A DNA stretch of 51,208 nucleotides from an uncultured SAR86 cluster bacterium (GTDB lineage: Bacteria > Pseudomonadota > Gammaproteobacteria > Magnimaribacterales > D2472): the NCBI GenBank assembly GCA_902509965.1, contig CABWZP010000005.1, positions 1 to 51,208 on the forward strand. Direction: 5' to 3'. This document shows, in pieces, positions 1-51,208 of the stretch (its first letter is position 1; the number at the start of each line of letters is the position of its first letter). Made by a program: the position numbers and the translations under genes. The notes below the pieces were generated by a model. It searched no databases and was not told where the DNA came from. It worked only from the letters and a program-made list of their open reading frames with translations.

Positions 1-1
1 T

Positions 2-601
2 CTAGGTGAGGAAATTGAAGTTAAAATCTTAAGTTTTGATAAAGAAAAGTTAAGAGTTTCCTTAGGATTAAAACAGATTCAAAATGATCCTTGGGAAAAT
101 GTAGATGGCAATTATGCTGTAGGTGGAATATACGAAGCTAATGTTTCAAATATTACAGACTACGGTTGTTTTGCTCAGCTAGAAGAAGGCATAGAAGGAC
201 TTATTCACTTATCAGAATTAGATTGGACAAGCAAAAATATTCATCCTTCTAAAGTAGTTGAAATGGAACAAAAAATTAAAGTGATGATTCTCGAGATTGA
301 TTACGATAAAAGAAGAATATCTCTTGGCTTAAAGCAAACTAAAGCCAATCCATGGACTGAGTTCTCTAATAAATATACTTTAGGCGATAAAGTAGAAGGC
401 CAAATTAAATCAATTACTGATTTTGGTATCTTTGTTGGTCTTGAAGGCGATATTGATGGATTGATTCATCTTTCAGATATATCAGATGCCGAAGATCCAA
501 AAGAAGCTTTAGAGGATTATAAAAAAGGCGATAAGCTTAGTTGCGTTGTCTTTGGTGTAGACGCAGAAAGAGAAAGAATTTCTTTAAGGTTAAGTGAGTA
601 A
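2..601 (+). CDS. rpsA: 30S ribosomal protein S1 (C-terminal part, 5' end outside window)
   Basis: S1 binds mRNA on the 30S subunit and helps load leadered messages. The reading frame is open from the window edge and gives 199 residues: the end of one S1/OB domain, then two complete ones (starting near GGIYEANVSNITDYGCF and GDKVEGQIKSITDFGIF), each ending in a RRISLGLKQ/ERISLRL-type strand. By alignment from memory with E. coli S1 these are the end of domain 3, then domains 4 and 5. The protein stops straight after domain 5, so the usual sixth domain and tail are missing. The stop overlaps the ihfB start by 8 bases, the same rpsA-ihfB order as in E. coli. The identification is secure; the missing sixth domain is read directly from the sequence. 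Confidence 0.95.
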   Translation, partial: LGEEIEVKILSFDKEKLRVSLGLKQIQNDPWENVDGNYAVGGIYEANVSNITDYGCFAQLEEGIEGLIHLSELDWTSKNIHPSKVVEMEQKIKVMILEIDYDKRRISLGLKQTKANPWTEFSNKYTLGDKVEGQIKSITDFGIFVGLEGDIDGLIHLSDISDAEDPKEALEDYKKGDKLSCVVFGVDAERERISLRLSE

Positions 602-884
602 CTCTAAAGATAGCTTAAATCGTTCTGACATAGAGTCTAGCTTAATAAAAGAGTTCCCGGATCTTACAAAAGCTCAAATATCTAAATCAATTGATGTAAT
701 TATTGATTCTATAGTTGATGCTGTTGCAGAAGATGAAAAAGTTGAAATACGCGGCTTTGGAACATTCTCAAAAAAATATATTAGACCTAGAAAGTTTATA
801 AATCCAAAAACTAAAGAAGTTTCTTATCTAGGGGAAACAGCAACTGTGCACTTTAAACCCTCTAAATCATTACTAGAAAAGTAA
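594..884 (+). CDS. ihfB: Integration host factor beta subunit
   Basis: This DNA-bending nucleoid protein normally works as an IhfA/IhfB heterodimer. It has 96 residues, typical for the HU/IHF family, with the conserved EIRGFGTFS core, the arm segment RPRKFINPKT carrying the Asn-Pro that intercalates into DNA, and a VHFKPSKSL end. Position directly after rpsA favours IhfB over HU. The start is GTG at 594, inside the last codons of rpsA, which suggests translational coupling. The N-terminus is a few residues longer than in E. coli IhfB. No ihfA is found in the window, although it normally follows pheT in gammaproteobacteria. Confidence 0.9.
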   Translation: MSNSKDSLNRSDIESSLIKEFPDLTKAQISKSIDVIIDSIVDAVAEDEKVEIRGFGTFSKKYIRPRKFINPKTKEVSYLGETATVHFKPSKSLLEK

Positions 885-908
885 CTTTTGGTTTAATATT
901 CTAATATT

Positions 909-1580
909 ATGACTAAATCAATCATAGTAGCTATTGATGAGCATGACAAAGCTTCATTCAATAGAATCCTAGACAGCTTAGAACCTAATCTGTGCATGGT
1001 TAAAATTGGAAGTGTATCTTTTAATGCGCTTGGTCATGACATTATTTATTCGGCAGCAGGCAAAGGCTTTGATATTTTTTTAGACCTTAAGCTTCACGAC
1101 ATCCCAAATACTGTGAAAAAATCTATTGAAGGATTATCAATTCTTCCAATAAAGATGCTTACTATCCATACATCAGGTGGCAGACTTATGATGGAATTTG
1201 CAATGGAAGCAATAAAAGGAACTGATATAAAAGTTTTTGGAGTTACTGCTTTAACAAGTCTATCGGATATAGATACAAATCAAATTTATCAAAGAACCGC
1301 TGCTGATCAAGTTAATGCAATGCTTGATATAGCAGAAGAGGCAAAAATTGATGGAGTTGTGTGCTCTCCTCACGAACTTGATCTAGTGACTGCAAGAGGG
1401 TCGCTTCTCTCAATTACACCTGGTATTCGTTTATCAGATTCAAGTGATGACCAATCTAGAGTTATGACTCCTAAACAAGCTATAGAACTAGGTGCAAATT
1501 ATTTAGTTATTGGAAGGCCTATAACCGGCGCTATAGATATCTCAGAAGCATTAAACTCAATCTATCAAAGCATCAATTAA
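909..1580 (+). CDS. pyrF: Orotidine 5'-phosphate decarboxylase
   Basis: It makes UMP from OMP, the last step of de novo pyrimidine synthesis, in the cytoplasm. The 223-residue length is normal. The family catalytic residues are visible as Asp10, Lys32 and the DLKLHDIPNTV block (Asp59, Lys61, Asp64), and the phosphate-binding end reads TPGIRL and VIGRPIT. It sits 24 bases after ihfB, the rpsA-ihfB-pyrF neighbourhood being common in gammaproteobacteria, and 2 bases before pgi. There is no obvious Shine-Dalgarno sequence; a TAATAT at 894-899 lies just upstream of the ATG, so a leaderless message is possible. Six of seven arginine codons are AGA/AGG, the background habit of this genome. Confidence 0.95.
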   Translation: MTKSIIVAIDEHDKASFNRILDSLEPNLCMVKIGSVSFNALGHDIIYSAAGKGFDIFLDLKLHDIPNTVKKSIEGLSILPIKMLTIHTSGGRLMMEFAMEAIKGTDIKVFGVTALTSLSDIDTNQIYQRTAADQVNAMLDIAEEAKIDGVVCSPHELDLVTARGSLLSITPGIRLSDSSDDQSRVMTPKQAIELGANYLVIGRPITGAIDISEALNSIYQSIN

Positions 1581-1582
1581 TT

Positions 1583-2881
1583 ATGAAAAAGCCAGATAAT
1601 TATTTTTTTGAAAATGATCTCTTAAGATATGAATCTCATCTTAAAGGATTTACGAGTTCAATTTTTAATGAGTTTAATTCAAAATTTGAAGAACTTAATG
1701 TCAATTCAAAGATAGAAGATCTATTTGCTGGCAAAAATGTTAATTACACTGAAGATCAGGCTGCATGGCACCCACAATATAGAGCAAATACACCTAATTG
1801 GCCCTCTAAAGATTTATCTAAATGCTTAAATAAAGGAGTTCTCGATGGAGTTCTTAATATTGTTGTTCTTGGTATTGGCGGTTCATTTGAAGGACCAAAG
1901 TTATTAATTGAAAGTTTAATTGGACTTAACACAAATTTAAATCATCTGTTTATAACAGGCTCAGATCCTATTGAATTTATAGAGAAAACTTCTAATCTAA
2001 AAAAAACTGAGACACTTTTTATAGTCTCATCAAAGTCATTCACAACCGATGAAACACTCGAGACACTTAACGATGCAATAAAGTGGTCTGGAGATATGAA
2101 TAAATTTATAGCAATTACAGCAAATGAATCAGAGGCATCTAAATATAATATTAAGCACATTATAAAATTTGATAAAGAGATTGGAGGGAGATACTCAATA
2201 TGGTCTGATATCTCAGTTCCTGCTTTTCTTGATTCAACTTTTAAATCAGATAACTTTCTAATGGGCGGCAATCAAGCAGATCTAGATCTTCAAAATAATA
2301 AGAAATATTTACAGTTTGTTAAGAGATTATCTTTTAGTGACATTTGGTTAAATAATTCAAAAAATAAATCCTCAAGAGCTGTTTTGTCATATAGTTGGAA
2401 ATTAAGATCATTTGCTGATTATGTTCAGCAACTTGAAATGGAATCACTTGGGAAACAACCCTATAAAAATTCCGACTTTAAAAAAACAGGACAAATTATT
2501 TTTGGAGGATATGGCCCAACTGCTCAACATTCTTATTTTCAATTACTTCATCAAGGCACTCAAGATATATGTGCAGATATAATTGCTAGCAAAGAGGATT
2601 TGAAAAGTTTGGCATATGCTCAGGCAATTACCCAAGCAAAAATTTTATCAGATGGAGCAGATGATCTTTTGAAAGCTGAAGAGAAAATTAATGGTAATAT
2701 TCCCTTAAACCTTTTTCTACTTAATAAAATTGATGCATACACTTTAGGCTATCTAATAGCTACTTGGGAGCATAGAACATATATTACCGCTGCAATGCTT
2801 CAAATTAATCCATATGATCAGTATGGCGTAAGTGCCGGAAAGATTTATACCAAAAAATATCTCCAAGATAATGGAGCTTAA
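1583..2881 (+). CDS. pgi: Glucose-6-phosphate isomerase, short form
   Basis: It interconverts glucose 6-phosphate and fructose 6-phosphate and so feeds the nucleotide-sugar pathways of this window. It has 432 residues, clearly shorter than the roughly 550 of E. coli Pgi. Family blocks are present in order: TEDQAAWHPQYR, VVLGIGGSFEGP (sugar-phosphate loop), SSKSFTTDET, GRYSIWSDISVP, QLEMESLGKQ, the GPTAQHSYFQLLHQGTQ block and NPYDQYGVSAGK. The missing length seems lost at the N-terminus and between blocks, not in the active site. It overlaps uvrC by 11 bases. The family is secure; whether it also accepts other sugar phosphates cannot be told. Confidence 0.93.
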   Translation: MKKPDNYFFENDLLRYESHLKGFTSSIFNEFNSKFEELNVNSKIEDLFAGKNVNYTEDQAAWHPQYRANTPNWPSKDLSKCLNKGVLDGVLNIVVLGIGGSFEGPKLLIESLIGLNTNLNHLFITGSDPIEFIEKTSNLKKTETLFIVSSKSFTTDETLETLNDAIKWSGDMNKFIAITANESEASKYNIKHIIKFDKEIGGRYSIWSDISVPAFLDSTFKSDNFLMGGNQADLDLQNNKKYLQFVKRLSFSDIWLNNSKNKSSRAVLSYSWKLRSFADYVQQLEMESLGKQPYKNSDFKKTGQIIFGGYGPTAQHSYFQLLHQGTQDICADIIASKEDLKSLAYAQAITQAKILSDGADDLLKAEEKINGNIPLNLFLLNKIDAYTLGYLIATWEHRTYITAAMLQINPYDQYGVSAGKIYTKKYLQDNGA

Positions 2882-4649
2882 TTTAAAAAAAGTTCCTGAG
2901 ACCCCAGGCGTTTATAAATTCTTTAACAATTCAGAAATCATTTACATAGGTAAAGCCAAAAATTTAAAAAAAAGAGTATCAAGTTATTTTGGCAATGCTC
3001 AAAAAGACAGAAAAACTTCTCAAATAAAAAAATTAACAGATCAAATTGAAACTTTTACAACAAAAAATGAAGTAGAAGCTCTTTTACTGGAACAAATGCT
3101 TATCAGAGAAAATAAGCCCAAATTCAATATCCTTCTTAGGGATGACAAAACATATCCATATATCTATTTCTCTCTTGATCATGATTTTCCCTCTGTAAGT
3201 TTAAAAAGGACCAAACAAGCAGTTGATGAAAAGTATTTTGGCCCCTTTGTAAGTTCCTATGCAGTTAAATCTTCAATCAAAGAAATACAAAAAATATTTA
3301 AAATAAGAAATTGCAGTGATAATACCTTTGCATCAAGAACCAGGCCTTGTATAGAACATCAAATGAAAAGATGCAGCGCCCCATGTGTAAAAAACATAAC
3401 AAGCAATGACTATTCTGAAGATATAACTAGCGCTAAAAGTTATTTAAGTTCATCTGATTCCCAGACTATAGATAGATTAAAAAAAGAAATAGAAGTATCT
3501 GTTTCAACATTAGCTTTTGAGAAAGCTGCTGAGATAAGAGATCGCCTAAATAGACTTACTCTTTTAAGAGAAGAGCAATCAGTTACTACCCTTGCAAAAG
3601 ACTTAGATATATTTTCAGCATATGAAGACAACGGCTATCTTGGAGTTTGCATAATAGTCGTAAGAAGGGGAAAAATAAGAGGTACTAAAACAAATCTTAT
3701 TAAAAAAGGATACTTCAATTCAATAGAATCAGTTTATCAGGGTGCTATATTAAATTTTTATAATAATAATATAGATATTCCAAACAAAGTTCTTTGCATT
3801 AATAAACTTGAATCAAAAGAATTAATAGAAGCGGCTATAAAAAAGAAACATAGTATTAATATAAAAATATCATTTACTCCAAGTAAGGATATAAGACCAT
3901 TATTTAGTTTATGCAAAATGAATTCTCAGCAAGTGATATCTAATCATTTAAGCAAAGAGGACAAATACACTTTTGCATTTAAAGAATTAGCAAAAGATCT
4001 TGGATTATCTGGTGATATTAATAGGATTGAAACTTTTGATGTGAGCCACTTCTCTGGAGATAGAGCTATTGCATCATGTGTAGTTTTTTCAAAAACTGGT
4101 TCTTATAAAAAAGGGTATAGACTTTTTAATATACCAAAAGAATTTTCTGGTAATGATATTGGCTCATTAGAAAATGTTTTAAATAGAAGGCTGAGGTATT
4201 TTGATGATAAAGATATCAAACCTGAATTAATAGTTATTGATGGAGGTAAAACCCAGCTAAAATTTACACGATCCATAATTAAAGCTTCAATTCACAATGA
4301 TATTAAAGTTATTTCTATTGCTAAAGGGGGTAATAGAGTTCGAGCTACTGAAACAATTTTTTCCGCTAATGGGATAGTAGAATTTGATAAATATTCAAAA
4401 TCATATTTATTACTTCAAGAAATGCGAGACGAAGCTCATCGTTTTGCAATTTCAGCACAAAGAAAGAAAAACACAATAAAAAAATCTAAATTAGATCTTA
4501 TCCCAGGAATTGGGCAGGTTTTAAAGACAAGATTATTAAATAAGTTTAAAAATATTAAGACTATTAGTGAAGCAAGTATTAAAGATTTAATGACTCTAAA
4601 GGGCATTAATGAGAAAATTGCCCAACAAATTAAAATAACCTTAAATTAA
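2871..4649 (+). CDS. uvrC: UvrABC excinuclease subunit C
   Basis: This nucleotide-excision-repair nuclease cuts on both sides of a lesion after UvrAB recognition. Domains in order: an N-terminal GIY-YIG nuclease (PGVYKFF...IIYIGKAKNLKKRVSSYF), a UVR motif (AFEKAAEIRDRLNRL), the UvrC RNase H-like nuclease with acidic residues in TFDVSHFSGD and IVIDGGKTQL plus the RDEAHRFAIS histidine, and C-terminal helix-hairpin-helix motifs (LIPGIGQVLKTRLL, LKGINEKIAQQI). I chose the ATG at 2871, which gives 592 residues and the usual short N-terminus; a start at 2832 would add 13 unrelated residues inside pgi. The stop overlaps pgsA by one base, the conserved uvrC-pgsA pair. Confidence 0.96.
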   Translation: MELNLKKVPETPGVYKFFNNSEIIYIGKAKNLKKRVSSYFGNAQKDRKTSQIKKLTDQIETFTTKNEVEALLLEQMLIRENKPKFNILLRDDKTYPYIYFSLDHDFPSVSLKRTKQAVDEKYFGPFVSSYAVKSSIKEIQKIFKIRNCSDNTFASRTRPCIEHQMKRCSAPCVKNITSNDYSEDITSAKSYLSSSDSQTIDRLKKEIEVSVSTLAFEKAAEIRDRLNRLTLLREEQSVTTLAKDLDIFSAYEDNGYLGVCIIVVRRGKIRGTKTNLIKKGYFNSIESVYQGAILNFYNNNIDIPNKVLCINKLESKELIEAAIKKKHSINIKISFTPSKDIRPLFSLCKMNSQQVISNHLSKEDKYTFAFKELAKDLGLSGDINRIETFDVSHFSGDRAIASCVVFSKTGSYKKGYRLFNIPKEFSGNDIGSLENVLNRRLRYFDDKDIKPELIVIDGGKTQLKFTRSIIKASIHNDIKVISIAKGGNRVRATETIFSANGIVEFDKYSKSYLLLQEMRDEAHRFAISAQRKKNTIKKSKLDLIPGIGQVLKTRLLNKFKNIKTISEASIKDLMTLKGINEKIAQQIKITLN

Positions 4650-5185
4650 TGACTTTCTTTATAAATGCACTAACACTTTCCAGAATTTTTCTTGCTGCTA
4701 TTATTTTTGCTTTGTTGACTAGGCCAGAGGGATATCTATTAGCTTTTATCTTATTTTTTGTAGCCGGAGTAACTGATTATTTTGATGGCTACTTGGCAAG
4801 AAAATATGATTCAACCTCTCAATTAGGAGAAATTTTAGATCCTATTGCAGATAAAATATTGATAGTTTTTGTTTTATTTGGCCTTTCAGTAAATCTTACA
4901 AGTTATTTCATAGCTTTCATGGCATCTTTAATAATAACAAGAGAAATATGGGTAGGTGCATTGCGAGACTTCAATGCAAGACAGGGAAGATCAGGTGCTA
5001 CAAAAGTAACATTTTTAGCAAAAATTAAAACTACAATCCAGCTTTTCACTATTACCATCTATCTACTAGGATTAACATTAAATAATATGCTTCTGATATT
5101 ATTTGGAGACATGTTCTTATTCTTGTCATTACTAATAACTATCTATACTGGTTATATATACACATATAATAGTTTTAAGAATTAA
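4649..5185 (+). CDS. pgsA: CDP-diacylglycerol-glycerol-3-phosphate 3-phosphatidyltransferase
   Basis: This inner-membrane enzyme makes phosphatidylglycerol phosphate, the committed step to phosphatidylglycerol and cardiolipin. It has 178 residues and several hydrophobic segments. The CDP-alcohol phosphotransferase signature DG-x2-AR-x8-G-x3-D-x3-D is complete, running from Asp46-Gly47 through Ala50-Arg51 and Gly60 to Asp64 and Asp68. It follows uvrC with a TAATG overlap and precedes tRNA-Cys, as in E. coli, where uvrC-pgsA is followed by glyW-cysT-leuZ. Confidence 0.95.
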   Translation: MTFFINALTLSRIFLAAIIFALLTRPEGYLLAFILFFVAGVTDYFDGYLARKYDSTSQLGEILDPIADKILIVFVLFGLSVNLTSYFIAFMASLIITREIWVGALRDFNARQGRSGATKVTFLAKIKTTIQLFTITIYLLGLTLNNMLLILFGDMFLFLSLLITIYTGYIYTYNSFKN

Positions 5186-5206
5186 TTTTTCACTTTGAAG
5201 ATAAGA

Positions 5207-5219
5207 TGTATACAATACA
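5207..5219. promoter_or_regulatory. Possible promoter/dyad upstream of tRNA-Cys
   Basis: The 47-base spacer between pgsA and tRNA-Cys holds a 5-bp inverted repeat, TGTAT-ACA-ATACA, which contains a plausible -10 element (TACAAT at 5211-5216). A start site about 10 bases upstream of the mature tRNA 5' end would fit. No convincing -35 hexamer is seen at 17 bp, so the promoter call is weak. Confidence 0.3.
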
Positions 5220-5232
5220 CATTGCAAAATTA

Positions 5233-5306
5233 GGCTGGATGGCAGAGTGGTTATGCAGCGGCCTGCAAAGCCGTTAACTCCGGTTCGATTCCGGATTCAG
5301 CCTCCA
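5233..5306 (+). tRNA. cysT: tRNA-Cys (anticodon GCA)
   Basis: A 74-base cloverleaf with acceptor stem GGCTGGA/TTCAGCC (one G-T pair), an anticodon stem-loop CGGC-CTGCAAA-GCCG giving anticodon GCA, a T-arm CCGG-TTCGATT-CCGG and an encoded CCA end. The discriminator base is T (U73), a known cysteine identity element. The place after pgsA matches cysT of E. coli; the tRNA-Gly that precedes it there is absent here. Confidence 0.96.
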
Positions 5307-5319
5307 TTAAAGAAATATT

Positions 5320-6165
5320 ATGAAAATTGGAATTATTGGTTATGGCTTTGTTGGCAAGGCTCTAGAGGCTGGCTTTACTGATGCAGTAAAAATATTAAAA
5401 ATAGATCCTAAACTAAATTCAAAGATTGATGATCTTATTGATTTTGATCCAGCTGCTATATTTATCTGTGTTCCAACTCCAATGAATAAAGATTCATCTC
5501 AAGATATCTCAATTTTAAGAAATGTTATCGATGAAATCAGTAAACTTAATTTAAAAGCCCTAATTGTTCTTAAAAGTACGGTTCTACCAAATTATATTAA
5601 AGAAATAGAAAATTTAATTCCTGAATTTATATACAATCCAGAGTTCTTAAGGGAAAAGCACGCAACCGAAGACTTTATTAACTCAAAATTAATAGTTTTC
5701 GGTGGAAGTCTCAATTCTTGTAAATATTTAGGAGATATTTATAACAATTTTACTAAATGCATAAGTAATGACTATATCTTCACAGATCCAACTACTGCAT
5801 CTTTAATCAAATATAGCATTAATTCATATCTTGCAACAAAGGTCACCTTTTTCAATGAATTAAATCAATTATTTAAAAAATCAAGTACAAAAAGTTCGTG
5901 GGAAGAATTTATTGGCGCAATATCAAGAGATGAAAGAATTGGTAACTCTCATATGCAAGTTCCAGGTCACGATGGAAGATTGGGTTATGGCGGAGCCTGT
6001 TTACCAAAAGATTCAAATGCTTTTTCTAAATATGCTGATGAAATAGACACACCATTAAATGTATTAAAAGCTGCAATAAATGCTAACAATAAAATTAGAT
6101 CATCGTATAATAGTGAAACAGAAAGAGAGTCAGATCAGAATATTAAGTTTAAAGGAGATAATTAG
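5320..6165 (+). CDS. UDP-glucose/GDP-mannose dehydrogenase-like protein lacking the C-terminal domain
   Basis: This looks like an NAD-dependent nucleotide-sugar 6-dehydrogenase reduced to 281 residues. The N-terminal Rossmann motif IGYGFVG (Gly7, Gly9, Gly12), the ICVPTP and STVLP strands, the NPEFLRE motif (106-112), the Lys164/Asn168 pair and the catalytic-cysteine block LGYGGACLPKD (Cys227) are all present. The third domain, which in UDP-glucose dehydrogenases closes over the UDP, is missing; the protein ends about 50 residues after the cysteine with a polar tail. The residues suggest activity, but the substrate is unclear. It sits between tRNA-Cys and tRNA-Leu, genes adjacent in E. coli, which suggests insertion. 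Codon use looks native. Confidence 0.75.
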   Translation: MKIGIIGYGFVGKALEAGFTDAVKILKIDPKLNSKIDDLIDFDPAAIFICVPTPMNKDSSQDISILRNVIDEISKLNLKALIVLKSTVLPNYIKEIENLIPEFIYNPEFLREKHATEDFINSKLIVFGGSLNSCKYLGDIYNNFTKCISNDYIFTDPTTASLIKYSINSYLATKVTFFNELNQLFKKSSTKSSWEEFIGAISRDERIGNSHMQVPGHDGRLGYGGACLPKDSNAFSKYADEIDTPLNVLKAAINANNKIRSSYNSETERESDQNIKFKGDN

Positions 6166-6174
6166 TTTAAGCAT

Positions 6175-6261
6175 GCCCGAGTGGTGGAATTGGTAGACAC
6201 AAGGGACTTAAAATCCCTCGATAGAAATATCGTGCCGGTTCAAGTCCGGCCTCGGGTACCA
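6175..6261 (+). tRNA. leuZ: tRNA-Leu (anticodon TAA)
   Basis: An 87-base class II tRNA with acceptor stem GCCCGAG/CTCGGGT (G-T at the first pair), anticodon stem-loop GGGA-CTTAAAA-TCCC giving anticodon TAA, a variable arm CGATAGAAATATCG, a T-arm GCCGG-TTCAAGT-CCGGC, discriminator A and encoded CCA. It reads UUA codons, abundant in this AT-rich genome. It corresponds to E. coli leuZ, which lies directly after cysT. Confidence 0.96.
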
Positions 6262-6273
6262 TATAATTTAATT

Positions 6274-7008
6274 ATGAAAAATACTTATCAAAAATACGCC
6301 TTTAAAAGTAAATCTATTGGAGATTTTGAATTTTTTATTGATGAAGAGACCTTTACGCCAACGCAAACCACCACAGCCATTATAAATTCATCATTAACAA
6401 TGATAAACAATGAAGACAAAATTCTTGACCTGGGTTGTGGATGCGGAATTGTTGGGATAATAATTGCTAATTTAAACAATGAAAAGTTTAAATTATTTGC
6501 TTCAGATATTAGTAATTCAGTGGAAGAAATAGTAAAGCTTAATGCAGAAAAGTATAATGTAGAGATTGATGTTAGAAAAAGTGATATTTTTAATGCATGG
6601 AAGGGTTACAGATTCAACACTATTATCAATGATATTTCTGGAGTTTCGGAAGAAATTGCAAAAATTTCACCATGGTTTAAAAATATATCATGTGATACTG
6701 GGGCTGGTGGCGATAACTTGATAAATAAAGTTTTAAAACAGTCTCCAGACTTTCTTCATGAAAATGGAAAATTAATATTTCCAATAATTTCCTTTTCAAA
6801 TGAGAAAGAGATTTTACAGCTGGCTAATGAAGTATATGGAAACGTAAAATTGCTCAAAAAAGATTTCTGGCCTGCTCCAAAAGAATTATTAGATAATATA
6901 GATTTGTTAAGAAAGCTAAAGAAAGAAGGCCTTGTTTCATTTGAAGAAAAATTTGGTTCAATCATTGGATACACTGCTGTATATGAAGTATCTTTATCAA
7001 GTGACTAA
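6274..7008 (+). CDS. Class I SAM-dependent methyltransferase
   Basis: A 244-residue protein with the SAM-binding motif ILDLGCGCGIVG at 50-61, an acidic second strand ending in FASDIS, and a methyltransferase-small type fold resembling RsmC/PrmC relatives. The NPPY-type catalytic motif of N-methyltransferases is not clear (INDISG stands near the expected place), so the substrate is unknown. The start is ATG 6274; reading further upstream would translate tRNA-Leu, a common false extension. It lies 12 bases after the tRNA and may share its transcript. No Shine-Dalgarno is evident. Confidence 0.75.
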   Translation: MKNTYQKYAFKSKSIGDFEFFIDEETFTPTQTTTAIINSSLTMINNEDKILDLGCGCGIVGIIIANLNNEKFKLFASDISNSVEEIVKLNAEKYNVEIDVRKSDIFNAWKGYRFNTIINDISGVSEEIAKISPWFKNISCDTGAGGDNLINKVLKQSPDFLHENGKLIFPIISFSNEKEILQLANEVYGNVKLLKKDFWPAPKELLDNIDLLRKLKKEGLVSFEEKFGSIIGYTAVYEVSLSSD

Positions 7009-7042
7009 TGCATTACGTATATTCATTTAGAATTTCAACTGC

Positions 7043-7048
7043 TATAAT
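7043..7048 (+). promoter_or_regulatory. -10 element (TATAAT), probable leaderless promoter for the PhyH gene
   Basis: A perfect TATAAT ends 6 bases before the ATG at 7055, so transcription from it would start at or next to the start codon. No Shine-Dalgarno precedes the gene. The -35 region (TATTCA at 7020-7025) is weak, with three matches. Confidence 0.45.
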
Positions 7049-7054
7049 AATTTG

Positions 7055-7921
7055 ATGAATTTTAAAGATCCAAACCAAGATTTACATGATTTACCAAAAT
7101 TTGAAACATCTTTTGAAACATCTAAAGTTTATAATTTTGATGACCCTGTAGAGAAAAAATTCTCAAAAGAGTTAAAACAAATCCATGCAGATGGCTACGC
7201 TATATTAGATCTAAATCAACCTGATGAAATATATGAAACTATAAATAATAAGATAGATAATAAAATCTTTGAGGGTAATCCCAAACTTAACCCTAAATAT
7301 TATCACTATAATGAAAACCCTCGTGTCATTGAGGCATGGCGTGATATAAAAGAGATTGTTGATTTGGCTAGAGACATTGATGTTTTAGATTTTCTGGAAT
7401 GTGTTTATAAAAAAAGGCCAATTCCTTTCTCAACTATAAATTTTATAAAATCATCTGAACAGCCCCTCCATAGTGACTATATGCATTTTTCATCAAAACC
7501 AGAAAGATACTTAACTGGGGTTTGGTTTGCATTGGAGGACATTGATATAAATTCAGGCCCACTTCAGATAATTCCCAAAAGTCACAAATTATCGATTACA
7601 ACTCTTGAGGAACTTTCACAAGATATACCCAAAAATACTAAACAGTTAAAAGAAAATTATACTGAATATGAAGAACACGTTAAAAAAGTTGTCAAACATA
7701 ATAATCTGGACTCTAAAAAAATTACTATTAAAAAAAATCAATGTTTAATATGGACTGCAAACCTGCTCCATGGCGGTTCACCAATAAATGATGAAACATT
7801 AACACGGAAAAGCTTAGTTGTTCATTATCATTATGAAAATTGTTCATACTATAATCCGGGATTTTCAAAGTTCTCAGAAGATATTATGGCTGTTAGAAAA
7901 ATTGAAGAAATTACATATTAA
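7055..7921 (+). CDS. Phytanoyl-CoA dioxygenase (PhyH) family protein
   Basis: A predicted Fe(II)/2-oxoglutarate-dependent oxygenase of 288 residues. The HxD iron motif is His139-Ser-Asp141 (LHSDYMHF) and the distal ligand is probably His239 in NLLHGGSP, with Arg251 placed to bind the 2-oxoglutarate carboxylate. The GPLQIIPKSHK segment is typical of PhyH proteins. Such enzymes hydroxylate small molecules, amino acids or acyl thioesters; the substrate here is unknown. It stands 12 bases before an acyl carrier protein gene with a strong ribosome-binding site, so hydroxylation of an ACP-bound acyl group is a reasonable inference. The start is ATG 7055; the TTG just before it at 7052 is less likely. 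Confidence 0.8.
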   Translation: MNFKDPNQDLHDLPKFETSFETSKVYNFDDPVEKKFSKELKQIHADGYAILDLNQPDEIYETINNKIDNKIFEGNPKLNPKYYHYNENPRVIEAWRDIKEIVDLARDIDVLDFLECVYKKRPIPFSTINFIKSSEQPLHSDYMHFSSKPERYLTGVWFALEDIDINSGPLQIIPKSHKLSITTLEELSQDIPKNTKQLKENYTEYEEHVKKVVKHNNLDSKKITIKKNQCLIWTANLLHGGSPINDETLTRKSLVVHYHYENCSYYNPGFSKFSEDIMAVRKIEEITY

Positions 7922-7933
7922 AAAGGAGACAAT

Positions 7934-8167
7934 ATGACTAAAGACGAGCTTTTTTTATTGATTAAAGATGCTTTAGATGCTGATAACCAAATTGATATCA
8001 ATGCATCGGCTGATAATATACCTGAATGGGATTCATTGGGGCACTTAAGTGTTTTAACAGCATTAGACGATGCAACAGATGGCAAAGCATCTTCGTTAAG
8101 TGATTTGAGTGATGCAACATCAGTTACTAAAATAGTTAGTATTCTAGAAGCAGAAGAAATTATATAA
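7934..8167 (+). CDS. Acyl carrier protein (first of two in window)
   Basis: A 77-residue acidic carrier protein with the phosphopantetheine site in EWDSLGHL (Ser34). It is not the housekeeping AcpP, whose motif is DSLD and whose usual fabD-fabG-fabF neighbours are absent; this is a specialised ACP. The strong AAAAGGAG at 7921-7928 precedes the ATG. It lies between a PhyH oxygenase and a KAS III, so it probably carries the acyl group handled by both. Confidence 0.88.
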   Translation: MTKDELFLLIKDALDADNQIDINASADNIPEWDSLGHLSVLTALDDATDGKASSLSDLSDATSVTKIVSILEAEEII

Positions 8168-8183
8168 ATACACACTGCAATTT

Positions 8184-9134
8184 ATGAATATCAGCATAGA
8201 CGGCATTGGTTATCAATTAGCTTCGAAAAAAGAAACCTCCACTGATCTAAAAAATGATAATCCTGAATGGGATATGGATTTAATAGTATCTAAAACAGGT
8301 GTTGAAACAAGATATGTTTCTGAAACAAATGAGACTGCATTAAGTCTTTGTATTGCTGCTGCAAAAAAACTAGATTTCAACTCTCATGATATAGGGGCTT
8401 GCATCTTTGTTAGCCAATCACCTGATTATATGCTTCCTACTTCTGCCTGTATTGCTCAGGAAGAACTAGGACTAAATAGGGATGTAGCAGCTTTTGATAT
8501 TAATTTAGGTTGTTCAGGTTTTATTTATGCCTTAAGTGTTGCAAAGGGCATTCTAACTGATATTGAAAAATCTAAAGCACTATTGTTGTGTGGTGATACA
8601 TACTCCAAGTTCATAAATAAAAATGATAGGACTTGTAGACCAGTATTTAGTGACGCAGGCAGCGCAGTTTTATTGTCAAAATCAGAGAGTAAAAATACTG
8701 GTCCTTTTAATTTTGGAACTGATGGAAGGGGTTATGACAAATTAATAGTTAGGAATAGAGCATCAAAAGTTGAAAGTAAATTCAATGATTTTCTTCATAT
8801 GAATGGTGCAGAAGTCTTGCTATTTACTATGGCAAATGTTCCAAGTGGAGTTAAGGCTTTATTAAAAAAAGCTAATCTTGAATCTGAAGATATTGATTAC
8901 TTTCTTTTTCATCAGGCTAGCGCCATAGTATTAGATAATATTCAAAGAAAGTTAAATATTCCTGATGAAAAGTTTCCTAGAAATAGTAAAGACATAGGCA
9001 ATACCGTCTCTGCAACAATTCCTATACTTATGAAAGATCTTGAAGATGAAGGAAGGCTAGAGAAAGGTCAAAAGTTATTATTATTCGGTTTTGGTGTGGG
9101 TTACTCATATGGAGGATGCATTCTTGAATACTGA
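8184..9134 (+). CDS. 3-oxoacyl-ACP synthase III-like condensing enzyme
   Basis: A FabH-like thiolase-fold enzyme of 316 residues that would condense an acyl-CoA with a malonyl-ACP or transfer an acyl group. The Cys-His-Asn triad is intact: Cys110 (NLGCSGF), His243 (FLFHQAS) and Asn273 (DIGNTVSAT). The C-terminus GFGVGYSYGGCIL is family-typical. The ACP just upstream is its likely partner, and the SDR that overlaps its 3' end could be the ketoreductase. The divergence and context argue for a pathway-specific enzyme and not the housekeeping FabH. Confidence 0.88.
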   Translation: MNISIDGIGYQLASKKETSTDLKNDNPEWDMDLIVSKTGVETRYVSETNETALSLCIAAAKKLDFNSHDIGACIFVSQSPDYMLPTSACIAQEELGLNRDVAAFDINLGCSGFIYALSVAKGILTDIEKSKALLLCGDTYSKFINKNDRTCRPVFSDAGSAVLLSKSESKNTGPFNFGTDGRGYDKLIVRNRASKVESKFNDFLHMNGAEVLLFTMANVPSGVKALLKKANLESEDIDYFLFHQASAIVLDNIQRKLNIPDEKFPRNSKDIGNTVSATIPILMKDLEDEGRLEKGQKLLLFGFGVGYSYGGCILEY

Positions 9135-9831
9135 CTTAGAAGGTAAACAGATAATAATCACTGGATTTAGTTCAGAATTAGCCATAGCATCATTTCAACA
9201 ATATGCCGTCAATAATCTTATTTTTGGTACCTATAATAACAATAAGATTAGTCTAAAAAATAAAAATATTAAATTATCTAAACTAGATTTAGCCAGCGAG
9301 AATGAGATTAAAGAATTTGTTGAGAGTATTAAGAAAGATTTAAAAAATGTTATTTTGGTAAATTTTGCTGCATATAAGTTTGATGGTTTGCTTGCAAATT
9401 ATAAAGTAGATGAGTGGGATAAAACATTTGACATAAATATAAGGTCAAATTTCTTACTTACAAAAAATATTTTACCAATAATGATCGCAAATCAATGGGG
9501 TAGAATTATTCATATTTCTTCAGCACGAGGATTAAGAGGTAGTTCCGGATCATCTGCATATAGTGCATCTAAATCAGCATTAAGTGCTTTTAATAAATCA
9601 ATTGCAAAAGAGTATGCTAGGTTTGGAATTACTTCTAATATTATTTCACTTGGATACTTTAATTATGGCATGTTTAAAGAACTTGATTTAAAGCTTAAAC
9701 AAAAATTTATAGAATCGTTACCATCTAAATTAATGGGCAGTCATAAAGACGTTTCAAGCTGTTTTGAATATTTAGTTCATTCTCCGTTTACAAATGGTGA
9801 AAAAGTTACCATAGATGGCTGTATGGACTAG
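9124..9831 (+). CDS. Short-chain dehydrogenase/reductase, FabG-like
   Basis: An SDR of 235 residues from the TTG at 9124, with the catalytic set Ser133, Tyr146 and Lys150 (HISSARGLRG...AYSASK). The start was chosen because GGAGG at 9111-9115 stands 8 bases ahead of it and the product begins MNTDLEGKQIIITG as SDRs do; ATG 9109 would add five residues but lacks a ribosome-binding site. The cofactor loop is degenerate: TGFSSELA replaces TGxxxGIG, and NFAAYKFDG stands for NNAG, so NAD(P) binding may be altered. It overlaps the KAS III gene by 11 bases and is probably the matching 3-ketoacyl reductase. Confidence 0.8.
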   Translation: MNTDLEGKQIIITGFSSELAIASFQQYAVNNLIFGTYNNNKISLKNKNIKLSKLDLASENEIKEFVESIKKDLKNVILVNFAAYKFDGLLANYKVDEWDKTFDINIRSNFLLTKNILPIMIANQWGRIIHISSARGLRGSSGSSAYSASKSALSAFNKSIAKEYARFGITSNIISLGYFNYGMFKELDLKLKQKFIESLPSKLMGSHKDVSSCFEYLVHSPFTNGEKVTIDGCMD

Positions 9832-9875
9832 ATGGTTGTTTTTTATCTATTGTAATAATAATTTGCATTTAGACT

Positions 9876-9895
9876 TTAAAAGTAAATACTTTTAA
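9876..9895. repeat. 20-bp perfect dyad (9-bp arms, 2-base centre)
   Basis: TTAAAAGTA-AA-TACTTTTAA lies between the SDR stop and the GNAT gene. It could be an operator or a weak AT-only hairpin terminator; there is no GC-rich stem and no T-tract directly after it. Confidence 0.5.
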
Positions 9896-9932
9896 TTAAA
9901 GATAGGAAGGCTTGATTTCACAGCAATAAATT

Positions 9933-10538
9933 ATGAGCTCTAAGTTTGAACTTGAACATAAAAAATTATTCAAAGCTGAATTTGTTGTTGGTAAAACATT
10001 TAGGCTTGTTATGATAAATCCTGACTGTGAGCAAGATGCTAACTTTGTAATTGAATTAAGAAATAGAAAACTAAACAATTATTTAAGTACAAGTAATATC
10101 TCACTCAATGATCAAATGAATTATTTCAAAAAGTATAAATTAGATTTTAAAAGAGGAGAACAAATTTACTACAAAATTTTTGATATATCAAAAAATACTT
10201 TCAATGGTGTCGTAAGACTTACTGAATTAAATAAGATAAATAAATTTTGCTATGAGAGCATGGTTGCAAAAGAAAATATAAGCCCTTTGGTTCCAACTGA
10301 TGTAGTTCTGGCAATATATACAATTGGTTTTGAAAAACTCTTCAAAAAAAATTGTGGCCCATTTCCAGTTATAAAAAAAAATATAAGAGTATTAGATTGG
10401 CATAAAAAAATTGGAATGACTGAAATTATTAATGAAGATAATGAATATTTTTATTTAGAGATCTCTTCTGAAAATTATTTTAATAATATTGAAAAATATA
10501 AGAAGCTAGGTCTTGGCCTTGTAAGTTATGAAAACTAA
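9933..10538 (+). CDS. GNAT-family N-acyltransferase-like protein
   Basis: A 201-residue protein resembling the sugar N-acetyltransferases of surface-glycan loci (PseH/WecD type): an N-terminal FRLVMINPDCEQDANFV...LRNRKLNNYLS block, a middle YYKIFDISKNTFNGVVRL strand pair, and a late DWHKKIGM segment matching the usual yeKlGF end of the acyl-CoA site. The acetyl-CoA pyrophosphate loop is not sharply defined, so activity is uncertain. Its place after ACP, KAS III and SDR suggests transfer of the acyl group onto an amino sugar. No clear Shine-Dalgarno. Confidence 0.55.
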   Translation: MSSKFELEHKKLFKAEFVVGKTFRLVMINPDCEQDANFVIELRNRKLNNYLSTSNISLNDQMNYFKKYKLDFKRGEQIYYKIFDISKNTFNGVVRLTELNKINKFCYESMVAKENISPLVPTDVVLAIYTIGFEKLFKKNCGPFPVIKKNIRVLDWHKKIGMTEIINEDNEYFYLEISSENYFNNIEKYKKLGLGLVSYEN

Positions 10539-10632
10539 AAATAGTATTAGAATATAGAATAACTTATACTTAATATTTTATAGCATTAAGAATACGATAA
10601 GCTATCTCACTATAAATAATGTTTAATTTTTT

Positions 10633-11568
10633 ATGATGCAAGAAAATTATAATGAAAGACACCCTAACGATTTTGATGATGCAATAGATCTTCAAGAACT
10701 TTTCCATGCACTAATTCAGGGAAAATATATTATTATCTCTGTAACTGCTTTTGTATCAATTCTTGCGGTTATTTACAGCCTTCTTTTACCAAATATTTAT
10801 GAATCTAAAGCTTTATTAGTTCCTGTGGACTCTTCAAGTAGCATTTCTACAGCTCTTCAAAGTTATAGTGGTCTTGCAGGGCTTGCTGGAATAAACCTTC
10901 CATCTGCAGGTGCTGAGAGTAATTCTGCAAAAGCATTAACTAAAATACGTACACTTAGTTTTTATGAGAAAAATATACTTCCTTTTATTTTCCTTCCAGA
11001 TCTTGTAGCTGTTAATTCTTGGAACTCCACAACAAATTCACTAGCTTATGAAGAAAGTATTTACAATAAAACTTCCAATACATGGGCTAAAGACTATGAC
11101 TACCCAAGTGTCCAGCAAAGCTTCCAAGTATTTAATGAGGGACACATAACTATTACTGAAGATAAAATATCAAGCTTTATTACTTTATCAATTAAACATC
11201 AATCTCCATATATAGCAAAAGAATGGGCTGAATTGATTATCAATCAAGTCAATACCTTTTATAGGCAGAAAGATAAGTTAGAGTCACAAAAGGCCATTAG
11301 CTTTCTTAATGAACAGATAGCAATGACGAGCTTATCTGAAATCAAGCAAGTTATAGCCCAACTTCTTCAACAAGAAACTCAAAAGTTAACTTTAATTGAA
11401 GCCAATCAATCATATGTATTTGATTACATTGATCCTCCTGCCGTAATGGAGCTGAAATCAGGTCCTAGCAGAGCTATTATTTGTATTCTAAGCGCACTCT
11501 TTGGAGGGATTTTAAGCATTGCTATTGTGCTTATAAGACATTATGGTCTCAGGAAAAAAGCTTCTTAA
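10633..11568 (+). CDS. wzz: Polysaccharide chain-length regulator (Wzz family)
   Basis: An inner-membrane polysaccharide co-polymerase that sets the chain length made by Wzy. It has 311 residues: a cytoplasmic start with the DDAIDLQELFHALIQGKY segment, a first membrane helix near 32-52, a large periplasmic part with a predicted helical hairpin near 215-265, and a second membrane helix near 281-304 preceded by a Pro/Gly-containing segment (PPAVMELKSGPSRA). There is no C-terminal tyrosine kinase. It is the first gene of the large polysaccharide locus; TATAAAT at 10611 could be its -10 element. Two ATGs (10633 and 10636) are possible. Confidence 0.88.
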   Translation: MMQENYNERHPNDFDDAIDLQELFHALIQGKYIIISVTAFVSILAVIYSLLLPNIYESKALLVPVDSSSSISTALQSYSGLAGLAGINLPSAGAESNSAKALTKIRTLSFYEKNILPFIFLPDLVAVNSWNSTTNSLAYEESIYNKTSNTWAKDYDYPSVQQSFQVFNEGHITITEDKISSFITLSIKHQSPYIAKEWAELIINQVNTFYRQKDKLESQKAISFLNEQIAMTSLSEIKQVIAQLLQQETQKLTLIEANQSYVFDYIDPPAVMELKSGPSRAIICILSALFGGILSIAIVLIRHYGLRKKAS

Positions 11569-11642
11569 GTCTCTAAACTGTTATTTTTTTAATTATAAAA
11601 TAAGATAATCTTGCTAGTATCATTTAAAATTTTAGGTAAAAA

Positions 11643-12185
11643 ATGTCTTTAAAAGCAATTTTGCTCGATCGTGATGGAGTAGTTAATATTGATTCCGGTT
11701 ATGTATATCGAATTAGTGATTTTATATTTCTTGAAGGTATTTTTGAATTAACGCGTGCGGCTGTTGCAAAAGGCTATCTAATTTTTATAGTTACTAATCA
11801 GTCTGGAATTGGACGTGGATATTACTCTGAAGAAGACTTTCAGAAAATCACTACATGGATGATCGCTCGTTTTAAATCTGAAGGTGTTGAAATAAAAAAA
11901 GTATTTTTCTCCCCCTATCATCCAGTGCATGGAATTGGAGAATATAAAAAAGATCACATATCGAGAAAACCTGGCCCAGGAATGATTTTAGAGGCTAAAA
12001 ATAAATTTGATTTAGATTTAAGTTCATGCATTCTTATCGGAGATAAAGAGTCTGATATAAAAGCGGGTATTGCAGCTGGTGTGGGTATTAATTTATATAT
12101 AGGTAACTTGGTTAGTATTGATAATTTGGAATTAGATAATTGTTATAAAATTTCTCAGATTTCTCAAGCTAAAAAATATTTATAG
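11643..12185 (+). CDS. gmhB: D-glycero-D-manno-heptose 1,7-bisphosphate 7-phosphatase, zinc loop degenerate
   Basis: A HAD-family phosphatase of 180 residues with the nucleophile motif LLDRDGVVN (Asp9, Asp11), the TNQSGIGRG motif, the SRKPGPGM block and the IGDKESDI metal site. It removes the 7-phosphate of heptose 1,7-bisphosphate. The four zinc ligands of E. coli GmhB (C-x-H and C-x-C) align with Ser90, Tyr92, His105 and Ser107, so no zinc site remains. Five of six arginines use CGN codons, unlike the AGA-rich core genes, a sign of transfer. The nearby hddC, hddA and gmhA genes complete the GDP-heptose route. Confidence 0.85.
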   Translation: MSLKAILLDRDGVVNIDSGYVYRISDFIFLEGIFELTRAAVAKGYLIFIVTNQSGIGRGYYSEEDFQKITTWMIARFKSEGVEIKKVFFSPYHPVHGIGEYKKDHISRKPGPGMILEAKNKFDLDLSSCILIGDKESDIKAGIAAGVGINLYIGNLVSIDNLELDNCYKISQISQAKKYL

Positions 12186-12196
12186 GTAAAAGATTA

Positions 12197-12913
12197 ATGA
12201 AGCAACTTTTAGTTTTAGCAGGAGGTTTTGGTACTAGACTTCGCGGTTTAGTAAAAGACGTTCCCAAGCCCCTAGCTCCAGTTGCAGGAAAACCTTTTCT
12301 TACGCATCTTATTGAGCAATGGGTAGAACAAGGCATAACAGAGTTCATTTTTCTTTTGCACTTTGAATCTCATTTAATAGAGGCCATTTTGCTAGATATT
12401 TCCAAAGATAAAGCATTTGGAGATATTCAAATTGATGTGATAGTTGAGGATCATCCTCTTGGCACCGGTGGATCAATTTTAAATGCTGTAAATTCTCTTA
12501 ATATTAAAGAATCGTTCTTAGTTGTAAATGCAGATACTTGGTTAAGTAACGGCATTATAGAAATGAATGATTCTGCTCCAAATACTATAGGCGCTGTAAT
12601 GGTAGCAAACAGTTCTCGTTATGGGGCTTTAACTCTATATAATGGTATTATTACAAGTTTTCTAGAGAAAGAAAATTCTCCCAGAGCGGGCTTGATAAAT
12701 TCTGGTTTATATCATCTAAGCCCGTTAATTTTTTTAGAACTACCAAACGTGAGTGATAGTTTTTCTTTGGAGAGCGAAGTATTCCCTTTTTGCATAAGCA
12801 ATAATATGTTGTTTGGTTTAAAAATAGATGCTGACTTTATTGACATTGGTATTCCAGAAGACTATTTAAAATTTCGAAGGTTCATCGAGTTAGGAGAAAA
12901 ATTTGAGCATTGA
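12197..12913 (+). CDS. hddC: D-glycero-alpha-D-manno-heptose 1-phosphate guanylyltransferase-like nucleotidyltransferase
   Basis: A 238-residue sugar-phosphate nucleotidyltransferase with the signature LAGGFGTRLRG (8-17), the activator lysine in VPKPLAPV, and the DHPLGTGGS and VVNADTW segments holding the metal aspartate. By family and by its neighbours gmhB, hddA and gmhA it would make GDP-D-glycero-alpha-D-manno-heptose. NTP preference cannot be read with certainty from sequence. Its stop overlaps the following kinase gene by 11 bases. Confidence 0.82.
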   Translation: MKQLLVLAGGFGTRLRGLVKDVPKPLAPVAGKPFLTHLIEQWVEQGITEFIFLLHFESHLIEAILLDISKDKAFGDIQIDVIVEDHPLGTGGSILNAVNSLNIKESFLVVNADTWLSNGIIEMNDSAPNTIGAVMVANSSRYGALTLYNGIITSFLEKENSPRAGLINSGLYHLSPLIFLELPNVSDSFSLESEVFPFCISNNMLFGLKIDADFIDIGIPEDYLKFRRFIELGEKFEH

Positions 12914-14291
12914 TACAAAAAAATTAACAATTAAGAAGGGAGCAACAATAAAAAGTGCTCTTGAAAAAATACATCAAAATCAGCATGGCATGATCTTGAT
13001 CGAGGATGTTAATGGTAAAATTATTGGAATCGCTACCGATGGCGATATTAGAGCAGCGCTTTTAGATGGCTATGTTTTAGAAGATGACATTCATAATTCT
13101 ACTAATTATGAATTTATTTCAGCAAACATAGATACTCCAAGAGAACAATTAATTAAGCGACTAGATAGCCACATAAAAGTTATTCCTATTATTAATAAAG
13201 ATGGTAAATTACATTCAGTAATTTCGAAAAAACATTTGCCAATAGAAGATGAAAAGTCAGTATATATTCGTTCGCGGGCACCTGTGCGAGTTAGTTTTGG
13301 AGGAGGGGGATCTGACTTAACTCATTATTTCGAGAATACGGTTGGTGCAGTTATTAATAGTGCAATCTCAATCTATAGTCATGCTACTATGAAGGTACGA
13401 AAAGATTCTAAGATTATAATTAGCTCCCTTGATTTGGATGCCGAATTAATTGCTGATGACCTACAACACGCATTATCTCAAAAGTGCTCTTTTGTTTTAA
13501 TTCAGTCGTTACTAAATGTTATACAGCCTAAATTTGGATTTGAGCTTTACCTTAATTCAGATTTTCCCGTTGGCTCAGGTTTGGGTGGTTCAGCATCAGT
13601 CTCAGCAGCAGTTTTAGGATGCTTTAATGAGATACGAACTGATAAATGGAATCATCATGAAATTGCTGAAATTGCTTTTCAGGCAGAACGTTTGCATTTA
13701 GGTATTGCTGGAGGGTGGCAAGATCAATATGCAGCAGTGTTTGGCGGTTTCAATTTTATAGAATTTAATTCTGATGAGAATATAGTTAACCCTATTCGAA
13801 TTCAGTCAAATATTGTAAGAGAGCTCGAGGAAAGCCTTATTCTTTGTGCTACAGGCATCGAGCACCACTCTGGAAACATTCATGATAATCAGAAAAAGGC
13901 CATGACTTCAAACTCTGTGCGTGAGATGGTTAAAGATAATGTGGAGTTAAGCTATGCAACACGTAATTATTTACTTCGAGGTGAACTTACAAAATTTGGT
14001 GAGTGTCTAGACAAAGCTTGGAAACTCAAGCGAAATTTTAGTAGTATGATAACTAACTCACACTTGGATTCAATTTATGAAGGCGCTATAAAAAATGGTG
14101 CAATAGGTGGTAAACTGCTAGGTGCTGGAGGCGGCGGTTTTTTTATTTTCTATGTTCCTCCATTTGAAAAGCATAGTTTAATTAATTACCTTAGGTCAAA
14201 AAAATTAACTTTACAGCCCTTTCGCTTTGAACAAAATGGTCTCAAAACTTGGAAACACAGAGAAAGCACCAATTCCCTGAAAGGAGAATAA
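12903..14291 (+). CDS. hddA: CBS-domain pair fused to a GHMP heptose-7-phosphate kinase
   Basis: A 462-residue two-part protein. Residues 1-115 form a tandem CBS module (KGATIKSALEKI..., IGIATDGDIRAALL, IPIINKDGKLHSVISK). Residues 123-460 are a GHMP kinase with RAPVRVSFGGGGSDL, the phosphate-binding PVGSGLGGSAS near 222-232 and the late KLLGAGGGGFF motif, closest to HddA, D-glycero-alpha-D-manno-heptose 7-phosphate kinase. Known HddA proteins are about 350 residues without CBS domains, so the fusion suggests control by an adenine nucleotide or similar ligand. The start is TTG 12903, supported by AGGAG at 12892-12896 and the overlap with hddC. Confidence 0.82.
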   Translation: MSIDTKKLTIKKGATIKSALEKIHQNQHGMILIEDVNGKIIGIATDGDIRAALLDGYVLEDDIHNSTNYEFISANIDTPREQLIKRLDSHIKVIPIINKDGKLHSVISKKHLPIEDEKSVYIRSRAPVRVSFGGGGSDLTHYFENTVGAVINSAISIYSHATMKVRKDSKIIISSLDLDAELIADDLQHALSQKCSFVLIQSLLNVIQPKFGFELYLNSDFPVGSGLGGSASVSAAVLGCFNEIRTDKWNHHEIAEIAFQAERLHLGIAGGWQDQYAAVFGGFNFIEFNSDENIVNPIRIQSNIVRELEESLILCATGIEHHSGNIHDNQKKAMTSNSVREMVKDNVELSYATRNYLLRGELTKFGECLDKAWKLKRNFSSMITNSHLDSIYEGAIKNGAIGGKLLGAGGGGFFIFYVPPFEKHSLINYLRSKKLTLQPFRFEQNGLKTWKHRESTNSLKGE

Positions 14292-14299
14292 TTAATTTT

Positions 14300-16186
14300 A
14301 TGAAAATTTCAAATTTTAAAATAGGTGAGCAAAAAGTATTTGTTATTGCTGAAATTGGAAATAATCATAATGGCAGTTTAGATTTAGCATTGGAAATGGT
14401 AGATGCTGCTAAGGATGCTGGAGCAGATTGTGTTAAATTTCAGATGAGAAATATGAATTCTGTTTATAGAAAAAAGAGCCTTGCCAAACAGGGAGAAGAT
14501 CTAGGTACTGAATACATTTTAGATCTTTTAGAACGTTTTCAGTTATCTGAAGAAGAACACAAAAAAGTTGCTCAACACTGTAGTGTCAATGGAATTCTTT
14601 ATATGTGCACTCCATGGGACTCGAATAGTATAAAGATCTTGGAGAAGCTAGATGTTCAAGCTTATAAAGTAGCCTCTGCTGACTTAACAAATTTACCATT
14701 AATTGAAAATCTTATTTCAACAAAAAAGCCCCTTATCTTGTCTACGGGTATGAGTTCTGTTGATGAAATACAAATTACAACCAAGTTCCTTAACTCAAGA
14801 AATGCTGAATTTGTTTTATTGCATTGTAATAGTACCTATCCGGCACCATTTCATGATATTAATCTTAACTGGATTAAAAAACTCATGGATATTCATCCTT
14901 TAATTGGTTATTCCGGTCATGAGAGAGGTATTTCTGTAACACTGGCAGCAGTTGGTCTTGGCGCAAAGGTTATTGAGCGACATTTCACATTTGATAGATC
15001 TATGGAAGGTCCCGATCATGCGGCTAGTCTGGAGCCTCTCGAATTTAAGGCTCTTGTTACCGGGATTCGTGAAGTTGAATTGGCCCTGGGTGATGGTTTT
15101 GAGAGAATTATTTCGCAGGGAGAAATGATAAATCGTGAAAATTTAGCTAAAAGTCTGATTGCAGCTTCAGACTTAGTCAAAGGAACTATTATCGAACCTC
15201 ACCATTTAAAAGTCCTTAGTCCTGGCCAAGGACTATCTGCTCAAAAGTATGAGGAGCTTTTAGGACGAACTGTTCAGCGTGATATGTTAGAAGAAGATTA
15301 TTTTTATCCTTCTGATCTTCAAGATTCAAGAATTGAACCTAAAAGTTATAACTTTAACCGACCATGGGGTGTGCCAGTTCGTTATCATGATTTTGCTGAA
15401 TATAATGCCAAGATTAAACCTGATATCTTTGAATTTCATCTTTCTTATTCAGATCTAGATCTTGATATAGATGATTTCTTGAATGGAGAGTATGATTGTG
15501 ATTTTGTTGTTCACGCTCCAGAACTATTTTCTGAGAGTCGGCTTATGGATTTGGCATCTCCTGATGAAGAATATCGTCAATATTCAATAAGGGAAACGCA
15601 GCGAGTTATTGATATCACGCGATCGATAAAAAAATATTTCCCAGCTACTAAACGACCAATGATTGTCGCTAATATTGGAGGCTTCACCATGGACAATTTA
15701 CTGCCAACAGATGAATTAGATAGCTATTATATTCGATTTGCTGAAAGCCTGTCCTTGCTAGACCTGGAAGGCGTTGAATTAATTCCGCAAACTATGGCAC
15801 CATTTCCTTGGCATTTCGGCGGACAACGTTATCAGAACTTATTTGTTCATGCAGATGAATGCACCCATTGGTGCGAAAAACTAAATTTACGCATGTGTTT
15901 TGATATTTCACATTCTAGATTGATGAGTAATCATTTTGATATCGATTTTTATGATTTTGCTAAAAAAATTGCTCCAATTACTGGGCATTTACATCTTGGA
16001 GATGCTAAAGGGGTTAATGGTGAGGGACTTCAGATAGGTGATGGCGATATTGATTTTGAGCGACTGGCCTTAATACTCAATGAAGAGTGTCCTAAAGCAT
16101 CATTTATTCCAGAAATTTGGCAAGGGCACAAAAATGGCGGTGAAGGATTTTGGAATGCGCTCGCCCGACTAGAAAAAATTATTTAG
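14300..16186 (+). CDS. NeuB-type sugar acid synthase fused to a xylose-isomerase-like TIM barrel
   Basis: A 628-residue fusion. Residues 1-270 are a NeuB-like PEP-condensing synthase (VIAEIGNNHNG, CVKFQMRN, YKVASADLTN, STGMSS, HCNSTYPAP, GYSGHERG and ERHFT blocks). Residues 280-345 are the SAF/antifreeze-like domain (RSLIAASD-type helix seen as KSLIAASDLVKG). From about 354 a separate domain begins (RPWGVPVRYHDF) that looks like a sugar phosphate isomerase/epimerase of the xylose-isomerase barrel type, with acidic and His residues in MCFDISHSR, GHLHLGDAKG and FIPEIWQGH. It lies inside the heptose gene set, so its sugar acceptor may be unusual. Start ATG 14300, after AAGGAG in the hddA tail. 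Confidence 0.85.
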   Translation: MKISNFKIGEQKVFVIAEIGNNHNGSLDLALEMVDAAKDAGADCVKFQMRNMNSVYRKKSLAKQGEDLGTEYILDLLERFQLSEEEHKKVAQHCSVNGILYMCTPWDSNSIKILEKLDVQAYKVASADLTNLPLIENLISTKKPLILSTGMSSVDEIQITTKFLNSRNAEFVLLHCNSTYPAPFHDINLNWIKKLMDIHPLIGYSGHERGISVTLAAVGLGAKVIERHFTFDRSMEGPDHAASLEPLEFKALVTGIREVELALGDGFERIISQGEMINRENLAKSLIAASDLVKGTIIEPHHLKVLSPGQGLSAQKYEELLGRTVQRDMLEEDYFYPSDLQDSRIEPKSYNFNRPWGVPVRYHDFAEYNAKIKPDIFEFHLSYSDLDLDIDDFLNGEYDCDFVVHAPELFSESRLMDLASPDEEYRQYSIRETQRVIDITRSIKKYFPATKRPMIVANIGGFTMDNLLPTDELDSYYIRFAESLSLLDLEGVELIPQTMAPFPWHFGGQRYQNLFVHADECTHWCEKLNLRMCFDISHSRLMSNHFDIDFYDFAKKIAPITGHLHLGDAKGVNGEGLQIGDGDIDFERLALILNEECPKASFIPEIWQGHKNGGEGFWNALARLEKII

Positions 16187-16200
16187 GAGAAAATATTTAT

Positions 16201-16779
16201 ATGAATATAGCAAATGTAAAAGAATCAGTTCAGGCTTCAATTGATGTAAAAACTCAGTTACTTCATGATACTCAACTCATTACACAAATAGTTGATTTAG
16301 CATCTAAGTGTACAGACTCATTGCACTTAGGTGGCAAAATTATTTTTTGTGGAAATGGTGGGAGTTTTGCTGATGCACAGCATCTGTCAGCTGAATTTAC
16401 ATCAAGATTCCTTTTTGATCGTCCTGGATTGGCATCGATTGCTTTGGGTACAAATAGTTCGGCCATGTCGGCTATCGGAAATGATTATGGCTATGATAAT
16501 GTGTTTTCTAGAGAAATTGAGGCCATAGCAAACCCTGTTGATGTTATTATTGCTATTACAACAAGTGGCAATAGTTCTAATATTTTAAAAGCAATAGATG
16601 CAGCTAAAATTAAAAAAATTTTTACGGTTGTCTTGACAGGATCTGGCAAAGGTAAAATATCTGACGATGTAATCACTCTTAATGTACCCTCACATGATAC
16701 TGCCCGAATCCAAGAATGTCATATTTTAATTGGGCATATTATTTGTGGCATTGTAGAAGAGGCTATTTTTGGAAGTTAA
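16201..16779 (+). CDS. gmhA: Sedoheptulose 7-phosphate isomerase
   Basis: A SIS-domain isomerase of 192 residues that turns sedoheptulose 7-phosphate into D-glycero-D-manno-heptose 7-phosphate, the entry to the heptose pathway. Family blocks are [43 protein letters not shown], the SIS phosphate loop [11 protein letters not shown], and the [14 protein letters not shown] end with the catalytic-type Glu and His. The ATG at 16201 is preceded by AGGAG at 16186-16190, at the end of the NeuB-fusion gene, indicating one operon. Confidence 0.9.
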
Positions 16780-16801
16780 CAACTTTAATGTAGCAAATTT
16801 C

Positions 16802-18070
16802 ATGAAAAATATAAAAATAGCAATAATTGGACTGGGATATGTAGGCCTTCCTCTAGCAGTAGAATTTGGTAAAAAACATGAAGTTGTTGGTTTTGATATC
16901 AACCAAGCTAGAATTGATGAACTTAAAAAAGGTATAGACTCCACTCTTGAAACATCCTTACAAGAATTAAATGATGCATCTAGGCTGAGTTATACATTTG
17001 ATAAAAATGATATTGCAGACTGTAATATTTTTATTGTTACTGTTCCCACACCGATAGATGAATTTAAAAGACCGGATCTAATACCGTTACAAAAGGCAAG
17101 TGAAACTGTTGGCTTGTTTCTTAAAAAAGATGATATTGTTATCTACGAATCTACAGTTTACCCAGGTGCTACAGAAGAGGTCTGCGTCCCAATTCTTGAG
17201 CAGTATTCTGGCTTAAAATTTAATATAGACTTCTATTGCGGTTATTCTCCTGAAAGAATTAATCCGGGGGATAAAGAGCATCGTTTACCTTCTATCAAAA
17301 AGGTAACCGCTGGTTCTACTCCAGAAATTGCAGATATTGTTGATTCGCTTTATCAAGAGATAATAGATGCAGGAACACATAAGGCTAGCAGTATAAAAGT
17401 AGCTGAAGCAGCCAAAGTTATTGAAAATACTCAGAGAGACGTTAATATTGCACTTATTAATGAGCTAGCTCTTATCTTTAATAAATTGGATATTGATACT
17501 GAATCAGTTTTAGATGCAGCAGCCTCAAAATGGAATTTTCATCCATTTCGACCTGGATTGGTAGGAGGGCACTGTATAGGTGTTGATCCCTATTATTTGA
17601 CTCATAAAGCAATAGAGGTTGGTTATAATCCTGAGATAATTTTAGCTGGCCGCAGAATTAATGATCAAATGGGCTCCTATGTAGCAAATCAAGTATCAAA
17701 ACTTATGATGAAAGAGCTTATTCAAGTTGCTGATGCTAATGTACTTATCATGGGTTTAACTTTTAAGGAGAACTGCCCAGATATTCGAAATACACGAGTA
17801 GTTGATTTAGTAAATGCACTTAATGATTTTAACTGCAATGTCGATGTTTATGATCCTTGGGTTGATAAAGATCGCAGTATTAATGAGTGCAATATTAAGC
17901 CAATTGATAAACCTGCTAAAGGGAATTATGATGCTATTATCTTGACAGTTGCACATGATGAATTCAAAGCACTGTCTGAAGAAAAGATAAGATCTTATGG
18001 TAAAGATCGCCATGTACTTTATGACATCAAGTATTTACTGAAAGCTAATGAATCTGATGGCAGACTATAG
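16802..18070 (+). CDS. tviB: UDP-N-acetylhexosamine 6-dehydrogenase (TviB/WbpA type)
   Basis: It oxidises C6 of a UDP-HexNAc to the uronic acid. At 422 residues it is full length, with N-terminal [14 protein letters not shown], central [26 protein letters not shown] and [12 protein letters not shown], the catalytic [12 protein letters not shown] (Cys258), and the C-terminal UDP-binding domain with [13 protein letters not shown]. The motifs match the TviB/WbpA group, not UDP-glucose dehydrogenase. With the WbpP/TviC-like epimerase at 23322 it would give UDP-GalNAcA. The start is ATG 16802; the TTG at 16769, inside gmhA, gives an unlikely N-terminal extension. Confidence 0.9.
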
Positions 18071-18258
18071 TGTGGCTAGTTTGGTATACTTACATTTAAA
18101 TAAAACTTAAAATAAAGGATTAATAATACTATTTTAAATAAAGTAGAAGCCAAGTTAAAAAAATAGATATGACCAAGATTATTTTTACTAGTTTAAGTTT
18201 CATTTATCATTATTTAAAACAATGTTAACTAAAATAATATATTTAGAGGGTAGCTATT

Positions 18259-18693
18259 ATGGCAATTGTTAAAGGGTTTCGACACACTGGTATTATTTGT
18301 AAAGATATAGCTAAATCGCTCGAGTTCTATAAAGATTTTTTAGGGCTAACTGTAATTCAGGATTTTTGGGATGACAGCGATTATATTAATAAAATAACTG
18401 GGCTTAGTGGTGCTAATGTTCACATGATCAAACTTAAGGCAGATGATGGGACTATCCTAGAACTGCTTGATTATGTCACTCATCCAACTGAGCTCATTGA
18501 TCAAGAAATATATAATGTGGGAGCTTGCCATGTTGCTTTACAAGTATATGACATTGAAAAAGCTTATAAAGAATTACTAAGTAAAGGGGTAGTTTTTTTG
18601 AGTGCTCCGGTATTGTCTTCTGAAGGTATTGCAAAAGTTTGTTTTTGCTTTGACCCAAATAATACTCGAATAGAATTAGTTGAAATGCTTTAA
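18259..18693 (+). CDS. VOC-superfamily (glyoxalase/epimerase-like) protein
   Basis: A 144-residue metal-dependent VOC protein with two beta-alpha-beta modules and four apparent metal ligands: His9, Glu68, His91 and Glu139. Methylmalonyl-CoA epimerase and glyoxalase I share this layout; the substrate here cannot be named. A GAGGG element precedes the ATG by 9 bases. It is preceded by a 188-base spacer with no recognisable gene and followed 78 bases later by a CMP-sugar synthetase, so a role in sugar or acyl modification is a guess from context. Confidence 0.7.
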   Translation: MAIVKGFRHTGIICKDIAKSLEFYKDFLGLTVIQDFWDDSDYINKITGLSGANVHMIKLKADDGTILELLDYVTHPTELIDQEIYNVGACHVALQVYDIEKAYKELLSKGVVFLSAPVLSSEGIAKVCFCFDPNNTRIELVEML

Positions 18694-18771
18694 TAGTAAT
18701 TTATATAGTCTAAATATGGATATGCTAAAGTTATCTATAGCTCAATTAAACTAAATCGGTAGTCTAAATTC

Positions 18772-19491
18772 ATGAATAAAATATTTGCCATAATCCCAGC
18801 CAGATCAGGATCGAAAGGTGTTAGGGATAAAAATATAAAAAACCTAAATGGACACTCTTTGCTGAAATGGTCAATAAATGCTGCTAAAAAATCACAATTA
18901 ATCGACAGAGTCTTTATATCTACAGATTCTCTAGAATATGCGAAAATTGGAAGTGATCATGGAGCTGAGGTTCCATTTTTGAGGCCCGCTGCTATATCTG
19001 GTGATACAGCATCTGATTTAGATTTTATAACTCATGCAATTGAAGAATTTCTTAAGATGGGTCTTAAACCCGATTATCTTGTGCATATCAGACCAACAAC
19101 ACCGATAAGAGACCCTGATATTATAGATGATGCAATTTCTTTGTTTAAAAACAACAATCAGTTCAATTCTTTGAGATCTGTTCATAAGATGTCAGAATCC
19201 TCTTATAAAACACTAGAAATTCAAAATGGAAGCCTTGTGCCTCTAGCTCTATTTGGCGATGCGAAAACAGACTCAAATGCACCGAGACAAAGTTTTCCAG
19301 ATACCTATCAGGCAAATGGTTACGTAGATGTTTTAGATACAAAATTTATAATGGAAAATCAGGAAATTCATGGAAAAAAAATACTACCTTTTATTACTGA
19401 TATTGCGCATGAGGTAGATTCAATAGAGGATTTTGATTATCTTGAGTATCAAGCATCAAATTCAAAAGAGATAATCAAAAAACTATTTTAG
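18772..19491 (+). CDS. CMP-nonulosonate synthetase-like cytidylyltransferase
   Basis: A 239-residue NeuA/PtmB-family enzyme that would couple CTP to a sugar acid. It has the N-terminal IPARSGSKGVRDKN nucleotide loop, the FISTDS strand, the RPAAISGD segment, and HIRPTTPIRDPD. The NeuB-type fusion at 14300 is the only synthase in the window that could feed it, while the nearby genes (aminotransferase, methyltransferase, SDR) could modify the sugar. A Kdo cytidylyltransferase role is less likely from the motif set. It ends with AGGAG 4 bases ahead of the next ATG, hence one operon. Confidence 0.8.
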   Translation: MNKIFAIIPARSGSKGVRDKNIKNLNGHSLLKWSINAAKKSQLIDRVFISTDSLEYAKIGSDHGAEVPFLRPAAISGDTASDLDFITHAIEEFLKMGLKPDYLVHIRPTTPIRDPDIIDDAISLFKNNNQFNSLRSVHKMSESSYKTLEIQNGSLVPLALFGDAKTDSNAPRQSFPDTYQANGYVDVLDTKFIMENQEIHGKKILPFITDIAHEVDSIEDFDYLEYQASNSKEIIKKLF

Positions 19492-19500
19492 GAGAAAGAA

Positions 19501-20880
19501 ATGTCATTTATGTTTTCACGAACGCCAAAGAAAGTATCGCCGGTAAATACTAAGAATAGATTAGTCATGACTGATATACCATGTCCAGGCACTAAAGAGA
19601 TTTTAGAAAGTTTAGATATTGTTGAGTCACGATCTATGCACGGACAAATTCCAATAATATGGGATGCTGCTTATGATTTTAATATTATTGATATAAAGGG
19701 AAATAAGTTCATTGACTTTACTTCGGCAATATTTTTTGCAAATGTTGGGCATTCAAATTTGAAAGTTTCTAATTCTATTCAAGATATGCTTAATAAACCT
19801 ATTATGGGGTGCTATGCATATGGCAGTGAGGTTAGAGCAAACTACTTGCAAAAACTTATTGAGTTTTGTGGACCAGGTTTTGATAAAGCATTTTTATTAT
19901 CTGCAGGAACTGAAGCTACTGAAGCTGCATTTAAATTAATGAGGATGTATGGCCAAACAAAGAGTAAAGAAAGGCTGGGGGTAATATCTTTAGAAAATAA
20001 TTGGCATGGCAGAACCATGGGGGCTCAGATGATGAGTGGAAATCTAAAGCAGAAAGAATGGATTGGATTCGACGATAAGGATATTCATCATCTCTCTTTC
20101 CCATATCCGTGGGTTTTAAATGGTCAGTCTGGCGAATCTTTTTTCTTAAAAAAAATACAGGAACTTAAAAAAAATGGTGTTGATCCAAAAAAAGATATTT
20201 GCGGAATGATTTTAGAAACTTTCCAGGGTTGGGGGGCTGTTTTTTATCCTAAAGATTATGTTAAAGCAGCTGAAACATTTTGTAGGGATAATGATATCGT
20301 CTTAACATTCGATGAGATGCAGGCCGGCTTTGGACGAACTGGTAAGGCTTTTGGTTATCAACATTATGATGTAGTCCCAGATCTAATATGTTGCGGAAAA
20401 GGAATGGGTAATGGATATCCTCTATCTGGTGTTATAGGTCGAGGAGATATTATGGACTTGCCGGAGATAGGAAACATGAGCAGCACACATTCCGCCAATC
20501 CAATGGCATGCGCGGTAGGCCTTGCTGTTTTAGAGGAAATAGAATCTCGTAATTTAATAGAAGAAGCAAAAAGAAAAGGAGAAATTCTAAAAACTAAATT
20601 AAATTACTTAAAAGAAATTTCAAATGGAAGAGTTAGTCATATTCTTGGAGAAGGTTTAATAAGCGCAATTCTTTTTCAAGATCCTAATACCGGTGGTGCT
20701 GATGGCCTAACAGCATCAATGGTAGCTGAAAAATGTTACGAAAAAGGTGTTTTAGTAGTTCATACCGGAAGAGAGTCAATAAAGTTAGGGCCTCCCCTGA
20801 CTATTTTAGATGAAGCTTTAATAGAAGGCCTTGATGTTATAATAGAATCTTTCAAAGAGGTTATTAAGGAAAATGAATGA
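19501..20880 (+). CDS. Class III PLP-dependent aminotransferase
   Basis: A 459-residue fold-type I aminotransferase of the ornithine/GABA group. The landmarks are SAGTEATEAAFKLMR, NNWHGRTMGAQ, the PLP-binding FDEMQAGFGRTG and the Schiff-base lysine Lys300 in CCGKGMGNGYPLSG. Nucleotide-sugar aminotransferases are usually DegT-type, so a class III enzyme beside a CMP-sugar synthetase is unusual; it may act on an open-chain keto or aldehyde substrate. AGGAG at 19491-19495 precedes the ATG. The stop overlaps the next gene by 8 bases. Confidence 0.85.
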   Translation: MSFMFSRTPKKVSPVNTKNRLVMTDIPCPGTKEILESLDIVESRSMHGQIPIIWDAAYDFNIIDIKGNKFIDFTSAIFFANVGHSNLKVSNSIQDMLNKPIMGCYAYGSEVRANYLQKLIEFCGPGFDKAFLLSAGTEATEAAFKLMRMYGQTKSKERLGVISLENNWHGRTMGAQMMSGNLKQKEWIGFDDKDIHHLSFPYPWVLNGQSGESFFLKKIQELKKNGVDPKKDICGMILETFQGWGAVFYPKDYVKAAETFCRDNDIVLTFDEMQAGFGRTGKAFGYQHYDVVPDLICCGKGMGNGYPLSGVIGRGDIMDLPEIGNMSSTHSANPMACAVGLAVLEEIESRNLIEEAKRKGEILKTKLNYLKEISNGRVSHILGEGLISAILFQDPNTGGADGLTASMVAEKCYEKGVLVVHTGRESIKLGPPLTILDEALIEGLDVIIESFKEVIKENE

Positions 20881-21580
20881 TAAGAAAAATGACTCAATAC
20901 CAGATGACTATATAAACGTTATTTATGGAGAAGATGTCAAACCCTTCACATCCTATCCTATTATATTTACAAAATATTTATTTAATAGGTTTGGATTGCA
21001 AAAAAATAGCAAACTTTTGGACCTAGGTTGTGGAAGAGGCGAATTCCTCAATGGCTTCATAGGTGCTGGTGTTTCAGGCTATGGAATTGACTTTACCGAT
21101 GCTGCCATAGAATTTTGTCCGGATGCGAATATTAAGCAAGCTGATATTGAAAATAATGGACTCCCTTATCCAGATAACTATTTTGATGTAGTGTTTTCAA
21201 AATCTGTGATCGAGCATTTTCACAATCCAGATATAATGGTTAAAGAGGTTTTTAGGTGTTTAAAGCCTGGTGGCTTAGCAATTATTTTAGCACCTTCATG
21301 GGAATATAATCACCGAATATATTTTGAGGACTATACTCATCGAACACCCTTTATGATGCCATCTTTAAATGATATTTTACTAATTCATGGTTTTGATATG
21401 GTAAATGTTGAGTTCTTTAAACAATTGCCTATTTTATGGGGAGGCTTTTACTGGTTACTTAATCCATTGTCAGTTTTAACAAGATATTTAATACCAAGAG
21501 TATTTAGTAAAAACTTTAAATGGGTAAGGTTTTCAAAAGAGATAATGCTTTTATCAACTGCTGTGAAGCCAATTAAATGA
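20873..21580 (+). CDS. SAM-dependent methyltransferase (Methyltransf_11/23 type)
   Basis: A 235-residue class I methyltransferase: motif I LLDLGCGRGEFL, a GYGIDFTDAAIEF second strand, the acidic PDNYFDVVFSKSVIEHF block and post-motif LKPGGLAIILAPSW. It resembles methyltransferases of polysaccharide loci that act on sugars or lipid-linked glycans. The start overlaps the class III aminotransferase stop and is preceded by AAGGA. It is the last gene before a probable terminator. Confidence 0.82.
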   Translation: MNDKKNDSIPDDYINVIYGEDVKPFTSYPIIFTKYLFNRFGLQKNSKLLDLGCGRGEFLNGFIGAGVSGYGIDFTDAAIEFCPDANIKQADIENNGLPYPDNYFDVVFSKSVIEHFHNPDIMVKEVFRCLKPGGLAIILAPSWEYNHRIYFEDYTHRTPFMMPSLNDILLIHGFDMVNVEFFKQLPILWGGFYWLLNPLSVLTRYLIPRVFSKNFKWVRFSKEIMLLSTAVKPIK

Positions 21581-21617
21581 TGACACTTCTAATTCGAAGT
21601 TATTATCTACTTATTAT

Positions 21618-21648
21618 AGGCAGCTCATAAAAATGTGCCTCGTTTTTT
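21618..21648 (+). terminator. Probable intrinsic terminator after the methyltransferase gene
   Basis: AGGCA (21618-21622) pairs with TGCCT (21636-21640), with an inner CAT/ATG pairing around AAAA after a three-base bulge, followed by CG and six T residues. The stem is short, so it may be weak. Confidence 0.5.
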
Positions 21649-21678
21649 AGTGGCGCATATTAAAATAAAAAATTTACT

Positions 21679-22506
21679 ATGAAAAAAGATATGTTTAGGT
21701 TGGACGGAAAAATAGTTGTTATTACTGGTGCCGCAGGATTTTTAGGTCGAATGCACTCAGAAGCAGTAGCATCTTTTGGCGGTATTCCAATTCTGATAGA
21801 CCTTGAACAGAGTAATGTTGATGACTTAGCAAATGAATTAAATGAAAAATACAATGTAACTTCGTGCGGATATTCTGTAGATATTACCAATGAACAGAAT
21901 ATAAAAGATAATGTAAAATTAATAACAAAGGATTTTGGTCAGATAGATTGTTTGATTAATAATGCAGCTAATAATCCAAAAATGGAGGATGATGGTCAAG
22001 TAAATTTTTCTCGCTTGGAAAATTTCACTCTTGAAGCATGGAATAAAGATGTCAGTATTGGCCTAACTGGAACTTTCCTTTGTGCAAAGTACTATGGTTT
22101 TCAAATATCAAAAAATCCTAACGGAGGGAGTATTGTGAATATTTCTTCTGATCTTGGTTTAATAGCTCCTGATCAAAGACTTTACGCTAAAAAAAATGTG
22201 GATCTACATCTTCAGCCTGTAAAGCCAGTTACTTATTCAGTTATTAAGTCCGGATTAATTGGTTTAACGAGATATCTATCTACGTACTGGATAGATCAAA
22301 ACGTACGCTGTAATGCAATATGCCCTGGTGGTGTTGAGAATGGTCAACCAAGTGATTTTTTAAATGAGGTTAGTTTAAGAATACCTATGAAGAGGCTTGC
22401 AAAGTCTCATGAGTATCAGGGAACTTTAGTTTGGATGTTGAGTGATGCATCTAGCTATCTAAATGGAGCAATTGTTCCTGTTGATGGTGGAAGGACGGCA
22501 TGGTAG
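21679..22506 (+). CDS. Short-chain dehydrogenase/reductase (PtmA-like)
   Basis: A 275-residue SDR. The cofactor motif is TGAAGFLGRMHS, the middle motif is LINNAANNP, and the catalytic set is NISSD, Tyr186 and Lys190 (TYSVIKSG). The end LNGAIVPVDGGRTAW is typical. It resembles the SDRs of flagellin-glycan (Ptm) and O-antigen loci, which oxidise or reduce sugar or polyol substrates; the substrate here is unknown. It follows the terminator at 21618, so it may have its own promoter in the 98-base spacer. Confidence 0.8.
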   Translation: MKKDMFRLDGKIVVITGAAGFLGRMHSEAVASFGGIPILIDLEQSNVDDLANELNEKYNVTSCGYSVDITNEQNIKDNVKLITKDFGQIDCLINNAANNPKMEDDGQVNFSRLENFTLEAWNKDVSIGLTGTFLCAKYYGFQISKNPNGGSIVNISSDLGLIAPDQRLYAKKNVDLHLQPVKPVTYSVIKSGLIGLTRYLSTYWIDQNVRCNAICPGGVENGQPSDFLNEVSLRIPMKRLAKSHEYQGTLVWMLSDASSYLNGAIVPVDGGRTAW

Positions 22507-22676
22507 ATGGAGTGTATCCCTCAAATAAAATAGGTCTAAAGCTATATTGGAGTATAAAAATTTATTATATTAATAATTGTTTTTAATTGTTAATATTAAG
22601 GTAGTTTCATAATTAGATATAAAATATAGTCACTTTTTAAAAAATATTTCATATTAAAGCAAGGGTTATTAAAAAA

Positions 22677-23249
22677 ATGAATCATATTGGCGAAACCTTT
22701 TATTCTGACGAAGAACTCAGAGGTATTAACTTTAAATATCTTGGTGCAAATGTAAAAATAAAAAAAAATGTTGGCATGTTTTTTTGCGATAACATTTCTA
22801 TTCATGACAATGTAAGGATTGATGATTTCTCAATAATAGTTGGCACAGGAGCTGGTTTGGTTATTGAAAATAATGTTCATTTTTCTGCAAGAGCATATCT
22901 AGTATGTTTCGGGGGTATTGAAATAAAATGTTACTCAACTTTTGGCCCAAATGTTTCGATTTTTTCTGCCTCGGATAATTATACTGATGCATTCCTTTCA
23001 AATGGAACAGTAGATGATAAGTATAAAAAATTAGATGCACAAAAGATTGAAGTAGGTCCTGGCTCAATAGTAGGCTCAAGCTGTACTTTATTACCTGGCG
23101 CATTAATGGGAAGAGGGTCAAGTTTAGGCGCACACTCTTTATTAAAAACTAATGTTGAAGAATACGAAATTTATGCTGGCATTCCAGCAAAAAAAATAGG
23201 CCAAAAAGAAAAATTTAATTCAGAAATACTAAGATTAATTGATAGTTAA
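22677..23249 (+). CDS. Hexapeptide-repeat (LbH) O/N-acyltransferase
   Basis: A 190-residue left-handed beta-helix acyltransferase with hexapeptide turns (ISIHDNVRIDDFSIIVG, IEVGPGSIVGSSCTLLPGA, MGRGSSLGAHSLL) and the YAGIPAKKIG end typical of sugar acetyltransferases. It could serve the FdtB product as an FdtC/QdtC-like enzyme or O-acetylate a repeat unit; neither is certain. A 170-base AT-rich spacer before it holds only ATTGTT direct repeats and no gene. The spacing to its neighbours suggests separate expression. Confidence 0.8.
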   Translation: MNHIGETFYSDEELRGINFKYLGANVKIKKNVGMFFCDNISIHDNVRIDDFSIIVGTGAGLVIENNVHFSARAYLVCFGGIEIKCYSTFGPNVSIFSASDNYTDAFLSNGTVDDKYKKLDAQKIEVGPGSIVGSSCTLLPGALMGRGSSLGAHSLLKTNVEEYEIYAGIPAKKIGQKEKFNSEILRLIDS

Positions 23250-23321
23250 AATGTTTTAGTAATCTGTGAAAATAAGTGTATCGTTATGATCAAATAAAGA
23301 CCAATTGGGAAATACTAAATA

Positions 23322-24371
23322 ATGACTAAAACTAAATATGATGAAATTCAGGATTACTTAATGGTCAACCAGAGCATCTGGCTTATCACAGGAGCGGCTG
23401 GATTTATTGGCTCTAATTTACTAGAAAAGTTACTTATCCTTAATCAAAAAGTGGTAGGTTTAGATAACTTTGATACAGGTTATCAACATAATGTTGATCA
23501 GGCTATTAGAGACGCCTCTCAGGAAACTGGCAAAGACTTAAGTGGTAATTTTACATTTATTAATGGCGATATTAGAAATCTTGATGACTGTAAGTTGGCT
23601 TGCCGTGGCGTTAATTATGTGTTGCATCAAGCAGCACTTGGATCAGTTCCAAGGTCGATAGAGAATCCTATAAATACAAATAAAGCTAATATTGATGGTT
23701 TTTTAAACATGCTGGTTGCTAGCAAAGATGAAAATGTCCGAAGCTTTGTTTATGCAGCATCTAGCTCTACTTATGGAGATCATCCAGATTTACCAAAGGT
23801 AGAAGATAATATTGGCAATCCTTTAAGTCCTTATGCTGTTACAAAGCTTGTAAATGAATTATACGCACGTGTTTTTGCATCTTGTTATAATTTCAATGCT
23901 ATAGGCTTAAGATATTTTAATATTTTTGGTAAACGACAAGATCCTAATGGTTCTTATGCCGCAGTTATACCCAGATGGATATCAAACGTTTTAAATAATG
24001 AAGACGTACACATCAATGGAGACGGAAAAACTAGCCGAGACTTTTGTTATATCGATAATACCATTCAAATGAATATACTTGCAGCCACCAGCAATAATCA
24101 AGCAGCTGCTAATCAAATATATAACGTAGCTTTAAATGATAGTACAAGTCTAAATAATCTCTTCAAAATAATCCAAGAAGGGCTTGTCAAAAGGATAGAT
24201 GGGTTGCAAAAAAAAGATCCAATATATAGAGAATTTAGAGCTGGGGATGTAAGGCATTCCATGGCAAATATTGATAAAGCTAGGTTATTATTAAAATACC
24301 AGCCAAAATTTAATATATATGATGGTATGGAAGAGACAATGGATTGGTATATGGAGTCTTTAATAAAGTGA
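23322..24371 (+). CDS. tviC: UDP-N-acetylhexosamine 4-epimerase (WbpP/TviC type)
   Basis: A 349-residue extended SDR that would interconvert UDP-GlcNAc/UDP-GalNAc or the corresponding uronic acids. It has [49 protein letters not shown] and the SPYAVTK catalytic pair, plus [18 protein letters not shown], a stretch typical of WbpP. Together with the TviB-like dehydrogenase at 16802 it forms the UDP-GalNAcA route of Vi antigen and P. aeruginosa O6. Its stop overlaps rmlB by 4 bases (GTGA). Confidence 0.9.
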
Positions 24372-25435
24372 GGTTATTAGTAACAGGTGGAGCTGGATTT
24401 ATAGGTTCAGCATTAATAAGACATATTCTTGAGGACACAGATTATTCTGTAATAAATATTGATAAGCTGACGTATGCAGGAAATTTACTATCTTTAACAT
24501 CTGTAGATAATAATAAAAGATATACATTTAAAAAAATAGATATCTGTGATGGAATCGAGATAAAACAGGCTCTTAAAAAATATCAGCCCGATGTTTTAAT
24601 GCATCTTGCCGCAGAATCGCATGTTGATCGATCAATAGATGGTCCTGGTGAATTTATCTATACAAATGTCATTGGAACTTTTACGCTTTTACAGGAGGCA
24701 AGACTTTACTGGGATGGTCTTAATGAAAAAAAGAAAAATAATTTCCGCTTTCTCCATGTCTCTACTGACGAAGTTTATGGTGATTTAGATAATACAAATA
24801 AGCTTTTTAAAGAAGATACTCCTTATGCTCCAAGTTCACCTTACTCAGCTTCTAAAGCAAGCTCAGATCACTTAGTAAGAGCCTGGCAACGAACTTATAA
24901 ATTACCAACATTAGTTACTAATTGCTCGAATAATTATGGCCCATATCAGTTTCCTGAAAAATTAATTCCATTAGTAATTATAAATGCTCTTAAAGGTAAA
25001 AATCTTCCAATATATGGTAATGGAATGCAGATACGTGATTGGCTATATGTTGATGATCATGCTCGAGCACTATTGCATGTAGCGCTAAATGGAAAAGTGG
25101 GAGAAACATACAACATTGGAGGCCATAATGAGATTAAAAACATAGATGTTGTTAAAACTGTTTGTAGAATTTTAGATGAGCTAGTGCCAAGTAAGTTTGA
25201 TTATATAAGAAAGTATGAAGAACTTATTTGCCATGTGGATGATAGAGCTGGGCATGATATAAGGTACGCTATTGATGCTAGTAAGATATCTCATGAGCTA
25301 AATTGGAATCCAAGTGAGACATTTTTAACTGGTATCAGAAAAACAGTTGAGTGGTATCTTCAAAACAATGAATGGTGCAAGTCTGTTCAAGATGGAACAT
25401 ATCAAGGTGAAAGATTGGGGATGATGCAAAAATGA
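24368..25435 (+). CDS. rmlB: dTDP-glucose 4,6-dehydratase
   Basis: It makes dTDP-4-keto-6-deoxyglucose. It has 355 residues from the GTG at 24368, where the product begins [16 protein letters not shown], the standard RmlB N-terminus. Also present are [21 protein letters not shown], the STDEVYGD active-site Asp-Glu pair, [11 protein letters not shown] and [17 protein letters not shown]. It is coupled to the WbpP-like gene by a GTGA overlap and to rmlA by an ATGA overlap. Confidence 0.95.
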
Positions 25436-26304
25436 AAGGGATTATCTTAGCAGGGGGGTCAGGTTCGCGACTCTATCCAATTACTCAAGGAGTATCAAAG
25501 CATCTCCTTCCCATATTCGATAAACCAATGATATTTTATCCACTCTCAGTGCTTATGCTTTCTGGTATAAAAGATATTCTTGTAATTACTACACCAGAAG
25601 ATGAGTCTGGTTTTATAAGAGTTTTAGGAGATGGAAGTAAATATGGTTTAAATATATCATATGCTATTCAACCTAGCCCAGAAGGCTTAGCTCAAGCATT
25701 CATTATTGGTGAAAAATTTATTGGTAATGAAAAAGTCTGTTTAGTGCTTGGCGATAATTTGTTTTGGGGTCAAGGTTTTTCATCTATGCTAAAGAGCGCT
25801 TCTATGAAAGAGCATGGCTCTACTATTTTTGGATATCAGGTTAAAGATCCTGAGCGTTTTGGTGTAGTGACATTCGATGATAAACAAAATGTTTTAAGTC
25901 TTGAAGAAAAACCAAAAAATCCTCAATCTAACTATGCAGTTACTGGTTTATATTTCTACGATAATGATGTTGTAGAAATGGCAAAACAAGTTAAGCCATC
26001 GCATAGAGGAGAGTTAGAAATAACTTCTCTTAATAAAATGTATATGGCCAGAGGTGATCTTAAGGTTGAGTTATTGGGGCGAGGCTTTGCTTGGTTGGAT
26101 ACAGGTACATACACGAGTCTATTAGAAGCTGCTATGTTTGTTGAAACCATTGAGAAACGCCAAGGCTATAAAATTGCATGCTTAGAAGAGATTGCATGGA
26201 ATAATGGGTGGATTGATGATGGTAAAATTTTGCAAAGCGCACAATCGCTTTCTAAAAATAGTTATGGTAAATATTTACTTGATTTACTAAAGAATAAATC
26301 ATGA
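25432..26304 (+). CDS. rmlA: Glucose-1-phosphate thymidylyltransferase
   Basis: It makes dTDP-glucose. The 290 residues are standard length, with [17 protein letters not shown] at the start, [26 protein letters not shown], and [14 protein letters not shown] towards the end. It overlaps both rmlB and the FdtA-like gene by ATGA, so the three are translationally coupled. No rmlC or rmlD is in the window, hence the pathway leads away from rhamnose towards a 3-amino sugar. Confidence 0.95.
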
Positions 26305-26690
26305 CAGTAGTATCGCATAAAATATTTGGTGATTATCGTGGAAAGCTTATTGCAATAGAGGGAAAAAATGATATACCATTTGATATTAAGCGAATTTTTT
26401 ATATTTATGGCGCCAAAGAAAATATTTCAAGAGGCTGTCATTCGCATTATAAAACTAAGCAGTATTTAATTGCATTGTCAGGTTCTTGCAGCGTTACATT
26501 AGATGACGGCAGCACTAAAAAAATATTTCTTTTAGATAGTCCTGATAAAGGTCTATTTCAAGACGCTCTCGTATGGGGCGAAATGCAGGATTTTTCAGAT
26601 AACTGCGTGCTATTGGTCCTAGCTAGTGAGTATTATCAGGAATCTGATTATATCCACGATTATAATCTCTTTTTAAAGAGGGTAAAATGA
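26301..26690 (+). CDS. fdtA: dTDP-4-oxo-6-deoxyglucose 3,4-ketoisomerase (FdtA/QdtA family cupin)
   Basis: A 129-residue cupin that would shift the keto group from C4 to C3 of dTDP-4-keto-6-deoxyglucose. The catalytic His pair of the family is present as His47 and His49 ([18 protein letters not shown]). FdtA (galacto product) and QdtA (gluco product) differ in only a few residues, so the product stereochemistry is not assigned. It overlaps rmlA by 4 bases; fdtB follows after 88 bases. Confidence 0.85.
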
Positions 26691-26765
26691 CAAAAAAACT
26701 ATTTCCCAGACATTATCTGTTTATAATATTGTAACTTTTAAAAATTAGTTAGCACATTATTGTAA

Positions 26766-26771
26766 TATAAT
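26766..26771 (+). promoter_or_regulatory. -10 element (TATAAT), possible leaderless promoter for fdtB
   Basis: A perfect TATAAT ends 7 bases before the ATG at 26779, so the transcript would start at or within a base or two of the start codon. No Shine-Dalgarno precedes the gene. No good -35 is seen at the usual spacing; TTAGTT at 26745 is 15 bp away. Confidence 0.4.
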
Positions 26772-26778
26772 CATAGCT

Positions 26779-27879
26779 ATGATTCCCTTCTTAGATTTAA
26801 AAACTATAAATGCAGAATATCGTAATGAAATGATTGAGGCGTTAACGAAGGTTATTGATTCGGGTTGGTATGTTCAGGGTGAAGAAGTTAAGGAGTTTGA
26901 AAGAGAGTTTGCTTCATATTGTGATTTTAAGCATTGTATTGGAGTAGCTAATGGCTTGGATGCTCTTGGTCTCATTTTACGAGCATGGAAACAGTTAGAC
27001 TATATAAAAGAAGATGATGAGGTTATTGTCCCTGCTAATACCTATATTGCTAGCATTCTAGCAATAACTGAGAACGGCTTAAAGCCTGTTTTAGTAGAAC
27101 CTGATCCAAAGACTTATAATATCAATCCAAAATTAATTGAACAAGCAATAACAAAAAAAACAAAGGTAATTTTACCCGTTCATCTATATGGTCAGTTCGC
27201 TGATATGACAAGCATTATGGATATTGCTAATCTCCATAATTTATTGGTGCTAGAAGATTCTGCTCAAGCACATGGCCGGAGGAGTAATTTAAATGAACAT
27301 AATGTTTGGGGCCATGCGTCTGGATTTAGTTTTTATCCTGGTAAGAACTTGGGCGCTCTTGGCGATGCAGGTGCAATTATTACAAATGATAGCTTGTTAG
27401 CAAAAACTATTCGTATATTGGCAAATTATGGTAGCTCCAAAAAATATGTAAATCTATACAAAGGGGTTAATAGCCGACTAGATGAAATTCAAGCAGCGAT
27501 ACTCCGAATAAAGTTAAAGAAATTGGAGAAAGATACAGAGTATAGATCTGTTATAGCTAACCATTATTTAAATAATATAAAAAATCCTTTAATAACACTT
27601 CCAGAAATTAGAACTTCCTCTAGTTGGCATTTATTTGTTGTATTAACTGAATACAGAGATAATCTTAGTGACTATCTAGAAAAAAATGGTATCCAAACTT
27701 TGATACATTATCCAATACCGCCACATAAACAAAGTGCATACAGTGAATGGAGTTCACAAAGCTACCCAGTTACTGAACGACTTCATAATCAGATGTTAAG
27801 CCTACCAATTTCAGGGGTTCAAAAAATAGAAGACACAAAAAAAATTGTTCATTTTTTGAATAGTTTTATTCCAGAATAG
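26779..27879 (+). CDS. fdtB: dTDP-3-amino-3,6-dideoxyhexose transaminase (FdtB/QdtB type)
   Basis: A DegT/DnrJ/EryC1 aminotransferase of 366 residues that would aminate the C3 keto sugar made by the FdtA-like isomerase. It has [15 protein letters not shown], the VANGLDAL cofactor loop, [22 protein letters not shown] and the PLP lysine Lys189 in [14 protein letters not shown]. With RmlA, RmlB and FdtA it completes a route to dTDP-Fuc3N or dTDP-Qui3N. No dedicated N-acetyltransferase follows; the LbH enzyme at 22677 is a candidate. Confidence 0.88.
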
Positions 27880-27940
27880 ACCTAAAATTCAAATCTTTAT
27901 GACACACATGCTAATAAAACTTTCAGTCAGAAATTAACTT

Positions 27941-29002
27941 ATGAATATACTTATATATGGAGATCATAGCGCTGCTGGACTTAATTTAATTCCAGGTTTT
28001 AATAGCCTTGGGTGTTCAGTTGATTATGTTTCTAACTTTGACCCAAAGAGAGGTTATTTTGTCAGCATACCTATAAGAACAGGAAAGTCTAAAAACGTAA
28101 GGCGCATTTCTGGCTTTATTAATTCTTTGTTATTGCCAATTAGACTGAAAAAAAAATATGACCTAATAATATTGCCTAATCCATTTGCAGGTCCTTTTAT
28201 GCTTAGTGATTGGGTTTTTAAAATGCTTAGAAATAGAACTCAAAACCTTATATGGTGGGCAATTACTTGTGATACTAAGATGAGGATCTGGAGAGAGCCT
28301 AGAGATACCCCCTTGTGTCAAGCATGTAATAAACAAAGAGGTACTGTTAATAATTGCCCAAAATTTAATGATACTGGCATAAAATTTGAACGAATAGTAG
28401 AGTCATATGTTGATGAAATTATCCCGTGTGCCCTTGAATATGCTGATGGACGTTTTGCCGAAAATCCAGATCTTAAAATAATTCCTTTATCAACATCTAT
28501 CACCTCAAAGAAACCTAAAAATATAGATATTGGTCCTAAAGATAAAATAAACTTTTACCATGGCGCAAATTCTATTTTTAAAGGATCAGATGTTATAGGA
28601 CAAGCATTTTCTTATGGTGAAAAAAAATGGAACAAAAATGCCAACTTTAATTTGGCAAAATTTCTTCCATTAGATGAATACATTTCTTTTATTTATAGTC
28701 AAGACGCTATTGTAGATCAATTATATAATGAGTCATTTGGAGTAAATGCACTGCTTATAATGCAGACTGGAAGTTTGCTTTTAGTTGGCAATACAGAAAA
28801 ATTCGAATCCTTTACTCATCAAAACGAAGCTCCGATAGTTAGGCTCACTGGTGAACTATCTAATTTAGAAGATTCTATTGATGATATTATCTTAAAAAGC
28901 GATTATTATAATGAGATGCGATTAAGCGGACCAGCATATATTGAAAAATATCATTCTCCAAGTGTTATTGCCAAGCAATTTCTAGATAGAATAAAAAATT
29001 AA
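27941..29002 (+). CDS. Putative glycosyltransferase (GT-B-like, divergent)
   Basis: A 353-residue protein not assignable to a named family with confidence. The N-terminus NILIYGDHSAAGLNLIPGF is a Rossmann-like start. In the C-terminal half FYHGANSIFKGSDVIGQAF resembles the KG-containing loop of GT4 enzymes, and the end VGNTEKFESF...PAYIEKYHSPSVIAKQFLD looks like the closing helices of GT-B proteins. A cysteine-rich loop (LCQACNKQRGTVNNCPKF) in the middle is unusual and could bind a metal. It sits between the amino-sugar genes and the flippase. Confidence 0.55.
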   Translation: MNILIYGDHSAAGLNLIPGFNSLGCSVDYVSNFDPKRGYFVSIPIRTGKSKNVRRISGFINSLLLPIRLKKKYDLIILPNPFAGPFMLSDWVFKMLRNRTQNLIWWAITCDTKMRIWREPRDTPLCQACNKQRGTVNNCPKFNDTGIKFERIVESYVDEIIPCALEYADGRFAENPDLKIIPLSTSITSKKPKNIDIGPKDKINFYHGANSIFKGSDVIGQAFSYGEKKWNKNANFNLAKFLPLDEYISFIYSQDAIVDQLYNESFGVNALLIMQTGSLLLVGNTEKFESFTHQNEAPIVRLTGELSNLEDSIDDIILKSDYYNEMRLSGPAYIEKYHSPSVIAKQFLDRIKN

Positions 29003-29067
29003 TAGAAAATAAACACTCTAGGATTAGATTAAGTTAATAAGTTGAATGTCGATTAAAATGCCTTTTT

Positions 29068-29093
29068 ATAAGTTATCTATAAAATGAACTTAT
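29068..29093. repeat. Inverted repeat around a -10-like element upstream of the flippase gene
   Basis: ATAAGTT and AACTTAT form 7-bp arms around a 12-base centre containing TATAAAAT. It lies 46 bases before the TTG start at 29139, where an operator or promoter could be. The lack of a clear -35 keeps this tentative. Confidence 0.35.
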
Positions 29094-29138
29094 GTATATT
29101 TATATTATTTTTTAAATATTTATCATGGAGCGTTTACT

Positions 29139-30911
29139 TTGAATAATTATTGGTCTTTAAAAAAACTAGCATTAATCATATGGAAATCAAAAAAAAATCG
29201 ATTATTAGGTTTATTTTTTTTGGTATTACTATCTTCAGTTGCCGATATTGTTAGCATAACTGCAATTATTCCATTTTTAGGATTACTAACTAATCCAGAT
29301 GCTGTTATGTCTCATCCATATGTAATAAATATATTTGGTTCATCTAGATTACTGTTAGATAAAAATTTATTTCTGCTTTTTGTTTCCGTCACTTTTATTA
29401 GTTTGATTATTATTTCTGGAATTATACGATTGACCACACTTAAATTAATTACCTCATTTTCATTCAAGACAGGTTCAGAACTTAGTACGGATTTTTTTAC
29501 TAAAGTAATTTATCTTCCGTATGAGGAACAAATTAAAACTAAAAGTGCAGACACCATTGCTGGGATTACTCAAAAAATAAATAGTACAGTTTCTATAATT
29601 CATGCCCTTATAATGCTATGTGCAAATATGTTAATTTTTATGTTGTTAAGCATACTAATTATTTATATTGATTATAAAGTTGCTCTTTCTTCTGTAGTAA
29701 TTATGGCTCTTTGCTATATTTTGGTTGCAAAAATTACTAGAAAGAGATTGCTAGGTAATAGCTCTATAATATCGAGTCAAACAAGTATTTTGGTAAATAT
29801 TCTTCAAGAGAGTTTTGGAGGGATAAGAGATGTAATTCTAGATAAATTAGAATCTTTTTTCATTAACCGCTATCAGCCAGTCGACAAAGAGTTAAGGCTT
29901 GCAATGGGCGATAATATTTTTCGAGGCGGTGCGCCTCGCTATATAATGGAAACTGTAGGCATTGTTATAATGGGCGGTGTTTCAGTTTATTTAGTATTTA
30001 CTTTAGAAGATTTAACATTTGTAATTCCACTTTTGGGTGCAATTGCTCTTGCTGCCCAAAGAATTTTGCCAGTTATGCAGCAAATTTTTGCCTCATGGGC
30101 TATGATCATGGGTCACAAAGCTGAATTGGATGATGTTATTACAATCCTTGAAAGGAGTCTTGAGACTGGGTCTGAAAATTCGGAAATTTTTTTTAATAAT
30201 ACAATTAGCTTAAAAAATCTCTCATATTCCTATTCTGAAAACAATAGCGTTTCACCTTTAACTTTATCAAATATTAACATTACTATTAATAAAGGAGATG
30301 TTATTGGAATAGTTGGTAAGACAGGATCAGGAAAAAGCACTTTAGTAGATATAATTATGGGGCTGCTCGTTAATTTTAATGGAGACATGCTTATTGATGG
30401 TATTAAAATTAATAGAAGCAATATTTCTAGTTGGAGATCAAAAATTGCACATGTTCCTCAAGATGTATTTTTAAAAGATGATTCTATAGCTTCCAATATT
30501 GCTTTTGGTGTTGATAATAATTTATCTAATATTTTAGAGATTAAGAATGCAGCTGAAGTATCTCAGCTTGGTGAATTTATTGATAGTTTAAAAGAAGGTA
30601 TTGAGTATAGAGTGGGTGAAAGAGGAATAAACCTTTCTGGAGGCCAAAAGCAGAGGATTGCAATAGCAAGAGCAATTTATAAAAAATCAGAATTAGTGGT
30701 GTTGGATGAAGCTACAAGTGCTCTCGATTCAAAAACAGAATCATCAATCATGAAAATGATCAATTCAGTTGATAAAAGCACCACCGTGCTAATCATAGCC
30801 CATAGATTGACTTCACTTAAGGAATGCAATCGTATATTTCAAATATCTCACGGAAGTTTAAACGAAATTGATACCAAAGATTTTTTTGAACAAAATAATA
30901 TTGTATTTTGA
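29139..30911 (+). CDS. pglK: ABC-type lipid-linked oligosaccharide flippase (PglK-like)
   Basis: A half-ABC transporter of 590 residues: about six membrane helices in the first 320 residues, then an ATPase with Walker A GKTGSGKS (about 393-400), signature LSGGQKQRIAIARA and Walker B VVLDEATSALD. The N-terminal SVADIVSITAIIPFLGLL segment matches PglK/WlaB proteins, which flip undecaprenyl-linked oligosaccharides. No Wzx is seen in the window, so this is the likely flippase. The start is TTG 29139 with GGAG 9 bases upstream; the ATG at 29124 meets a stop after five codons. Confidence 0.85.
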   Translation: MNNYWSLKKLALIIWKSKKNRLLGLFFLVLLSSVADIVSITAIIPFLGLLTNPDAVMSHPYVINIFGSSRLLLDKNLFLLFVSVTFISLIIISGIIRLTTLKLITSFSFKTGSELSTDFFTKVIYLPYEEQIKTKSADTIAGITQKINSTVSIIHALIMLCANMLIFMLLSILIIYIDYKVALSSVVIMALCYILVAKITRKRLLGNSSIISSQTSILVNILQESFGGIRDVILDKLESFFINRYQPVDKELRLAMGDNIFRGGAPRYIMETVGIVIMGGVSVYLVFTLEDLTFVIPLLGAIALAAQRILPVMQQIFASWAMIMGHKAELDDVITILERSLETGSENSEIFFNNTISLKNLSYSYSENNSVSPLTLSNINITINKGDVIGIVGKTGSGKSTLVDIIMGLLVNFNGDMLIDGIKINRSNISSWRSKIAHVPQDVFLKDDSIASNIAFGVDNNLSNILEIKNAAEVSQLGEFIDSLKEGIEYRVGERGINLSGGQKQRIAIARAIYKKSELVVLDEATSALDSKTESSIMKMINSVDKSTTVLIIAHRLTSLKECNRIFQISHGSLNEIDTKDFFEQNNIVF

Positions 30912-30995
30912 TTAAAAAAATCTTTAGTAACACTAGTCGCATGGAAATTATAAAAAAAAAGTATTTTTGTTTCTTGAAAAGCTAATATTGAATTA

Positions 30996-32108
30996 ATGAA
31001 ATATACTAAAACATATAATAATATAGTATTGATATTCACAATTATCGGATTAACATCCTTCATATTGAGATCAGTTTTTAGTGTTGATATTGCTTTGTAT
31101 TCAGCATATCTATTTGGCGGGATCTTATTCTTTGTAATGGCTCTTAATCCAATACCAAAACTATTGCAGCTTTACATTTTTTGTGCAATCTTAGGTGCTA
31201 TTTTTCTCATAATTAATAACGGTCTTGATGCTGGTAAAACTTATTTGCCATTAATTTTATCATCATCAGGTATTGCGCTAGGCATAAGTAGGACCATAAA
31301 AACAAATTTTAAATTCCATATTTATTTCTCAGCTTTTTTATTCTTTGGATTATGCTTTTATTTTTTTGTATCTTTTGCAATCGATGGTAATCTTTCTTCA
31401 GTAACTGCTGGAAGTAGGAACCATGTCTCAACTAATTTGATATTAATTTCTATTTATTATGTTATTGTTCGACGTTGGAATGGGTTGGATATTACTCCTT
31501 TATACCCAATTTTGATTTTAACTTTATCGAGCATGGCAATTGGTATATCAGGGATAATATCATCAGTAATTATTTTTTTGGGTTACTTTGTTACAAGAGG
31601 TATAAGGGTTATTTTATTTGTAGGTTTTACTATTCTAGCTTTGTCTTTGACGTTGGATTGGGTAAGTATTGCAATATGGTTAGATGATGATCTTCTTCGA
31701 AAAATTTACTACAAACTATCAAGCCCAGACATCAGAGTAGATATTATTGAAGGCTATATAGAACGACTTGATGCTATTAAATTTATCACAGGTGTTCCAA
31801 TTAACGAATTGGAATGGACCTATCAAGGATTAGGTGAAGAGTGGATTCGATCCAATAATCTTCATAACTCATACCTTCTTTTACATAGCAAAGTTGGTAT
31901 TAATTTCTTTGCAATTATGATCGGACTATCATTAATATTGCTAAAACTTCTTAGAAAGGATTTTTTAGTATTTACTTTGTTATTTGCAATCCTTCTGAGA
32001 GCGTCTACAGACACAATTATTCTAGCGCATGGATTTCATGAGTGGGCTTTGATCCTAATACTTTTATATGCTGTAGAAAAGCCAAAGAGGCTAAGTGTTG
32101 CAAAGTAA
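30996..32108 (+). CDS. wzy: O-antigen polymerase-like membrane protein
   Basis: A 370-residue, strongly hydrophobic protein with about ten predicted membrane helices and a large polar loop near residues 225-280 (SSPDIRVDIIEGYIERL...WIRSNNLHNSYLLLHSKVG). The NLHNSYL stretch in the loop before late helices is typical of Wzy/WaaL-type polymerases and ligases. Place next to the flippase favours the polymerase. It overlaps the next gene by 14 bases. Confidence 0.75.
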   Translation: MKYTKTYNNIVLIFTIIGLTSFILRSVFSVDIALYSAYLFGGILFFVMALNPIPKLLQLYIFCAILGAIFLIINNGLDAGKTYLPLILSSSGIALGISRTIKTNFKFHIYFSAFLFFGLCFYFFVSFAIDGNLSSVTAGSRNHVSTNLILISIYYVIVRRWNGLDITPLYPILILTLSSMAIGISGIISSVIIFLGYFVTRGIRVILFVGFTILALSLTLDWVSIAIWLDDDLLRKIYYKLSSPDIRVDIIEGYIERLDAIKFITGVPINELEWTYQGLGEEWIRSNNLHNSYLLLHSKVGINFFAIMIGLSLILLKLLRKDFLVFTLLFAILLRASTDTIILAHGFHEWALILILLYAVEKPKRLSVAK

Positions 32109-32955
32109 TTTTAATTCTTTTGTATTATTTCTTAATGATACTTATAAAAAATTATTATCAGTTATCATATTCTTTTTAATTAGAAGCATTGTTCCTAGTG
32201 CAGAGTATGCCGGCGCTAAGACTCTTAAGAACCGCTTTAAGTCTAGTGAGAATATGTTTGCATTGGCTCCAGGGAGCTCTATTGGAAACTATTCTGAAGA
32301 GGATTTCAGTCTAATCAATCGATATAATTCGATAGGTGTTAACTTTTTTATTTTACATGAGTTTAAACCTACACTATATCTTATTGAGACTCATCCTAAT
32401 CGACTTGGCTATTTTGAGTTTTTTAAAAATAATTTTACTGGTGATACACCTATTTTATATAAAGGTTATAGTTCTCATAAAAAAATTGGAATGGTATTAA
32501 AAAATGCCCAAGCTTCCCCTAAAAATTTTACAAATTTTCTTGTTATAAAAGACGGATATCAGCGCAAAAGTTGGTCATCAACCCCCATCTGGCAAAAAAA
32601 TAAAATACTAAATATGTCAAGCAGTGACTATATTTATAATCCTACTGCAAGCATTTTGTATATTGTTTATATGTCTTATAAATTGGGTTACAAGAAAGTG
32701 ATTCTTTGCGGGTTTGATATGGGTGATAAATACTTTTTTTGTGATCCTGAATCAATCAATTATTCGTTTGCTTATAAACAAGGTCTTTGTAATATTGCTA
32801 ACACCATCCATAATGATGATTCAAGGAAAAAGTTAATAATAGAAGAGCTTATTTATATGGATAATAAATTTAAGACTGAGAGAGGCGGTGGAGTTTTCGT
32901 TTATACTAAAGATGGTATCTTATCTAAATACCTCCGCTTATATACCGATAATTAG
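32095..32955 (+). CDS. Possible sialyltransferase-like (GT42/MAF-like) glycosyltransferase
   Basis: A 286-residue protein from GTG 32095, which overlaps wzy. After a hydrophobic N-terminal segment (about 20-30) comes FALAPGSSIGNYSEEDF, resembling the GNGPSL-type nucleotide loop of CST-I (GT42) and MAF glycosyltransferases. Later YNPTASILYIVYMSYKLGYKKVILCGFDM matches the CST-like pattern of a helix ending in LGYKeIyLsGiD. The end GGGVFVYTKDGILSKYL also fits. In a locus with NeuB- and NeuA-type genes it is the best candidate for moving a CMP-activated sugar acid. The call rests on pattern memory only. Confidence 0.5.
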   Translation: MLQSNFNSFVLFLNDTYKKLLSVIIFFLIRSIVPSAEYAGAKTLKNRFKSSENMFALAPGSSIGNYSEEDFSLINRYNSIGVNFFILHEFKPTLYLIETHPNRLGYFEFFKNNFTGDTPILYKGYSSHKKIGMVLKNAQASPKNFTNFLVIKDGYQRKSWSSTPIWQKNKILNMSSSDYIYNPTASILYIVYMSYKLGYKKVILCGFDMGDKYFFCDPESINYSFAYKQGLCNIANTIHNDDSRKKLIIEELIYMDNKFKTERGGGVFVYTKDGILSKYLRLYTDN

Positions 32956-33032
32956 ATTTTATATATTTTTAAGTAGGCTAGATACTTTTTTGAAATATAA
33001 TAAGTAGACTTTCTATACATAGGGAAATACTT

Positions 33033-34151
33033 TTGAAAAATATTTTATTACTTTGTGCCTCAATGAATAAAGGAGGAGCTGAAAGAACCATTTCAATTCT
33101 TCTTAAAGAACTTGAAAATGATAATAAAATTAATTTGCATTTCATCCAAATGGAAGATGGACTAGATTATATATTACCTAAAGGCATTCAAAGAGTTATC
33201 TTATCAAAAGCTAAAAAAGGTAGAATTAGAAAATTCTTAGAATTACCTTATGTCGCTTTACAGGTATTAAATTACATAAAAAAAAATAAAATAGATATAA
33301 CAATGTCTTTTTTGTATAGGCCAAATTATGTAAATGCTTTAACTAAACTTTTCGGTGCCAAATGCAAATCAATTATAAATATCAGAAGTACTTCTTCAAG
33401 GTATATTAGTGAAGGTTTTAGTGGAAAAGTAAATCTTTTTTTAATAAGAAGCTTATTTAATAATGCAAATACTATTATTTCTAATTCAAAAGGAGTGGAT
33501 GAAGATTTAAAGTCTTTAATGCCCATTTTAGTTAAGACAATAGTTATAAATAATCCTGTTGATATAGAGCATATTAACCTTTCTTTAAATGATGAATCTA
33601 GTATTAGTTTCAATTTTAAAGAAAATGTAAGATATATAATATCAGTTGGACGCATTATTCCTCTAAAAAGAAATCAGGATTTATTACATGCATTTTATAA
33701 ACTGCGCAAGCATGACAAAAGCTTAGAGCTAATTTTTCTTGGAGATGGTATTTCAAGAAGTTATTTAGATGAATTATGTATAAAATTAGATATTGTAAAT
33801 AAAGTGCATTTTATTGGAAATGTGTCCAATCCCTTTTATTACTTAAACAGATCTGATTTATTTGTATTAAACTCAGAAACTGAAGGCTTTCCTAATGTTC
33901 TTGTTGAGGCTTTGGCATCAGGAATACCTGTAATTTCATCAGACTGTAAGAGTGGGCCACGTGAAATTCTTGAAGATGAAAAATATGGTCTTTTATATGA
34001 TGTTGGTGATATTAATGATTTAGTTTCAAAGATGAAGTACTCCTTATATGCGAATATCGACTTGCAAGAAATTAAAGACAAAGGTAAAAAAAGAGCAAAT
34101 CACTTCCATAAAGATATTATTACAAGAAAATTTAAAGGAGTTTTATCATAG
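33033..34151 (+). CDS. Glycosyltransferase family 4
   Basis: A GT-B retaining glycosyltransferase of 372 residues. The N-terminal LLCASMNKGGAERTISILL is the typical GG-loop start, ISVGRIIPLKRNQDLLHAF begins the donor domain, and LFVLNSETEGFPNVLVEALASG is the EX7E donor-binding motif. Donor and acceptor cannot be inferred. The start is TTG 33033 after a weak AGGGAAA. AAAGGAG inside its 3' end serves the next glycosyltransferase. Confidence 0.88.
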   Translation: MKNILLLCASMNKGGAERTISILLKELENDNKINLHFIQMEDGLDYILPKGIQRVILSKAKKGRIRKFLELPYVALQVLNYIKKNKIDITMSFLYRPNYVNALTKLFGAKCKSIINIRSTSSRYISEGFSGKVNLFLIRSLFNNANTIISNSKGVDEDLKSLMPILVKTIVINNPVDIEHINLSLNDESSISFNFKENVRYIISVGRIIPLKRNQDLLHAFYKLRKHDKSLELIFLGDGISRSYLDELCIKLDIVNKVHFIGNVSNPFYYLNRSDLFVLNSETEGFPNVLVEALASGIPVISSDCKSGPREILEDEKYGLLYDVGDINDLVSKMKYSLYANIDLQEIKDKGKKRANHFHKDIITRKFKGVLS

Positions 34152-35302
34152 TTAAGCTAATAAGAATTACTACAGTATCTGAGTCTCTTAAGATTCTTCT
34201 TAAAGACCAGCTTAGATTTATGAATAATCACTTTGATGTAGTGGGGATATCCAGTAGCGGCAAATATTTAAATGATATAAATTCTCAAGAGGGCGTCAGA
34301 ACTATTGAAGTAAATATGTCTAGAAAAATATCACCTATTATGGATTTAGTATCCTTGTTTAATATGATAATTACCTTACTAAAAGAGAAGCCTCAGATAG
34401 TCCATACTCATACACCAAAAGCTGGAATAATTGGGATGTTGGCTTCTTGGATTTGTCGAGTTCCTATTAGACTCCATACAGTTGCTGGTCTTCCTGTAAT
34501 GGAAGCGACCGGTTCGAAAAGAAGAGTTTTATTGATTGTAGAAAAAATAACATATTTTTGTGCAACAAAAATTTATCCAAATTCTTACGGACTTATGAAT
34601 TTTATTTTAGAAAGAAAATTAACTTGTTCCTCTAAATTAAAGGTTATTGGTCATGGTAGTTCTAATGGAATTGACACCAAATTTTTTGACCCAACAATAA
34701 ATCATTTTGAGAATATTAAAAAGAAGTATCATTTAGAAAACAAATTTATCTTCTTGTTCATTGGAAGAGTTGTATCAGATAAGGGGATAAATGAGCTTAT
34801 TTATGCATTTAATAAAATTTCAAAAGAGTATGAGAATATCTCTTTACTTTTAATTGGTCCTTTTGAAAATAACTTAAACCCGATTTCTGCTGAATCATTT
34901 AAAATAATAAACAGTAACAAAAACATACAAAGTACTGGGTTTATAGATGACGTGAGGCCATATCTTGCCTGTTGCGATGTTTTTGTATTACCTACCTATA
35001 GAGAGGGTTTTCCAAACGTTTTATTACAGGCATGCAGCATGAGTGTTCCATGCATAGCAACTGATATTAATGGATGTAATGAGATTATTACAAATAACTT
35101 TAATGGGCTTTTAATTAAATCTAAAGATAAATTAGATCTTTACCATGCCATGAAAAAATATCTTTCAGATAAGAGCTTATTAAAAAAATTATCAATGAAT
35201 AGTAGAAAAGACATTTGTAAAAAATATCAGAGAGAAAATTTCCATCATTTTTTACTTGAAGAATATAAAGAGTTACTAAAATCTAAAATTAATTATAACT
35301 AG
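34148..35302 (+). CDS. Glycosyltransferase family 4, apparently starting at AUA
   Basis: A 384-residue GT4 of the group found in capsule loci (KIIRVTTVPxSLKxLLKGQL start). The frame from 34148 reads VKLIRITTVSESLKILLKDQL before the first ATG at 34220, and that conserved first strand and helix are needed for the fold. Between the in-frame stop at 34133 and 34220 there is no ATG, GTG or TTG. AAAGGAG at 34134-34140 sits 7 bases before the ATA at 34148, which overlaps the previous gene's stop as ATAG. Later motifs: HTHTPKAGIIG, FLFIGRVVSDKGINELI and LPTYREGFPNVLLQACSM. Only 1 of about 12 arginines is CGN. Confidence 0.85.
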   Translation: MVKLIRITTVSESLKILLKDQLRFMNNHFDVVGISSSGKYLNDINSQEGVRTIEVNMSRKISPIMDLVSLFNMIITLLKEKPQIVHTHTPKAGIIGMLASWICRVPIRLHTVAGLPVMEATGSKRRVLLIVEKITYFCATKIYPNSYGLMNFILERKLTCSSKLKVIGHGSSNGIDTKFFDPTINHFENIKKKYHLENKFIFLFIGRVVSDKGINELIYAFNKISKEYENISLLLIGPFENNLNPISAESFKIINSNKNIQSTGFIDDVRPYLACCDVFVLPTYREGFPNVLLQACSMSVPCIATDINGCNEIITNNFNGLLIKSKDKLDLYHAMKKYLSDKSLLKKLSMNSRKDICKKYQRENFHHFLLEEYKELLKSKINYN

Positions 35303-35325
35303 CAGATGAAAAGTATTAATACTAA

Positions 35326-35685
35326 AATGATATCAGATTTACATGTAATAACTTTTTTTGCAACTTTGATATTTCAAGTGACACTCAAGTAAATTGTAGT
35401 TATAACAAATCCCCTAATAAATTTTTTGATTACATAACAGGATTACCTTCAGTTTTAAATAATTATCCTGGGTGGCTTGCTAATATTGTTAATGAAACTA
35501 ACTCAGGATTTGTGCTAGCTCCAGAAAATGCAGAAGTCTTTGCTCATACTTTAGGGCAAGCTAGAGAGAACCGTCAGCATTTGCCAATAAAAAGTAAAAA
35601 TGCCAAAAACTTTCCAATGAGAGATTTAATAGAAAAAAATCACTCCTTAGACTTGGTGAAGATCCTTGAAAACACGTACAATTAA
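35326..35685 (+). pseudogene. Remnant of a GT4 glycosyltransferase (C-terminal third)
   Basis: The 401-base stretch between two genes is not empty. One frame is open for 120 codons without a usable start codon. From about 35371 it reads like the donor-domain end of WbuB-type glycosyltransferases: SYNKSPNKFFDYITGLPSV, LNNYPGWLANIVNETNSGF, LAPENAEVFAHTLGQA, and a final helix LDLVKILENTYN before TAA. The catalytic N-terminal half is absent and the upstream part is unrelated sequence. Such GTs often precede the aminotransferase-dehydratase-PglC set in other loci, so this seems to be the broken left edge of an imported module. Confidence 0.75.
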
Positions 35686-35703
35686 ATAAAAAAAACAAAG
35701 CTC

Positions 35704-36882
35704 ATGAATAAATTAGATATTTTAAATAATGATACGATAGCCTTTGCAAAAAAGATCTATGGAAATGATTTTATACCTCTTCACCGTCCAGTATTTGAGG
35801 GGAATGAGCGTCAGTATTTAGTTGATTGTATCGATTCGAATTTTGTCTCTTCGGTCGGTGAAAAGGTAGTTGAGCTCGAGGAAAAAGTAGTAAAATTTAC
35901 AGGATCTAAGTATGCAGTAGCGACTGTTAATGGGACTGCTGCTCTTCATGTAGCAATTGAGCTTGCTGGAGTCAAACCTGGAGATGAGGTGATATCTCAA
36001 GCCCTTACTTTTATTGCAACGTGTAATGCTATTAGTTATGCAGGTGCTAAACCACTTTTCATAGATGTAGATGTTGACACGATGGGACTTAGCCCAACTG
36101 CGTTAAAACGCTTCTTAACAAAAAATGCTGAGAAAAGGACGAGTGGAACGTTCAATAAAACTTCAGGTAAAAAAATATCTGCATGTGTACCTATGCATAC
36201 TTTTGGATTTCCCTGTCGAATAGTTGAAATTGCTGAGATTTGCGCCGATTGGGATATCGCTTTGATAGAGGATGCTGCTGAGAGCCTGGGTAGTTTTGTT
36301 GGCAGTCATCATACAGGTACTTTTGCCTTAATGGCTACACTTAGTTTCAATGGAAATAAGGTGATTACCACAGGTGGTGGAGGAATGATTATTACTGATG
36401 ACTTTGAACTTGCCAAGCGAGCGAAGCATATTACTACGACTTCAAAGGTTCTTCATCCTTACGAGTTTGTTCACGATGAGATAGGATACAACTATCGCAT
36501 GCCCAATCTGAACGCAGCCTTGGGTTGTGCCCAAATGGAGCGTTTAGATGAATTTTTGGCGATAAAAAAACAGTTAGCTGTTCAATGGGATGCCTTTTTT
36601 GATAAGAGAGACGTCAATTTTTTTAAGGCGATTAATGAAAATAAGGCAAATCACTGGCTTAATGCAATAATTTTGGATTCTAAAGAAGATCGTGATGAAT
36701 TCCTGAAGGTAACCAATGATAATAATGTGATGAGTCGTCCAATTTGGACGCTAATGTCAAAACTCCCAATGTTCAAAGATTGTCAAACAGACGGTCTTGA
36801 AAACTCGCTTTGGTTAGAAGATCGAGTAGTAAACATACCCTCAAGTGTTCCTGATGGAGCTATAAAGAAACTGGATATATAA
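35704..36882 (+). CDS. pglE: UDP-4-keto-6-deoxy-GlcNAc C4 aminotransferase (PglE/LegC type)
   Basis: A DegT/DnrJ/EryC1 aminotransferase of 392 residues. FIPLHRPVFEGNERQYL at the start, ATVNGTAALHVAI, QALTFIATCNAISYAGAKP, VPMHTFGFPC, IEDAAESLGS and the PLP lysine Lys219 in LSFNGNKVITTGGGG match the LegC/PglE group. With the dehydratase that follows it would make UDP-4-amino-4,6-dideoxy-GlcNAc. About ten of twelve arginines are CGN, against about one of twelve in the preceding intact glycosyltransferase, marking a change of origin. The start is ATG 35704. Confidence 0.88.
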   Translation: MNKLDILNNDTIAFAKKIYGNDFIPLHRPVFEGNERQYLVDCIDSNFVSSVGEKVVELEEKVVKFTGSKYAVATVNGTAALHVAIELAGVKPGDEVISQALTFIATCNAISYAGAKPLFIDVDVDTMGLSPTALKRFLTKNAEKRTSGTFNKTSGKKISACVPMHTFGFPCRIVEIAEICADWDIALIEDAAESLGSFVGSHHTGTFALMATLSFNGNKVITTGGGGMIITDDFELAKRAKHITTTSKVLHPYEFVHDEIGYNYRMPNLNAALGCAQMERLDEFLAIKKQLAVQWDAFFDKRDVNFFKAINENKANHWLNAIILDSKEDRDEFLKVTNDNNVMSRPIWTLMSKLPMFKDCQTDGLENSLWLEDRVVNIPSSVPDGAIKKLDI

Positions 36883-36890
36883 TAGTTGCT

Positions 36891-38078
36891 ATGGACATAT
36901 TAAAACTAATTGGTCGAACAGCGCCATTGTTTGATGACGATATTTCTAGTGACCAAAAAGAACTAGAGGCCTTAGTTTCAAATAGCCGATTTTTGGTGAT
37001 AGGTGGCGCAGGTTCTATTGGCCAGGCTGTTACGCGTGAGATATTTAAGAGGAATCCTCTTGTGCTTCATGTTGTTGATATAAGTGAAAACAACATGGTA
37101 GAACTTGTAAGAGATATTCGAAGTACTCTCGGTTACATTGACGGTGATTTTCGTACTTTTGCCATCGATTGTGGTAGTAATGAATATAGAGCACTCATGA
37201 ATTCTAGTGAGGGATATGACTATGTCCTTAATCTTTCGGCGCTTAAGCATGTTCGGAGTGAAAAAGATCCTTTTACATTAATGCGTCTTATTGAGGTCAA
37301 TATCCTTAATACCATCAAAACAGTTCAAATGGCCAAAGAGCAGGGCGCTAAGAAGTATTTTTGTGTATCGACTGATAAAGCTGCAAACCCAGTGAATATG
37401 ATGGGTGCCAGCAAGCGAATCATGGAAATGTTTTTAATGCGTGAAAGTGAATCAATAAAAATTTCAACTGCACGTTTCGCCAATGTGGCTTTTTCCGATG
37501 GTTCACTCTTGCATGGATTTAATCAACGCTTCGCTAAGCGACAACCTATTTCAGCACCAAATGATGTTAGACGTTACTTTGTAACACCTCAGGAATCTGG
37601 AGAGCTATGTCTAATGTCATGCCTCCTAGGCAAAAATAGAGATATATTTTTCCCAAAGTTGAGTGAACAGCTTCATTTGACCACTTTTTCCGACATTGCT
37701 GAGCGCTATATAGAGAACCTTGGGTATGAACCTTATCATTGCTCAACCGAGGAGGAAGCAAGAGACCGATCTGATGAATTAATAGCTTCCAAGCATTGGC
37801 CGTGTTACTTCTTCAAATCAGACACCTCAGGTGAAAAAGATTTTGAAGAATTTTTTACAGAGAATGAAGTGTTAGATCTAGATAGGTTTAAGAATCTAGG
37901 AGTGATTAAAAACGAAGCTAACTACAGGTCGAATATATTGGATGATTTTTTAGAAGTGATTCATGGACTCCGCGCTCAAACAGTTTGGGAAAAGGCATCA
38001 ATAGTTGATCTATTTAATAAGATGATCCCTGACTTTGACCACAAAGATACAGGTAAATATTTAGATGGAAGGATGTAA
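36891..38078 (+). CDS. pglF: UDP-GlcNAc 4,6-dehydratase (soluble PglF/LegB type)
   Basis: A 395-residue extended SDR of the polysaccharide-biosynthesis (CapD-like) group without membrane helices. FLVIGGAGSIGQAVTREIF binds NAD, VVDISENNMVELVRDI follows, NLSALKHVRSEKDP marks the sugar site, and VSTDKAANPVNMMGASKRIMEM carries a Met-x3-Lys in place of the usual Tyr-x3-Lys, as in 4,6-dehydratases of the WbpM/PglF group. It lies between the aminotransferase and the PglC-type transferase, a common order in marine gammaproteobacteria. CGN arginine codons are frequent here too. Confidence 0.85.
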   Translation: MDILKLIGRTAPLFDDDISSDQKELEALVSNSRFLVIGGAGSIGQAVTREIFKRNPLVLHVVDISENNMVELVRDIRSTLGYIDGDFRTFAIDCGSNEYRALMNSSEGYDYVLNLSALKHVRSEKDPFTLMRLIEVNILNTIKTVQMAKEQGAKKYFCVSTDKAANPVNMMGASKRIMEMFLMRESESIKISTARFANVAFSDGSLLHGFNQRFAKRQPISAPNDVRRYFVTPQESGELCLMSCLLGKNRDIFFPKLSEQLHLTTFSDIAERYIENLGYEPYHCSTEEEARDRSDELIASKHWPCYFFKSDTSGEKDFEEFFTENEVLDLDRFKNLGVIKNEANYRSNILDDFLEVIHGLRAQTVWEKASIVDLFNKMIPDFDHKDTGKYLDGRM

Positions 38079-38081
38079 CTG

Positions 38082-38750
38082 ATGACTCGAATATTCGACA
38101 TTATTTTTTCTGGGGTTGCTCTCGTCATTCTTTCGCCACTATTAGTGCCGTTATTTGTAATTTTGCGATTGACAGGAGAAGGCGAAGTCTTTTATCGACA
38201 GTTGCGAGTGGGGTTTCGGGGTGAGAGATTTAATATCTATAAATTTGCGACTATGTTGAGGGATAGCCCCAATATTGGCGCTGGAACATTAACGATGATA
38301 AATGATCCGAGGGTGCTGCCAGTGGGAGCCTTCCTGCGAAAGACAAAAATAAATGAGTTACCACAGCTACTAAATATTTTCATTGGTGATATGAGTTTCG
38401 TGGGTCCGAGACCTCTAGTGCCAGAGGGAGAGGAAAACTATACCAAAGATCAAGCCAGAATTATAAGATCTGTTCGCCCTGGTGTAACTGGTATTGGCTC
38501 TCTTATTTTGAGAGATGAAGAGAGTTATTATGCTCATCGCTCGGATGCGCGAGAATTTTACATACATGTAATTTCGCCGTACAAGGCATCTTTAGAAATT
38601 TGGTATGTCAACAATCGATCGACTACTCTAAATATGTTAATTATAATAGCCACTGCCTTTGCGGTGATAGCGCCGTCGTGGGATGTAACGAGGTTATTTA
38701 GTAATTTGCCGCATATGCCGGCAGAAATGATCGATTCACGTTTACAGTAA
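38082..38750 (+). CDS. pglC: Priming phosphoglycosyltransferase (PglC-like)
   Basis: A monotopic bacterial sugar transferase of 222 residues that moves a phosphosugar from UDP to undecaprenyl phosphate. The N-terminal re-entrant hydrophobic helix is at about 3-31, followed by FYRQLRVGFRGERFNIYKF, DPRVLPVGAFLRKTKINEL and SFVGPRPLVPE. The catalytic Asp-Glu pair of the family (usually DELPQ) reads NELPQ here; such variants exist in relatives, but the Asp change should be noted. It has visibly higher G+C than its neighbours. GGAAGG in the preceding gene's end acts as ribosome-binding site. Confidence 0.88.
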   Translation: MTRIFDIIFSGVALVILSPLLVPLFVILRLTGEGEVFYRQLRVGFRGERFNIYKFATMLRDSPNIGAGTLTMINDPRVLPVGAFLRKTKINELPQLLNIFIGDMSFVGPRPLVPEGEENYTKDQARIIRSVRPGVTGIGSLILRDEESYYAHRSDAREFYIHVISPYKASLEIWYVNNRSTTLNMLIIIATAFAVIAPSWDVTRLFSNLPHMPAEMIDSRLQ

Positions 38751-38777
38751 TAAATTAACTAACTAAAAGGAAAAAAA

Positions 38778-39002
38778 ATGGAAGATAGAGTAAGAGCCCA
38801 ATTTGTGGAGTGTTTTGGTATTTCTAAGGAAATTGTTGTAGATGAACTTGAATATGCTTCGATCCCCCAGTGGGATTCGGTTGCTCATATGTCTCTAATC
38901 GTATGTTTAGAAGATGAGTTTGATATCATGATTGAAACAGATGACGTTATAGATATGAGCTCATTTAAAAAAGCTAAAGAAATAGTTAACAAATATTTAT
39001 AG
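38778..39002 (+). CDS. Acyl carrier protein (second of two in window)
   Basis: A 74-residue acidic carrier protein with phosphopantetheine serine Ser34 in WDSVAHMSL. AAAAGGAAAAAAA precedes the ATG. It stands 1 base before an AMP-forming ligase that probably loads it, and is part of the LuxE/LuxC-like module. It differs from the ACP at 7934 in its middle helix, so the two are unlikely to be recent duplicates. Confidence 0.85.
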   Translation: MEDRVRAQFVECFGISKEIVVDELEYASIPQWDSVAHMSLIVCLEDEFDIMIETDDVIDMSSFKKAKEIVNKYL

Positions 39003-39003
39003 A

Positions 39004-40377
39004 ATGTCCACCCAGCTGCCATTTTGGAGTTCTGATTTATTCGAGTCGACTGAAGGTTTTGCGATTGCAACTAAAGATGTAAATCTGACCTACTCTGATT
39101 TGAATCATATGGTAACCGAATATGCAGCTCACCTTGCGGAGTTTGATTTAAAAAACCAGCTAGCCTTTTTGCCCATGAAAATGAATATTTTCAGTGTGGT
39201 TAGATATTTAGCCTGTCTAAGAGAGTCAATTGTACCACTTCTTCTGCCATCAGATATTGATGGGAGCTTAATGCAGAACCTATATGAAGTGTATAAACCA
39301 GCATTATCTTTTGGTTTAGATGATTTGTATGAAATAGAGTTGCACAGCATGCCGGTTTTGGAAGTTGGATTGTCAAAAAATTTAGCGGTGCTACTAAACA
39401 CATCAGGCTCAACTGGAAGTGCAAAACTTGTAAAGCTTTCACACGATAACCTTTACCAAAATACTAAAGCAATCTGTGAATACCTCAAGATTAATTCCCT
39501 AGATAAGGCTCATTGCTCGCTTCCACTCAGTTACTCTTATGGCTTATCAGTTCTCAATACGCATTTACAGGCTGGTGCCTGTGTATACTTATCAGAGCTG
39601 ACTCCATTTTCTGAAAATTATTATGATGAACTTATTGAAGAGAATATAACATCAATCTCAGGTGTTCCTTTCTTCTACCAAATGTTGTTTCGGACTGGGT
39701 TTTTTGAAAAAGATATGCCTTCTCTCAAAGTGATGACACAAGCCGGAGGAAAACTTGGTGATAACCTAGTAAGAAAGTTTAGTGAATATGCAAAACTTCA
39801 CACCATAAATTTCTTTGTAATGTATGGTCAAACTGAAGCCACTGCTAGGATAAGCTATGTACCTCCTGAGATGCTGGACCAGAAAATTGGATCCATTGGA
39901 ATTGCTATACCAGGGGGAAAATTGAGTTTATCTAGTGATGGAGAGCTTGTCTATTCTGGTCCAAACGTAATGATGGGATATGCCAGAAGCAAAGCTGATT
40001 TATTTTTGAAAGAGAGTCAAATAGGTTCATTGTCTACAGGAGATTTAGCTAGGGTTGATGCAGATGGATATTATTATATAACTGGCCGACTAAAGCGTTT
40101 TGTTAAGTTGGCAGGATCCAGATATGGGTTAGATGAAATAGAGATTTTTCTTGAAGATGAATTCGAGATTTCCTGTGTGGCAGCGGGGAAGGACGACAAA
40201 CTGATAATTTTTTTGGAGCAATCTACTCTAGAAAATAATTTAATTATCACAAAACTACAGGACAAGTTTCTTATTAATAGATCTTTTATCAAAGTCCTAT
40301 CGGGTGAGCAATTAGCAAGGAAACCTAACGGCAAAAAGGACTATGCATTTTACAGGGAAAGATATAGTGAAAATTGA
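39004..40377 (+). CDS. AMP-dependent acyl-ACP/CoA ligase
   Basis: An ANL-superfamily adenylating enzyme of 457 residues. The phosphate loop is LLNTSGSTGSAKLVKLSH, the adenine motif FVMYGQTEATARISYVP, the ribose-binding aspartate is in STGDLARVDADGYYYITGR, and the hinge follows. The C-terminal catalytic lysine is probably in ARKPNGKKDY. It is shorter than fatty acyl-CoA ligases (about 550), like the small ligases of polysaccharide and NRPS loci. The ACP just upstream is the likely acceptor. Confidence 0.85.
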   Translation: MSTQLPFWSSDLFESTEGFAIATKDVNLTYSDLNHMVTEYAAHLAEFDLKNQLAFLPMKMNIFSVVRYLACLRESIVPLLLPSDIDGSLMQNLYEVYKPALSFGLDDLYEIELHSMPVLEVGLSKNLAVLLNTSGSTGSAKLVKLSHDNLYQNTKAICEYLKINSLDKAHCSLPLSYSYGLSVLNTHLQAGACVYLSELTPFSENYYDELIEENITSISGVPFFYQMLFRTGFFEKDMPSLKVMTQAGGKLGDNLVRKFSEYAKLHTINFFVMYGQTEATARISYVPPEMLDQKIGSIGIAIPGGKLSLSSDGELVYSGPNVMMGYARSKADLFLKESQIGSLSTGDLARVDADGYYYITGRLKRFVKLAGSRYGLDEIEIFLEDEFEISCVAAGKDDKLIIFLEQSTLENNLIITKLQDKFLINRSFIKVLSGEQLARKPNGKKDYAFYRERYSEN

Positions 40378-41470
40378 TAATTTAATTGAAAAACTGGATG
40401 AAATTGATTTGGTTAACCCTTATTCGATGACCGCCAGTGAAAAAATGCCGTTTCTTCAAGACTTAATGAATAGCTTAACCAGTTTTCATTATAACAACTG
40501 CATAGGTTATCGAAACTTTACCAGTGTGTTTAATGATTCTGTAAATCATCCACTAGACATAGACAGTATCCCGTTCCTTCCTGTAAGAATGTTCAAACAG
40601 CATGATTTATTTAGCTTAGATAAAAGTTTTATTTTTAAGACTTTAAACTCCAGCGGCACGTCTGGCCAGAGTGTTTCAAAAATACACCTTGATGCAACCA
40701 CAGCAAAAAGGCAGTCAAAAATTTTATCCTCGATTACTAAAAACTTTATTGGAGATGCTAGAATTCCAATGATAATCGCTGACAGTAATGAGTTATTTAA
40801 AGATAGAGCTAAACTTAATGCTAGAGCGGCTGGAATTCTTGGTTTTTCAGTATTTGGAAGGAACCATTTTTATTGTTTAGATAAAGATCTAAACTTGTTG
40901 GTAGAGGGTTTAATAGAATTCCTTGATAAACACCGTGACGGCCCTATATTTATTTTTGGATTTACTTTTATTGTTTGGCAATCATTAATACAATATGCAA
41001 TTAAGAACCAAGTTAAATTTGATTTTGGAAATCAAAGTGTTTTGATACATGGGGGTGGATGGAAAAAGCTAGAAGATCAAAAAGTTAGTAATCATGAATT
41101 TAAACAAGCTCTTCATGACCATTTAGGAATAAAACTCGTTCATAATTACTACGGAATGGTTGAGCAGGTTGGATCTATATTTATGGAGTGCGAACACGGC
41201 TATCTGCATTGCCCGAATTATGCTGAGGTGATTATTAGAGATCCTCTCAATTTTGATGTCTTACCATTCAATAGGGAGGGTGTTATTCAGGTTTTAAGCG
41301 CACTCCCAGTAAGTTATCCAGGACATTCACTGCTTACAGAGGATCTTGGAACAGTGCATGGCGAGGATGATTGTGGCTGCGGCCGAAAAGGCAAGTATTT
41401 TACTGTATCTGGAAGAATGCCACTAGCGGAGCTTCGGGGCTGCAGTGATACAAGGGAGGTAAAAATATGA
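40343..41470 (+). CDS. LuxE-like acyl-protein synthetase / acyltransferase
   Basis: A 375-residue LuxE/PaaK-like protein. LNSSGTSGQSVSKIHLD is the phosphate loop, VLIHGGGWKKLEDQ a characteristic LuxE stretch, and NYYGMVEQVGSIFMEC the adenine-binding region. LuxE activates fatty acids and hands them to the LuxC reductase. ATG 40343 overlaps the ligase by 35 bases; GTG 40367, with AGGGAAAG upstream, is an equally good start. The stop overlaps luxC-like by ATGA, so the two are coupled. Confidence 0.82.
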   Translation: MHFTGKDIVKIDNLIEKLDEIDLVNPYSMTASEKMPFLQDLMNSLTSFHYNNCIGYRNFTSVFNDSVNHPLDIDSIPFLPVRMFKQHDLFSLDKSFIFKTLNSSGTSGQSVSKIHLDATTAKRQSKILSSITKNFIGDARIPMIIADSNELFKDRAKLNARAAGILGFSVFGRNHFYCLDKDLNLLVEGLIEFLDKHRDGPIFIFGFTFIVWQSLIQYAIKNQVKFDFGNQSVLIHGGGWKKLEDQKVSNHEFKQALHDHLGIKLVHNYYGMVEQVGSIFMECEHGYLHCPNYAEVIIRDPLNFDVLPFNREGVIQVLSALPVSYPGHSLLTEDLGTVHGEDDCGCGRKGKYFTVSGRMPLAELRGCSDTREVKI

Positions 41471-42696
41471 GCGTTAGTATTTTATTCGCTCATGAAAAGG
41501 TAGCTTCGGTTGAAGACGCAATAGATTATCTTGAAAGTTGCAGTATTTGGAATATCTTCGACAAAAGAGCAGTTTCTTTCATTAATAAATTTTCTTCTTT
41601 ATTGCTTAAATATCCAGCTATTAATCAGTACCCAGATTTAGTTGCCTTGGCTTATTGGTTTAGGCGTGCGAATATTCACAAACTAGAGCAACATTATATT
41701 AACGATAAAGATGTTTTCAGAGTGGGTAGAGGTTTATCGTTGCACATAGCTCCTAGTAATGTAGATACTATTTTTGTTTATTCTTTTTTCTTATCTCTCC
41801 TTGCAGGAAATTCTAGTTTTATTAGAGTGTCCCAAAAGAGTTCTCCTCAACTAGATATTATTATCCAATTGTTTCAAGATCTTTATGATTCAGGTGAGAC
41901 TGAAACTGCAGGTAGGTTTGTGATTTGTACCTACCCACATGAAGACACAACCACTGAAATAGTGTCAAAGCTTTGCGAGCTGAGAATTATATGGGGTGGC
42001 GATAAGACCGTCAGTAATATCACTGCAATACCTCTTAATCCCACAGCTTTAGAAATAAAATTCCCTAATAGAATATCTTTTTCTGCCATAAATTTATCAA
42101 CACTTACTAAGACAACTGACAAAGAACTGATTAGATTATGTGAAAATTTTTATGCTGATATACAGCTATTTGGTCAGCAAGCGTGTTCCTCTCCATTGGC
42201 TTTATATTTTGTCGGCTCCTCGGGCCCCTGTGAGCAATCTGAGAGATTTTGGAATTTCTTCGCAGCAGCTGCAAAAAATCATAAATTATCTGCTTCAGAG
42301 GTAATGGATAGGTATGTCTCATTATCCAGTATGGCGATTTCTGGAATAGTTGATAAAGCAGAAGTGCCATTTAGTCATGATAAAGTCCTCCTACTTAATG
42401 GTAGTCTAACAACACAGATATCTTTCAGAGATGGACATCCAGGAAATGGCTCTATAGTTCAATTTTTTTTGCCACAAATAGCGGATCTTTCAAGCCACAT
42501 AAGGCCCAAAGATCAAACATTATCCATTCACGGATTTTCTTTGGGAGAGGTGGGTGAGCTTTTAGCCTCTCTTACCAATAGAGGTTTAGATAGGGTGGTG
42601 CCTATTGGGCAGGCATTAGAATTTAGTAATATATGGGATGGTTATGATCTAATTGATTCTATGTCTAGAAAGATTGACGTATCAAAAATAAAGTAG
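41467..42696 (+). CDS. LuxC-like acyl-CoA/acyl-protein reductase
   Basis: A 409-residue member of the LuxC (PF05893-type) family, which reduces activated acyl groups to aldehydes with NAD(P)H. The Rossmann region reads GLSLHIAPSNVDTIFVYSF and the acyl-accepting cysteine is Cys240 in LFGQQACSSP. VYSFFLSLLAGNSSFIRVS and LRIIWGGDKTV match LuxC. No luxAB luciferase genes occur in the window, so the aldehyde goes elsewhere, probably into a polysaccharide substituent. A similar ACP/ligase/LuxC-like set exists in the V. cholerae O1 rfb locus (rfbKLMNO). Confidence 0.85.
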   Translation: MSVSILFAHEKVASVEDAIDYLESCSIWNIFDKRAVSFINKFSSLLLKYPAINQYPDLVALAYWFRRANIHKLEQHYINDKDVFRVGRGLSLHIAPSNVDTIFVYSFFLSLLAGNSSFIRVSQKSSPQLDIIIQLFQDLYDSGETETAGRFVICTYPHEDTTTEIVSKLCELRIIWGGDKTVSNITAIPLNPTALEIKFPNRISFSAINLSTLTKTTDKELIRLCENFYADIQLFGQQACSSPLALYFVGSSGPCEQSERFWNFFAAAAKNHKLSASEVMDRYVSLSSMAISGIVDKAEVPFSHDKVLLLNGSLTTQISFRDGHPGNGSIVQFFLPQIADLSSHIRPKDQTLSIHGFSLGEVGELLASLTNRGLDRVVPIGQALEFSNIWDGYDLIDSMSRKIDVSKIK

Positions 42697-42814
42697 GATT
42701 AATTTCTATAATCGAAGAACTTCTTATCTTGATTTAGCCTGGGTTTTTTTAGCAACAATAGCACAATCTATTTTTTACTATAAAATGAGGAAGATAATTG
42801 TTTCGTAAATTTTT

Positions 42815-43471
42815 ATGGGTTTTATTATGAGCGAAAGCAAAGGTAAGAAAAAATTAATTTTAGTGGGCGGGGGCGGCTTTTTTTTAGAGGTAAGTGAGTA
42901 TATATCTGCTTCTAATGATGCATATATTTTTGGATATTTAGCTGCACAGAAAAGTAGTGGTATTCTCGACATAGATTATTTAGGAGATGTTAGTGAAGCT
43001 GAAAATTATACAGATTGTTATTTCTTGATCACAATAGGGAATCCTCAGACAAGAAGCCGAATTTATAATTCTCTTAAAGGCAAATGCAAACTCTATACTT
43101 TTATTGACCCAAGAGCCATAGTTTCTCGAAGTGCTGTGATTGGTGAGGGGGCAGTTATTTGTCCTAATGTCATATTAAATGCTCGATGTACAATTGAGCC
43201 TAATGTAGTAGTTAATGTTAATGCAAGCGTAGGCCATGAATCTTATATAGGAGAATCATCTGTCTTGTCACCATATGCAGCACTCAACGGCTCGTCTAAG
43301 GTCGGGGAAAAGTGTTTTCTAGGTACAAGGGCGACAGTCTTTCCAGGGAAAATATTAGGAGACTCGTGCATTGTTGACACGCATAGTTTTGTTAAGTCTA
43401 ATGTTCCAGAGAAAAGTATTGTCTCATCGAAAACAGAATATCTAGTCTTAAAAAACCGACTAATGAGGTAA
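42815..43471 (+). CDS. pglD: Sugar O/N-acyltransferase (PglD/NeuD type)
   Basis: A 218-residue two-part enzyme: an N-terminal nucleotide-sugar-binding Rossmann-like part (LILVGGGGFFLEVSEYI, FLITIGNPQTRSRIYN) and a C-terminal left-handed beta-helix with the catalytic-type histidine in ASVGHESYIG. PglD acetylates the 4-amino group of the PglE product. Since ACP and LuxE/LuxC genes are interposed, a longer or unusual acyl group is conceivable. ATG 42815 or 42827 can be the start; neither has a strong Shine-Dalgarno. The preceding 118-base spacer holds no gene. Confidence 0.83.
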   Translation: MGFIMSESKGKKKLILVGGGGFFLEVSEYISASNDAYIFGYLAAQKSSGILDIDYLGDVSEAENYTDCYFLITIGNPQTRSRIYNSLKGKCKLYTFIDPRAIVSRSAVIGEGAVICPNVILNARCTIEPNVVVNVNASVGHESYIGESSVLSPYAALNGSSKVGEKCFLGTRATVFPGKILGDSCIVDTHSFVKSNVPEKSIVSSKTEYLVLKNRLMR

Positions 43472-43474
43472 GTT

Positions 43475-44215
43475 ATGAATTTAGATGGAAAAGTTGCTTT
43501 AGTAACTGGTGCCTGTAAAGGTATTGGGTTGCAAATTGCACATGATTTAGCAAAAAATGGAGCGATGGTTTACATAAATGGTCGCGATGAAGAAAAAGTA
43601 AAAAAACTTGTTATGACTTTATGTAATGAAAATCTACGAGTGAGGCCTTTTATTTGTGATGTTTCAGACTATGATAGCGTTAAGCTTGCTTTTAGATCAT
43701 ATGCAAAAGAAGGTAAAAAACTCGATATACTAGTTAATAATGCTGGAATTTTAGATGATGCTTTAATCGGAATGGTATCATTAGGTCAAATTGAGAAGAC
43801 ATTTAGAACCAATACATATTCAGTTTTATTTTTATCACAATACGCATCCCGCTTCATGGCTAGAAATAATAAAGGTTCGATAATTAATATCAGTTCAATA
43901 ATTGGTACAAATGGGAATGAAGGTCAAGCAGTGTACGGTGGTTCTAAGGCGGCTATTATTGGTATCACTAAAAGTCTAGCAAAAGAATTGGCTATAAAAA
44001 ATATAAGAGTTAATGCTATTGCTCCAGGATTTATAGATACTGATATGTCTAGATCAGTATCTGATGCTGTCTTTCAAGAACGAATTAATTCGATTGCTAT
44101 GAAAAGGATTGGATTGCCCTCGGAAATATCTAATGTAGTCGCGTTTTTAGCATCAGATTTTTCTTCATATGTAACCGGTCAGGTGATAGGTGTAGATGGA
44201 GGTATGTTGATTTAG
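43475..44215 (+). CDS. FabG-like 3-ketoacyl-ACP reductase (SDR)
   Basis: A 246-residue classical SDR. TGACKGIGLQIA binds NADP, LVNNAGILDD follows, the catalytic set is INISSIIG and VYGGSKAA, and the end is VTGQVIGVDGGMLI. It closely resembles FabG, yet stands 3 bases after an acyltransferase gene at the end of the polysaccharide locus, so it is likely dedicated to the acyl module (ACP at 38778) and not to bulk fatty acid synthesis. It is the last gene before a 272-base spacer. Confidence 0.85.
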   Translation: MNLDGKVALVTGACKGIGLQIAHDLAKNGAMVYINGRDEEKVKKLVMTLCNENLRVRPFICDVSDYDSVKLAFRSYAKEGKKLDILVNNAGILDDALIGMVSLGQIEKTFRTNTYSVLFLSQYASRFMARNNKGSIINISSIIGTNGNEGQAVYGGSKAAIIGITKSLAKELAIKNIRVNAIAPGFIDTDMSRSVSDAVFQERINSIAMKRIGLPSEISNVVAFLASDFSSYVTGQVIGVDGGMLI

Positions 44216-44487
44216 GTTAACATTTTTTGTTTTTTTTGAAAAAAATTAATTACCTTATCTGTTAATATTTTACACAAAGATAATTTTAATTTAGTGCTAA
44301 TATCTGCAAGCCTTAATTGTTCAAAAATAATAAAATTAATCTTACATAGCATATATATGGTTAGTGCCGTATATATGGCTTTAAAATAATTATGACCCAT
44401 TAAGCCTTTGACATTATTATTTTTTATAAGCTTTTAAAGTTCTTAATTGATAATAAGACATATATAATAAATCCAAATTTTAATACA
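44216..44487. other. AT-rich spacer between polysaccharide locus and pdxH
   Basis: No gene is seen. Near the left end TTTTTTT-TG-AAAAAAA could form an AT-only hairpin. TATATATGG occurs twice, at 44352-44360 and 44370-44378. A perfect TATAAT at 44463-44468 with TTCTTA 17 bp upstream may be the pdxH promoter, giving a leader of about a dozen bases. Confidence 0.4.
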
Positions 44488-45084
44488 ATGATTAAATTTA
44501 ATAACTTAAATAAAGAAATTCCTTTTCTGCTTTTTAAAGCGAAATATGATAAAGCTGTTGATGCAGGTCAAAAAGCCATTGAAGCCATTTCAATTTCTTC
44601 TTTCAACAAGGAGATAAGTGAGGTTGATTCTAGATACGTAAATCTTAAATTCATCACAAATGATGAGTTTATTTTTTTTAGTAACTATAACTCTGTGAAA
44701 GCAGCCTCCTTTAACTCTCATAACCAAATAGCTGCATTAGTATATTGGCCTAGTATTAATGTTCAGATTAGAATAAAGGCAGAAATAAAAAAAACTTCAA
44801 ATGAATTTAATAAGAAATATTTTTTTGACAGATCAGAAGAAAAAAATGCATTAGCTATTTCATCTAACCAATCAAAGCCAATAGATTCTTATAACCAAGT
44901 TAAAGAAAATTATAATAAATCTTTAAATAATGATAATTTAAAGAAATGCCCAGAGTTTTGGGGAGGTTATTCTTTTACTCCTTACTATTTTGAATTTTGG
45001 GAAGGGCATGAGTCACGACTAAATAAAAGAGAGGTCTATGAAAAAAGTGATAATAGTTGGAAGCATCTTGTTCTTCAACCCTAG
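44488..45084 (+). CDS. pdxH: Pyridoxamine 5'-phosphate oxidase-like protein
   Basis: An FMN-dependent oxidase of 198 residues expected to make PLP from PNP/PMP. PdxH landmarks are FFSNYNSVKAASFNSHNQIAA-type FMN binding (quoted in part: FFSNYNSVKAAS), ALVYWPSINVQIRI, AISSNQSKPI, FWGGYSFTPYYFEFWEG and the end ESRLNKREVY...WKHLVLQP. In E. coli PdxH the C-terminal motif is RLHDR, where Arg and His contact the substrate; here it is RLNKR, so the His is replaced by Asn. PLP is needed by the three aminotransferases of the window. The neighbouring infC operon usually follows thrS, which is absent. Confidence 0.8.
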   Translation: MIKFNNLNKEIPFLLFKAKYDKAVDAGQKAIEAISISSFNKEISEVDSRYVNLKFITNDEFIFFSNYNSVKAASFNSHNQIAALVYWPSINVQIRIKAEIKKTSNEFNKKYFFDRSEEKNALAISSNQSKPIDSYNQVKENYNKSLNNDNLKKCPEFWGGYSFTPYYFEFWEGHESRLNKREVYEKSDNSWKHLVLQP

Positions 45085-45115
45085 ATAAAATTTTATTGCG
45101 TAATAGGTTAATTAG

Positions 45116-45121
45116 TATAAA
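45116..45121 (+). promoter_or_regulatory. Possible -10 element for the infC operon
   Basis: TATAAA(AT) stands about 100 bases before the proposed infC start; the -35 region is weak (TTATTG at 17 bp). A 12-bp palindrome ATAAAATTTTAT lies just upstream, after the pdxH stop. Confidence 0.35.
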
Positions 45122-45223
45122 ATCACATTCACAAAATGATAAAAATCAAACTTTCACAAATAAATAACATTATTTTTAATACTTAATGTTTTCAATCTGC
45201 TCTATTCTTCAAAAGGTATTACC

Positions 45224-45754
45224 ATAGCTTCTCAAAAGAAAAATATCACTCCTATTAATGAAAAAATTAGAGCTACCGAAGTTATGCTCATCAGTTCAAA
45301 TGGAGAAAAACAAGGCTTAGTTTCGATTGATTTAGCTTTAAATTCAGCTAAGGCTGAATCTCTTGATCTGGTCCAAGTATCTCCATCTGATGCAAATCCA
45401 GTCGTTTGTAAATTATTAGATTATGGAAAACATATCTTTGAAAAGAAAAAAAGCACTTCGTCTTCTAAAGTTAAAGTCAAAAGGAATACTGTAAAAGAAA
45501 TAAAGTTTAGACCATCTACTGATATAGGTGATTACAATATTAAATTAAAAAAGATTAAAAGCTTTATTCTTGACGGAGATAAGACTAAAATAAGCGTCCG
45601 TTTTAGAGGTAGAGAAATACTTAATAGTAATCTTGGATTAGATCTTCTTAATAGAATAAGAGATGAGCTTGAAGAAATAGCTCAAGTTGACCAAGAGCCT
45701 TCATTAGAAGGAAGACAATTACTTATGGTCTTATCTCCGCTAAAAAAGAAATAA
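45224..45754 (+). CDS. infC: Translation initiation factor IF-3, starting at AUA
   Basis: IF-3 keeps the ribosomal subunits apart and checks start-codon pairing. From the ATA at 45224 the product has 176 residues and includes the conserved N-terminal [14 protein letters not shown]; the first ATG, at 45284, would cut into the N-domain. AGG at 45214-45216 is 7 bases upstream of the ATA. The ATT at 45218 is too close to it to be a good start. Other blocks: [27 protein letters not shown] and [11 protein letters not shown]. infC genes classically use non-AUG starts for autoregulation; AUU is the commonest, so AUA is a variant. It leads infC-rpmI-rplT-pheS-pheT. Confidence 0.93.
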
Positions 45755-45770
45755 ATATAAAGAGAAAGAT

Positions 45771-45962
45771 ATGGGATACAAGTTAAAATCGCACTCAGGT
45801 GCTGCTAAACGTTTTAAAAAAACAGGTACATCTGTTAAAAGTAGAAGTGCTAGCAGAAACCATATACTTACAAAACAGTCTACAAAAAGAAAAAGACACA
45901 ATAGAGGACTAATTAAGTTAGCTGGAACCACATTAAGAATGGTTCAAAAACTTATTAAATAA
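45771..45962 (+). CDS. rpmI: 50S ribosomal protein L35
   Basis: A 63-residue basic protein with the L35 pattern: [18 protein letters not shown] at the start, then KRKRHNRG and a final basic helix. It lies 16 bases after infC with AGAGAAAG upstream, and 2 bases before rplT, the conserved order. Confidence 0.95.
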
Positions 45963-45964
45963 TT

Positions 45965-46312
45965 ATGCCAAGAGTAACTAAATCAGTCACAGCAAAAGCA
46001 AAACATAAGAAGGTACTTAGTGCCACTAAGGGACATTATGGAGCAAGAAGTAGATTATTTAGAACTGCTAAACAATCTAATATAAAATCTCTACAATACG
46101 CATTTAGGGATAGAAAAAATAGGAAAAGAGCCTTTAGATCTTTGTGGATTGCAAGAATTAATGCAGGCTCTAGAGCTTTAGGAGTATCATACTCAGTTTT
46201 AGTAAATGGTTTAAATAAAAGTAATATTTTGCTTGATAGAAAAATTTTATCTGACTTAGCAATAAATGATGCTTCAACATTTGAGAAAATTGTTAAAACA
46301 GCAGTAAATTAA
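45965..46312 (+). CDS. rplT: 50S ribosomal protein L20
   Basis: A 115-residue basic protein needed early in 50S assembly; in E. coli it also represses its own operon through the rpmI leader. VTKSVTAKAKHKKVLSATKG, YGARSRLFRTAKQ, YAFRDRKNRKRAFRSLWI and INAGSRALG are canonical. It ends only 7 bases before pheS, leaving no room for an N-terminal extension of PheS. Confidence 0.96.
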   Translation: MPRVTKSVTAKAKHKKVLSATKGHYGARSRLFRTAKQSNIKSLQYAFRDRKNRKRAFRSLWIARINAGSRALGVSYSVLVNGLNKSNILLDRKILSDLAINDASTFEKIVKTAVN

Positions 46313-46319
46313 TTTTAAA

Positions 46320-47045
46320 ATGTCTTCTTTAGACAAAATAAATCCTCCAGCTATTTCTAAAGATATTGGAACACTGCATCCAATAAATCAAACTAAAGAT
46401 TATCTCCTGAATCTCCTTACTCAAATTGGGTTTAAAGAAGTTCATGGTCCTGAAATTGAAAGTGAAGATTTTAATTTTGATATGCTTAATATCAAAAAAT
46501 CACACCCAGCAAGACAGATGCATGATACCTTTTATGTAGAAGATAAAAGTAATGTATTAAGAACGCATACATCACCTGTACAAATTAGGAGTATGCTTAA
46601 ATCACAACCACCTATAGCATTTTCATCTGCTGGAAAAGTTTATAGGAAAGATGATGACGCCACTCATTTACCTATGTTTCATCAGGTTGAGGGTATATAT
46701 GTTGATAAAGATGTAACTTTTTCCAACTTAAAAGACCTAATACACCAAATTCTTCATAATTTATTTGGAAAAGATGTTGAGATAAGATTCCGTCCATCAT
46801 ATTTCCCATTTACAGAACCATCTGCAGAAGTTGATATTTTATCTAAAAATGGAAAATGGTTAGAAATTCTAGGTTGTGGCATCGTCAACCCAATAGTATT
46901 AAAGAATTGCAATATTGATCCAGAAAAATATAGCGGTCTTGCTTTTGGTCTCGGAGTTGAAAGAATAGCTATGCTTAAGTACGGAGTGAATGACATAAGA
47001 GAATTTTATAAATCAAATTTAGATTTTTTAGGTCAATTTAAATGA
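46320..47045 (+). CDS. pheS: Phenylalanyl-tRNA synthetase alpha subunit lacking the N-terminal coiled coil
   Basis: The catalytic subunit that charges tRNA-Phe. It has 241 residues against about 327 in E. coli. The product starts in the linker just before the catalytic core (GTLHPINQTKDYLLNLL), and the class II blocks are all there: EIESEDFNFDMLNIKKSHPAR, DTFYVED, LRTHTSPVQIRSML, AGKVYRKDDDATHLPMFHQVEG, RPSYFPFTEPSAEVDI and GLAFGLGVERIAMLKYGVNDIR. The missing 85-90 residues are the coiled-coil arm that holds tRNA-Phe. The region upstream is rplT, so this is no frameshift or wrong start. It overlaps pheT by 4 bases (ATGA). Confidence 0.95.
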   Translation: MSSLDKINPPAISKDIGTLHPINQTKDYLLNLLTQIGFKEVHGPEIESEDFNFDMLNIKKSHPARQMHDTFYVEDKSNVLRTHTSPVQIRSMLKSQPPIAFSSAGKVYRKDDDATHLPMFHQVEGIYVDKDVTFSNLKDLIHQILHNLFGKDVEIRFRPSYFPFTEPSAEVDILSKNGKWLEILGCGIVNPIVLKNCNIDPEKYSGLAFGLGVERIAMLKYGVNDIREFYKSNLDFLGQFK

Positions 47046-48940
47046 AATTTATATACAAGGATCTATTACATTTCTTATCTGATAAACCGTCTATAAAAAA
47101 TTTATCGGAAAGACTTTTTCAGCTTGGTCATGAGCATGAGATTAATTGTGAAGTATTTGCTATGGAGTTCACTCCAAATAGAGGTGACTGCTTATCACTA
47201 ATTGGATTATCAAGAGATCTTAATGTTTTTTTTGGAAAAGCTCAGCCCTATAAAATCTTTCAGGAAGAAATAGAAAATCTTAATCTGGATTTTAAAAATC
47301 TCTCACCTGAAGTTTGCCCTAAAATTAGTTTTCTAGAAATTGAAATCGAAGGCAATGCAAAGGAGTACAAACCATACCTTGAAAATTATTTTTCTTTACT
47401 TGGAAATAAGAAAGTAAATTTCTTTACAGATATTTCTAATTATATTTCTTATGAATTAGGCCAACCAACCCATTGCTTCGATGCAAACACCATTAAATAT
47501 CAATTAATATTTGAAAATAAAATTTGTGAAAAGTCTTTTAAGACATTACTAGGAACAGATATCAATCTTGGTGGTAAAAATTGTATTTTTTCAATAAACG
47601 ATGAAATCATAAGTCTTGCTGGAGTCATGGGAGGTATGTCAACAGCATGCTCAACAAGCACAAAAAAAGCACTGATCGAGTGTGCTTATTTTATTCCTGA
47701 AGCAATAATTGGAAAAAGTGTTAAATATAACCTCGCTTCTGATGCGGCCCATAAATTTGAAAGAGGTGTTGATATTCAATTACAAGAAGAAGTGCTTAGA
47801 AGATTTATCCAAATAGTAAGAGACCATGTATCAATTAAAAATATTAAAATTCAAACATTTGATGAAGGCCAAGATCAGAAAGCTAAAATCCCGATTGATG
47901 TTAAAAGAATTAATAAAATTTTAGGTATAGATCTAGAAGAAGAAAAATACCTCACACATCTAAGCAAGCTAGGTTTTGGCATTGAAAAGGAAATTGTTGT
48001 TCCCACTTTCAGGCATGATATTGCATCACAAAATGATTTAGCAGAAGAGATAGCAAGAGTTATTGGCTATAACAACATAGAAAGTAAGCCTTTAAAGATT
48101 ACAAAAAAGTTAGATAAAAGTACAGATGATGTTAATAGATTAAAAAATTACCTAATTAAAAATGGTTTTTCTGAGGTCATCAATTTTCCATTTACTGCAA
48201 ATGAAGAAAAAAAATCTATATCAATTGATAATCCATTAGACTCGAATAAAAATAAACTTAGGACCTCCTTAAAAAATTCTTTGTTAGAAAATCTTCTTTA
48301 TAACGAAAGAAGACAGAAAGATTCAATAAAATTCTTTGAAATCAGTGACTTGTACACAAAAAATAATGAAATTACTCAAGAAAAAAAACTTGGGATTATT
48401 ATTAGTGGGAGAAAAAGCCATAATTATTTAGATTTTTCGAAGAAATTAGATAATGCATATTTGAGTGAACTATTAAATCAAGACTCTAAAAAGCAAGCTT
48501 TTGTAATTGAAGAAATATCAAGAAAAGAGCTAAAAACTAAAAAGAAAGATAAGATTTTTTATTTAGAAATATCAATAGATAAAATACCCAAGCATCTATT
48601 CAAAGACTCAGAATCAAGAATAGATCAGATTAACTTTATTAAATATCAATCAGTTTCCGAATTTCCTTCTAGTACTAGAGATTTTTCTTTTTCAATAAAA
48701 GATTTAGAAAAGTATAATGCAGTAATTGACTACTTGTCAGACTTAAATGATAAGAATCTTAAAGATGCCTTTATTTTTGATTTTTATGAAAATAAAAAAC
48801 TTAACGAGATTAAGGTTGGCGTAAGGTTGATTTTTCAATCAAATTTAAACACTTTGTCTGAAGAGGATATCCAAAAGAGTGTTAATGAGCTCTTACAGCC
48901 AATTATTGATTTAGAGGGCATTTCAATACCTGGGCTTTAG
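47042..48940 (+). CDS. pheT: Phenylalanyl-tRNA synthetase beta subunit lacking the EMAP-II-like OB domain
   Basis: It has 632 residues against about 795 in E. coli. After a short B1 start (MKFIYKDLLHFLS...LGHEHEIN) the sequence passes straight to FTPNRGDCLSLIGLSRDL, so the tRNA-binding EMAP-II-like domain B2 of about 110 residues is absent. The B3/B4 editing module follows (ELGQPTHCFDAN, SLAGVMGGMS, SDAAHKFERGVD), then B5 (VPTFRHDIASQNDLAEEIARV), the inactive catalytic-like fold, and a C-terminal ferredoxin-like anticodon-binding domain (SEFPSSTRDFSFSI...). No ihfA follows, unlike in most gammaproteobacteria. Confidence 0.94.
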   Translation: MKFIYKDLLHFLSDKPSIKNLSERLFQLGHEHEINCEVFAMEFTPNRGDCLSLIGLSRDLNVFFGKAQPYKIFQEEIENLNLDFKNLSPEVCPKISFLEIEIEGNAKEYKPYLENYFSLLGNKKVNFFTDISNYISYELGQPTHCFDANTIKYQLIFENKICEKSFKTLLGTDINLGGKNCIFSINDEIISLAGVMGGMSTACSTSTKKALIECAYFIPEAIIGKSVKYNLASDAAHKFERGVDIQLQEEVLRRFIQIVRDHVSIKNIKIQTFDEGQDQKAKIPIDVKRINKILGIDLEEEKYLTHLSKLGFGIEKEIVVPTFRHDIASQNDLAEEIARVIGYNNIESKPLKITKKLDKSTDDVNRLKNYLIKNGFSEVINFPFTANEEKKSISIDNPLDSNKNKLRTSLKNSLLENLLYNERRQKDSIKFFEISDLYTKNNEITQEKKLGIIISGRKSHNYLDFSKKLDNAYLSELLNQDSKKQAFVIEEISRKELKTKKKDKIFYLEISIDKIPKHLFKDSESRIDQINFIKYQSVSEFPSSTRDFSFSIKDLEKYNAVIDYLSDLNDKNLKDAFIFDFYENKKLNEIKVGVRLIFQSNLNTLSEEDIQKSVNELLQPIIDLEGISIPGL

Positions 48941-48960
48941 TAAAAATGTCTCATCCCATC

Positions 48961-48966
48961 TATAAT
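48961..48966 (+). promoter_or_regulatory. Possible -10 element for the SLBB export gene
   Basis: A perfect TATAAT in the 72-base spacer after pheT, giving a leader of about 40 bases before ATG 49013. The -35 is weak. A 5-bp inverted repeat, ATGTA-AAA-TACAT, lies downstream of it in the leader. Confidence 0.35.
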
Positions 48967-49012
48967 ATTTAATAAATATATGTAAAATACATTATTAATA
49001 CACGTATTACCT

Positions 49013-51208
49013 ATGAAAAATTATAATCAATATCTATTTCTAGTTTTCTTTATTTTTTCCTTTAATGTTTCAGGCCAAGCCATAGACCCTTCAATTTTAT
49101 CTCAGCTTAGTCCAGAACAAATTGAGATGGCAAAAGATGAATATGCAAAAAAGAATTCTGCAGATAAATCAGTTGAAGAGCTGCCAGCGATAGATGAGTC
49201 ATTAGTAACAAATGAATCTGCATCAGCTAAAGACGCAAATAAAATTCCTGGTCAAAAATACGGTTACGATTTTTTTTCATCAACACCAACTTCTCTTACA
49301 GCAGTTGGAGACCTTCCTTTACCTAACGACTATAAAATCTCTTTAAGAGATCAATTTAGAGTTATCTTATCCGGTTCAAAAGATGCCATATTTAACTTAA
49401 ATGTTAAGCTAGATGGCTCAATATTATTTCCTGAGCTTGGAGCTATTTCAGTTGTTGGACTGAGCTTTAAAGATGTTAAAGATAAACTATCGCAACTAAT
49501 TGAACAATCCTACATTGGTGTAAATATAGACATTTCCATACAAAATTTAAGCGCTAAAAAAATTACAATAGTTGGGGCAGTAAAAACACCAGGAACCTAC
49601 CTTATAAATCCTTTCAGCACTATTACAGGCGCATTAGCGTACTCTGGAGGAGTCTCTGAAATAGGCTCGCTAAGAGACATTAAATTAATAAGAAATAACG
49701 AAGAAATTTTTTCATTTGATTTATATGACTTACTTGTTAGAGGAGATAGATCTAAAGATCTGACTATTGAAGCAGGTGATACTTTGTTAATTAATGCAGC
49801 ATCACAGTTTGTTGAAATAAGTGGTGCAGTAAAACGACCAGCTATATACGAAATCTTAGAGGGCGAAACTTTAATGGATATAGTAAATTTTGCTCTTGGC
49901 TTTGACCAGACTGCAAACAAATCAAATATATCTGTATCATTTTTAGATCTAAATGAAGTAGCGATAGTTAAAAAAAATATAAGCAGCCTAGACCAGAGCC
50001 TAGAAAGCGCATTGTCTGTAAATGTTTTTAATTATGTGAGCGTTGATACCTCTAATATTCAAGTACTTGGCGCAATAGAAGAACCAGGTTTTTATGATAT
50101 TAAAAAATATAATAATTTAGAGAGTTTGATTGATCGTTTAAAATTTGTGGATGTATATCCATGGCTTGGGGTTTTGGAGCAGTTTGACAATAATAAGATT
50201 CTTAAATCTATTATTTTATTTAATTTGACTGATTCCAGTACCTATAAATCTATAGAGCTTTTACCTAACTCTAAAATTTATTTCGCAAATATTAATGAAA
50301 AATCATTTGATGTTAGTGAAATGGCCAAAGCTAAGATAGAAGACTATGAATTAGTACTTAATATTAGGCAAGAAACTTTTAAACTTCCTGTATATGGTAA
50401 ATATTCTGTTAAATCATTTCTAGATTTATTGGGTTTAGATATGAGTGATGTAGATGATATCGCAACGTACATAAGTCCATTAGAAAACATCGTTATTAAT
50501 GATTCATTTAAAAATATGCAATTTACTGCACAAAAATATAACACCGTATCTTTTAAATCGCCTGATAATAATCTTATTACAGTCTCTATTAGCGGAGCAA
50601 TAGATTATCCTGGAACGTATGTCTTAAATAATAATTCTACTGTTGAAGATTTGTATCAGCTAATTGGTAACTTTAAAAATCAAGCCTATCTAGATGGTAT
50701 AGCTCTTACAAGAGAAGTTATTAGAGAAAGACAAGTTAAAGCAATACAGAAATCAAATGAAGACTTAAAAAAAGCCTTGCTTATTAGTTCCCAGAAAGGA
50801 AATGCAATTGGCGATGTAGGTATTATAAGAGCACTTTCTCAATCAATCGATCCTGTGAATTTAGGAAGACTAGCTGGAGATTTTTCTCCAAAATCTCAAG
50901 CATCATTAAATACAGTTTTACTAAATAATGATAGAATTATAGTTCCCAAAAATCCTAATGCTATAAGTGTTTTTGGGGAAGTCTTAAATCCGATAGCAAT
51001 GGAATACAAAAAGAATCAAAGTTTGGATTCTGTAATTAATAATGCTGGTGGATATCAACAATATGCAGATAAAAAAAGAGTATATGTTATCAAGGCAAAT
51101 GGAGTTGTTGTCAAAGCTTCAAGAAATATTTTTGGAAGAAATGTAAATTTAGATCCTGGTGATACCATTGTAGTTCCAAGAAAAATTATAAATCAAAGCC
51201 CAGGTATA
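49013..51208 (+). CDS. Large SLBB-repeat polysaccharide export protein (3' end outside window)
   Basis: An open frame of 732 codons running off the window. It starts with a signal peptide (MKNYNQYLFLVFFIFSFNVSG, cleavage near QA), then DPSILSQLSPEQIEMAKDEY, as in large outer-membrane export proteins of the OtnA/WbfF kind. A Poly_export domain is near residues 100-185 (LPNDYKISLRDQFRVILSG, LDGSILFPELGAISVVG), followed by several SLBB modules beginning ITIVGAVKTPGTYLI, VEISGAVKRPAIYEI, IQVLGAIEEPGFYDI, VSISGAIDYPGTYVL and ISVFGEVLNPIAMEY. It is the probable outer-membrane exit for the polysaccharide. No Shine-Dalgarno precedes the ATG. Confidence 0.9.
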   Translation, partial: MKNYNQYLFLVFFIFSFNVSGQAIDPSILSQLSPEQIEMAKDEYAKKNSADKSVEELPAIDESLVTNESASAKDANKIPGQKYGYDFFSSTPTSLTAVGDLPLPNDYKISLRDQFRVILSGSKDAIFNLNVKLDGSILFPELGAISVVGLSFKDVKDKLSQLIEQSYIGVNIDISIQNLSAKKITIVGAVKTPGTYLINPFSTITGALAYSGGVSEIGSLRDIKLIRNNEEIFSFDLYDLLVRGDRSKDLTIEAGDTLLINAASQFVEISGAVKRPAIYEILEGETLMDIVNFALGFDQTANKSNISVSFLDLNEVAIVKKNISSLDQSLESALSVNVFNYVSVDTSNIQVLGAIEEPGFYDIKKYNNLESLIDRLKFVDVYPWLGVLEQFDNNKILKSIILFNLTDSSTYKSIELLPNSKIYFANINEKSFDVSEMAKAKIEDYELVLNIRQETFKLPVYGKYSVKSFLDLLGLDMSDVDDIATYISPLENIVINDSFKNMQFTAQKYNTVSFKSPDNNLITVSISGAIDYPGTYVLNNNSTVEDLYQLIGNFKNQAYLDGIALTREVIRERQVKAIQKSNEDLKKALLISSQKGNAIGDVGIIRALSQSIDPVNLGRLAGDFSPKSQASLNTVLLNNDRIIVPKNPNAISVFGEVLNPIAMEYKKNQSLDSVINNAGGYQQYADKKRVYVIKANGVVVKASRNIFGRNVNLDPGDTIVVPRKIINQSPGI

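Follow-up and report, generated by a model that had tools for sequence, protein, structure and literature searches.

Sialic-acid-like sugars shape the encounters of bacteria with hosts, phages, and other bacteria, and the known bacterial routes to them use mostly N-acetylated acceptors, which are freed by a few hydrolases or epimerases. In an uncultured SAR86 cluster bacterium, a NeuB-type synthase is encoded amid genes for heptose enzymes, which raises the question of whether the synthase acts in the pathway of these enzymes, and on which acceptor. We analysed a stretch of 51,208 nt that contains this locus, hereafter called the window. With moderate confidence, we regard the genes as the core part of a cassette that is widespread and moves horizontally, and that makes a CMP-activated, sialic-acid-like ulosonic acid from a non-acetylated sugar, which heptose-type enzymes supply or activate.

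Genes and start codons of the operon

Five genes that the earlier note had assigned to one operon are indeed found on a single strand (+), at the positions it had given. The first (11643..12185) encodes a GmhB-type heptose bisphosphate 7-phosphatase, which scores above the NCBIfam cut-off (TIGR00213, 165 versus 149.6 bits). It is followed by genes for an HddC-type sugar-1-phosphate guanylyltransferase (12197..12913), a fusion of an N-terminal CBS pair (PF00571, 8.8e-12) and a GHMP kinase, i.e. an HddA-type heptose-7-phosphate kinase (12903..14291), a fusion of NeuB, SAF, and xylose-isomerase-like domains (NeuB-XI, 14300..16186), and a GmhA-type sedoheptulose-7-phosphate isomerase (16201..16779). 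Heptose families are the top matches of HddC, HddA, and GmhA, but the scores of 135, 273 (NF049969), and 174 bits are below the curated equivalog cut-offs of 300, 600, and 209 bits, respectively, so that the substrate may not be heptose. Together with GmhB, these enzymes could act on another sugar phosphate, a C6 or C8 compound, which NeuB-XI would extend to a C9 or C11 acid, and lincosamide enzymes offer a precedent, as the same enzyme set acts on an octose in lincomycin biosynthesis. However, the closest solved relatives of HddC, HddA, and GmhA are all heptose enzymes (PDB 6jq8, E 2e-34; 4n3o, E 1.5e-63; 2x3y, E 1.7e-52), and a kinase/phosphatase route is needed with terminal phosphates, as in heptose 7-phosphate, and not with common hexoses. 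We consider a different sugar phosphate unlikely.

The earlier note had also described the NeuB fusion as joined to HddA and GmhA by overlaps and ribosome-binding sites. The sole true overlap among the five genes is that of HddC and CBS-HddA (11 nt); the start codon of CBS-HddA is TTG 12903, downstream of a GGAG motif. The long overlaps of NeuB-XI and GmhA are artefacts of upstream TTG codons. The ORF of NeuB-XI opens at TTG 14249, and its start is most likely ATG 14300, right behind the HddA stop and with AGGAG at about 14282; similarly, the ORF of GmhA opens at TTG 16150, and the most likely start is ATG 16201, right behind the NeuB-XI stop.

Beyond GmhA, the operon continues on the + strand with a TviB-type UDP-GlcNAc 6-dehydrogenase (16802..18070; NF011729, 648 bits, cut-off 592), which belongs to a separate sugar, and a VOC-family protein (18259..18693; PF13669/PF00903), a recurrent cassette member that adjoins AT3 in many loci. 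Next are a PseF/NeuA-like CMP-ulosonate transferase (18772..19491), with 125 bits for PseF TIGR03584 and CMP-Neu5Ac synthetases as PDB matches, and two members of one cassette sub-type, i.e. a class III aminotransferase (19501..20880; PF00202, 8e-86) and a SAM methyltransferase (20873..21580; PF08241). The short-chain dehydrogenase SDR2 (21679..22506; PF13561) has a homologue in genome G015, the best matches of which are PRK09186 and PtmA.

Residues of the NeuB half and of the fused barrel

As the earlier note had recognised, the synthase and a xylose-isomerase-like barrel are encoded by one gene, with NeuB, SAF, and AP_endonuc_2 domains (PF03102, 1.1e-85; PF08666; PF01261, 1e-19). The PEP and metal residues (Nm E25, K53, K129, S132, S154, S213, H215, E234, H236, and D247) are kept in every covering member, i.e. 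in 88-90 of 90, and the NeuB half is, judged by its residues, equipped for PEP condensation. The SAF arginine that positions the N-acetyl group of the acceptor (Nm Arg314) is absent from all 90 members; the site is occupied by Ser in 88, the window protein included, and by Thr and Ala in the others. Stand-alone NeuBs encoded in the same loci have retained the arginine in six of the seven cases that cover the site, and the R314A variant of the meningococcal NeuB is inactive (PMC6795526).

Four genomes were searched for acceptor-releasing families, namely the window genome (G000, 82% complete), G015 (94% complete), G009, and G813, each of which has one NeuB, the fusion. PF02350 above cut-off, PF07221 (GlcNAc 2-epimerase), and PseG were found in none of the four. 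The loss of Arg314 and the absence of these three families make N-acetyl hexosamines, and 2-acetamido sugars in general, improbable acceptors. An ordinary N-acetylated nonulosonic acid of the Neu5Ac, legionaminic, or pseudaminic type, with the heptose genes as chance neighbours, would fit the nearest matches, which are N-acetylneuraminate synthase for the NeuB half, with scores below the NCBIfam equivalog cut-offs (NeuB_NnaB, 344 versus 400 bits; PseI, 255 versus 340 bits), and PseF for the CMP transferase. However, the missing arginine and the missing families both argue against such a product, which we judge to be highly improbable.

The assignment of the xylose-isomerase-like domain (15344..16186, +) is supported by an AlphaFold2 model, Foldseek/VIA, and conservation. 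The model has a pLDDT of 93.7 and a fold of the TIM-barrel family, a ketose 3-epimerase fold, and it superimposes on 3wqo with a Z value of 24.9 (241 residues, rmsd 2.5). The metal-site residues are Q514, D552, H582, and E622 (numbering of the ORF translation), and the first of these is aligned to a Glu of 3wqo. The metal-base quartet is Gln/Asp/His/Glu, and not Glu/Asp/His/Glu, in all 43 proteins of the heptose-linked class. An Endonuclease IV-like hydrolase was considered, and the fold similarity is strong (5zhz), yet in the alignment several of what we take to be the metal ligands of Endonuclease IV seem to be replaced. The probable role of the domain is to present the acceptor aldose or to reshape it, by a ketose/aldose or epimer conversion.

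Distribution of the cassette and co-variation of its genes

The linkage of heptose genes and NeuB-XI turned out to be a conserved unit. Glycan loci from about ten phyla share the core of HddC, CBS-HddA, NeuB-XI, and GmhA, and the cassette moves horizontally between these bacteria; cultured carriers are strains of Bradyrhizobium, Chlorobium, and Cyanobium. In 42 of the 46 non-redundant loci, HddA immediately precedes NeuB-XI. The apparent lack of HddA in loci L063 and L065 is due solely to contigs that start within the NeuB-XI gene or right at it. The partners in the 30 well-flanked HddA loci are HddC (24), GmhA (22), the CMP transferase (26), and SDR2 (27). As the same gene order is found in dozens of unrelated genomes, chance neighbourhood of the heptose genes is ruled out, which further counts against the N-acetylated product discussed above.

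Among 398 Pseudomonadota genomes, the CBS-fused HddA was found solely in genomes that also have NeuB-XI (4 of 4), and the remaining 57 HddA places are without CBS. The distance correlations are 0.85 for HddA and the XI domain, 0.83 for NeuB and the XI domain, and 0.35 for NeuB and the CMP transferase, values to which adjacency contributes in part for neighbouring genes. The co-variation of HddA with the isomerase domain is thus as tight as that between NeuB and the isomerase domain within the fusion.

These values bear on a possible, if rather doubtful, alternative, i.e. that one operon makes two products for the same glycan, GDP-D-glycero-D-manno-heptose and a CMP-ulosonic acid (e.g. KDN-like, from mannose or mannose 6-phosphate), and that NeuB-XI never meets heptose. 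The full GDP-heptose set in the window, the frequent retention of HddC in the well-flanked loci, and the occurrence of NeuB-XI without heptose genes are compatible with two products. In contrast, NeuB-XI co-varies far more with HddA than with the CMP transferase, which speaks against two separate products. Moreover, the HddA of the cassette is the special CBS-fused form, and genome G452 has an additional, ordinary HddA at another place. Finally, G015 retains GmhA, CBS-HddA, and GmhB, while HddC was not found in this 94% complete genome beyond a MurU-like protein.

The link to heptose genes, on which the earlier note had based its idea, applies to one clade of the fusions and not to the divergent NeuB-XI of L016, L017, L122, and L124, which have no linked heptose genes. 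In the five divergent carriers that were tested, no HddA is present anywhere in the genome, and in this heptose-free class the CBS pair is located on NeuB-XI itself. The CBS-NeuB-XI fusions in HddA-free genomes show that the fusion can in some cases do without heptose genes; on the basis of gene content, it is not heptose-specific as such, but the linked clade is. Fusions outside a heptose context had been named in the earlier note as evidence against its idea, and in part they do count against it. The two classes also differ at the acceptor-site position 288 and beside Asp247. One relative of the XI domain was found in the plasmid collection, on pT173e of Ensifer canadensis (heptose-free class), and none in phage records.

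Proposed pathway and comparison with known systems

The conserved linkage, the co-variation, the loss of Arg314, and the missing acceptor-releasing families together suggest that the heptose enzymes probably act in the same pathway as NeuB-XI. The earlier note had raised the idea of a C7 sugar as acceptor. With a conserved unit, and with 2-acetamido sugars improbable as acceptors, this possible role is better supported than it was from one locus. GmhA would convert sedoheptulose 7-phosphate to heptose 7-phosphate, and HddA and GmhB, with HddC where present, would process the heptose phosphate under the control of the CBS pair. NeuB-XI would then condense PEP with a neutral aldose, which in the heptose-linked clade most likely derives from a heptose. 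Variable downstream genes (aminotransferase, second XI-like protein, dehydrogenases, methyltransferase) may decorate the acid, and the CMP transferase would activate it for an O-antigen or flagellar glycan. It is possible, though less likely than not, that NeuB-XI takes a C7 aldose from the other enzymes of the operon and that the product is a C10 3-deoxy-deculosonic acid, which would be aminated and CMP-activated and would have spread over about ten phyla by gene transfer. We know of no natural example of such a C10 acid among surface sugars. To our knowledge, there is also no enzyme step that would release a free acceptor from heptose 1-phosphate or GDP-heptose, and the cassette does not encode an obvious NDP-sugar hydrolase, so that the need for an anomeric kinase counts against a single pathway; GDP-heptose may just be a further component of the glycan.

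A synthase without the N-acetyl anchor is tied to heptose enzymes in a widespread cassette. With a heptose as acceptor, the range of natural ulosonic acids would extend to C10; with a neutral hexose, the cassette would represent a KDN-like route that is new in bacteria and has a helper domain fused to its synthase. Either way, hundreds of genes that are probably annotated as sialic acid synthases would have to be renamed.

A search of the openly accessible literature for a NeuB/heptose/isomerase cassette yielded nothing relevant, and the cassette is a real and conserved variant of nonulosonate biosynthesis that is apparently undescribed. Bradyrhizose, a C10 sugar, was considered as a product. 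It is a unique bicyclic sugar of Bradyrhizobium, the genes of which were unknown, with an 11-gene cluster of photosynthetic strains, which includes a dTDP-glucose 4,6-dehydratase, as the candidate (PMC4743980); no link to the cassette was found. The NeuB fusion of Leptospira is a different protein, in which NeuB is fused to a phosphatase (PMC3438082).

The cassette shares the NeuB barrel with SAF, all PEP and metal residues, and the subsequent CMP transferase with the NeuB/LegI/PseI synthases. It differs from them in the additional C-terminal isomerase-like domain, the exchange of the SAF Arg for Ser, other residues at Nm 74, 112, and 288, and the missing NeuC, LegG, or PseG partner (four genomes tested). 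The C-terminal domain resembles the D-tagatose/allulose 3-epimerase family (PF01261) in its fold and in the Asp/His/Glu residues of the metal site, but Gln takes the place of the first metal/base Glu in almost all members, and the domain is fused to a PEP-condensing synthase. All enzyme types of the GDP-D-glycero-alpha-D-manno-heptose pathway, i.e. GmhA, HddA, GmhB, and HddC, are present; in contrast to that pathway, a CBS pair is fused to HddA, three enzymes are below curated cut-offs, the NeuB fusion has joined in this clade, and HddC is sometimes missing. The legionaminic Ptm/Leg route of Campylobacter is GDP-sugar based, and its PtmE has a CBS domain. Common features are a GDP-sugar nucleotidyltransferase, the CBS domain, a PtmA-like SDR, NeuB, and a CMP transferase, whereas the cassette has no dehydratase or LegG step, and heptose-type kinase and phosphatase replace the GlmS and mutase types.

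The heptose-type genes of the window

The window genome comprises 1.08 Mb and is 82% complete. The five genes of the earlier note, i.e. GmhB, HddC, HddA, a NeuB-SAF-xylose-isomerase-like fusion (NeuB-XI) and GmhA, were confirmed at 11643-16779 on the plus strand, but an N-terminal CBS pair of HddA had been overlooked. The site is a polysaccharide region flanked by uvrC/pgsA and infC/pheST-like genes (the latter side judged by eye), and the operon also contains TviB, a VOC protein, a CMP-ulosonate transferase, a class III aminotransferase, a methyltransferase and an SDR. CBS-HddA probably starts at TTG 12903, NeuB-XI at ATG 14300 and GmhA at ATG 16201, each preceded by a Shine-Dalgarno-like GGAG. 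GmhB scored above its curated cut-off. The best solved relatives of GmhA (2x3y, 1.7e-52), HddA (4n3o, 1.5e-63) and HddC (6jq8, 2e-34) are heptose enzymes; as all three proteins remain under their equivalog cut-offs, heptose would be their best substrate assignment, short of proof.

Two further observations concern the window. Genes for an AMP-binding ligase, a LuxE-type acyl-protein synthetase and a LuxC-type acyl-CoA reductase stand in a row at 39004-42696 of the polysaccharide region, and fatty-aldehyde-type enzymes are unusual within a surface-sugar locus. A short UDP-glucose dehydrogenase-like protein (5320-6165) matches only profile positions 78-305 of 413; its homologue in G015, recorded as a SAR86 cluster bacterium of the same family, is equally short (L021, 284 aa, 59% identical). 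G015 also carries cassette locus L059.

Spread and gene order of the cassette

With the isomerase-like domain as query, at least 544 relatives were found in 84,980 species genomes; the best 80 loci, which are the most window-like and thus an uneven sample of the family, were retained. Among these, the order HddC, CBS-HddA, NeuB-XI, GmhA, CMP transferase is repeated, with gaps and substitutions, in Pseudomonadota, Bacteroidota, Chlorobiota, Cyanobacteriota, Nitrospirota, Bdellovibrionota, Balneolota, Myxococcota, Thermodesulfobacteriota and one Actinomycetota bin. Many loci are from metagenome bins, with fallible taxon assignment; hosts without a MAG label are Bradyrhizobium, Chlorobium phaeovibrioides, Cyanobium, Aestuariibacter, Daejeonella and a Rhodobacterales strain. 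The phyla are intermixed in the NeuB-XI tree (quick method, moderate support), which points to horizontal transfer. In open papers, searched in full text for NeuB combined with heptose genes, with isomerase fusions or with C10 sugar acids, no description of such a system was found.

In 30 well-flanked HddA loci, the neighbour counts (tblastn at 1e-8, lower bounds) were 30 for CBS, 24 for HddC, 22 for GmhA, 26 for the CMP transferase, 23 for a second XI-like protein, 25 for SDR1 or a Gfo/Idh dehydrogenase, 27 for SDR2 and 23 for any aminotransferase (class III 9, IlvE-like class IV 9, DegT-like 8). Of the five genes of the earlier note, HddC/HddA/NeuB-XI/GmhA form a core that recurs in about ten phyla; the corresponding count for GmhB is 12 of the 30 loci.

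Near the cassette end, a LIC12162-family transferase (TIGR04331) is encoded at L039:15724-17505 and at five other well-flanked loci; it may transfer the cassette product. A small winged-helix (MarR-like) protein is found upstream at L029:5848-6219, L036, L016, L023, L027 and L035. Several Bradyrhizobium strains (L068-L100) have an apparently fused HddC-like and GmhB-like protein of about 400 aa, a few kb off the cassette and often adjoining pse genes.

HddA, the CBS pair and the heptose-free class

HddA is directly upstream of NeuB-XI at 42 of 46 loci (near copies removed, sufficient upstream DNA), so that the proposed linkage to heptose genes generally holds, but it is absent from a heptose-free clade. 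No HddA turned up in the whole genomes of G009, G119, G348, G157 and G451, and their NeuB-XI proteins form a separate clade (same tree). Co-variation of the proteins, the occurrence of CBS-HddA and the place of the CBS pair in the heptose-free class are three signs of a link between HddA and NeuB-XI. Pairwise identities of HddA correlate with those of the XI domain at r 0.85 and with those of the NeuB domain at 0.77, roughly the level seen between the two domains of one protein (0.83); part of this co-variation is due to adjacency. The value for CMP transferase and NeuB is 0.35. The CMP transferase must act on the NeuB-XI product.

HddA was present in 51 of 398 Pseudomonadota genomes, with the CBS half at four places and without it at the other 57. 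The four places are exactly the window genome and three NeuB-XI genomes of one genus (g377), the cassettes of which are of the Bradyrhizobium type; one of the CBS-HddA genomes (G452) has a second, ordinary HddA elsewhere. In the heptose-free class (L016, L017, L122, L124), NeuB-XI itself bears the CBS pair, N-terminally, and a CMP transferase is encoded close by. CBS and NeuB-XI thus belong together, and in the heptose-linked class HddA appears to be interposed between the two.

Near the heptose-free CBS-NeuB-XI, L016:2349-3122 encodes a fusion of an RfaE2-like nucleotidyltransferase (CTP_transf_like) with the C-terminal cupin of mannose-6-phosphate isomerase. On the IMG/VR contigs L102 and L105, heptose-free NeuB-XI adjoins homologous glycosyltransferases; in L102, a GT29 sialyltransferase-family protein is encoded directly upstream of it, and the downstream side has a CMP transferase as well as a DapA-like protein.

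Acceptor, product and the isomerase-like domain

In the fusion, the PEP- and metal-holding residues of meningococcal NeuB do not vary. The SAF-domain residue Arg314 positions the N-acetyl group of ManNAc, and its replacement by Ala inactivates the enzyme (PMC6795526, citing Joseph et al. 2013). The fusion has Ser at this position in 88 of 90 cases and Thr or Ala in the remainder; Arg314 is kept by six of the seven stand-alone NeuB-family proteins from the same loci that cover the site. At the site-lining residues Asn74, Phe112 and Phe288 (PMC6795526), the heptose-linked class has Leu, Trp and Asn, and Asn at position 288 (43 of 43) contrasts with Val, Thr, Ser or Gly in the heptose-free class. 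Additional differences between the classes lie beside Asp247 and His236. NeuB-XI is the sole NeuB-family protein of the window genome, G015, G009, G813 and G451, and in the first four no PF02350 hydrolysing 2-epimerase over the cut-off, no PF07221 GlcNAc 2-epimerase and no PseG were found; in Bradyrhizobium sp. 141, PseG does not adjoin the fusion but a second NeuB of the ordinary kind. The loss of Arg314, the changed site residues and the lack of acceptor-releasing families in four genomes argue against an N-acetylated acceptor, and the linkage suggests heptose.

A C10 acid would then be the product, which is plausible but less likely than not; this reading gives no reason why an anomeric kinase (HddA) should serve an acceptor that must have a free aldehyde. 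Two separate products from one operon, GDP-heptose and an ulosonic acid, are nearly as likely. For HddC, the G015 genome yielded just a MurU-like protein, and three small genomes, their completeness not being known, yielded none; GDP activation may thus be dispensable, and GDP-heptose is a somewhat less likely second product for that reason. An acid of different chain length is improbable.

The XI domain might act on the acceptor, by an isomerisation with one base or a comparable step. Its AlphaFold2 model is confident (pLDDT 93.7). Among solved structures, ketose 3-epimerases have the most similar fold (3wqo, Z 24.9, rmsd 2.5 over 241 residues); endonuclease IV and xylose isomerase rank slightly lower. 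Of the usual metal site, Asp552, His582 and Glu622 are invariant. The first Glu of the site is replaced by Gln514, which aligns with a Glu of 3wqo, in all 43 heptose-linked members and in 7 of the 8 others, and two-base 3-epimerisation is therefore unlikely.
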